Position numbers and translations under genes: made by a program | The notes under the pieces: model-generated | What the model was told of the DNA's origin: nothing | Databases searched by the model: none | What the model saw: only the letters and a program-made list of their open reading frames with translations | Shown here: piece after piece, positions 1 to 37,358 of the stretch | How positions within the stretch are numbered: the first letter of the stretch is position 1 | How the letters are laid out: each line of letters starts with the position of its first letter | From: Chlorobiota bacterium | GTDB taxonomy: Bacteria; Bacteroidota; Bacteroidia; Bacteroidales; VadinHA17 | NCBI GenBank assembly: GCA_013152085.1 | Contig: JAADHC010000055.1 | Location: 29,545 to 66,902 of the forward strand | Length of the DNA stretch: 37,358 nt | Direction of reading: 5' to 3'

Positions 1-10
1 CCTGGTTGGA

Positions 11-61
11 TTTTCGAGCATCCTCGAAAAACTGACCAAAACGAAGTTTTGGAGTTTTTCG
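11..61. repeat. Two overlapping hairpins in the spacer at the window start
   Basis: Two inverted repeats share bases. The first pairs TTTTCGAG (11-18) with CTCGAAAA (23-30). The second pairs CGAAAAAC (25-32) with GTTTTTCG (54-61) and, inside it, CCAAAAC (36-42) with GTTTTGG (46-52) around a GAA loop. Because bases 25-30 belong to both, the two hairpins cannot form together. The second resembles the hairpin at 33992-34030 in its outer arms, its GAA loop and the trailing GGGAC. No gene is visible in 1-237, so the spacer may belong to an upstream gene end or to a dispersed repeat. Confidence 0.6.
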
Positions 62-194
62 GGACTACCACTGCTCCACCCCGCAATATATATTTTCATT
101 CGTATTTTCAGGAACCTTTGGTTAATAGTGGTATCCTGCCATCTTTCAAACTGCAAAAGTAATCGATACTTTCTTATTCTCAAAATAATTGTTG

Positions 195-202
195 TAATTT
201 TG
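195..202 (+). promoter_or_regulatory. Putative -7 promoter element for the superoxide-reductase-like gene
   Basis: TAATTTTG matches the Bacteroidota -7 consensus TAnnTTTG and lies 35 bp before the ATG at 238. No clear -33 TTTG is present at the usual distance, so the call rests on the -7 match and its position. Confidence 0.4.
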
Positions 203-237
203 TTCCGCTTTTTACAGAACCTGCAAAAGAACAGATC

Positions 238-621
238 ATGCCTCGAATTTTTACTCCGGGTAATATCGATAAGGAAGAAAAAGAAATCAGAAAAGATTAT
301 TCCGACCGTCATACTCCTCATGTGATCTGTGATGATCAGGCAAAGCGCGGAAGAAAATTCAGGGTTAAAGTTCGGCTGGGGGAGCAGCATCCCCACCCTG
401 ATGATGCGGATCATTATATTGCTTACCTGCAACTTTGGAACCGTGAAACCCTGATTGCCGAAACACGTTACCAGTCAGGAGCCTTTGGAAACGAACTTTC
501 ACATCCCGGGGTAGATTTTTATATCCATCCGCGAATAAGTATGAATCTGAGTGCCATGGCATTGTGTACAAAACATGGTCCCTGGCAAAGTGAATCAATA
601 GCTGTGGAGGTTTTTGATTAA
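238..621 (+). CDS. Class II superoxide reductase-like (desulfoferrodoxin C-domain) protein
   Basis: A 127-residue protein of the SORL family. Superoxide reductases reduce superoxide to hydrogen peroxide at a mononuclear iron held by four His and one Cys, and are typical of anaerobes. Visible ligand motifs are GEQHPHPDDADHYIAY (residues about 48-63), which supplies early histidines, and the C-terminal ALCTKHGPW, which supplies the Cys and last His. The N-terminal rubredoxin-like desulforedoxin domain of class I enzymes is absent, and the length fits a stand-alone catalytic domain. No signal peptide is seen, so it is probably cytoplasmic. It sits 12 bp before the M23 peptidase gene and may be cotranscribed with it. 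The family call is strong. Enzymatic activity is inferred. Confidence 0.87.
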   Translation: MPRIFTPGNIDKEEKEIRKDYSDRHTPHVICDDQAKRGRKFRVKVRLGEQHPHPDDADHYIAYLQLWNRETLIAETRYQSGAFGNELSHPGVDFYIHPRISMNLSAMALCTKHGPWQSESIAVEVFD

Positions 622-633
622 TATCCCTTATGA

Positions 634-1503
634 ATGAATAAGATGCCGAAAAAGAAAAAAAACGCATGGTCAGAAAAATATAAACTGACCCTTTCCAAAG
701 ATGAAACTTTTGAGGAGGTATGGCAGGTCAGGCTGACAAAGTTTAATTTTATTGTAATTCTCGGCTCTTCCATTCTGCTGTTGGTGGTGCTGGTAGCGTT
801 TCTGATTGCTTTTACCAGCCTGCGAGAATTTATTCCCGGCTATCCGGATGTGAATATGCGGATGAACATTGTACGAAATGCCATCCTGCTTGATTCTCTT
901 GAACATGAGATAAAGGTAAGAGATCAATATTTTGAAAATATGAAAAGAATTGTTTCGGGACAGGAACCGGAAAGTATGTTTGCAGAACAGGATACAAGTA
1001 TACAGGTTGAAAATATTGAGTTTACCCGTTCGCTTGAGGATTCACTTTTGCGTCAACAAATAGAATCCGAAGAAGAATATAATCTTTCGGTGAATCTTGT
1101 TCCGAATCAGACGGATGGACATTTTTATAATCTGCATTTTTTCCCTCCGTTATACGGGATCATTTCAAACAGGTTTAATCCTGCAAATAATCATTATGGA
1201 ACGGATATTGTCGGGACACCTGATGAAGTGGTACATGCTGCGCTTGGAGGGACTGTTGTGTTTGCCGGCTGGACCATTGAAACCGGTAATGTGATCCAGA
1301 TTCAGCATCCCGATGAACTTATTACGATTTACAAACATAACAGTAAATTGCTCAAAAAAGTGGGGATGCATGTAGAAACCGGAGAAGCAGTTGCGCTGTT
1401 AGGCGGTAGTGGTGAATTATATACTACCGGTCCACACCTTCACTTCGAGATATGGTACAAGGGTGAACCGCTGGATCCTGAGAAATATATTAAATTTCAG
1501 TAG
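634..1503 (+). CDS. Membrane-anchored M23 family metallopeptidase
   Basis: A 289-residue protein with a short basic N-terminus, one transmembrane helix at about 39-62, a coiled-coil-like middle (about 80-150) and a C-terminal LytM/M23 peptidase domain (about 172-285). The zinc-binding signature is visible as HYGTD (H187, D191) and HLHF (H268, H270), so the domain appears catalytically competent. M23 enzymes cleave peptide cross-links of peptidoglycan, and this one should act in the periplasm while anchored in the inner membrane. The start could be ATG 634 or ATG 643 (MPKKKK), and nothing in the spacing decides. It follows the superoxide-reductase-like gene by 12 bp. A regulatory rather than lytic role cannot be excluded. 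Confidence 0.9.
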   Translation: MNKMPKKKKNAWSEKYKLTLSKDETFEEVWQVRLTKFNFIVILGSSILLLVVLVAFLIAFTSLREFIPGYPDVNMRMNIVRNAILLDSLEHEIKVRDQYFENMKRIVSGQEPESMFAEQDTSIQVENIEFTRSLEDSLLRQQIESEEEYNLSVNLVPNQTDGHFYNLHFFPPLYGIISNRFNPANNHYGTDIVGTPDEVVHAALGGTVVFAGWTIETGNVIQIQHPDELITIYKHNSKLLKKVGMHVETGEAVALLGGSGELYTTGPHLHFEIWYKGEPLDPEKYIKFQ

Positions 1504-1509
1504 GATATT

Positions 1510-1517
1510 TATGTTTG
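1510..1517 (+). promoter_or_regulatory. Possible -7 promoter element upstream of dxr
   Basis: TATGTTTG fits TAnnTTTG and lies 34 bp before the dxr ATG, in the 48-bp gap after the peptidase gene. No convincing -33 element is seen, so chance occurrence is quite possible. Confidence 0.3.
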
Positions 1518-1551
1518 AACAATTAAGGTTGCTTATCAGGTTCGCTGATTT

Positions 1552-2700
1552 ATGAAGAAGAAAATATCCATACTGGGATCAACAGGTTCGATAGGCACGC
1601 AGGCTTTGGATGTAATCCGTTCATTCCCTGATCATTTTGAAGTGACGGTTCTGGCAGCAGGAACCAATGCCGGTCTTTTGATCAAACAGGCGCTTGAATG
1701 GGGACCAAAGATTGTGGTTATTGCCGATAAAACGCGTTATAAGGAGGTTCAAACGGCTTTGCATACTCATGGTATTGAGGTACGTTGTGGTGAGGAAGGC
1801 CTGATAGAGGCTGCCCGGTACCCTTCGGCAGACATGGTTTTGGTATCTTTGGTCGGTTTTGCTGCACTGACACCAACGATCGAGGCTATCCGTGCACGGA
1901 AAGATATTGCTCTGGCCAGTAAGGAGGTGATGGTCGTGGCCGGAGGGATGGTAACCCGGCTGGCTGAAGAGAAGAATATCCGGATATTACCCGTTGATTC
2001 CGAACATTCGGCAATTTTTCAATGTCTTGAAGGAGAATCGAAGCAACAGGTGGAAAAAATTTATTTAACGGCTTCGGGAGGTCCGTTTTTACGATATCAC
2101 CCCAATGAAATGGAATGCATCTCTCCGGAAGCGGCTTTGAAGCACCCCAACTGGAAAATGGGAAATAAAATCACAATCGATTCGGCATCCATGATGAATA
2201 AAGGTCTTGAAGTCATTGAAGCCAAATGGCTGTTTGGACTTGATCCTGATCAGATTGATGTGGTAATCCATCCTCAGTCCATCGTACATTCACTGGTTCA
2301 GTTCAGGGATGGCGCTTTAAAAGCACAACTGGGGACGCCGGATATGCGCCTGCCTATTTTATATGCTTTTTCGTGGCCGCAACGGTTATCCGCCTCCTGG
2401 CCCAGATTCGATTTTGCCGATTATCCTTCTTTAACATTCGAGAAGGCAGATCAAAAAAAATTTCGTAACCTTGCCCTTTCATTTCAGGCACTCAGAAAAG
2501 GCGGGAATATTCCCTGTGTTTTAAATGCGGCAAATGAGGTGGTGGTACAGGCCTTTCTTGAAAAACAACTTGATTTTATGAAGATGCCTGATGTTATTGA
2601 GCAAACCATGGAACGATCGGTATATATTGCCAATCCTGATTTGCAGGAACTTAGACAATGCGACCTGGAAGCCAGATTGATAGCATCGGAATATATTTAA
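1552..2700 (+). CDS. dxr: 1-deoxy-D-xylulose 5-phosphate reductoisomerase
   Basis: A 382-residue enzyme catalysing the NADPH-dependent conversion of 1-deoxy-D-xylulose 5-phosphate to 2-C-methyl-D-erythritol 4-phosphate, the committed step of the MEP isoprenoid pathway in the cytoplasm. The N-terminal Rossmann motif GSTGSIG is at residues 9-15. Metal and substrate residues follow in family order: VDSEH (D149, E151), TASGGPF (about 173-179) and SASMMNKGLEVIEAKW, in which N216, K217 and E220 match the catalytic-site positions. Length is normal. The rseP gene starts 15 bp downstream, an arrangement also common elsewhere, where isoprenoid and envelope genes cluster. No disruption is seen. Confidence 0.97.
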   Translation: MKKKISILGSTGSIGTQALDVIRSFPDHFEVTVLAAGTNAGLLIKQALEWGPKIVVIADKTRYKEVQTALHTHGIEVRCGEEGLIEAARYPSADMVLVSLVGFAALTPTIEAIRARKDIALASKEVMVVAGGMVTRLAEEKNIRILPVDSEHSAIFQCLEGESKQQVEKIYLTASGGPFLRYHPNEMECISPEAALKHPNWKMGNKITIDSASMMNKGLEVIEAKWLFGLDPDQIDVVIHPQSIVHSLVQFRDGALKAQLGTPDMRLPILYAFSWPQRLSASWPRFDFADYPSLTFEKADQKKFRNLALSFQALRKGGNIPCVLNAANEVVVQAFLEKQLDFMKMPDVIEQTMERSVYIANPDLQELRQCDLEARLIASEYI

Positions 2701-2715
2701 TACTTTAGACCATTT

Positions 2716-4041
2716 ATGGAAGTACTTGTAAAAATCACACAGTTCCTGCTCAGTCTCTCAATACTGGTGATCCTTCATGAATTTGGACATTTTCTGTTTG
2801 CCCGTCTTTTTAATACACGGGTTGAAAAGTTTTATCTGTTTTTTAACCCATGGTTTACATTATTTAAGTTTAAACGGGGTGAAACGGAATACGGAATCGG
2901 ATGGTTGCCCCTGGGAGGTTATGTAAAAATTGCGGGCATGATCGATGAATCCATGGATCGCGAACAAATGAAACGGCCTCCCCAACCCTGGGAATTCAGG
3001 TCAAAACCGGCATGGAAGCGCCTGTTGATCATGCTTGGCGGCGTGTTGGTGAATTTTATTCTGGCTATCGTTATTTATGCTTCTGTCCTGTATGTTTGGG
3101 GAGAAGAATACCTCCCCACATCGGAGGTGAAGTATGGTATCCTTGTTGATAAAACCGGTGAGGAAATGGGCCTTCGTAATGGGGATATTATCTATTCTTT
3201 GGATCAGCTGCCGGTTGAAAATTTTTATCATATCATCCCGGAAATCATATTAAACCACCGGAATACGATACAGGTGAAACGTAACGGTATGATGATCAAT
3301 GTGGTTATTCCGGATACGGTTTATCCAAAACTGATCAAGGGGAAAGTTAAGATAGAACCGCGCCTGCCTTTTCATCCATTTCTCGTTAATAATTTTATGA
3401 AAATATCACCGGGCAGGGATTCCGGACTGAAGAAAGGGGATGAAATCGCCGGGATTGATGGGAAACAGTTTGAATATTATGATGAGTTTAAGGATTATCT
3501 TACATCCCGGAAAGGTGAAACGGTTCGTTTGTCAGTTGTCAGGAACAAAGACACTCTGAATTTTCCCGTTAAATTAACGGAAAATGGGATGATCGGGGTC
3601 GTGCGTGATATGAGCGGACTTTTTACTTTCAAAAAGGTGAACTATACTTTTGGTCAGGCTATACCTGCGGGAATAAAAAAAGGTTTTAAAACCCTGAATG
3701 ATTATCTGAAGCAGCTGAAACTGATCTTCTCTCCGCAAATGAAAGCGTATGAGTCGCTGGGTGGTTTTATTACTATCGGAAGTATTTTTCCTGGTGTCTG
3801 GGACTGGAATGCTTTCTGGAACCTGACGGCTTTTCTTTCGATTATCCTGGCCATTATGAACCTGATTCCTATTCCCGGCCTTGACGGCGGGCATGTTATG
3901 TTCCTGCTTTATGAAGTAGTTTCAGGCCGGAAACCGGGTGAAAAATTTCTGGAATATGCCCAGATTGTCGGTATGATTATTATTCTCGCTTTATTACTTT
4001 TTGCCAATGGAAATGATATTCTCAGATTATTGAAGAAGTAG
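2716..4041 (+). CDS. rseP: RseP family site-2 protease (membrane zinc metalloprotease)
   Basis: A 441-residue intramembrane protease that cuts single-pass membrane proteins such as anti-sigma factors or signal-peptide remnants. The zinc motif HEFGH lies in the first transmembrane segment (residues 21-25). The second conserved motif LDGGH (389-393, D390 the likely third ligand) lies near the C-terminal membrane segments. Two PDZ-like regions occupy roughly residues 140-310, with a membrane helix near 107-127 before them. It follows dxr by 15 bp, so the two are probably one transcript. The substrate is not known from this window, because no anti-sigma factor gene is nearby. Confidence 0.95.
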   Translation: MEVLVKITQFLLSLSILVILHEFGHFLFARLFNTRVEKFYLFFNPWFTLFKFKRGETEYGIGWLPLGGYVKIAGMIDESMDREQMKRPPQPWEFRSKPAWKRLLIMLGGVLVNFILAIVIYASVLYVWGEEYLPTSEVKYGILVDKTGEEMGLRNGDIIYSLDQLPVENFYHIIPEIILNHRNTIQVKRNGMMINVVIPDTVYPKLIKGKVKIEPRLPFHPFLVNNFMKISPGRDSGLKKGDEIAGIDGKQFEYYDEFKDYLTSRKGETVRLSVVRNKDTLNFPVKLTENGMIGVVRDMSGLFTFKKVNYTFGQAIPAGIKKGFKTLNDYLKQLKLIFSPQMKAYESLGGFITIGSIFPGVWDWNAFWNLTAFLSIILAIMNLIPIPGLDGGHVMFLLYEVVSGRKPGEKFLEYAQIVGMIIILALLLFANGNDILRLLKK

Positions 4042-4054
4042 TTTCATTCATTTA

Positions 4055-4088
4055 TTTGGATATATAAAGAAAAATATTCATACCTTTG
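4055..4088 (+). promoter_or_regulatory. Putative Bacteroidota promoter for tatA
   Basis: TTTG at 4055-4058 and TACCTTTG at 4081-4088 resemble the -33 TTTG and -7 TAnnTTTG elements, with a 22-bp spacer that is slightly long. The tatA ATG lies 24 bp after the -7 element. Confidence 0.5.
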
Positions 4089-4112
4089 TTATGTATTGAA
4101 AAATTTTGAGTT

Positions 4113-4319
4113 ATGTTGACAGGAGTAGTAATAGCCGGTATGTTCGGGCCCACCGAGATTGTGATCATCATTCTTGTGCTGGTGCTTTTATTTGGTGGAA
4201 GAAAAATTCCCGAACTGATGCGTGGACTGGGCCAGGGAATGAAAGAATTTAAAAAAGCCACTAAGGATGAGCCTCCCAAGGCTACAGATAAACCAGGCAA
4301 CAACGAAATTGAATCCTGA
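4113..4319 (+). CDS. tatA: Twin-arginine translocase subunit TatA/E
   Basis: A 68-residue protein with the TatA layout: a short N-terminus containing FGPTE, a single hydrophobic helix (about 14-27), the hinge FGGRKIPEL and an amphipathic helix ([13 protein letters not shown]), then a charged, probably disordered tail. TatA oligomers form the passage for folded proteins with twin-arginine signals across the inner membrane. No tatC is in the window, so its partner must be encoded elsewhere. It probably has its own promoter at 4055-4088 and is followed by a terminator-like hairpin, which suggests a monocistronic unit. Confidence 0.93.
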
Positions 4320-4359
4320 CAGGTACCTAAACCAGGCCTTCTGCAGAATTTACATGATG

Positions 4360-4398
4360 AAAAGTTTACAGCATTTTTTGTTGTAAGCTTTTTTTTTT
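4360..4398 (+). terminator. AT-rich intrinsic terminator after tatA
   Basis: AAAAGTTTACA (4360-4370) can pair with TGTAAGCTTTT (4382-4392) over 11 positions with one G-T wobble, and the right arm runs straight into more T residues. The stem is weak in G+C, so efficiency is uncertain. Confidence 0.55.
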
Positions 4399-4468
4399 CA
4401 GGTGAGGTACAATTTTTGCAGGAAGATATCGCAGATAAATGAATTAATGAATAAATAATAAAAAAGTC

Positions 4469-5494
4469 ATGAGGATCTTTACAGGTTTTGTCCGGAAAGG
4501 AATGTTTATATGCTCATTGTTTTTTTTACTCATTGTTTCAGGATGCAAATCAGGTATGGAAACGATGAAACCTATGGTATCGGGTGCTGCAGGAGAAGTG
4601 TTGCTGGTTATGCCTGATGCTCAATGGGAGCGACCTGCCGGGGAAAAGTTCAAAGCGCTGCTTACACAGGAAATCCCCTATCTGCCACAGCCGGAACCGA
4701 TGTTTACCCTTATTCATGTCTCTCCGGCCAACTTTGACAAGATGTTCTTCAGCCACCGAAACATTATTATTGTCAAAACGGGTTCACAATATAAAGAAGC
4801 CAGGCTGGTTATTAAAAAAGACCAGTGGGCAGCCCCGCAAATTGTTATTGACGTGGAGGCTCCCTCCGACAGTACGCTTGTACAGCTTTTGAATGTCCGT
4901 GGTTCAGCTTTGGTGGATAAGATCAATCAGGCGGAACGTGACCGGATTTTATCAAATTATCGCAGCTATATTGAAGCGCCGATATATCAGACTTTAAAAA
5001 GCAAATACCACCTGACACTGGCTATTCCAAAAGGATACAGCCTGGATGTTGACTCGGTTGATTTTGCATGGATTGCCAGTGAAACACCTGCCACCAGTCA
5101 GGGAATCCTTATTTATACCTATCCCTATACGGATGAAATTGAACTGGCCCCGGGAAATCTGATAAAAACAAGAAACCGCTTTTTAAAGAAGTATGTTCAC
5201 GGCCCGGTTGAAGGGACTTTCATGTCAACAGAAACTTTATTGCCACCACTCTTTCATGAGTTTACATTGAATGGTGAATATGTTGCCGAAATGAAAGGGC
5301 TTTGGAAACTGGAAAACGGATTTATGGGGGGGCCGTTTGTCAGTTTTACGACCATTGATAAATACCGTAATCGGGTTGTAACCGTAGAGGGGTTTGTATA
5401 TGCTCCAAGTGAAAAGAAAAGAGAGTTATTCAGACAGGTTGAAAGTATTTTATATTCTCTGAAAATCGTCCCTCCCGAAACCGAAAAGAAATAG
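4469..5494 (+). CDS. DUF4837-like lipoprotein
   Basis: A 341-residue predicted lipoprotein. The N-terminus has basic residues, a hydrophobic stretch (about 12-23) and the lipobox VSGC, giving lipidation at C26. The remainder is a globular domain without catalytic motifs that I recognise. The beginning of the mature part (GAAGEVLLVM) and overall length fit the Bacteroidota-restricted family DUF4837, whose function is unknown. It is flanked by a terminator-like hairpin upstream and a putative promoter for the aminopeptidase downstream, so it may be transcribed alone. Lipoprotein status is well supported. The family name is from memory of its general character. Confidence 0.75.
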   Translation: MRIFTGFVRKGMFICSLFFLLIVSGCKSGMETMKPMVSGAAGEVLLVMPDAQWERPAGEKFKALLTQEIPYLPQPEPMFTLIHVSPANFDKMFFSHRNIIIVKTGSQYKEARLVIKKDQWAAPQIVIDVEAPSDSTLVQLLNVRGSALVDKINQAERDRILSNYRSYIEAPIYQTLKSKYHLTLAIPKGYSLDVDSVDFAWIASETPATSQGILIYTYPYTDEIELAPGNLIKTRNRFLKKYVHGPVEGTFMSTETLLPPLFHEFTLNGEYVAEMKGLWKLENGFMGGPFVSFTTIDKYRNRVVTVEGFVYAPSEKKRELFRQVESILYSLKIVPPETEKK

Positions 5495-5580
5495 TTTCTT
5501 CTTAAACCTCTTGTCCCGGACACAAATTCATATTCGTTTCAGGATATGGGAAAAGATTCCCTATAGCAAGCGATTTTTCT

Positions 5581-5588
5581 TACTTTTG
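5581..5588 (+). promoter_or_regulatory. Putative -7 promoter element for the aminopeptidase gene
   Basis: TACTTTTG matches TAnnTTTG and lies 16 bp before the ATG at 5605. A matching -33 TTTG is not evident. Confidence 0.4.
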
Positions 5589-5604
5589 CACCACGAATCC
5601 TGAA

Positions 5605-7047
5605 ATGATGAAAACAATGCTAAAGCTTACCGGAAAAGAAAGAGAAATCAGTACCATATATCTGATCTCCAAAGCCGGAGATATCGGGCAATTACCCCTT
5701 ACACCTGAAGAAAAAAGGTTTTGTTTGGGAAGATTTGAACAAAAAGAAAAATATGCTGAAGTAGCACACCTGCCCAACTGGATATATGTTGTTGTATTTG
5801 TGCAGGAAGAAGATAGCAGGGAAGATCTGGAATCCCTGCGCAGAAGTGGTTCGGCTGTAAACAATCAGTTACAGTGCAGGCAGGCAGATGAAGTGCAGAT
5901 TGTCGATTATCATACAGATTCTGCTCCGCTCCGGGCGCTTTTGGAGGGGCTTATCCTTTCCAACTATCGTTTTGATAAATATCTTACCCGCGAGGATATC
6001 CTGAAGAAAAACAAAATGCTTACAAGCTATACTGTAATAAGCAAGAATGTCATGCCTGCTGATCTGGAAGCATGGCAGAATATTCTCGATGGAGTATATT
6101 ATGCACGTGATCTTGTAAATGAGCCGGTATCTTTTCTGAATGCCGTACAATTGTCAAAGGAAATTGAACGCCTGGGGAAAGCGTCGGGTTTTACCGTTGA
6201 GGTGTTGCATAAACCCAAAATCGAATCTTTGCGTATGGGTGGATTACTGGCAGTAAACAGGGGGAGTATTGATCCTCCGACTTTTTCAATCCTGGAATGG
6301 AATCCCGTTGATGCTGTCAATAAGGATCCGTATGTAATCATCGGGAAGGGTGTTGTTTTTGATACAGGTGGCCTGAGCCTGAAACCCACTAAGGACAGCA
6401 TGGATACCATGAAGTCGGATATGGGAGGGGGTGCTGCAGTGGTTGGCAGTATGTATGCTATTGCTAAAAATAAGATTCCGGTTCATGTTATCGGACTGGT
6501 TCCCGCTACAGACAACCGGCCTGACGGAAATGCCTATACTCCGGGGGATGTAATAACCATGATGGACGGATCAACGGTGGAGGTGCTGAATACGGATGCC
6601 GAAGGCCGGATGATCCTTGCTGATGCCCTTACCTATGCCAAAAGATATAATCCGGAGTTGATTATTGAACTTTCCACGCTTACCGGTGCAGCGGCCATGG
6701 CCATTGGCCCCTATGGCATCGTAGGCATGGGGAATGCCCCGGATGCGATATTCGAACGTCTTATCGGATCCGGAGAAAATGTATGGGAACGGGTTGTGCG
6801 TTTCCCTTTCTGGAAAGAGTATGAGGAAATGCTTCGTTCGGATATTGCTGATTTGAAAAATATCGGGGGCAGTGAAGGAGGAGCCATAACCGCCGGAAAA
6901 TTTCTAGAACATTTTACGGAATATCCCTATATCCATCTTGACATTGCCGGGCCTGCTTTTCTTCAGAAAGCCGAGCATTACAACCCCAAAGGGGGTACAG
7001 GCGTTGGTGTCAGGTTGTTATATCATTTTATCGGGGAAAGCATTTAG
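5605..7047 (+). CDS. pepA: M17 leucyl aminopeptidase
   Basis: A 480-residue cytosolic dizinc aminopeptidase that removes N-terminal residues from peptides. The C-terminal catalytic domain carries the full family signature: GKGVVFDTGGLSLKP supplies K248, D253 and K260, SDMGGG supplies D272, and NTDAEGR supplies D331, E333 and the catalytic R335. The N-terminal domain (about 1-165) is divergent, as usual for the family. The start at ATG 5605 lies just after a putative promoter. An earlier in-frame ATG is not needed. pdxA begins 32 bp later on the same strand, so cotranscription is possible. Confidence 0.95.
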   Translation: MMKTMLKLTGKEREISTIYLISKAGDIGQLPLTPEEKRFCLGRFEQKEKYAEVAHLPNWIYVVVFVQEEDSREDLESLRRSGSAVNNQLQCRQADEVQIVDYHTDSAPLRALLEGLILSNYRFDKYLTREDILKKNKMLTSYTVISKNVMPADLEAWQNILDGVYYARDLVNEPVSFLNAVQLSKEIERLGKASGFTVEVLHKPKIESLRMGGLLAVNRGSIDPPTFSILEWNPVDAVNKDPYVIIGKGVVFDTGGLSLKPTKDSMDTMKSDMGGGAAVVGSMYAIAKNKIPVHVIGLVPATDNRPDGNAYTPGDVITMMDGSTVEVLNTDAEGRMILADALTYAKRYNPELIIELSTLTGAAAMAIGPYGIVGMGNAPDAIFERLIGSGENVWERVVRFPFWKEYEEMLRSDIADLKNIGGSEGGAITAGKFLEHFTEYPYIHLDIAGPAFLQKAEHYNPKGGTGVGVRLLYHFIGESI

Positions 7048-7079
7048 ATGTGTTAGCCTAACCAAAAATATATAGCACT

Positions 7080-8156
7080 ATGCTTCACAATAAGATTGTT
7101 GCCGGAATAACCCAAGGAGATATTAATGGGATCAGTTATGAAGTAATTATGAAAACACTCAGTGATCCCAGGATTAATGAATTTTGTATCCCTGTGGTTT
7201 ACGGTTCTCCCAAGGTTGCCGCTTATCACAGAAAGGCCGTTAATCTGACCAATTTTAGCTTTCACCATATTCATGCAGCCTCAGAAGCCAATCCGAAAAA
7301 AGCAAATATTATTAATTGTGTGAGTGATGATATCCGGGTTGAACTGGGGAAATCCACTGCCATGGCCGGTGAAGCGTCGGTTGTCAGTCTTGAAAGAGCG
7401 GTACAGGACCTGAAAACAGGTCGTGTGGATGTTCTCGTAACAGGCCCCATTAATAAGCATAATGTTTATTCAGAATCTTTTCCTTTTCCCGGTCATACCG
7501 AGTTTTTCGAGCATACTTTCGGGAAAGAAGGTGAGAGTCTGATGTTCCTGATTGGAGAACAATTGAGGGTTGGGTTGGTCACCGGTCATATCCCGCTTGC
7601 TGAAGTACCGCAAACGGTTACACAGGAACGGGTACGAGAAAAAGCCAGGATTATGGAGGCATCCCTGCGCAGGGATTTTAACATCCGGAAACCCCGTATT
7701 GCCGTATTGGGGGTAAATCCTCATGCCGGAGATGATGGCTTGTTGGGACATGAAGAAATTGACCAGGTAATCCCGGCTATAAAAGAGTTGTATGAAAAAG
7801 AAGATCTTTTGGTTTTCGGGCCGTATCCGGCAGATGGATTTTTCGGATCGGGGGAATTCAAGAAATTTGATGGCGTATTGGCAATGTATCACGATCAGGG
7901 TTTGTCTTCTTTTAAGGCACTTAACTTTCACAAAGGAGTAAACTTTACTGCCGGTCTGCCGTTTGTCCGTACATCTCCCGGTCATGGAACAGCTTACGAT
8001 CTGGCCGGGGCCGGAAAAGCTTCTCCGGAATCTTTCAGGGAAGCCCTTTTTATGGCCATTGATATTTTCAGAAACCGGCAGTCATATGATGAGATCACAC
8101 AGAATCCACTACCTTCATATAATAAACAACATAACGGAGACCAAGGTGATTCCTGA
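7080..8156 (+). CDS. pdxA: 4-hydroxythreonine-4-phosphate dehydrogenase
   Basis: A 358-residue NAD-dependent, metal-binding dehydrogenase of pyridoxal 5'-phosphate synthesis (DXP-dependent route). It oxidises 4-phosphohydroxythreonine, whose product decarboxylates and is used by PdxJ. Family motifs in order are ITQGDINGI (about 9-17), TGPINK, FPGHTEF, NPHAGD, YHDQGL and TSPGHGTAYD, which supply the conserved metal-binding histidines. It lies between the aminopeptidase and ruvA. Its pathway uses deoxyxylulose phosphate, the substrate of dxr 6 kb upstream, but PdxJ is not in the window. No truncation is seen. Confidence 0.96.
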   Translation: MLHNKIVAGITQGDINGISYEVIMKTLSDPRINEFCIPVVYGSPKVAAYHRKAVNLTNFSFHHIHAASEANPKKANIINCVSDDIRVELGKSTAMAGEASVVSLERAVQDLKTGRVDVLVTGPINKHNVYSESFPFPGHTEFFEHTFGKEGESLMFLIGEQLRVGLVTGHIPLAEVPQTVTQERVREKARIMEASLRRDFNIRKPRIAVLGVNPHAGDDGLLGHEEIDQVIPAIKELYEKEDLLVFGPYPADGFFGSGEFKKFDGVLAMYHDQGLSSFKALNFHKGVNFTAGLPFVRTSPGHGTAYDLAGAGKASPESFREALFMAIDIFRNRQSYDEITQNPLPSYNKQHNGDQGDS

Positions 8157-8251
8157 TACATCTGACGGGGATTCCGGGAGAATCAGGGAGAGGGGGAAAG
8201 AGGATAACATTAAGGTACTCCTTGACAGGAAAGTTTCTAAACTGAGAAATC

Positions 8252-8833
8252 ATGTATGAATATATCAAAGGTACAATCCATGAGATAACTCCGGCAAATG
8301 TGATTATTGATTCAGGGGGCATGGGTTACCATATTCTCATCTCTGTTCATACCTTTTCATTATTGAAAGAAAAGAAAGAGACCTTGCTGTACCTGCATCA
8401 GGTGGTAAGGGAGGATGCACATCTTCTCTATGGGTTTGCAGAAAAGCAGGAACGTGAAATTTTCCGGCTGCTGATCAGTGTATCCGGAATAGGTGCCGGA
8501 ACGGCATTGCTGGTTCTGTCTTCCCTGACTCCCGTTGAGGTTTCCAGGGCTATAGCCTCTGAGAATGTGACTCTGCTCAGGAATATTAAAGGTATCGGAA
8601 CAAAAACAGCTCAGCGTATCATCGTTGATTTGAAAGATAAAGTGGGACGGATTGCCGGGAAAGATGAATTCTTGGTTCCTGCGGACAATACGATCCTTGA
8701 TGAAGCGTTATCTGCATTGGTTACCCTGGGTTTTGGAAAGGCTGGCGTTAATAAGGTAGTAGAAAAGATTCTTTCGGAAAATCCGGAGTGGCCCCTGGAG
8801 GATATAATTAAGGAAGCATTAAAGCACCTATAG
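8252..8833 (+). CDS. ruvA: Holliday junction branch migration protein RuvA
   Basis: A 193-residue protein that binds four-way DNA junctions as a tetramer and loads the RuvB motor during recombinational repair. It shows the N-terminal OB-fold (about 1-62, beginning MYEYIKGTI), paired helix-hairpin-helix motifs (SGIGAGTA near 79-86 and KGIGTKTAQRI near 114-124) and the C-terminal three-helix RuvB-binding domain (ALSALVTLGF and following). The 95-bp gap after pdxA has no other gene. The sprA start lies 30 bp downstream. The ruvA-sprA order suggests they share a transcript. Confidence 0.96.
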   Translation: MYEYIKGTIHEITPANVIIDSGGMGYHILISVHTFSLLKEKKETLLYLHQVVREDAHLLYGFAEKQEREIFRLLISVSGIGAGTALLVLSSLTPVEVSRAIASENVTLLRNIKGIGTKTAQRIIVDLKDKVGRIAGKDEFLVPADNTILDEALSALVTLGFGKAGVNKVVEKILSENPEWPLEDIIKEALKHL

Positions 8834-8863
8834 TCATAATCCGTCAGTAAGGTTATTATACGC

Positions 8864-11800
8864 TTGAATCAGGGGAAAAAATATCTGTCTTTGCTTTTCT
8901 TCGGATTGATGTTATGCTCCGGTATCTATGGCCAGGGAAACATTACATCGATAACGGATACTATTACCTCTAAAGCAACAAGTAGCCTGAAGGCGGTGAA
9001 ATTACCCTATCCCTTTAAAGATTACCGGGGAATCCCTTTTCAGCAACAACCGGAATCAGGATTGTATCTGTCTCTTCCCGGCAATGTCCGCAGGGAAATT
9101 GTGTATGATCCTGACAAAAATGTATATATTGTCTATGAGAAGGTAGGCAAAATGAACTACCGTCTACCTTATATTATGACTCCCGATCAATACCGTAAAT
9201 GGGAGTACGACCAGGCCTTGAGACAGTATTGGCAACAGAAAGCCAGCGGCAATGCCGGAGACTACCGCTCTTCACTGATCCCGAAACTTTATGTCGGTGG
9301 CGAAGCTTTTGACAAGGTTTTTGGCAGTAATACCGTAAATATCGTTCCCCAGGGCGCTGCCGAGCTTATTTTCGGTATTAACTCGTCACGTATTGATAAT
9401 CCGGCTTTGTCCGAACGGTTGAGAAAGGTTACTACTTTCGACTTTAAGGAAAAGATCCAGATGAATGTTGCCGGAAGTGTCGGGGATAAAATGAAACTGG
9501 GTGTTAATTACAATACCGAGGCTACCTTTGATTTTGAGAATCAGACCAAGTTGGCTTACTCCGGGAAGGAAGACGAGATCATTAAAAAAATTGAAGCAGG
9601 AAATATTACTTTCCCGCTTACAGGATCCCTGATTACCGGAAGTCAGAGCCTTTTCGGCCTGAAAACAGAATTACAGTTCGGACGCCTTACCGTTACCAAT
9701 GTTTTCTCCCAACAGAAGGGCGAAACTTCCGAAATTGAAGTTAAGGGTGGTGCGCAGATACAGGATTTTGAAGTGAATGCGGATGAATATGAGGCCAATA
9801 AACATTTTTTCCTCTCCCAATACTTCCGGGATCAATATGAGCGGGCACTGGGTAATCTTCCCGTGATCAATTCGGGGATAAATATCGAACGGGTCGAGGT
9901 ATGGATCACCAATAAAACAAACAAGTTTGATAATTCGCGGAATATCATAGCATTCATGGACCTGGCTGAAGGCGGGTCCCATATTTTTAATACTATCCCG
10001 TCATTTCAGCAATCAGGACCGGGACCCTATCCCGAGAATGAACTCAATGGCCTTTATTTTCAGATGAACAATACCTACAACCAGATCAGGGATATCAGCC
10101 AGGTAACCAATACGCTGGCATCACTGGCTCCCGGCTTCGGTATCGGCCAGGATTATGAAAAGATTGAAAATGCCCGGAAACTCACTGAACGGGAATATGC
10201 TGTTAATCGTCAGTTGGGTTATATTTCTCTTAATACTGCCCTTAATGCCGATGAGATTCTGGCGGTGGCTTACGAATATACGTTAAACGGAAAGGTGTAT
10301 AAGGTAGGGGAGTTTTCGAGCGACGTAAGTGCTCCCGATGCCCTGATCCTGAAACTGATTAAAGGTACGAGCCTTACCCCCAAGCTACCCACATGGGATT
10401 TGATGATGAAAAATATTTATGCCCTGGGAGCTTACCAGATCAATAAAAAAGATTTTCAGCTGCAGATTTTGTATCAGGACGATAAAACGGGAACAACGGT
10501 AAATTATCTGCCGGAAGGGAAAATTGCCCGGCAAATCCTGCTTACGGTACTTAACCTCGATCATCTCGATTCGCAAAATGAACCCAACCCGGACGGATAT
10601 TTTGACTTCCTTGAAGGGATTACCATTAAAGCGGCTACCGGCCGGGTCATTTTTCCTGTACTGGAACCTTTCGGAAGTTACCTTCGCAGGAAAATCGGGG
10701 ATGATGCCATCGCTGACAAGTATGTTTTCCAGGAACTTTATGATTCTACACAGGTAAAGGCTCAGCAAGTGGCTGAAAAGAATAAATTCAGGATTGCCGG
10801 AAGCTATTCTTCGGCTTCCAGTTCGGAAATACAACTCAATGCGCTGAATATTCCCCAGGGTGCGGTGAAGGTTACGGCCGGTGGTATTCAGTTGCAGGAA
10901 AACGTCGATTTTACCGTGGATTATAATCTGGGACGTGTAAAAATTATCAATCCGGGACTCCTGGAATCGCAAACCCCCATTAAGGTTTCCCTGGAAAGCA
11001 ACCAGCTTTTTAACCTGCAGACAAAAACCATGCTGGGGACCCACCTGGATTATAAAATCAATGATGATTTTCATATCGGCGGCACGGTGTTGAATCTTAC
11101 CGAAAGGCCTTTGACACAGAAAGTTAATATAGGGGACGAGCCGATTTCTAATACCATCTGGGGACTTGACGGAACCTACCGGTCTGAATCCCGTTTTCTG
11201 ACGACAATGGTTGACCTTCTGCCTTTTATTCAGACCAAGGCGCCTTCATCTTTAACATTTATCGGAGAGTTTGCCCATTTGATTCCCGGGCATTCAAAGG
11301 CGATACAGAAAACAGGAACATCGTATATTGATGATTTTGAGGGAAGCACCACGCCGATCGACCTGAAATCTTTTAATGCCTGGGTGCTGGCCAGCACACC
11401 GCAGGGACAAAATGACCTCTTCCCCGAAGCCGGTTTAAACAACAACCGTTTCTACGGGGTCAACCGTGCCAAACTGGCCTGGTATGTGATTGATCCCCTG
11501 TTTTTACGGAATAATGTAAATACCCCTGATTATATCAAAAAAAATCCTGATTTGCAGTCAAGTCATTATGTTCGTGAAGTATTTGAAAAAGAACTGTTCC
11601 CAAAACGGGAAAGCCCTACCGGGATACCAACCAATATTGCCGTACTGAACCTGGCTTTTTATCCCGATGAAAAAGGTCCTTACAATTATGATCTGCTGCC
11701 TTCACCGTATTCGTCAGGTATTGACAATACCAATCACTTGCAGGCACCTTCCAGCCGGTGGGGAGGGATCATGCGTGAAGTCCCTACAAGCGATTTCGAA

Positions 11801-14800
11801 ACTGCCAATATTCAATACATTGAGTTCTGGCTTATGGATCCGTTTGTAGAACGTCAGAATGATCATGGTGGCGACCTTTATATTGACCTGGGAGATATTT
11901 CGGAAGATATTTTAAAAGATTCCAGGAAGAGTTTTGAAAACGGTTTGCCTACTTCCCCGGAGATCGTGGATGTTGATACAACCGTGTGGGGGCGCGTGCC
12001 GGTAAACCAGGCGCTGGTTAATGCATTTGATAATGATCTTAATTCGCGCCGTTACCAGGATGTGGGACTCGACGGACTCGGAGATACTGACGAGTCACTG
12101 TTTTTCAAGGGATACCTGGATACTTTAAAGACACTGGTCTCCGCCGAAGCCTTTGATGAAGTTTTGAACGACCCGTCTGCTGACGATTTTCACTATTTCA
12201 GGGGCAGCGATTATGATAACCTGCAGCTCGGCATTCTCGACCGATATAAAATGTATAACGGAATGGAGGGGAATTCCCCCACGGCCGAAATGTCGCCCGA
12301 AGCCTATCCGACTAGCGGATCTACCTTACCGGATATTGAAGATATTAACAGGGACAATACCCTGAGTGAAACGGAAAGTTACTATCAGTATCATGTAAGT
12401 ATCCGGCCTGAGGACCTGGTCGTAGGAGAAAATTATGTGGTGGACAAAGTGACCAGTACGGTTACGCTGGCTAATGGGAAGCAATCCTCTGTAAACTGGT
12501 ATCAGTTTAAAGTCCCCATAACAGAATATCAGCGTACCGTAGGCAATATACAGGATTTTAAATCCATACGTTTCATGCGTATGTTTCTGCGTGGATTTAA
12601 CGAGGAGGCCATTCTCCGGTTTGCCACATTAAATCTGGTACGCAGTGAATGGCGTAAATTCAACAACTCCTTGCTCCAGGGTGGTGAAAGAATTTCAGTT
12701 CCGGAACCAGCCGGAGGAGTTTTCGAAGTCTCGGCGGTGAATATCGAAGAAAATGCCGGGAAGCAGCCGGTCAATTACGTGCTTCCTCCGGGCATTACTC
12801 GTGTCATAGATCCGACTAATCCACAATTACGACAACTGAATGAACAGTCAATCCTTCTAAAAGCAAAAAATCTGGACGACGGCGATGCACGGGCAATATA
12901 TAAAAATGTCATGCTGGATATAAGGAAATACCTGAAAATCCGGATGGAGGTGCATGCCGAAGCACTTCCGGGGGAAATGTTGGGCAATGATGAAGTAACC
13001 GTATTCCTCAGGTTGGGAACAGATTACCGTAATAATTATTACGAATATGAAATCCCGGTGAAAGTAACTCCTCCCGGAAGATATAACAATGACCTTGAAT
13101 CGGACAGGGCAATTGTCTGGCCCGAAGACAACCGGTTTAACATTCCCCTTGTGATTTTCCAGGAACTGAAACAGGAGCGAAATGCTGCGATGCGCCGCTA
13201 TGGATCGGGTTTACAAATCAATGATGTTTATGTAAAAAATATTAACGGGAAACTGGTGAAGGTTACCGGAAACCCAAATCTGAGTAACATCAAGACCATT
13301 ATGATCGGTATCCGTAATCCTTTGCAGAACAATCACTATTTTGAAGATGACGGACAGCCTAAATCGGTGGAAGTCTGGTGTAATGAACTCCGGCTTACTG
13401 ATTTTGACGAATCAGGAGGGTGGGCTGCCAATGCCCGGTTGCAGGCCAGGCTTGCTGATCTTGGATCGGTGGATATTGCCGGTTTTACCAGCAAACCCGG
13501 GTTCGGGAGTATCGATAAAAAAGTCGGTCAGCGTAGCCAGGAAGATGTTACACGTTATGATATTTCTTCAAACTTTGAACTGGGTAAATTCTTTCCCGAA
13601 AAAGCCAATATCCGTATTCCAATGTATATCGGTATTTCAGAAAGTAAGATTAACCCGGAATATAATCCCCTCGATCCGGATGTCCCTTTAAAATCGGCTC
13701 TGGCACATGCCGAAACCCAGGCGGATAAAGATTCCATTCTTTTCCATGCCCAGGATTATACACGCAGGAAAAGCCTGAACTTTACCAATGTCGGTATCGG
13801 CAGGATAACGAAAAAACCTCGACTTTATGATCCGGGAAACCTGTCCCTGAACTATTCTTATAGTGAGCTCTATTCTCGTAATGTAAAGACAGAAATTAAT
13901 GTTGAAAAAACATACCGGGGCGGGTTTAGTTATATCTTTAGTGCGCAGCCTAAGAACATCGCTCCGTTTAAACAGATGAAAATTTTACGGTCTCCGGCAT
14001 TCAGGCTGATCCGGGATTTTAATTTTTATCCTCTTCCCAAGCATATTTCGGTGAGAATGGACCTGGACCGCTATTATAATGAGGTAAAAACCCGGAATGT
14101 TACCAATCCTTTTCTGCGCATTACTCCCACATTCAGAAAGGACTTTATGTGGAACCGGTATTATGATTTGAAATATGACATTACCCGCTCACTAAGGTTT
14201 GATTTTTCGGCAAGTAATATGGCACGCATTGATGAACCCGAAGGTGGTGTGGACAGGGAACGCTACAAAGACCAATATGAGGCATGGAAAGATTCGGTGT
14301 TGTACAACCTGAAAACCATGGGCAGGAATATCCGGTATAATCATACCATTAATGCCACCTATACGATACCGATTAACAAGATACCCCTGCTTAACTGGGT
14401 TACGGCATCTGTCCGTTACAATGCCAGATACGAATGGCAGGTAGGCCCTGTTTATCCCGATTCCATGAACATACATTTAGGGAATACCCTGCAAAATTAT
14501 AACACGGCCCAGCTTAACGGACAGTTGAATATGAATAATTTATATAATAAATGGAACCTGCTGCGTAAAATAAACCAGCACAACAGCCGGCGGATGAGTG
14601 GAAACAAAGCTCCTCCGAGAATGAAAACGGTAACCTATGAACGGGAGGGGCTAAAATTTACCGGGGGACAATCCAGGGCTATTTATCACAAACTCAATAC
14701 GGAAAAAATTACAAAGGTTGAAGTCACGGATGCGCAGGGCCGGAAAGTTGAAGGGACATATGAGGTTGCCAATCCCAACCGGATCAATTTTACGGCAAAG

Positions 14801-16294
14801 AATGATATACGGAATGTCAGGATCATTGTGGAAGGCCAGGTAGAGCGGAAAGAAAATCCGCTTATCATTATCGGAGAAACACTGGCAGGAGCCATGATGG
14901 GGGTCAAAAATGTATCGCTTTCTTATTCGCAAAACGAAGGAACAATCCTTCCCGGTTATATGCCAGGGACCAAATATGCCGGACTTCAACAGGTCAATGG
15001 CGAATGGGCCCCGGGATGGCCTTTTATCCTGGGCTACCAGGATCCCGGTTTCCTTTACAAAGCGGCCGGTAAGGGATGGTTAACCTCAGATAGCCTGATC
15101 AATACTCCATTTACCATGACCCACAGCGACAACTTTAACCTGAGGAGTACGATCGAACCTGTTAAGGGTTTCCGGATAGATATTATGGCCAACAGGCGTT
15201 ATGCGCGAAACTCCAGCGAATATTACAAATGGGATCCTGTTGCCACACAATATAATTTTGTCAACCGGATCGCTTCAGGAAATTTTTCCATGACCACCGT
15301 AACCATGGGTACAATGTTCGAAAAAATATCTCCGGATAACAATTACAAATCTGCCAATTTTGAGCGCTTTGTTGAATACAGCCGGATAATTTCACAACGC
15401 CTGGCTGCCCGGCGTGGGCGCGTCGATCCTGCCTATGATCCCGATGTTGATCCTGAAACGGGATTACCTCTGCAATCCGGATTTACAAATGGTTACTCAC
15501 TTTCAGCACAGCAGGTTCTCATCCCTGCCTTTCTGGCAGCTTACAGTAAGGGAGATCCTAATAAGGTACCGCTGAAGGCTATCCCGTCACTTACCCAGAT
15601 CCTTCCCAACTGGCGTTTAACCATTGATTTTTTAAGTAAGTTAAATATAGTTAAGAAATATCTGCGGTCGGTAACTATTACGCATGCCTACCGTTCCACT
15701 TTTAACATCGGGTCGTTCCAGTCTGATCTGAATTACCAGGAAGATGCTGACGGCCTGAGCCAGATCAGGGATCTGCAATATAATTTCCTCCCCCGATACC
15801 AGATCTATACTGTTTCGATCATCGAGCAATTCAGCCCGCTGATCAATATCGACCTGATATGGAAAAACGGACTGACCTCAAAGATGGAAATAAAGAAAAG
15901 CAGGAATTTATCCCTGAGTCTTGAAAACAATCAGCTTACCGAAATACAGAACAATGAGTTTGTGGTGGGTACCGGATACCGGTTTGATGATGTTCAGCTG
16001 ATTATCCGTACCGGCGGACGGGAGCAACAACTGAAAAGTGACCTTAATCTTCGGGCGGACCTGAGCATCCGGGACAATAAAACCATCATGCGAAAGGTAA
16101 TTGAAGAAACCAATATCCCGACCGCAGGACAAAAGGTAATTACCCTGAAATTGACGGCAGATTATTTGCTCAGTGATAAATTCAACGTAAGGATGTTTTT
16201 CGACCGGATCGTAAACAAACCCTTTGTTGCCACAACATTTCCCTCGGCAAATACCAATTTTGGTATAAGCCTTCGCTTTACGCTTGTTCAATAA
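8864..16294 (+). CDS. sprA: T9SS translocon outer-membrane protein SprA
   Basis: A 2476-residue protein with a Sec signal peptide (about 1-24, ending near IYGQG). SprA forms the very large outer-membrane beta barrel through which the type IX secretion system exports cargo, and in gliding species it supports motility. The size, the many aromatic-ended alternating strands in the C-terminal half, the N-terminal region around YPFKDYRG and the ending FGISLRFTLVQ agree with the family. The start is TTG at 8864: reading back in frame reaches a TAA at 8837 without any ATG or GTG, and the next Met falls inside the signal peptide. No other T9SS gene is in the window. The frame is intact over 7.4 kb. 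Confidence 0.95.
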   Translation: MNQGKKYLSLLFFGLMLCSGIYGQGNITSITDTITSKATSSLKAVKLPYPFKDYRGIPFQQQPESGLYLSLPGNVRREIVYDPDKNVYIVYEKVGKMNYRLPYIMTPDQYRKWEYDQALRQYWQQKASGNAGDYRSSLIPKLYVGGEAFDKVFGSNTVNIVPQGAAELIFGINSSRIDNPALSERLRKVTTFDFKEKIQMNVAGSVGDKMKLGVNYNTEATFDFENQTKLAYSGKEDEIIKKIEAGNITFPLTGSLITGSQSLFGLKTELQFGRLTVTNVFSQQKGETSEIEVKGGAQIQDFEVNADEYEANKHFFLSQYFRDQYERALGNLPVINSGINIERVEVWITNKTNKFDNSRNIIAFMDLAEGGSHIFNTIPSFQQSGPGPYPENELNGLYFQMNNTYNQIRDISQVTNTLASLAPGFGIGQDYEKIENARKLTEREYAVNRQLGYISLNTALNADEILAVAYEYTLNGKVYKVGEFSSDVSAPDALILKLIKGTSLTPKLPTWDLMMKNIYALGAYQINKKDFQLQILYQDDKTGTTVNYLPEGKIARQILLTVLNLDHLDSQNEPNPDGYFDFLEGITIKAATGRVIFPVLEPFGSYLRRKIGDDAIADKYVFQELYDSTQVKAQQVAEKNKFRIAGSYSSASSSEIQLNALNIPQGAVKVTAGGIQLQENVDFTVDYNLGRVKIINPGLLESQTPIKVSLESNQLFNLQTKTMLGTHLDYKINDDFHIGGTVLNLTERPLTQKVNIGDEPISNTIWGLDGTYRSESRFLTTMVDLLPFIQTKAPSSLTFIGEFAHLIPGHSKAIQKTGTSYIDDFEGSTTPIDLKSFNAWVLASTPQGQNDLFPEAGLNNNRFYGVNRAKLAWYVIDPLFLRNNVNTPDYIKKNPDLQSSHYVREVFEKELFPKRESPTGIPTNIAVLNLAFYPDEKGPYNYDLLPSPYSSGIDNTNHLQAPSSRWGGIMREVPTSDFETANIQYIEFWLMDPFVERQNDHGGDLYIDLGDISEDILKDSRKSFENGLPTSPEIVDVDTTVWGRVPVNQALVNAFDNDLNSRRYQDVGLDGLGDTDESLFFKGYLDTLKTLVSAEAFDEVLNDPSADDFHYFRGSDYDNLQLGILDRYKMYNGMEGNSPTAEMSPEAYPTSGSTLPDIEDINRDNTLSETESYYQYHVSIRPEDLVVGENYVVDKVTSTVTLANGKQSSVNWYQFKVPITEYQRTVGNIQDFKSIRFMRMFLRGFNEEAILRFATLNLVRSEWRKFNNSLLQGGERISVPEPAGGVFEVSAVNIEENAGKQPVNYVLPPGITRVIDPTNPQLRQLNEQSILLKAKNLDDGDARAIYKNVMLDIRKYLKIRMEVHAEALPGEMLGNDEVTVFLRLGTDYRNNYYEYEIPVKVTPPGRYNNDLESDRAIVWPEDNRFNIPLVIFQELKQERNAAMRRYGSGLQINDVYVKNINGKLVKVTGNPNLSNIKTIMIGIRNPLQNNHYFEDDGQPKSVEVWCNELRLTDFDESGGWAANARLQARLADLGSVDIAGFTSKPGFGSIDKKVGQRSQEDVTRYDISSNFELGKFFPEKANIRIPMYIGISESKINPEYNPLDPDVPLKSALAHAETQADKDSILFHAQDYTRRKSLNFTNVGIGRITKKPRLYDPGNLSLNYSYSELYSRNVKTEINVEKTYRGGFSYIFSAQPKNIAPFKQMKILRSPAFRLIRDFNFYPLPKHISVRMDLDRYYNEVKTRNVTNPFLRITPTFRKDFMWNRYYDLKYDITRSLRFDFSASNMARIDEPEGGVDRERYKDQYEAWKDSVLYNLKTMGRNIRYNHTINATYTIPINKIPLLNWVTASVRYNARYEWQVGPVYPDSMNIHLGNTLQNYNTAQLNGQLNMNNLYNKWNLLRKINQHNSRRMSGNKAPPRMKTVTYEREGLKFTGGQSRAIYHKLNTEKITKVEVTDAQGRKVEGTYEVANPNRINFTAKNDIRNVRIIVEGQVERKENPLIIIGETLAGAMMGVKNVSLSYSQNEGTILPGYMPGTKYAGLQQVNGEWAPGWPFILGYQDPGFLYKAAGKGWLTSDSLINTPFTMTHSDNFNLRSTIEPVKGFRIDIMANRRYARNSSEYYKWDPVATQYNFVNRIASGNFSMTTVTMGTMFEKISPDNNYKSANFERFVEYSRIISQRLAARRGRVDPAYDPDVDPETGLPLQSGFTNGYSLSAQQVLIPAFLAAYSKGDPNKVPLKAIPSLTQILPNWRLTIDFLSKLNIVKKYLRSVTITHAYRSTFNIGSFQSDLNYQEDADGLSQIRDLQYNFLPRYQIYTVSIIEQFSPLINIDLIWKNGLTSKMEIKKSRNLSLSLENNQLTEIQNNEFVVGTGYRFDDVQLIIRTGGREQQLKSDLNLRADLSIRDNKTIMRKVIEETNIPTAGQKVITLKLTADYLLSDKFNVRMFFDRIVNKPFVATTFPSANTNFGISLRFTLVQ

Positions 16295-16409
16295 GGTGTG
16301 GTTGTTAATCAAGGTCATGAAATGGGTGAAAAAGAAGGATACTGTTAAAAAACAATAATAAAATTTTAACAAATCAGAATCCAAAGAATATTATTGTACA
16401 AAAAATATC

Positions 16410-16417
16410 TATTTTTG
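16410..16417 (+). promoter_or_regulatory. Putative -7 promoter element for gcvH
   Basis: TATTTTTG fits TAnnTTTG and lies 28 bp before the gcvH ATG, in the AT-rich 151-bp gap after sprA. The -33 region has only partial matches. Confidence 0.45.
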
Positions 16418-16445
16418 AACAGTAAAAAATAAAACATCTTTTGAT

Positions 16446-16826
16446 ATGAACATTCCTGATGGATTGAAGTACACAAAGAATCATGAGTGGATTCGTGTTG
16501 AAGGCGATGAAGCATATGTAGGTATTACCGATTTTGCGCAGAGTGAGTTGGGCGATATTGTCTTTGTCGAAATTGAAACCGAAGGCGAAACTCTCGACCA
16601 GGGGGAGGCTTTCGGTACTATTGAAGCGGTAAAAACGGTTTCTGATATTTTCCTTCCGGTTAGTGGTAAGGTGTTGGAAATAAATGCTATACTGGAAGAG
16701 AAACCGGAAATTGTGAATAAAGATCCTTATGGTGAGGGTTGGCTTATCAAAATAAAAGTGCACGATCCTGCTGAAGTTGATGCTCTCATGGATGCTACAG
16801 CTTATCAGCAGATGATAAACGCATAG
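16446..16826 (+). CDS. gcvH: Glycine cleavage system H protein
   Basis: A 126-residue lipoyl carrier that shuttles the methylamine group between the P, T and L proteins of the glycine cleavage system. The lipoyl-lysine motif is [11 protein letters not shown], with K63 as the attachment site, flanked by the expected hammerhead fold (for example [17 protein letters not shown]). Length is typical. No gcvP or gcvT is nearby. It appears to be a single-gene unit, with a promoter-like element upstream and a strong terminator 22 bp downstream. Confidence 0.97.
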
Positions 16827-16848
16827 CTTTTTTTCATGGCGATGTGGT

Positions 16849-16885
16849 CAGGAGGCTTATCTTTATGATAGGCCTCCTGTTTTTT
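16849..16885 (+). terminator. Strong intrinsic terminator after gcvH
   Basis: CAGGAGGCTTATC (16849-16861) pairs with GATAGGCCTCCTG (16867-16879) over 13 positions with one wobble and a TTTAT loop, followed by TTTTTT. The stem could also help end infB transcripts arriving from the other strand, but the T-tract favours the + direction. Confidence 0.88.
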
Positions 16886-17015
16886 CGGCAGATATCAGAT
16901 TATTCTTTATAAGTTTTTCGGGGAGAAAGCATCATTCCCGGTTGATTTTGTGACGTGGTTATCCGCATACCGGAAACCATACCGGGCATTTCTTTCAGAT
17001 GAGCCTGTAACAATA

Positions 17016-19802
17016 TTATAAAGTCTTTTTTACTTCGGTTTCTTCAAATGCTTCAACCATGTCGCCTACTTTAATATCGTTAAAATTGGCAATATTGAGT
17101 CCGCACTCCTGGCCACTGTAAACTTCCTTAACATCATCCTTAAAACGCTTCAGTGACCCGAGATTTCCGGTATAAATCACAATCCCATCCCGGATAACCC
17201 GGACCTTGCTGTTCCGGAAAATCTTTCCTTCTTTTACGGTACATCCGGCAATCGTACCGACCTTGGTAATTTTAAAGGTTTCCAATATTTCAAGTGTTCC
17301 GACAATTTCTTCTTTGATTTCGGGAGATAGCATCCCTTCCATAGCTGCTTTAACCTCGTTGATAGCATCATAAATAATGGAATAGAGCCGGATGTCGATT
17401 TCTTCTTTTTCTGCCAGTTTCCGAGCGTTTACAGAGGGTCTGACCTGAAATCCTATAATGATGGCATTAGAGGCTGCGGCGAGGAGGACATCCGATTCGG
17501 TAACCTGGCCCACGGCTTTATGGATAATATTGACCTGTATTTCTTCATTGGACAATTTCAGCAAAGCATCCGAAAGGGCTTCGATGGATCCGTCAACATC
17601 TCCTTTTACCACAATGTTCAGCTCCTGGAAGTTTCCGATGGCAATACGCCGGCCGATTTCATCCAGGGTGATATGTTTCTGGGTACGCAAATTTTGTTCC
17701 CGCTGTAACTGACTGCGTCTGGTGGCAATGTCCTTAGCCTCTTTGTCGCTGTCAAGTACATTGAACAGGTCGCCGGCCTGTGGTGCCCCATTCAACCCCA
17801 GGATAAGTACGGGTGTTGAAGGTCCGGCTTCTGTCATTTTTTTACCACGCTCATTAAACATGGCTTTTACGTGTCCGTAATAGGTTCCGGCCAGCACCAG
17901 GTCGCCGATTTTCAGCGTACCTTCCTTTACAAGTATTGTGGCGATATAGCCTCTTCCCTTATCCAGCGAAGATTCGATAACCGTTCCATTGGCTCTTTTG
18001 TTGGGGTTTGCCTTTAATTCAAGCAGATCAGATTCAAGTAAAACTTTTTCCAGAAGTTCCTCAATGTTGGTTCCCTGTTTGGCTGAAATCTCCTGGCTTT
18101 GGTATTTCCCGCCCCAGTCTTCGACCAGGATATTCATATTGGCAAGTTCCTCTTTGATTTTGTCAGGATTTGCAGTGGGTTTGTCAATTTTGTTGATGGC
18201 AAAGACAATCGGTACGCCTGCTGCCTGGGCGTGGTTAATGGCTTCGACCGTTTGTGGCTTGATCCCATCATCGGCAGCAACGACAATAATGACAACATCG
18301 GTAATCTGTGCCCCCCTGGCGCGCATGGCCGTAAAAGCTTCGTGTCCCGGTGTGTCAAGGAATGTAATTTGCCTGTCATTATCAAGCGTTACACTATAAG
18401 CTCCGATATGCTGGGTAATTCCTCCGGCTTCGCCGGCAACCACATTGGCACTGCGGATGTAGTCAAGCAACTTGGTCTTCCCGTGGTCAACGTGTCCCAT
18501 GACCGTAACGATCGGGGAACGTGGGATCAGGTCTTCCTCCCGGTCTTCTTCCTCTTTAATCTTTATGGTATCCAGAATATCAGCACTGACAAATTCAATA
18601 TCATAGCCAAATTCATCCGCTACGAGCGACATGGTTTCAGCATCCAGACGCTGGTTAATGGAGACAATTAATCCCAGGTTCATACAAGTGGCAATGACCT
18701 CAGTGGGTTGTACATCCATCATGGATGCCAGCTCGCTGACTGATACAAATTCGGTAACCCTGAGTGTTTTCTTTTCTTCTTCCTGTTTCCTGATTTCTTC
18801 CTCATGTTTCTGGCTCACCATATCCCGTTTTTCGCGCCGGTATCTTGCCGCTTTTGATTTGGTTTTTGACGTCAGACGTGCCAGTGTTTCTTTAATCTGT
18901 TTTTGTACGTCTTCTTCGCTGATTTCAGTATGGATGGATCTTCTCTTTCGTCCCGACCTTTCGTCTTTACTTCCTTTTCCTCCGCTTTGCAAATCAACCT
19001 TTTCTTTATCCTTACGGATACGTTTCCGCTTTTTCTTTTGTGAGGCAGGTTCTTTTGAGCTGGCAACAGGTTTTTTTCTGGGTTCTTTAACCGGCAAATC
19101 AATCTTGCCAACAACTGTCGGGCCGCTGAGGGTTTCTATTGAAGATTTGAAGACAGCTTCTTGCTCAGATTCTTTGACTTCCTGAGTGGTTTTTTCCCCT
19201 GCCGGTTTCACCTCTTCGGCAGGGATCGCTTGTTCTTCGGTTGTTCTTTCTTCGGCTGCAGCAACTTCCTTTTCTTTCTTCGCTGGCGCTTTCTTTTCGA
19301 CAGTTTTTTTAGGTGTTTTTATTGTTGACGCCGGTTTTTTCTTCTCCGAAGTTTTTTTGGCTGCTTCTTTGGGTTTTGCTTTTGACTCCGGTTTATCCAG
19401 TTCAATTTTACCGACAACCTTAATTTTTTGATCAGCCGTCTCTTTTTCAAGCTCCACCTCAGAGGGGGTTTTTGCCAGCGTTTCGGAAGTTACATCTTTG
19501 ATGATCAGCTCATCTTCTGCTTCGGCCTGTGTTTCTGTCCCTTTATGATTAACATCGGTGATGGTAATGGTTTCCTTAACTTCTTCTGCAGATTTTTTCA
19601 GTTTTTCCGCCTCTTTCTTTACACGCAATTCAGAGCTGTATTCATCTGTCAGCAGGTCATACATTTCTTCTGAGATCTTGGTATTCGGATTCATATCCAG
19701 GTCAAAACCCTTCTTGTGGAGAAACTCAATAATGGTGGATAGCCCGACATTGAATTCCCTGGCAGCTTTACTTAATCTTATTGCTTTTTTTACATCACCC
19801 AT
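17016..19802 (-). CDS. infB: Translation initiation factor IF-2
   Basis: A 928-residue GTPase that places initiator fMet-tRNA on the 30S subunit and promotes subunit joining. The C-terminal two-thirds contains the G domain with G1 GHVDHGKT (436-443), DTPGH and NKID, followed by beta-barrel and C-terminal domains ending near [14 protein letters not shown]. The first 340 residues are the usual variable, Lys/Glu/Ala-rich region, preceded by an N-terminal IF2N module ([15 protein letters not shown]). Start ATG 19802 has a GGAG ribosome-binding site eight bases upstream. It is the last gene of rimP-nusA-infB, 69 bp after nusA. Confidence 0.97.
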
Positions 19803-19871
19803 AAAAAATCTCCGCTTAGACGAACATACAAAAATAGAAGGATTTCCTGAACTATAGATGCGGTTATTATA

Positions 19872-21107
19872 TTATTCAAATTCGGATTCAAGAATTTTTC
19901 GAATTTCCCGGATGGTTTCTTCCTCAAGATCGGTACGTTTTACAAGGTCTTCGATAGAAAGTTCAAGAACACTTTTGGCTGTGTCGCAACCAATGGCTTT
20001 CAGTTCATCCAGGATCCAGCCGTCAATTTCATCGGCAAACTCTTCAAGGTTTACATCCTCATCCTCTTCCCCTCCTTCACGGTAAACATCGATTTCATAA
20101 CCGGTTAGCTGGCTTGCCAGACGGATATTCAGCCCGCCTTTACCAATAGCCAGGGATACCTCACTGGGTTTCAGATATACCTCGGCTCTTTTATCTTCTT
20201 CGTTAAGTTTAATGGAAGATATTTTTGCAGGACTCAATGCCCTTTGAATAAAGAGCTGCATGTTATTGGTGAAGTTAATTACATCAATGTTTTCATTTTT
20301 CAGTTCACGTACAATACCATGAATACGTGAACCTTTCATCCCGACACATGCTCCTACGGGATCAATTCTTTCGTCGTAGGACTCTACGGCAACTTTGGCC
20401 CGCTCGCCCGGAACCCGGACAATTTTTTTTATGGTGATCAGTCCGTCAAATATTTCAGGTACTTCAAGTTCGAAAAGTCTTTCAAGAAATACCGGCGAGG
20501 TTCTTGACAGGATAATCAACGGATTGTTGTTTTTCATCTCCACTTTGATAACCACCGCCCTCAGGGTATCCCCTTTGCGGAAAAAGTCAGAAGGTATCTG
20601 CTCTGCTTTAGGAAGGATCAGTTCATTTCCTTCATCATCGAGGACCAGAATCTCACGTTTCCAGATTTGATAAACTTCACCGACGACAATCTCACCAACC
20701 CGGTCTTTATATTTATCATATACATTGCTTTTCTCCAGATCCAGGATACGTGAAGTAAGATTCTGCCTTAATGACAGAATGGCTCTCCTGCCAAAATCTT
20801 TAAGTTTTACCTCATCCGTGACCTCTTCTCCGATTTCGTAATCATCATCAATTTTCTTAGCATCGGTAAGACTGATTTGCAGGTTGGGATCTTCCAGTTT
20901 GTCATCTTCGACAACTTCCCGGTTGCGCCAGATTTCAAAATCTCCCTTATCGATATTAATAATGATATCGAAATTTTCGTCAGTCCCGAATTTTTTCTTC
21001 AACATGCCCCTGAAAACATCTTCCAGGACACTCATCATGGTTGCCCGGTCGATATTCTTCAGCTCTTTAAATTCGGAAAAGGTATCTGTCAGGTTAATTG
21101 TATCCAT
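19872..21107 (-). CDS. nusA: Transcription termination/antitermination factor NusA
   Basis: A 411-residue RNA polymerase-binding factor that modulates pausing, termination and antitermination. It has the N-terminal polymerase-binding domain (about 1-130), an S1 domain (about 135-200, GEIVVGEVYQIWKREI) and two KH domains, with GACVGMKGSRI and AIGKGGLNIRLAS giving the two GxxG RNA-binding loops. A short C-terminal helix-hairpin-helix segment (SIEDLVKRTDLEEETI) closes the protein, and the repeated acidic domains of enteric NusA are absent. The start has a GGAGG site 4 bases upstream and lies 15 bp after rimP, giving tight coupling. Confidence 0.96.
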   Translation of the reverse strand: MDTINLTDTFSEFKELKNIDRATMMSVLEDVFRGMLKKKFGTDENFDIIINIDKGDFEIWRNREVVEDDKLEDPNLQISLTDAKKIDDDYEIGEEVTDEVKLKDFGRRAILSLRQNLTSRILDLEKSNVYDKYKDRVGEIVVGEVYQIWKREILVLDDEGNELILPKAEQIPSDFFRKGDTLRAVVIKVEMKNNNPLIILSRTSPVFLERLFELEVPEIFDGLITIKKIVRVPGERAKVAVESYDERIDPVGACVGMKGSRIHGIVRELKNENIDVINFTNNMQLFIQRALSPAKISSIKLNEEDKRAEVYLKPSEVSLAIGKGGLNIRLASQLTGYEIDVYREGGEEDEDVNLEEFADEIDGWILDELKAIGCDTAKSVLELSIEDLVKRTDLEEETIREIRKILESEFE

Positions 21108-21122
21108 AACACCTCCAAAAAA

Positions 21123-21587
21123 TTAATAAGTTATAATAATCATTGCTTTATCAATCTTGTCAAATGGAATCTCAATCGTTGAAGGTTCCGCGTTCGTATT
21201 TTTATCTTTTTTCTTATTCTTTTTCGCCTTTTTTTCAAGGATGATCTTTTTCCGGTCTACCCCGGTAAGTGTGCCCTTATATTCTGATCCGTCATTCAAT
21301 TTGATTTTTAATGATCTTCCGATATTCTTCCGGTATTGCTCCCAGACCTGTAAGGGCCTGTCCAGTCCGGGAGAAGATACCATCAATTCGAAATCTTCTT
21401 CGTCCCGGTTGAGGGACTTTTGTATAAAACGGGATATCTCTGCGCACTCTTTAATGGTAATGCCTTCCGTACGGTCAACAAATACCCGGATTATATTGCC
21501 TGGCTTAACCCCGATATAAACAATAAAAAAATCGTTTCCTCCCGGGTATTTTTCCAATACGGATCTTATATGTTCTTTTGATATCAT
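21123..21587 (-). CDS. rimP: Ribosome maturation factor RimP
   Basis: A 154-residue protein needed for 30S subunit maturation. The N-terminal alpha/beta domain includes VFVDRTEGITIKEC and the family hallmark VSSPGLDRPL. The C-terminal SH3-like domain includes GSEYKGTLTGV and a lysine-rich loop before IEIPFDKIDKA. The frame stays open well upstream, but ATG 21587 gives the family N-terminus (MISKEHIRSVLE) and lies after the promoter and leader hairpin, so it is chosen. It is the first gene of rimP-nusA-infB. The leader contains a terminator-like stem that may control the whole operon. Confidence 0.93.
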   Translation of the reverse strand: MISKEHIRSVLEKYPGGNDFFIVYIGVKPGNIIRVFVDRTEGITIKECAEISRFIQKSLNRDEEDFELMVSSPGLDRPLQVWEQYRKNIGRSLKIKLNDGSEYKGTLTGVDRKKIILEKKAKKNKKKDKNTNAEPSTIEIPFDKIDKAMIIITY

Positions 21588-21592
21588 CCTAT

Positions 21593-21616
21593 AAAAACAG
21601 GGGACACTGTCCCCTG
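21593..21616 (-). promoter_or_regulatory. Terminator-like hairpin in the rimP-nusA-infB leader
   Basis: On the - strand CAGGGGAC-AGT-GTCCCCTG (21616 to 21598) forms a perfect 8-bp GC-rich stem followed at once by TTTTT (21597-21593), then ATAGG and the rimP ATG. It sits between the promoter (21643-21674) and the gene, where an attenuator would lie. A short upstream GGACA could compete for the TGTCC of the right arm. Regulation is inferred. It could also be a dispersed palindrome that landed here. Confidence 0.55.
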
Positions 21617-21642
21617 AAATCAATCTGTCCACAAGTCGGGCG

Positions 21643-21674
21643 CAAAAATAGTTGTTTTTATCAAAACAAACAAA
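21643..21674 (-). promoter_or_regulatory. Near-consensus promoter for rimP-nusA-infB
   Basis: Read on the - strand, TTTG (21674-21671) is followed after 20 bp by TATTTTTG (21650-21643), a good match to the Bacteroidota -33 TTTG and -7 TAnnTTTG pair. It predicts a leader of roughly 50 nt before rimP containing the hairpin at 21598-21616. Confidence 0.65.
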
Positions 21675-21710
21675 TATTGCGCTTTTATGAAATCTTTTGC
21701 TGCGGCTGCT

Positions 21711-21718
21711 TATCTTTG
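21711..21718 (+). promoter_or_regulatory. Putative -7 promoter element for the HD phosphohydrolase gene
   Basis: TATCTTTG matches TAnnTTTG, divergent from the rimP promoter 60 bp away. It lies inside the longest possible reading frame of the downstream gene, which argues that translation starts later, at about 21786. Confidence 0.5.
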
Positions 21719-21785
21719 TACAAATGCTTCTGATGCGACAACAGGGGACTTTGAGATAATCCGGTTTTTTCAAAACAGGTGTATT

Positions 21786-23042
21786 TTGGAGAAAAGAGCC
21801 AGAAATAAACGAAAGATTTTTAATGATCCGGTTTACGGATTTATTCATATTCCTGATCCGCTTATCTTTGATTTGATCGAACATCCGTATTTTCAACGTT
21901 TGCGCAGGATCAGACAACTCGGGCTTACCGCGCTGGTTTATCCCGGGGCCAATCATACCCGTTTCCAGCATAGTCTCGGAGCCATGCACCTGATGACCCA
22001 GGCGATACAGACACTTCGGGGGAAAGGAGTGGATATCTCTGATGAAGAAGCACTTTCGGCCCAGATAGCCATTCTGTTGCATGATATTGGCCATGGGCCT
22101 TTTTCACATGCCCTCGAAGAATCTATTATCCATGATCTTTCGCACGAAGACCTGTCCCTGATGATGATGGAAACACTGAATGATCAGTTTGATGGGAAAC
22201 TGGCTAAAGCTATACGGATATTTAAAGGGAATTACCCCAGGAATTTTCTGTCACAGCTGATTGTCGGCCAGTTGGATATGGATCGTCTGGATTATATCCA
22301 GCGGGACAGTTTCTTTTCCGGCGTAGCTGAAGGAACGGTAGGCTTCGACCGGATCATCAAAATGCTTCATGTTTTTAATAATGAACTGGTCATTGAAGAA
22401 AAAGGTATTTATTCGGTCGAAAAATTTATACTTGCCCGGCGCCTCTTGTACTGGCAGGTATATTTTCACAAAACCGTTGTTTCGGCTGAACATCTGCTGG
22501 TAAAAATTTTAAAACGCGCAGAACAATTGGCAAAGGAAGGGGTACCCCTTTTTACAACGCCTTCCCTTGCCTTTTTTCTTGGAAACCCTTTTAATGCGGC
22601 AGCTATACTCCGGAGTTCGTCCCATGAAAAAAAAGAATTTCTCGATACTTTTTCCATGCTTGATGATAATGACATTTTGGTAGCTGCCAAAGTCTGGTCA
22701 GATCATGATGATCCGGTTTTATCCGATCTTTGCCACCGGTTGATCAATCGCAACCTTTTTCAAATTGAAATACAGGGTCAACCTTTTGATAAGGAAAGGG
22801 TTGAAAAAATATCCGCTGAAGTCCTTAAAAAAACGGGTATCCCTAAACAGGATATCGGCTACTTTGTATTTACGGATGCAATCAGCAATTTTGCCTATTC
22901 ACTGGTTGATCACCAGATAAAGATACTGGGGAAAGACAATACGGTAACCGATATTACCGGGGTATCCGATATCCTCGACCAGGCCATTATCTCCCGCATC
23001 GTGCATAAATACATCCTTTGTTATCCTAAAATGAACGATTAA
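21786..23042 (+). CDS. HD domain phosphohydrolase (dNTPase/SAMHD1-like)
   Basis: A protein of about 418 residues with an HD metal-dependent phosphohydrolase domain in its N-terminal half. Motifs are LEHPYFQRLRRI-like (here IEHPYFQRLRRIRQLG), NHTRFQHSLG (H57, H62 from this start), the HD pair in LLHDIGHGPFSH (H99, D100) and, later, QLDMDRLDYIQRDSF. The arrangement resembles dGTPase and SAMHD1-type enzymes, which hydrolyse dNTPs, but the substrate cannot be read from sequence. ATG 21687 is in frame but precedes the promoter-like TATCTTTG. Residues before TTG 21786 look non-conserved, while those after it read KRARNKRKIFNDPVYGF, a usual beginning for the family. lpxD follows after 20 bp. Confidence 0.85.
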   Translation: MEKRARNKRKIFNDPVYGFIHIPDPLIFDLIEHPYFQRLRRIRQLGLTALVYPGANHTRFQHSLGAMHLMTQAIQTLRGKGVDISDEEALSAQIAILLHDIGHGPFSHALEESIIHDLSHEDLSLMMMETLNDQFDGKLAKAIRIFKGNYPRNFLSQLIVGQLDMDRLDYIQRDSFFSGVAEGTVGFDRIIKMLHVFNNELVIEEKGIYSVEKFILARRLLYWQVYFHKTVVSAEHLLVKILKRAEQLAKEGVPLFTTPSLAFFLGNPFNAAAILRSSSHEKKEFLDTFSMLDDNDILVAAKVWSDHDDPVLSDLCHRLINRNLFQIEIQGQPFDKERVEKISAEVLKKTGIPKQDIGYFVFTDAISNFAYSLVDHQIKILGKDNTVTDITGVSDILDQAIISRIVHKYILCYPKMND

Positions 23043-23062
23043 CTCAAAAAAAAAAATAGATT

Positions 23063-24097
23063 ATGGAGTATACAATAAAAATGATTGCCGATTTTCTTGG
23101 TGGCACTATTGAAGGGAATCCCGATAAAATCATCCGGGGTTTTGCAAAAATTGAAGAGGGGAAAGAGGGCGACCTGACATTTCTTGCCAATCCTGCATAC
23201 ACACGTTTTATTTTTACGACAGGTGCTTCTGCGGTTATTGTGAATCGTGATTTTAAGCCTGATAAAAAGATCGGAGCCACCCTGATCCGGGTGGATAATG
23301 CGTATGAAGCCCTGGCGCAATTACTGACATTCCAGGAACAACAAAAAGAGAAACCGAAAGGCATTCATAAACTTGCTTTTTTGGATCAGGGGGTTCACGT
23401 GGGGGAAGATGCCTTTATCGGGGCTTTTGCCTTTGTCGGTAAGAATGTTACACTCGGGAATAACGTAATCATCTATCCACAGGTTTATGTCGGTGACCAT
23501 GTGACCATCGGGGAAGGAACCGTTCTTCATCCCGGAGTTCGGATTTATCATGATTGCCGTATTGGAAAAAATTGCATCGTACATGCCGGTACGGTGATCG
23601 GTTCGGACGGCTTCGGATTTGCTCCGAAGTCAGATAAAAATTACCGGAAGATACCCCAGGTGGGAAAGGTTATTCTTGAAGATGATGTGGAAATCGGTGC
23701 CAACGTAACCATTGACAGGGCTACTATGGGCGCTACCGTGATTCATCATGGGGTTAAACTTGATAACCTGATTCAGGTTGCCCATAATGTGGAGATTGGT
23801 AAAAACACGGTTATGGCAGCACAAACCGGGATTGCCGGATCGACAAAAATTGGCAGCAATTGTATGTTTGGCGGACAGGTGGGTATCAGCGGACACCTGC
23901 ATATCGCCGATGGTGTGAAAATCGCAGCCAAAACCGGTGTCCCCTCCACCATAAAGAAAGAAAACATGATCATCGAAGGGATCCCCGCACTGCCCCGGCT
24001 TGAGTTTCAGCGTTCCTTTATCTGTTTCAAACGTTTACCTGACCTGGTCAAACGGCTTGAAAAACTGGAAACATTGCTTGAAGAAAAAAAATCCTGA
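23063..24097 (+). CDS. lpxD: UDP-3-O-acylglucosamine N-acyltransferase
   Basis: A 344-residue left-handed beta-helix acyltransferase that adds the second acyl chain (from acyl-ACP) to UDP-3-O-acylglucosamine in lipid A synthesis. The N-terminal uridine-binding domain (about 1-100) is followed by many hexapeptide repeats (IGxxxxIxPG-like, for example [15 protein letters not shown]) and a C-terminal helical extension. The catalytic histidine is H241 in VAHNVEIG. It begins 20 bp after the HD gene and heads the lpxD, lpxC-fabZ, lpxA cluster, though the 133-bp gap to lpxC suggests a separate or additional promoter there. Confidence 0.96.
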
Positions 24098-24230
24098 TAC
24101 AGGGATGTTTTTCAGAGCTTCTTCCTTCCGTAGGAGACATTTTTTTGAATTTTGCCTGTTTTTGAATTTGCCTTTCCGGTTTTTCTAATTTTTGTATCTT
24201 GCGCCCGTTAATATTAAGCCTTACAGACGA

Positions 24231-25628
24231 ATGTCAGAGAAACAGAAAACGATTACTTCCGAAATATCACTCACAGGCAAAGGATTACATACAGGTATTG
24301 ATGTAACGTTAACCTTTAAACCGGCATCTGCCGGGCATGGCTATGTTTTTTGCCGTTCCGACCTCCCGGATAAACCGCTGATCCATGCCGTTGCCGAAAA
24401 TGTTGTCGAGACCACCCGTGGAACAACCCTCGAAGAAAACGGTGTAAAAGTGGCAACCATCGAACATGTGTTGGCTGCACTTAATGGTTTGGGGATAGAT
24501 AATGCCCTGATTGAGATCAAGGGACCCGAAGCCCCGATTATGGGAGGAAGCTCTCTTAAATTTGTGGAAGCCCTCCGCAAAGCCGGAATTAAAGAACTTG
24601 ATGCGGAAAAAGATTATTTTATCGTAACAGAGAAAATTACCTTTTCGGACGAAGAAAGAGGGGCTGACCTGATCGTGTATCCGGATGACCATCTGAGTAT
24701 TAATGTTTTGATAGATTATAACTCCAGAGTTCTGGGTAACCAGTATGCCATCCTGAACCATCCCGAAGAATTTGAACGCGAGATTGCAAACTGCCGGACA
24801 TTTGTCTTTTTTCATGAACTGGAGGGTCTGGCCCGGATGAATAAGATCAAAGGCGGGGACATGGATAATGCCATTGTGATCCTGGACCGAAAAGTTGAGC
24901 AGGCAGAAATTGACCGGATTGCCGATCTCTTTCACAAGCCTCATATTAAAGCCAATTCAGAAGGAGTGCTCAATAATATTGATTTGCATTATCCCAACGA
25001 ACCGGCACGTCATAAACTGCTCGACCTGATGGGAGACATTGCCCTGGTTGGAAAACCATTAAAAGGTAAAATTGTGGCTACCCGTCCGGGACATAAAGCC
25101 AATACCGAATTCGCCCGGTTAATCCGGCAGGCCATCAAGAAAGCAAATGCAAAAAAAGATATTCCGGTTTACGACCCGACCATCCCACCGGTAATGGATG
25201 TGCTGGAGATCAGAAGACGGCTGCCACATCGCTATCCTTTCCTGCTGGTGGATAAGATCATTAAACTTGATGAGGAAGGTATCGTTGGCATAAAGAATCT
25301 TACGTATAATGAACAGTTTTTCCAGGGACATTTCCCTGAAGAGCCTGTTATGCCCGGAGTGATGCAGATCGAAGCCATGGCACAGGTAGGAGGGGTTCTT
25401 GTGTTAAGTACGGTTCCGGATCCGGAGAATTATTCTACCTATTTCTTAAAAATAGAAAGAGTTAAATTCAAAAGCAAGGTGGTTCCCGGAGATACTTTAA
25501 TCTTTAAACTGGTCTTTTCCGAACCGATGCGTCGGGGAATTGTGACCATGTACGGCCGTGCCTATGTCGGAAACAAACTGGTGATGGAGGGAGAAATGAT
25601 GGCTCAGATCGTCAAAAATAAATCATAA
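24231..25628 (+). CDS. lpxC-fabZ: Fused UDP-3-O-acyl-N-acetylglucosamine deacetylase / 3-hydroxyacyl-ACP dehydratase
   Basis: A 465-residue fusion. Residues 1 to about 305 are LpxC, the zinc deacetylase that commits the pathway to lipid A: IEHV gives E78 and H79, ARHKLLDLMGD gives H261 and D265, and RPGHK gives H288, all at family spacing. Residues about 320-465 are FabZ, which dehydrates 3-hydroxyacyl-ACP: LPHRYPFLLVDKI, then GHFPEEPVMPGVMQIEAMAQ with the H367/E381 catalytic pair. Both sites look intact. The fusion is known in Bacteroidota and joins two enzymes competing for 3-hydroxyacyl-ACP. The earlier TTG at 24192 overlaps a promoter-like TATCTT stretch and was not used. Confidence 0.95.
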   Translation: MSEKQKTITSEISLTGKGLHTGIDVTLTFKPASAGHGYVFCRSDLPDKPLIHAVAENVVETTRGTTLEENGVKVATIEHVLAALNGLGIDNALIEIKGPEAPIMGGSSLKFVEALRKAGIKELDAEKDYFIVTEKITFSDEERGADLIVYPDDHLSINVLIDYNSRVLGNQYAILNHPEEFEREIANCRTFVFFHELEGLARMNKIKGGDMDNAIVILDRKVEQAEIDRIADLFHKPHIKANSEGVLNNIDLHYPNEPARHKLLDLMGDIALVGKPLKGKIVATRPGHKANTEFARLIRQAIKKANAKKDIPVYDPTIPPVMDVLEIRRRLPHRYPFLLVDKIIKLDEEGIVGIKNLTYNEQFFQGHFPEEPVMPGVMQIEAMAQVGGVLVLSTVPDPENYSTYFLKIERVKFKSKVVPGDTLIFKLVFSEPMRRGIVTMYGRAYVGNKLVMEGEMMAQIVKNKS

Positions 25629-25629
25629 A

Positions 25630-26406
25630 ATGATCCATAAGCTTTCTGATATACATCCCGAAGCCACTATGGGTAATAAGGTTACAATCGAGGCTTTCAG
25701 CTCAATTGCCAGGGATGTTGTGATCGGGGACGGTACCTGGATCGGCCCGAATGTCACCATTATGGAAGGAACACGTATCGGAAAACGTTGCCGGATATTC
25801 CCGGGAGCTGTTATCGGTGCCATTCCCCAGGACCTGAAATTCGAAGGTGAAAAAACTACTGTGGAAATCGGCGATAATACCACCATACGTGAGTTTGTTA
25901 CCCTGAACCGCGGAACCAAAGCGGCCGGCAAAACCATAGTGGGTTCCAATACCCTGTTAATGGCCTATGTACATATTGCACATGATTGTGTCGTGGGGAA
26001 TCAGTGTATCATGGTAAACAATGCCTCGCTGGCTGGAGAGGTCCATGTGGGCGATTGGGCTATTCTCGGGGGAGGTACCCTGGTGCACCAGTTTGTACAC
26101 ATCGGCAAACATGCTTTCCTGGGAGGAGGATCCAAAGCCCGTAAAGATGTCCCTCCTTATGTTAAAGCAGACAGGGATCCGCTGATGTACATGGGACTCA
26201 ACAGTATCGGCTTGCGCCGTCGCGGTTTTAGTAATGAAAAAATCAATGAAATTCAGGAAATGTATCGCAATATATACCTCCGCGGGCTGATCATTTCAAA
26301 AGCCATTGAAAAAATCGAAGAAGATTTTCCGGCATCCGAAGAGAAAGATGAAGTACTTAGCTTTATCAAACGTTCTTCCCGGGGGATCATACGCGGTCCC
26401 GAATAA
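25630..26406 (+). CDS. lpxA: UDP-N-acetylglucosamine O-acyltransferase
   Basis: A 258-residue left-handed beta-helix enzyme that transfers 3-hydroxyacyl from ACP to UDP-GlcNAc, the first step of lipid A synthesis. Hexapeptide repeats fill the first 190 residues and a helical C-terminal domain follows (NEKINEIQEMYRNIYL). The catalytic histidine is H118 in HIAHDCVVG. The start lies one base after the lpxC-fabZ stop, implying translational coupling and coordinated supply of LpxA product to LpxC. The stop codon directly touches the stop codon of thiL on the opposite strand. Confidence 0.97.
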   Translation: MIHKLSDIHPEATMGNKVTIEAFSSIARDVVIGDGTWIGPNVTIMEGTRIGKRCRIFPGAVIGAIPQDLKFEGEKTTVEIGDNTTIREFVTLNRGTKAAGKTIVGSNTLLMAYVHIAHDCVVGNQCIMVNNASLAGEVHVGDWAILGGGTLVHQFVHIGKHAFLGGGSKARKDVPPYVKADRDPLMYMGLNSIGLRRRGFSNEKINEIQEMYRNIYLRGLIISKAIEKIEEDFPASEEKDEVLSFIKRSSRGIIRGPE

Positions 26407-27444
26407 TCATTTCAGCGCATCCCATCCCTGTGCCTGCAGTTCAATCTCACTTCCCGATGAAGATACCAGTTTTGTTCCCTGTTCTTTTGAGGTGATGTGT
26501 CCTACCGGAAAGATCCCTTGTTCCTGCATTACCTTTTCGTAGTCGGCAGGACGGAGTGTAAATAACAGTTCATAATCTTCTCCGCCATTGAGGGCGGCAA
26601 TCAACGGTTCCAGTCCGAATTCCTTTGCCGTAGATTCCGTTTCCCGGTCAATGGGAATTTTATCCTGGTATATCCTGCACCCTGTATCCGATTGTTCACA
26701 GATATGTAATGCTTCCGAAGAAAGTCCGTCCGATATGTCAATCATGGCTGTCGGCCGGATATTATAATTTTCCAGTAGTGGTGCCAGATCCTTTCTGGCC
26801 TCAGGTTTAAGTTGGCGTTCCACAACGTAGCGGTATTTGTCTAACTCCGGTTTCAGCGAAGGATCATCCTGAAAAAGCTTATTTTCACGTTTGAGTACCT
26901 GAAGACCTGTGTAAGCAGCTCCCAGGTCTCCGGTGACACAAAGAATATCATGTTCGCCGGCGCCTTTCCGTAATACCGGGTATTTGCCTACTTCACCTAT
27001 GGCCGTAATGCTGATCGTCAGCCCCGTCATCGATGAGGAAGTGTCACCACCAACCATATCCACACCGTAATGCCTGCAAGCCAGGGCAATGCCTTCGTAA
27101 AGCGATTCCAGATGTTCGACCCTGAACTTGTTGGAGACCCCTATCGAAACGATGATCTGTGTCGGCCTGGCCATCATGGCGTAAACATCCGACAGGTTAA
27201 CCACAACAGCTTTATATCCCAGATGTTTTAAAGGCACATACATCAGGTTGAAATGAACCCCTTCCAGCAACAGATCAGAAGTGATAACTATCTGCTCCTG
27301 TTGCGGTCTGATCACCGCAGCATCGTCACCTACACCTAAAACAGAACCTTTTTGATGCAAAGGAAATGCTCCCGTTAAATGCCTGATCAGACCAAATTCC
27401 CCGTATTCCGATATCGGAGTCCCTTCACTACTAAATGTTGCCAT
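26407..27444 (-). CDS. thiL: Thiamine-monophosphate kinase
   Basis: A 345-residue kinase that phosphorylates thiamine monophosphate to thiamine diphosphate, the active cofactor. ATP- and metal-binding motifs of the ThiL/PurM fold are present in order: GVGDDAAVI (about 38-46), GGDTSSSMTGL, ITAIGEV, DISDGLSSE and GGEDYELLF. The start ATG 27444 is preceded by AGGA at a sensible distance. It is a single gene convergent to lpxA and divergent from sufB. No TPP riboswitch is evident in its short upstream region. Confidence 0.95.
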   Translation of the reverse strand: MATFSSEGTPISEYGEFGLIRHLTGAFPLHQKGSVLGVGDDAAVIRPQQEQIVITSDLLLEGVHFNLMYVPLKHLGYKAVVVNLSDVYAMMARPTQIIVSIGVSNKFRVEHLESLYEGIALACRHYGVDMVGGDTSSSMTGLTISITAIGEVGKYPVLRKGAGEHDILCVTGDLGAAYTGLQVLKRENKLFQDDPSLKPELDKYRYVVERQLKPEARKDLAPLLENYNIRPTAMIDISDGLSSEALHICEQSDTGCRIYQDKIPIDRETESTAKEFGLEPLIAALNGGEDYELLFTLRPADYEKVMQEQGIFPVGHITSKEQGTKLVSSSGSEIELQAQGWDALK

Positions 27445-27495
27445 ATTCCTGTCTTTTTTATATTAAAAATCATAAACAGCAAAAGGTAATTTTTG

Positions 27496-27503
27496 TATCT
27501 TTG
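27496..27503 (+). promoter_or_regulatory. Putative -7 promoter element for the suf operon
   Basis: TATCTTTG matches TAnnTTTG and lies 56 bp before the sufB ATG, in the 115-bp divergent gap with thiL. The -33 region is AT-rich without a good TTTG at the usual spacing. No operator palindrome for an iron-sulfur regulator was recognised. Confidence 0.5.
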
Positions 27504-27559
27504 CGCTTATTTAGATTAAATATAAATAAGCAGATCCATACCATATTGGGGACAAAATT

Positions 27560-29008
27560 ATGGAAAAAGATCAGGATAAGATAATCAGTGAGGTAACCGG
27601 GTCGGAATATAAATACGGATTTACTTCCGATATTGAGATGGATACCTTGCCTAAAGGGCTGAATGAAAATATTATACACGAAATCTCCCGCAGAAAGAAC
27701 GAGCCTGAATTTATGCTTGAATTCAGGCTGAAAGCATACAGGCATTGGCTGAAAATGGAAATGCCGGAATGGGCACATCTTAAAATCCCGGAAATTGATT
27801 ACCAGGATATTATTTATTATGCCGTACCCAAGGCAAAACCCAATCTGGAGAGTATGGATGAGGTTGATCCCGAAATCAGGGAGACTTTTACCAAACTGGG
27901 GATACCTCTTGAAGAACAAAAACGGCTTTCAGGAGTGGCTGTGGATGCCGTGATGGATAGTGCATCGGTGAAGACCACCTTTCAGGAGAGCCTGGCTGAA
28001 CTTGGGATCATTTTTTGTTCGATGAGTGAAGCAATCGTAAAATACCCGGATCTTATAAAAAAATATCTGGGTTCGGTAGTCCCGTATACAGATAACTTTT
28101 TTGCAGCCTTGAATTCTGCGGTTTTCAGCGACGGTTCATTTGTTTATATTCCCAAAGGGGTGCGCTGCCCGATGGAATTGTCTACTTATTTCCGGATCAA
28201 TGCGGCCAATACCGGGCAGTTTGAACGAACCCTGATTATAGCCGATGATGACAGTTATGTCAGTTATCTCGAAGGTTGTACGGCCCCTATGCGCGATAAA
28301 AACCAGTTGCATGCTGCCATTGTGGAAATCATTACCCACGAAAATGCCGGGGTGAAATATTCAACCGTGCAAAATTGGTATCCCGGGGATAAAGATGGCA
28401 AAGGAGGCATATACAATTTTGTTACCAAGCGGGGTTTGTGCAAGGGAAATCATTCCAAGATTTCATGGACACAGGTCGAAACCGGTTCGGCCATAACCTG
28501 GAAATATCCCAGTACCATCCTGAAAGGGGATTATTCGAAGGGCGAATTTTATTCGGTAGCTGTAACCAACAATTATCAGCAGGCCGATACAGGTACCAAA
28601 ATGATGCATATCGGGAGAAATACACGGAGTCTGATTGTGTCCAAAGGAATCTCTGCCGGACGAAGCAATAACAGTTATCGCGGATTGGTGAAAGTAACCA
28701 AAGGAGCGGAAAATGCGCGAAATTATTCACAATGTGACTCTTTGCTGATCGGTGGCCAGTGCGGGGCCCATACGTTTCCCTATATCGAGGTTGATAATAA
28801 AACGGCGGTTGTCGAACATGAAGCAACTACCTCGAAGATCGGGGAAGACCAGATTTTTTACTGTAACCAGCGGGGCATCTCTACCGAAGATGCCGTCGGA
28901 ATGATCGTAAACGGATATGCCAAAGAGGTGTTAAACCAGTTGCCGATGGAATTTGCGGTTGAAGCACAAAAGCTCCTGCAGATCAGCCTTGAGGGTAGTG
29001 TAGGATAA
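27560..29008 (+). CDS. sufB: Fe-S cluster assembly scaffold SufB
   Basis: A 482-residue scaffold subunit of the SufBCD complex, on which nascent [4Fe-4S] clusters are built in the cytoplasm. The conserved beta-helix core includes [20 protein letters not shown] (about 190-210), [19 protein letters not shown] and the C-terminal cluster-ligand region [14 protein letters not shown], followed by [22 protein letters not shown]. Length and motifs are typical. It is the first gene of sufB-C-D-S-E-DUF59, with sufC starting 28 bp downstream. Confidence 0.97.
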
Positions 29009-29036
29009 TAAAAAATCAAAAAGTAAAAAACACGGA

Positions 29037-29801
29037 ATGATGTTAAAAATAGAAAATTTGCATGCCTCTATAGAGGGAAAAGAAATTCTGAAAGGAATCA
29101 ACCTGGAAATCAACGAGGGAGAAGTGCATGCGATCATGGGACCCAACGGTTCCGGGAAAAGCACCCTGGCCTCTGTAATTGTCGGAAGGGATTATGTTCA
29201 AATTACGGATGGACGTATTTTGTATGACGGTGAAGATATTACTAAATGGTCACCTGAAGAACGTGCCCTGAAGGGCGTTTTTCTCGGTTTTCAGTATCCG
29301 GTTGAAATTCCCGGGGTGAGTATGGTGAACTTCCTTCGGGCGGCCATTAACGAACAGCGTAAATACCGGGGTGAAGAACCCATCTCTCCTTCCGAATTTC
29401 TGCGTATTATGAGGGAAAAGAAAAATCTGGTGGGTATTGATTCGGCATTGACCAACCGTTCGGTGAACGAAGGATTTTCCGGCGGGGAAAAAAAGAAAAA
29501 CGAAATCTTCCAGATGGCCATGCTTGAACCGCGTCTTGCCATACTTGACGAAACGGATTCAGGACTTGATATCGATGCCCTGCGTACCGTAGCTCAGGGA
29601 GTTAATGCCCTGAAACGCCCGGATAACGCGACCATTGTGATTACCCATTACCAGCGGTTACTCAATTATATTGTTCCCGATTTTGTTCATGTCCTTTACA
29701 AAGGAAAAATCTTAAAGTCCAGCGGGAAGGAACTGGCTCTTGAATTGGAGGAAAAAGGGTACGACTGGCTGCAGGATGATAACGGTAACGGAGGAATATA
29801 G
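29037..29801 (+). CDS. sufC: Fe-S assembly ATPase SufC
   Basis: A 254-residue ABC-type ATPase that powers conformational change of the SufBCD scaffold. Walker A GPNGSGKS is at about 35-42, the signature SGGEKKKNE and Walker B LAILDETDSGLD follow, and the switch histidine lies in IVITHY. Two adjacent ATG codons (29037 and 29040) are possible starts. GGA just before the first leaves better spacing to the second. The stop overlaps the region before sufD, consistent with coupled translation. Confidence 0.97.
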   Translation: MMLKIENLHASIEGKEILKGINLEINEGEVHAIMGPNGSGKSTLASVIVGRDYVQITDGRILYDGEDITKWSPEERALKGVFLGFQYPVEIPGVSMVNFLRAAINEQRKYRGEEPISPSEFLRIMREKKNLVGIDSALTNRSVNEGFSGGEKKKNEIFQMAMLEPRLAILDETDSGLDIDALRTVAQGVNALKRPDNATIVITHYQRLLNYIVPDFVHVLYKGKILKSSGKELALELEEKGYDWLQDDNGNGGI

Positions 29802-29803
29802 TG

Positions 29804-31180
29804 ATGGGAAAAGAGGTATTGCGGAACAAAACACCTGAGCTGACCCGCATGGTTCTCGACCGGTTTGAAAAAACCGGGACCTCGGTGAAAACCGGACTGC
29901 TGCCTGCTGTTAAAATTATGCAGCAAAAGGGGCGGGAAGCTTTCCTTACCTACGGAATCCCAGGGTACAAAAATGAGAAATACCGGTTTACACCTGTTCA
30001 GAAATACTTTGAAAAAAACATTCCTCCGTTGATGGTTCCCAGAAACAGGAATTTCAAATTGGATGATATTTTCCGCTGTGATATCCCGACACTGAACACA
30101 TTCATGCATGTCGTGCTGAATGGCTTCTATTTTGAGGAAACATCTTCCCTTGGAAAAATGGAGGATGGCATTCGCATAGGCGGTTTGCGACAAGCAATGA
30201 AAGAGATGCCCGGATTAGTATCCAAATACCTGAACCTGGCAGCCGGTGAAAGTACCGACGGGTTGGTGGCTCTTAATGCTGCCTTTGCTACAGACGGTTT
30301 TTTTATTTATGTCCCGGATAATGTAGTGATGGAAAAACCCGTGCAGGTGGTAAATATCGTTAATGATAACCAGAGTGATTTGGTGCAGTACCGAAACCTG
30401 ATTGTCCTGGGAAAAAACAGCGAGGCAAGGATCGTGGTCTGTGATCATACCCTCTCCGAATATGAATCATTATCCAATTCGGTAACCGAAGTGTTTATGG
30501 ACCGTGAAGCCAGACTGGATATGACACGTTTACAGAATGAGAATAACAATGCAACAAATATCACCCATACCTTCATTCGCCAGGAAGCGCGAACCTTATT
30601 GAACAACAATCATATTTCTCTCCACGGAGGTCATATCCGGAACAACCTGGATATTGTACTCGTCGGGTCTCATGCGAAAAGTCATGCCAACGGACTTTTT
30701 CTGATGGACCATGATCAGCATGTGGATAATCACGTCTTTGTCTCCCATGCTGCTCCCGAATGTTTCAGTAACCAGCTTTATAAAGGGGTGCTGAACAACA
30801 ATGCAACAGGTGTTTTTTCCGGTAAGATCCTTGTTGAGAAAGGAGCTCAGAAAACAGAGGCTTACCAGGTAAATAAAAATATTCTCCTGACCGATACGGC
30901 CAAAATGAATTCCAAACCGCAACTGGAAATATATGCGGATGATGTAAAATGTACACACGGGGCTACCGTGGGACAACTGGACGAGGAGGCCATGTTTTAT
31001 TTACGCTCGAGGGGCATCCGTGAAAATGATGCCCGCCTGATGCTGATGTATGCCTTTGCCCATGACGTAGTCAGGAAGATCAGGATCGAGGTTTTACAAG
31101 ACCGGATCACCGAGCTGGTCGAAAAACGCCTGAAAGGAGATATCCCCAAATGTCATACCTGTCTGGTAAACTATTCTTAA
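29804..31180 (+). CDS. sufD: Fe-S cluster assembly protein SufD
   Basis: A 458-residue paralogue of SufB that pairs with it in the SufBC2D complex and helps iron entry. The N-terminal third is divergent, the central beta-helix includes NAAFATDGFFIYVPDNV, and the C-terminal motif KCTHGATVGQLDEEAMFYLRS carries the conserved Cys and His region. GTG 29801 overlaps the sufC stop, but ATG 29804 has GGAGG ten bases upstream and is preferred. sufS starts 12 bp later. Confidence 0.94.
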   Translation: MGKEVLRNKTPELTRMVLDRFEKTGTSVKTGLLPAVKIMQQKGREAFLTYGIPGYKNEKYRFTPVQKYFEKNIPPLMVPRNRNFKLDDIFRCDIPTLNTFMHVVLNGFYFEETSSLGKMEDGIRIGGLRQAMKEMPGLVSKYLNLAAGESTDGLVALNAAFATDGFFIYVPDNVVMEKPVQVVNIVNDNQSDLVQYRNLIVLGKNSEARIVVCDHTLSEYESLSNSVTEVFMDREARLDMTRLQNENNNATNITHTFIRQEARTLLNNNHISLHGGHIRNNLDIVLVGSHAKSHANGLFLMDHDQHVDNHVFVSHAAPECFSNQLYKGVLNNNATGVFSGKILVEKGAQKTEAYQVNKNILLTDTAKMNSKPQLEIYADDVKCTHGATVGQLDEEAMFYLRSRGIRENDARLMLMYAFAHDVVRKIRIEVLQDRITELVEKRLKGDIPKCHTCLVNYS

Positions 31181-31192
31181 AATGATAAGAAA

Positions 31193-32410
31193 ATGTTTGA
31201 TGTACAAAAAGTCCGGGAAGATTTTCCCATTCTGCAACAGGAAATTTACGGAAAACCCTTTGTGTATTTTGATAACGGAGCAACAACACAGAAACCCAGG
31301 GTCGTTCTGGATACGATTACCCGGCTCTACGAAATAGAAAACAGCAACATTCATCGCGGTGTGCATCATTTAAGTACCGTGACAACCGAAAATTACGAAG
31401 AAGCCCGGAAAATCATTGCCCGGTATTTTCATGTGGAAAATGAAAAGGAAATTGTATATACGCATGGAACAACCGATTCCATCAACCTGGTAGCTTTTTC
31501 TTTTGGCGAGAAGTTTATTCATGAGGGTGATGAAATTATCCTGACAGAAATGGAGCACCATGCCAACATTGTACCGTGGCAAATGTTGTGTGAGCGGAAA
31601 AAAGCACATATCAAGGTTTGGAAAATGGATGATACCGGCTGCCTGAAACTGGATGATCTCGTAAACCTGATCACTGAAAAAACAAAGCTGATCGGTGTAA
31701 CCCAGGTTTCCAATGTACTGGGTACGGTAAACCCGGTGAAAGAGATTACACAAATTGCTCATAAACATGAAGTTCCGATACTGATTGACGGGGCGCAGGG
31801 GGCTCAGCATGTCCCAACGGATCTGAGCGGGATTGATTGCGATTTTTATGCCTTTTCCGGTCATAAAATATACGGTCCGACAGGGATAGGGGTGTTATAT
31901 GCCAAGACAAAATGGCTCGAAGAGATGCCCCCTTACCAGGGTGGCGGTGATATGATCCTGTCAGTGACATTTGATCATACGGAATACCTGGAAGCTCCTT
32001 TTAAATTTGAAGCCGGCACTACAAACTATATCGGAGCGATCGGCCTGGGTGCGGCCATTCAATACCTCCGGAATATCGGGTTAAAAGAGGTGTTTGAATA
32101 TGAAGATCAACTGCTGGCGTATGCTACGGAAAAAGTTAAAGAAATTCCCGGCCTGCGAATTTATGGCGAAGCACCCCGTAAAGTAAGCATACTCTCTTTC
32201 CTTATCGACGGTATCAACGCCTATGATACGGGCCTGATCCTTGATAAGCTGGGAGTAGCTGTACGTACCGGCCATCATTGTGCTCAGCCTGTTGCCGACC
32301 ATTTCGGAATCGCCGGTACAGTGCGTGCATCATTTTCTTTTTATAATACTTTTGAAGAGGTTGATCACTTCGTGGCCGGACTTCACCGCGTGGTAGAAAT
32401 GTTTCAATAA
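31193..32410 (+). CDS. sufS: Cysteine desulfurase SufS
   Basis: A 405-residue PLP enzyme of the group II cysteine desulfurases that strips sulfur from cysteine as a persulfide for cluster assembly. The PLP lysine is K225 in FSGHKIYGP, and the persulfide cysteine is C363 in VRTGHHCAQP. Other family motifs are FDNGATTQKP (about 26-35) and EMEHHANIVPW. The extended structured region around the active Cys marks the SufE-dependent type, in agreement with sufE directly following. Confidence 0.97.
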   Translation: MFDVQKVREDFPILQQEIYGKPFVYFDNGATTQKPRVVLDTITRLYEIENSNIHRGVHHLSTVTTENYEEARKIIARYFHVENEKEIVYTHGTTDSINLVAFSFGEKFIHEGDEIILTEMEHHANIVPWQMLCERKKAHIKVWKMDDTGCLKLDDLVNLITEKTKLIGVTQVSNVLGTVNPVKEITQIAHKHEVPILIDGAQGAQHVPTDLSGIDCDFYAFSGHKIYGPTGIGVLYAKTKWLEEMPPYQGGGDMILSVTFDHTEYLEAPFKFEAGTTNYIGAIGLGAAIQYLRNIGLKEVFEYEDQLLAYATEKVKEIPGLRIYGEAPRKVSILSFLIDGINAYDTGLILDKLGVAVRTGHHCAQPVADHFGIAGTVRASFSFYNTFEEVDHFVAGLHRVVEMFQ

Positions 32411-32415
32411 TATAA

Positions 32416-32853
32416 ATGACTATGACCATACAGGAAAAACAGGATGAAATTATCGAAGAATTCAGCATTTACGAAGATTGGATGGATAAATACAGCTATC
32501 TTATCGAACTCGGTAAAGAGCTGAAACCTTTAAATCCTTCACAACACAGTAAAGAAAACCTGATTGAGGGTTGTGTCTCCAGGGTTTGGCTGGATGCCGA
32601 AATGAAAGAGGGGAAGATATTCTTTTCAGCTGACAGCGATGCCATTATCACCAAGGGGATCATTGCCCTGCTGATCAAGGTGGTTTCGGGACATACCCCT
32701 GCAGAGATTAAAGATGCTGACCTCTATTTTATTGATAAAATCGGTCTCAGGGAAAATCTTTCGCCTACCCGTGCCAATGGTTTGCTCGCCATGATCAAAC
32801 GTATACGGCTCTATGCCCTCGCCTATGATGCAAAAAGTAAACAAAGAGGATGA
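32416..32853 (+). CDS. sufE: Sulfur acceptor protein SufE
   Basis: A 145-residue protein that receives persulfide sulfur from SufS and passes it to SufB. The acceptor cysteine is C53 in LIEGCVSRVW. Flanking family motifs are YEDWMDKYSYLIELG (about 20-34) and TRANGLLAMIKRI near the end. It starts 5 bp after sufS, and its stop overlaps the ATG of the next gene (ATGA), so the last three genes are tightly coupled. Confidence 0.96.
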   Translation: MTMTIQEKQDEIIEEFSIYEDWMDKYSYLIELGKELKPLNPSQHSKENLIEGCVSRVWLDAEMKEGKIFFSADSDAIITKGIIALLIKVVSGHTPAEIKDADLYFIDKIGLRENLSPTRANGLLAMIKRIRLYALAYDAKSKQRG

Positions 32854-33179
32854 TCATGAAAGAAGAAGTGAATATTTTTGATCTGGAACAAAAGATTGTT
32901 TTTGAGCTGAAGAATATCTACGACCCGGAAATTCCGGTGAATATATATGACCTGGGTCTGATCTATGAGATTGACGTGCAGGAGGAGGGTAAGGTGAAGC
33001 TTGTGATGACCCTTACCGCTCCAAACTGTCCCATTGCCGATGAACTGCTGAATGAAGTGAAAACACGGATTGAATACATTCCGGGGGTAAAGGAAGTTGA
33101 CCTGGTGCTCACCTTCGATCCGCCCTGGGACAAAAGCATGATGAGCGAGGAGGCACAGCTGCAGCTGGGATTCCTTTAG
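32850..33179 (+). CDS. MIP18/DUF59 (SufT-like) Fe-S assembly factor
   Basis: A 109-residue single-domain DUF59 protein. The family hallmark is YDPEIPVNIYDLGLIYEI (about 22-39), and TAPNCPIADEL holds the single conserved cysteine used in related Fe-S trafficking proteins. Members help mature or deliver Fe-S clusters and are often last in suf operons of this phylum. The start could be ATG 32850, which overlaps the sufE stop, or ATG 32856 (MKEEVN). The full SufT protein is longer, so the symbol is withheld. Confidence 0.88.
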   Translation: MIMKEEVNIFDLEQKIVFELKNIYDPEIPVNIYDLGLIYEIDVQEEGKVKLVMTLTAPNCPIADELLNEVKTRIEYIPGVKEVDLVLTFDPPWDKSMMSEEAQLQLGFL

Positions 33180-33187
33180 GAAGGTTT

Positions 33188-33225
33188 AAGGTTGATTGAT
33201 GAAGGATGATCGACCTTTATATTTT
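33188..33225 (+). terminator. Possible terminator after the suf operon
   Basis: AAGGTTGAT (33188-33196) pairs with ATCGACCTT (33209-33217) with one wobble and a 12-nt loop, followed by TATATTTT. The stem is short and the T-tract imperfect, so termination strength is uncertain. Confidence 0.4.
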
Positions 33226-33226
33226 A

Positions 33227-33266
33227 CCTGCGCGTAGTTCCGCAGGAGCGAAAGCGGGCTTGCACG
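33227..33266 (+). repeat. GC-rich hairpin segment resembling the palindrome in the Rhs core
   Basis: CCTGC (33227-33231) pairs with GCAGG (33242-33246), and the segment continues AGCGAAAGCGGGCTTGC. It shares CCTGC at the start and AGCGAAAGCGGG (compare AGTGAAGGCGGG) at the end with the 30-bp insertion at 35605-35634. The relationship is tentative. Confidence 0.35.
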
Positions 33267-33492
33267 AATGCGTCATTCAGGCGGACCTGACAGGAACCTA
33301 CTGTACACCTGTAGGTTTTGCCTTAGCAGAAACGATCATATTTTACCATTGTTGGCTTTGTCTATTAGTCTGATCGTCATTTTGCCTTGTTGCGCCTCAA
33401 TTCCTCATTACCTCTTTGTCTCCTGACAGGCTGTCATGACCATCTGGTCAGTCATCGGGTTGAAGAATTTAAACGGGAAAGGATTTATACTG

Positions 33493-33509
33493 CGACCCCC
33501 CCAGGGTCG
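33493..33509. repeat. Palindrome CGACCC/GGGTCG
   Basis: A 6-bp perfect stem with loop CCCCA, flanked by TATACTG on the left. It has the same general shape as the three palindromes that follow but lacks their ATTATTGTA tail, so membership of the same family is uncertain. Confidence 0.5.
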
Positions 33510-33530
33510 GATAACAAGGTGGAATAGGTT

Positions 33531-33559
33531 GTTACAATAATGTGATCCCTATGGGATCA
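33531..33559 (-). repeat. Palindrome-plus-tail repeat, copy A (inverted orientation)
   Basis: The palindrome TGATCCC-TAT-GGGATCA (33543-33559) is preceded by GTTACAATAATG. Read on the - strand this is a 7-bp stem followed by CATTATTGTAAC, the same layout as copies B and C. The arm sequence differs from theirs but is still self-complementary. Confidence 0.7.
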
Positions 33560-33633
33560 GTACATTCCGGTGGTTCCGGAGACGAATGTTGTGGTAAAAC
33601 CTTCCCGGATGTCTCCTGAAAAGGCTGGCGGCA

Positions 33634-33662
33634 TGACTCCGCAGGAGTCATATTATTGTAAC
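33634..33662 (+). repeat. Palindrome-plus-tail repeat, copy B
   Basis: TGACTCC-GCA-GGAGTCA (33634-33650), a perfect 7-bp stem, is followed by TATTATTGTAAC. The tail matches copy A at 11 of 12 positions although the stem sequence differs. Confidence 0.7.
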
Positions 33663-33683
33663 CGGCATCACAACCAAAAAACA

Positions 33684-33712
33684 CGACTCCGTCAGGAGTC
33701 GCATTATTGTAT
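33684..33712 (+). repeat. Palindrome-plus-tail repeat, copy C
   Basis: CGACTCC-GTCA-GGAGTCG (33684-33701), a perfect 7-bp stem, is followed by CATTATTGTAT. The outer pair is C-G where copy B has T-A, so the stem is conserved by compensatory change. Confidence 0.7.
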
Positions 33713-33991
33713 TACTGCAGTTATAATGAAACTCAATGCGGAAGGGAACATAGCGATCCGTTTCGAACTTCAACACTGACGACTCCCCTACGGTTTGTGT
33801 CAGTGTCTTCGCTTCGCTTCGACATTCATCAATCGTCGTTCCTCGCTGATGCACCGGTCAGGGCTGGAAAGCTAAAAGTCCGGACATTTCGAACTTCCTC
33901 AAACGAACTTCAACTTTCCCGCAACCTGCACCCCGGGGCCCTGCACCCTGCATCGCAAAACATAAAGGTCACTAACCAGGAACCAAGAATG

Positions 33992-34030
33992 CCGAAAAAC
34001 AACGAAAATCGAAGATTTTCTGTTTTTCGG
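33992..34030. repeat. Long hairpin with GAA loop before queG
   Basis: CCGAAAAACA (33992-34001) pairs with TGTTTTTCGG (34021-34030), and inside it GAAAATC (34004-34010) pairs with GATTTTC (34014-34020) around loop GAA, for 17 bp with a 2-nt bulge. It resembles 25-61 in the outer arms, the loop and the following GGGAC. It lies 49 bp before queG and could affect its expression or be a dispersed element. Confidence 0.7.
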
Positions 34031-34078
34031 GACCATGAACTGAAAACCGGGAACCAATTTATCCCATATCTTTACAGT

Positions 34079-35017
34079 ATGCTTCCGGGAAAGGTACATG
34101 CCGAACTGATCAAACAAAAAGCCATCGAACTGGGTTTCGATGCCTGTGGTATAACAACTCCTGAACCACTCGAGGATGAGCGTTCCCGTCTGCTCGAATG
34201 GCTGGCACAGGGAAACCATGCGGATATGGGCTGGATGGAGAATCACCTGGAAAAACGGCTTGATCCTTCACTTCTCGTCCCGGGAAGTAAAAGTGTGATC
34301 GTTGTCCTGCATAACTACTATTTTCCCGGAGCCGGAGCAGGTAAGGATAACCCTGTGATCTCCCGTTATGCCCGTGGCAGGGATTATCATAAAGTGATGA
34401 AGAAGATGCTGCTGAAGCTAAAGCAATTCATTCACGATGAAATCCATCCGGTTGAAGGCAGGGCGTTTGTGGATTCCGCACCGGTACCGGAGCGTGCCCT
34501 TGCAAAGCGCGCCGGGCTGGGATGGATTGGGAAAAACAGCATGCTCATCAACCGCCGTCTGGGATCGTATGTTTTTATCGGAGAACTGATCATTGACATC
34601 GAACTTCCTCCCGACAATCCGCACATCAGCGACTTTTGCGGTACCTGTACCCGATGCATTGACACCTGCCCCACGGGTGCTATTACGCAACCCTATGTCG
34701 TTGATGCCCGTAAGTGCATCTCATGGTGGACAATAGAATACAAAGGAAATGAGATCACCGGCCACGATCCGGAAGATTTTCAATACCGCATCTTCGGCTG
34801 CGACATCTGCCAGGAGGTTTGTCCGTGGAACCGGAAAGCGCCCGTTTCTCGCGAAGAGGAATATGTCCCGGTCCCTGATTTACAGAAAATGACCCTGAAG
34901 GATTGGGAAACTATTGGAGAGGAGGAGTTCAAAACCCGCTTCGGTCACACACCCCTGATGCGTGCCGGATTTGCCGGGATCAGAAGAAATCTGAAATTCG
35001 TATCAGGAAGCAGATAA
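34079..35017 (+). CDS. queG: Epoxyqueuosine reductase QueG
   Basis: A 312-residue cobamide-dependent iron-sulfur enzyme that reduces epoxyqueuosine to queuosine in the anticodon of certain tRNAs. The N-terminal half is the cobamide/substrate domain, with FVDSAPVPERALAKRAGLGW containing the likely catalytic Asp. Two [4Fe-4S] motifs follow: CGTCTRCIDTCP (C187, C190, C193, C197) and GCDICQEVCP (C241, C244, C248). The frame is open far upstream, but ATG 34079 begins the family-like MLPGKVHAELIKQKAIELGFDACGI, and everything before it is repeat-rich filler. TATCTTTA lies so close to this ATG that a nearly leaderless message is possible. Its clusters would depend on the nearby Suf system. Confidence 0.93.
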   Translation: MLPGKVHAELIKQKAIELGFDACGITTPEPLEDERSRLLEWLAQGNHADMGWMENHLEKRLDPSLLVPGSKSVIVVLHNYYFPGAGAGKDNPVISRYARGRDYHKVMKKMLLKLKQFIHDEIHPVEGRAFVDSAPVPERALAKRAGLGWIGKNSMLINRRLGSYVFIGELIIDIELPPDNPHISDFCGTCTRCIDTCPTGAITQPYVVDARKCISWWTIEYKGNEITGHDPEDFQYRIFGCDICQEVCPWNRKAPVSREEEYVPVPDLQKMTLKDWETIGEEEFKTRFGHTPLMRAGFAGIRRNLKFVSGSR

Positions 35018-35228
35018 CTGTTCTTCGAGGTATATTTCGAAACCTCAGAGAACACTCAGGAGGTTCGGAGGACATAAAGGTAAAGTATGATTTTAATTTT
35101 AGTTGTGAGTTATAATACATTCTCCGTGATCTCTGTGATGGCTTTGAGACTATTGGGTAATAATAAAAATTAATCTAATAGACAAAATTCCTCTCTTGAA
35201 AGTTGGAGTGATCATCTGGGATCAATGA
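35018..35228. other. Non-coding gap between queG and the Rhs remnants
   Basis: There is no gene here. A hairpin with a one-base bulge, CGAAACCTC/GAGGTTCG with inner GAG/CTC (35038-35067), lies 21 bp after the queG stop and might mark its end, but it lacks a T-tract. The rest is AT-rich. The in-frame TGA at 35226-35228 abuts the start of the duplicated Rhs segment. Confidence 0.5.
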
Positions 35229-35393
35229 GCCGCCGGCAACCGCATCAGCCGCACGTCGGTGGTGGGAGGTGGGCAAACATATCCGGAAAATTGTTATATT
35301 GTAATATGGGGAGGGAATCCCGAAGCGTTGATAACGTATAAAGATGAAAATCCACAGTACACATACCACGATAAACATGATGATTCTGTGGCT
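35229..35393 (+). repeat. 165-bp direct repeat, copy 1 (copy 2 at 37194-37358)
   Basis: The segment from GCCGCCGGCAACCGCA to GATTCTGTGGCT is repeated at 37194-37358 without gaps and with three differences. The left boundary is sharp. The right boundary of copy 2 is cut by the end of the window, so the repeat may be longer. Confidence 0.92.
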
Positions 35394-36552
35394 GATGATT
35401 CTGTGGCTTGCTTATGAAATAATCCTGCAAAAGGAGATTTATGATGATGATATGTGTTTCAATTTTTCTGAAAAATGTTTGAAGGATCATTATTTCCTGC
35501 AAAATCCCGCAAACTGGTTGTACAATAATATTCCAACCCTAACACTCCTCGACCGCGGCTTTACCGGCCACGAGTATATGGATAAATTCGGGTTAATCAA
35601 TATGCCTGCCCGCCGGAGCTTTAGTGAAGGCGGGAACGGCCGCTTATATGATCCCCTCCTGGCCCGCATGCTCTCGCCCGACAACTATGTGCAGATGCCG
35701 GACTATACCCAGAACTGTAACCGGTACACGTATTGCCTTAACAACCCGCTCATGTATAAAGATCCAAGCGGGGAGTTAATAGTTCAATTATTATTTGCTT
35801 TTATGAATGCCTACATTAATGGTGTATTGGCAAATAATATGGAAATAAATCCAAAAAATTGGGACTGGCATAGCTTTGACACATATTATTCTGTTGTCTC
35901 AGGTGCTATTTCTGGGTATACCATAGGTAATAATGTTGATAATTATTTTAAAATTAAATCCCATGCAAAAAAACTGGGAAAATTTATGAAAAAGAGAGCA
36001 TTAAATAGCGATGTGGTTTTTGTTAATGACAAAAATTTACAATCTTTTGCTATAAGAAATAATAATAATTTTCCACTTTTTGGTCAGGATATTATGGAAC
36101 TTTATGGTCTTTCTTATGAAGACTTTAATGCATTAAATCCGGGCACGAAAGTTGTGTGGGAGAAAGGTGAATGGTTTAATGTATTTCCCCCGAGGCCATC
36201 AAAACTACCCTTAGGTTGGCCTCCTGAAGCAACAAGGGTACCAATAGGCAATATCTTAGGCATTGTAACTGATTCACCCACGGCGCTACAAAATTGGTTT
36301 GTAAATGTCGGCGGAGGTAAAGCAAATCGAGCATATTTTAGACCAAATTTTGGAATTTGGGAATGGCAATGGTCTGAGCCTAATATTGAAAAAGAAATTA
36401 CAATATTTGGAGGTTATACTCGTGCCTGGATATGGAATGACCCAAAAACAAAATGGAGAGGGACATATCCATATAAGTCATTTTTTCAACAAAAGGGAGG
36501 AATACCTACTTTTAATTCCATATTGACTTTTTTAACTATAATAATTAAATAA
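35344..36552 (+). CDS. Rhs core remnant with unrecognised C-terminal (toxin-like) domain
   Basis: An open frame of 402 codons. The first 40 or so codons read the duplicated DNA in a non-native frame and are probably not original. From about residue 60 there is an Rhs-associated core: LLDRGFTGHEYMDKFGLINM, NGRLYDPLLARMLSPDNYVQ and NRYTYCLNNPLMYKDPSGE (DPSG at 140-143). After this motif the DNA turns AT-rich and encodes 259 residues with no family I recognise, beginning with a Gly/Ser-rich segment (VVSGAISGYTIGNN). In Rhs proteins the part after this junction is the variable effector, often a toxin. A 30-bp palindrome interrupts the core. The next gene starts one base after the stop. Expression is doubtful because the natural N-terminus is missing. 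A toxic function is inferred from layout only. Confidence 0.7.
   Translation: MKIHSTHTTINMMILWLMILWLAYEIILQKEIYDDDMCFNFSEKCLKDHYFLQNPANWLYNNIPTLTLLDRGFTGHEYMDKFGLINMPARRSFSEGGNGRLYDPLLARMLSPDNYVQMPDYTQNCNRYTYCLNNPLMYKDPSGELIVQLLFAFMNAYINGVLANNMEINPKNWDWHSFDTYYSVVSGAISGYTIGNNVDNYFKIKSHAKKLGKFMKKRALNSDVVFVNDKNLQSFAIRNNNNFPLFGQDIMELYGLSYEDFNALNPGTKVVWEKGEWFNVFPPRPSKLPLGWPPEATRVPIGNILGIVTDSPTALQNWFVNVGGGKANRAYFRPNFGIWEWQWSEPNIEKEITIFGGYTRAWIWNDPKTKWRGTYPYKSFFQQKGGIPTFNSILTFLTIIIK
35379..35408 (+). repeat. 15-bp tandem duplication
   Basis: GATGATTCTGTGGCT occurs twice in a row (35379-35393 and 35394-35408), adding DDSVA a second time in the fragment's frame. The window ends after one unit of the other copy, so whether that copy shares the duplication is unknown. 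Confidence 0.9.
35605..35634 (+). repeat. In-frame GC-rich palindromic insertion in the Rhs core
   Basis: Thirty bases encode PARRSFSEGG between LINM and NGRLYDP, two parts of a core motif normally contiguous (GLINMNGRLYDP). The insert contains CCCGCC (35609-35614) and GGCGGG (35629-35634) as inverted repeats and preserves the reading frame. This is the pattern of a small mobile palindromic element inserted into a coding region. Confidence 0.65.
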
Positions 36553-36553
36553 T

Positions 36554-36988
36554 ATGAAATATACTTTATTAGTTTTAATCTTATTTATTGGGACTTGCGA
36601 TAGATATAAATTCCAAGATTGTAACAGTGTAGAACATTCCAATTATACTTATAAGATACTGAAAGAAAAAAAACTAAATGACAGTCTTTTCTTGGCGCAT
36701 GTATACTTGTCTTTTCCTGATTCAATGATTGTTTCATATGATATGATGGCCTGTTCCATACTTGAGATTTGTAGAAAGGAAGGCATAATTGTGGGGTACT
36801 TTTATAAGGATGTAAATTGCTTATATGCAAATGAAATGAATTCTGACAATAAAAGTAATTATGATGTTAAAAGTTTTTATGATTGTTATATTGGAGAAAT
36901 CAAGATTAAATGGACAAAAAACTGGCGACAGACGATTTCCCCTTATGACATCAAATTTTTAATGCCACCTGTAAATATTAAATTTTAA
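36554..36988 (+). CDS. Small six-cysteine exported protein, candidate immunity partner
   Basis: A 144-residue protein I do not recognise. The N-terminus is hydrophobic (about 4-13) and ends in IGTC at 12-15, an imperfect lipobox, so it is probably exported or lipidated. It has six cysteines (15, 23, 67, 73, 89, 111), many aromatic and charged residues and no known motif. It starts one base after the Rhs C-terminal domain stop and shares its high A+T content, which is the position of immunity genes in Rhs toxin loci. This role is inferred from position alone. If real, export would suggest that the toxin acts in the periplasm or envelope. Confidence 0.6.
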   Translation: MKYTLLVLILFIGTCDRYKFQDCNSVEHSNYTYKILKEKKLNDSLFLAHVYLSFPDSMIVSYDMMACSILEICRKEGIIVGYFYKDVNCLYANEMNSDNKSNYDVKSFYDCYIGEIKIKWTKNWRQTISPYDIKFLMPPVNIKF

Positions 36989-37100
36989 TCAGATAATGCA
37001 TTATTTATGAGAGTGGATTAGAGATAATATATTGAATTATCTATTAAAATGGGAAAAACATGGATTTACACATTATAGTATAAACTAGAAAAGAAAAAAA

Positions 37101-37358
37101 ATGTACACATATAAATTGCTAACGGTTTTGTTTTATACTCTTTTAATTTTCCCGCTTGTCCATGCCCAAAACTCGTTTGAATACACGTATGATGCCGCCG
37201 GCAACCGCACCAGCCGCACGTTGGTGGTGGGAGGTGGGCAAACATATCCGGAAAATTGTTATATTGCAATATGGGGAGGGAATCCCGAAGCGTTGATAAC
37301 GTATAAAGATGAAAATCCACAGTACACATACCACGATAAACATGATGATTCTGTGGCT
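37101..37358 (+). CDS. Secreted YD-repeat/Rhs-type protein, N-terminal part (runs off window)
   Basis: The first 86 codons of a gene continuing past the window end. A Sec signal peptide covers about residues 1-22 (basic start, hydrophobic core TVLFYTLLIFPLV, cleavage near VHA-Q). The mature part begins with FEYTYDAAGNRTSRTL, a YD-type repeat as found in Rhs and related secreted proteins. Codons from residue 32 onward lie in the 165-bp repeat shared with 35229-35393. It lies 112 bp after the candidate immunity gene. The rest of the protein cannot be seen, so both a full Rhs toxin and a short YD protein remain possible. Confidence 0.75.
   Translation, partial: MYTYKLLTVLFYTLLIFPLVHAQNSFEYTYDAAGNRTSRTLVVGGGQTYPENCYIAIWGGNPEALITYKDENPQYTYHDKHDDSVA
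37194..37358 (+). repeat. 165-bp direct repeat, copy 2
   Basis: Partner of 35229-35393, 1965 bp apart. This copy is in a frame with a start codon and signal peptide, so it is the functional-looking version. It reaches the window edge and may extend beyond it. Confidence 0.92.

Follow-up and report, generated by a model that had tools for sequence, protein, structure and literature searches.

A four-hairpin REPIN-like repeat, probably mobile, with relatives beside HuH-Y1 transposase genes in Bacteroidota

The spacer and its four-hairpin unit

The window (the whole stretch of 37,358 nucleotides that was analysed) carries, after the suf operon and between a FeS_assembly_P gene and queG, a 225-bp composite unit made of four hairpins around a central spacer (Table 1). 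Three of these hairpins had been described in the initial annotation as a set with compensating arm changes, a conserved tail and one inverted copy, and this description held, with positions correct to within 1-2 nt: all three are perfectly paired, the differences between their arms are fully compensated, and one of them lies on the minus strand with the other two on the plus strand. What had been missed is the fourth hairpin and the membership of all four in one repeated unit. The tail ATTATTGTA begins exactly 8 nt past the loop in each of the three, and this distance is constant whether the stem consists of 7 bp plus one base or of 8 bp. Three of the unit's four hairpins bear the signal AT.ATT.TA at 8 nt from the loop, the signal of the fourth having diverged, and the tails point outward. 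The plus-strand inner hairpin is spaced 51 nt from the hairpin that precedes it. A fixed pattern for the two hairpins with loops of 3 nt, at most one mismatch being allowed, gave 2 matches in the window versus 0 in 100 shuffles, and folding of the unit as single-stranded DNA gave a z of about -5 on either strand. No Rfam family was found in the window at gathering scores.

Table 1. Positions of the unit and of its parts in the window
Feature	Position	Strand	Basis and remarks
Composite unit, 225 bp: inner hairpin/outer hairpin/spacer/outer hairpin/inner hairpin	33487..33711	-	alignment with the copies on contigs C6 and C8
Fourth, inner-type hairpin CGACCC-CCCCA-GGGTCG	33493-33509	-	sequence; hairpin here in 4/4 copies; paired in folds
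Outer hairpin TGATCCC-ata-GGGATCA + C + tail ATTATTGTA	33533-33559	-	sequence and pattern search; tail 33533-33541
Central spacer of the unit	33560..33632	.	least conserved part by eye in the four-copy alignment
Outer hairpin ATGACTCC-gca-GGAGTCAT + tail ATTATTGTA	33633-33660	+	sequence and pattern search; tail 33652-33660
Inner hairpin CGACTCC-gtca-GGAGTCG + C + tail ATTATTGTA	33684-33711	+	sequence; tail 33703-33711

The queG gene is present in 11/11 relative genomes, and the FeS_assembly_P gene stands beside it in 8 of the 11 stretches fetched from these relatives. Taken as the distance between aligned protein ends and read from coordinates, the gap between the two genes is about 20-64 nt in six of these eight, about 196 nt in L141 and about 325 nt in L131, versus about 930 nt in the window. 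Since the two genes nearly abut in most relatives, this comparison of gene order suggests that the spacer of the window is probably acquired sequence, and is at most a hint that the 225-bp unit itself was gained.

Copies in the genome and distribution

A search of the genome (3.38 Mb, 75 contigs) for window-type hairpins gave 11 matches to a strict pattern versus 0 for the same pattern read backwards, and a looser pattern gave 11 versus 1 for its control, although one of these 11 (on contig C55) is not hairpin-like by eye. Four full copies of the unit are found: the one in the window, two on contig C6 about 60 nt apart and one on contig C8, with a partial copy on contig C73. The motif is therefore neither confined to one spacer nor present in a chance number. 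The count of unit copies comes from the scoring of 8 of 23 candidate places in the genome and may leave out more diverged ones. The C6 and C8 copies are 74-79% identical to the window's unit; those on C6 match the other copies solely inside the unit ends at 33487-33711, while the window and C8 have a longer block of 422 bp in common at 80% identity. Inverted hairpin doublets accordingly recur in four copies with common ends. No ATG-started ORF of at least 100 aa overlaps any of the four full units or the hairpins on contig C70, and by this measure the 225-bp unit has no tnpA of its own.

The distribution is patchy and copy numbers are low. The narrow window-type hairpin occurs in 4/99 genomes searched as relatives and in 2/393 genomes sampled from the order, the window's own being included in both counts. 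In a set of 19 genomes, of which 15 had been picked for carrying a Y1 gene of the linked clade described below and 4 for a window-type hairpin, the looser pattern gave 168 matches (summed from the table) versus 3 for the reversed pattern; 51 of these lie in one genome, four genomes have none, and a few are not hairpin-like by eye.

Two further arrangements were seen by eye in other genomes. In G275 (another family), locus L121 has the same four-hairpin layout with other arms (GACTTC and others). In G013 and G023 a similar stretch of about 100 nt lies upstream of several hairpins (L016, L018, L022, L028, L029, L031), with near-complementary arms like CCGGTCCA and TGGACCGG, and in those two genomes it may belong to the unit as an additional part.

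Tailed hairpins beside Y1 transposase genes

Contig C265 of the related genome G023 (L038; L101 is on this contig too) starts inside a Y1 gene, and a doublet much like that of the window precedes the gene start. Its outer hairpin has the arm TGACCCC with the tail ATTATTGTAG and its inner hairpin the arm CGACCCC with ATTATTAAA, and it matches the window doublet at 73% over 73 nt (E 2.5e-4). On another contig of this genome, C329 (L026), an apparent Y1 gene end, recognised by eye and not among the family-search matches, stands at the contig start with a doublet directly after it. An alignment of three proteins (L038, L039, L042) served as the query with which genome contigs were scanned by protein alone; 109 stretches matched, 46 of them confirmed as Y1 (IS200-like) transposase genes in named records. 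By record title these are mostly from Bacteroidota, with some in Chlorobiota or Chloroflexi bins, where mis-binning is possible, and the 46 loci are not all independent because some come from one genome. HuH is present in 43/46 of the genes and the Y---Q--HH motif (Y[IV]..Q..HH) in 41/46, the five without it being open frames of 41-94 aa; full frames are mostly about 152 aa. When four such enzymes were compared with NCBIfam, three passed the IS200 model's cut-off and the fourth narrowly missed it (54.9 versus 55), and the REP-associated model was matched by one of the four, far below its cut-off. Homology to solved structures extends to 2xm3, labelled transposase, which we take to be ISDra2 TnpA (E 5e-11), and to 2vhg of IS608 (E 4e-5).

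Hairpins of the window's geometry are concentrated around these genes. Among 177 hairpins chosen by their stems within 300 bp of a gene and then scored for AT.ATT.TA with at most one mismatch, 67 bear the signal 8 nt from the loop in the direction of the gene and 31 in the direction away from it, and at seven other offsets there are at most 6 tailed hairpins each. A tailed hairpin in either direction lies near the gene in 42/46 loci, a figure that is partly fitted because this looser tail was written after looking at the flanks of these same loci; the three hairpins of the window by themselves give the 8-nt distance. Without the three query loci, 39/43 have tailed hairpins. In 36/46 of the full set at least one points toward the gene; L089, L091, L094 and L102 are the four loci without any. 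When the tail was permuted 500 times the mean was 4.8 matches and the maximum 81 (for a near-identical tail), none reaching the 98 matches or the 42 loci of the real tail. Reversing the tail, which yields a closely similar sequence, gave 26 matches in 15 loci, and the complement gave 0. Counting each strand, 119 of 418 stems are tailed within 400 bp of a gene (36.2 kb) versus 21 of 325 in the remainder of the loci (199.9 kb), a density per base about 31-fold higher near the genes. The exact window tail, with at most one mismatch, behaves in the same way, with 25 matches within 400 bp of the genes versus 5 elsewhere in 200 kb, and it is found near the gene in 16/46 loci against 0.2 in shuffles.

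Further details of the arrangement are shared with the window. For the commoner loop types, 39 of 56 hairpin spacings fall at 49-53 nt, 23 of those being exactly 51, and inverted doublets are also seen at transposase loci. Two details differ: the tails point mostly toward the gene at these loci versus outward in the 225-bp unit, and the base after the tail is G in 46/67 cases versus A or T in the window's hairpins.

The arms of the hairpins covary beyond what shuffling produces. In 166 sites chosen by CC-loop-GG and the tail alone, with one register per site, Watson-Crick pairing is seen at positions 3, 4 and 5 from the loop in 147, 138 and 149 cases against shuffle maxima of 101, 86 and 121, all four pair types being used at positions 3 and 4 and three at position 5; these sites are not independent, as several copies per genome are included. 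Pair 6 is weakly above its control (49 versus a shuffle maximum of 43), pair 7 is not above shuffles and pair 8 is under the shuffle mean. An uncollapsed count, which includes some sites in two registers, gave 362 sites (199 with 5 pairs), versus 73 (34) for the reversed tail and 6 (1) for the complemented tail. Among the 129 sites whose stems reach 5 bp or more, 98 loops are G.A or G..A and 3 are T.C or T..C. Loops of the d(GNA) type are stable, and the preference may therefore indicate which strand is folded.

Tail types also follow the enzymes. In a 44-protein tree, in which 34 proteins were labelled with one of 18 tail types, the tail types require 20 changes versus a shuffled mean of 26.1, with 0/200 shuffles as low, though many branches of this tree are weak and its bootstrap is unsettled. 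The window's tail ATTATTGTA is clustered (8/500 shuffles as low), and the tail ATGATTATA, with 5 changes and 123/500 shuffles as low, is not.

The initial annotation had also advised looking for a REP-associated tyrosine transposase elsewhere in the window's own genome. There, the family search gave three Y1_Tnp matches, but family and protein searches together found no close relative of the linked enzyme, the best identities being 31% and 25%. Two of these Y1 genes (L012 and L013) are flanked by other hairpin families, one of the form CGCCA-ttta-TGGCG beside GACTAACAC/GATTAACTC and the other GCCCT-gta-AGGGC beside GCAAGCAAC, which are possibly separate REP-like systems; the third (L014) has one stem without a tail.

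Likeness to known systems and interpretation

The unit has the features of REP-like elements in the wider sense, that is, a short hairpin, variable but compensated arms and several dispersed extragenic copies. With the REP, BIME and REPIN elements of TnpA(REP) (RAYT) and with REPtrons it has in common its short extragenic hairpins, compensated arms, inverted pairs and dispersed copies, and with REPtrons also a conserved sequence fixed beside the hairpin and the adjacency of a HuH-Y1 gene, here in relatives: hairpins flanking a cognate gene of this kind occur there and were not found within the window's genome. Canonical REPs, however, have a GT[AG]G foot, in place of which these hairpins have AT.ATT.TA located 8 nt past the loop, doublets of about 51 nt and mostly G.A loops. 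The foot is missing from both strands of the window's hairpins, and none of the 177 hairpins near the 46 genes has it on either strand at 0-2 nt from the stem (counted from a 5-bp stem). The sequence GTAC, one base from GT[AG]G, sits before TGATCCC in 4/4 unit copies, and a CGTC tag was not seen by eye at the ends of the window's hairpins. RAYT systems correspond to the REP-associated enzyme model, whereas the enzymes described here match the IS200 model instead. The earlier suggestion of REP-like elements moved by a distant transposase is thus supported by the hairpins of like geometry near Y1 genes, with the corrections that the enzymes follow the IS200 and not the REP-associated model, that the GT[AG]G foot is absent and that searches of the genome gave no close enzyme relative.

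Other known systems resemble the repeat in part. The IS200/IS605 elements (IS608, ISDra2) have a homologous enzyme and hairpins at both sides, but they carry their own tnpA, while the 225-bp unit is gene-free and its hairpins are inverted doublets. TIRtrons are Y1 genes that have on their flanks inverted repeats, in part self-complementary, with the motif GGGGWSAS, according to the accessible portion of the paper that describes them (PMC3733652, Di Nocera and others 2013); the likeness lies in the inverted repeats flanking Y1 genes and the difference in the named motif, and no word beginning ATTATTG occurs in the main text of that paper. By their motif and HuH the enzymes fit TnpA subclass 1.2, as judged from the proteins, and they are alike in the Y---Q--HH motif, in a length of about 152 aa and in occurrence in Bacteroidota. 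In the accessible portion of the source, this subclass is entered with 'no' under REP and as generally lacking typical IS200 terminal structures (PMC6006769, Quentin and others 2018), in contrast to the 42/46 loci with tailed hairpins nearby that are reported here. Accessible portions of other work show recognition and cutting of REPs by TnpAREP (PMC8266576), describe GTAG and CGTC repeats (PMC3733652) and count REPs in Flavobacterium (PMC12306157), the last with no occurrence of RAYT, IS200 or 'tyrosine transposase' in the portion available. Among titles and the starts of abstracts, in a coverage outside which most subscription journals lie, we recognised no paper as describing the repeat, and the literal tail string gave no bacterial-repeat paper by title among the matches listed.

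We consider it probable, at roughly 0.8, that positions 33487-33711 are a non-autonomous REPIN/BIME-like repeat of two inverted doublets of REP-like hairpins, whose relatives flank HuH-Y1 transposase genes. Because these relatives flank the genes of single-strand-DNA transposases in Bacteroidota, the unit is probably a small mobile repeat once moved by such an enzyme, with an end signal unlike the known one. A MITE-like element, derived from a transposase-bearing element and moved whole with defined ends, overlaps with the REPIN-like reading and differs from it in what the moving unit is, as opposed to separately mobile doublets; the common 225-bp ends, the two neighbouring copies on C6 and the inverted doublets at transposase loci would all suit such an element. 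Against it, single doublets and single hairpins also occur, and the tails, outward in the unit, are mostly inward at transposase loci (67 versus 31); as these directions differ, a simple deletion from the transposase-locus arrangement would not yield the unit, and we regard a MITE-like origin as unlikely. A much poorer candidate is a role as intrinsic terminators of transcription in the gap from the suf operon to queG. The hairpins do come after an operon, a terminator scan listed all three as terminator-like (5 sites versus 1.0 in shuffles, by loose matches), the tail has 5 T in 8, and the hairpin at 33684-33701, read on the minus strand, has TTTTTT three bases after it. Yet there is no T run on the tail side, the tail is fixed at 8 nt from the loop and not at the stem foot, one copy is oppositely oriented and like hairpins cluster around transposase genes, and a terminating role could also be a by-product of a mobile hairpin. 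Most improbable of all is a site that serves the host and has no link to mobility, either a structured RNA or DNA bound by a protein, which would accord with the strong fold on either strand and the arm covariation but not with the lack of an Rfam match in the window, the four copies in different places with common ends, the patchy distribution and the clustering of tail types on the transposase tree.

For the REPIN-like repeat, the homology of the linked enzyme to solved transposases, together with its match to the IS200 model of NCBIfam, suggests that it cuts single-stranded DNA at hairpins. The enzyme would bind the hairpin once this has folded in single-stranded DNA, perhaps in the lagging strand, and would read the loop-proximal part of the hairpin and the tail, the latter placing or guiding the cut; doublets and inverted doublets may then be copied or moved in trans. 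As searches of the window's genome yielded no close relative of this enzyme, the unit copies there are probably orphaned relics.

More broadly, we lean towards the view that this clade of IS200-model transposases, recorded without REPs, forms a REPtron-like system that is widespread in Bacteroidota and has perhaps spread to Chlorobiota and Chloroflexi, with a signal of its own consisting of a G.A-loop hairpin and AT.ATT.TA(G) 8 nt away from the loop, arranged in doublets of about 51 nt. If so, the enzyme would read a distance from the loop and not from the stem foot, with arms and tail coevolving with the enzyme, and the system would represent a third solution in addition to IS200 ends and GTAG REPs, possibly intermediate between them. 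An IS200-near clade with REP-like repeats would bear on the open question of how bacterial transposases become linked to populations of tiny repeats, by supplying a step between the two states and a defined substrate to test. The published entry of no REPs for subclass 1.2 would then change, and many short intergenic hairpin repeats in Bacteroidota would be explained.

Three minor observations concern other parts of the window. The spacer that holds the unit also contains, at 33963-34064, a second, unrelated dispersed repeat of about 40-72 nt, for which the scoring of 40 of 47 candidate places gave 14 further matches in the genome. An ORF that has no Pfam match and that presumably resembles an RHS core includes in its frame, at 35609-35634, a short palindrome-like stretch, CCCGCCGGAGCTTTAGTGAAGGCGGG, which is perhaps an inserted repeat. 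Finally, the minus-strand ORFs at 35245-35502 and 37066-37329 have an identical peptide of about 39 aa in common, and therefore a piece of DNA has probably been duplicated there.
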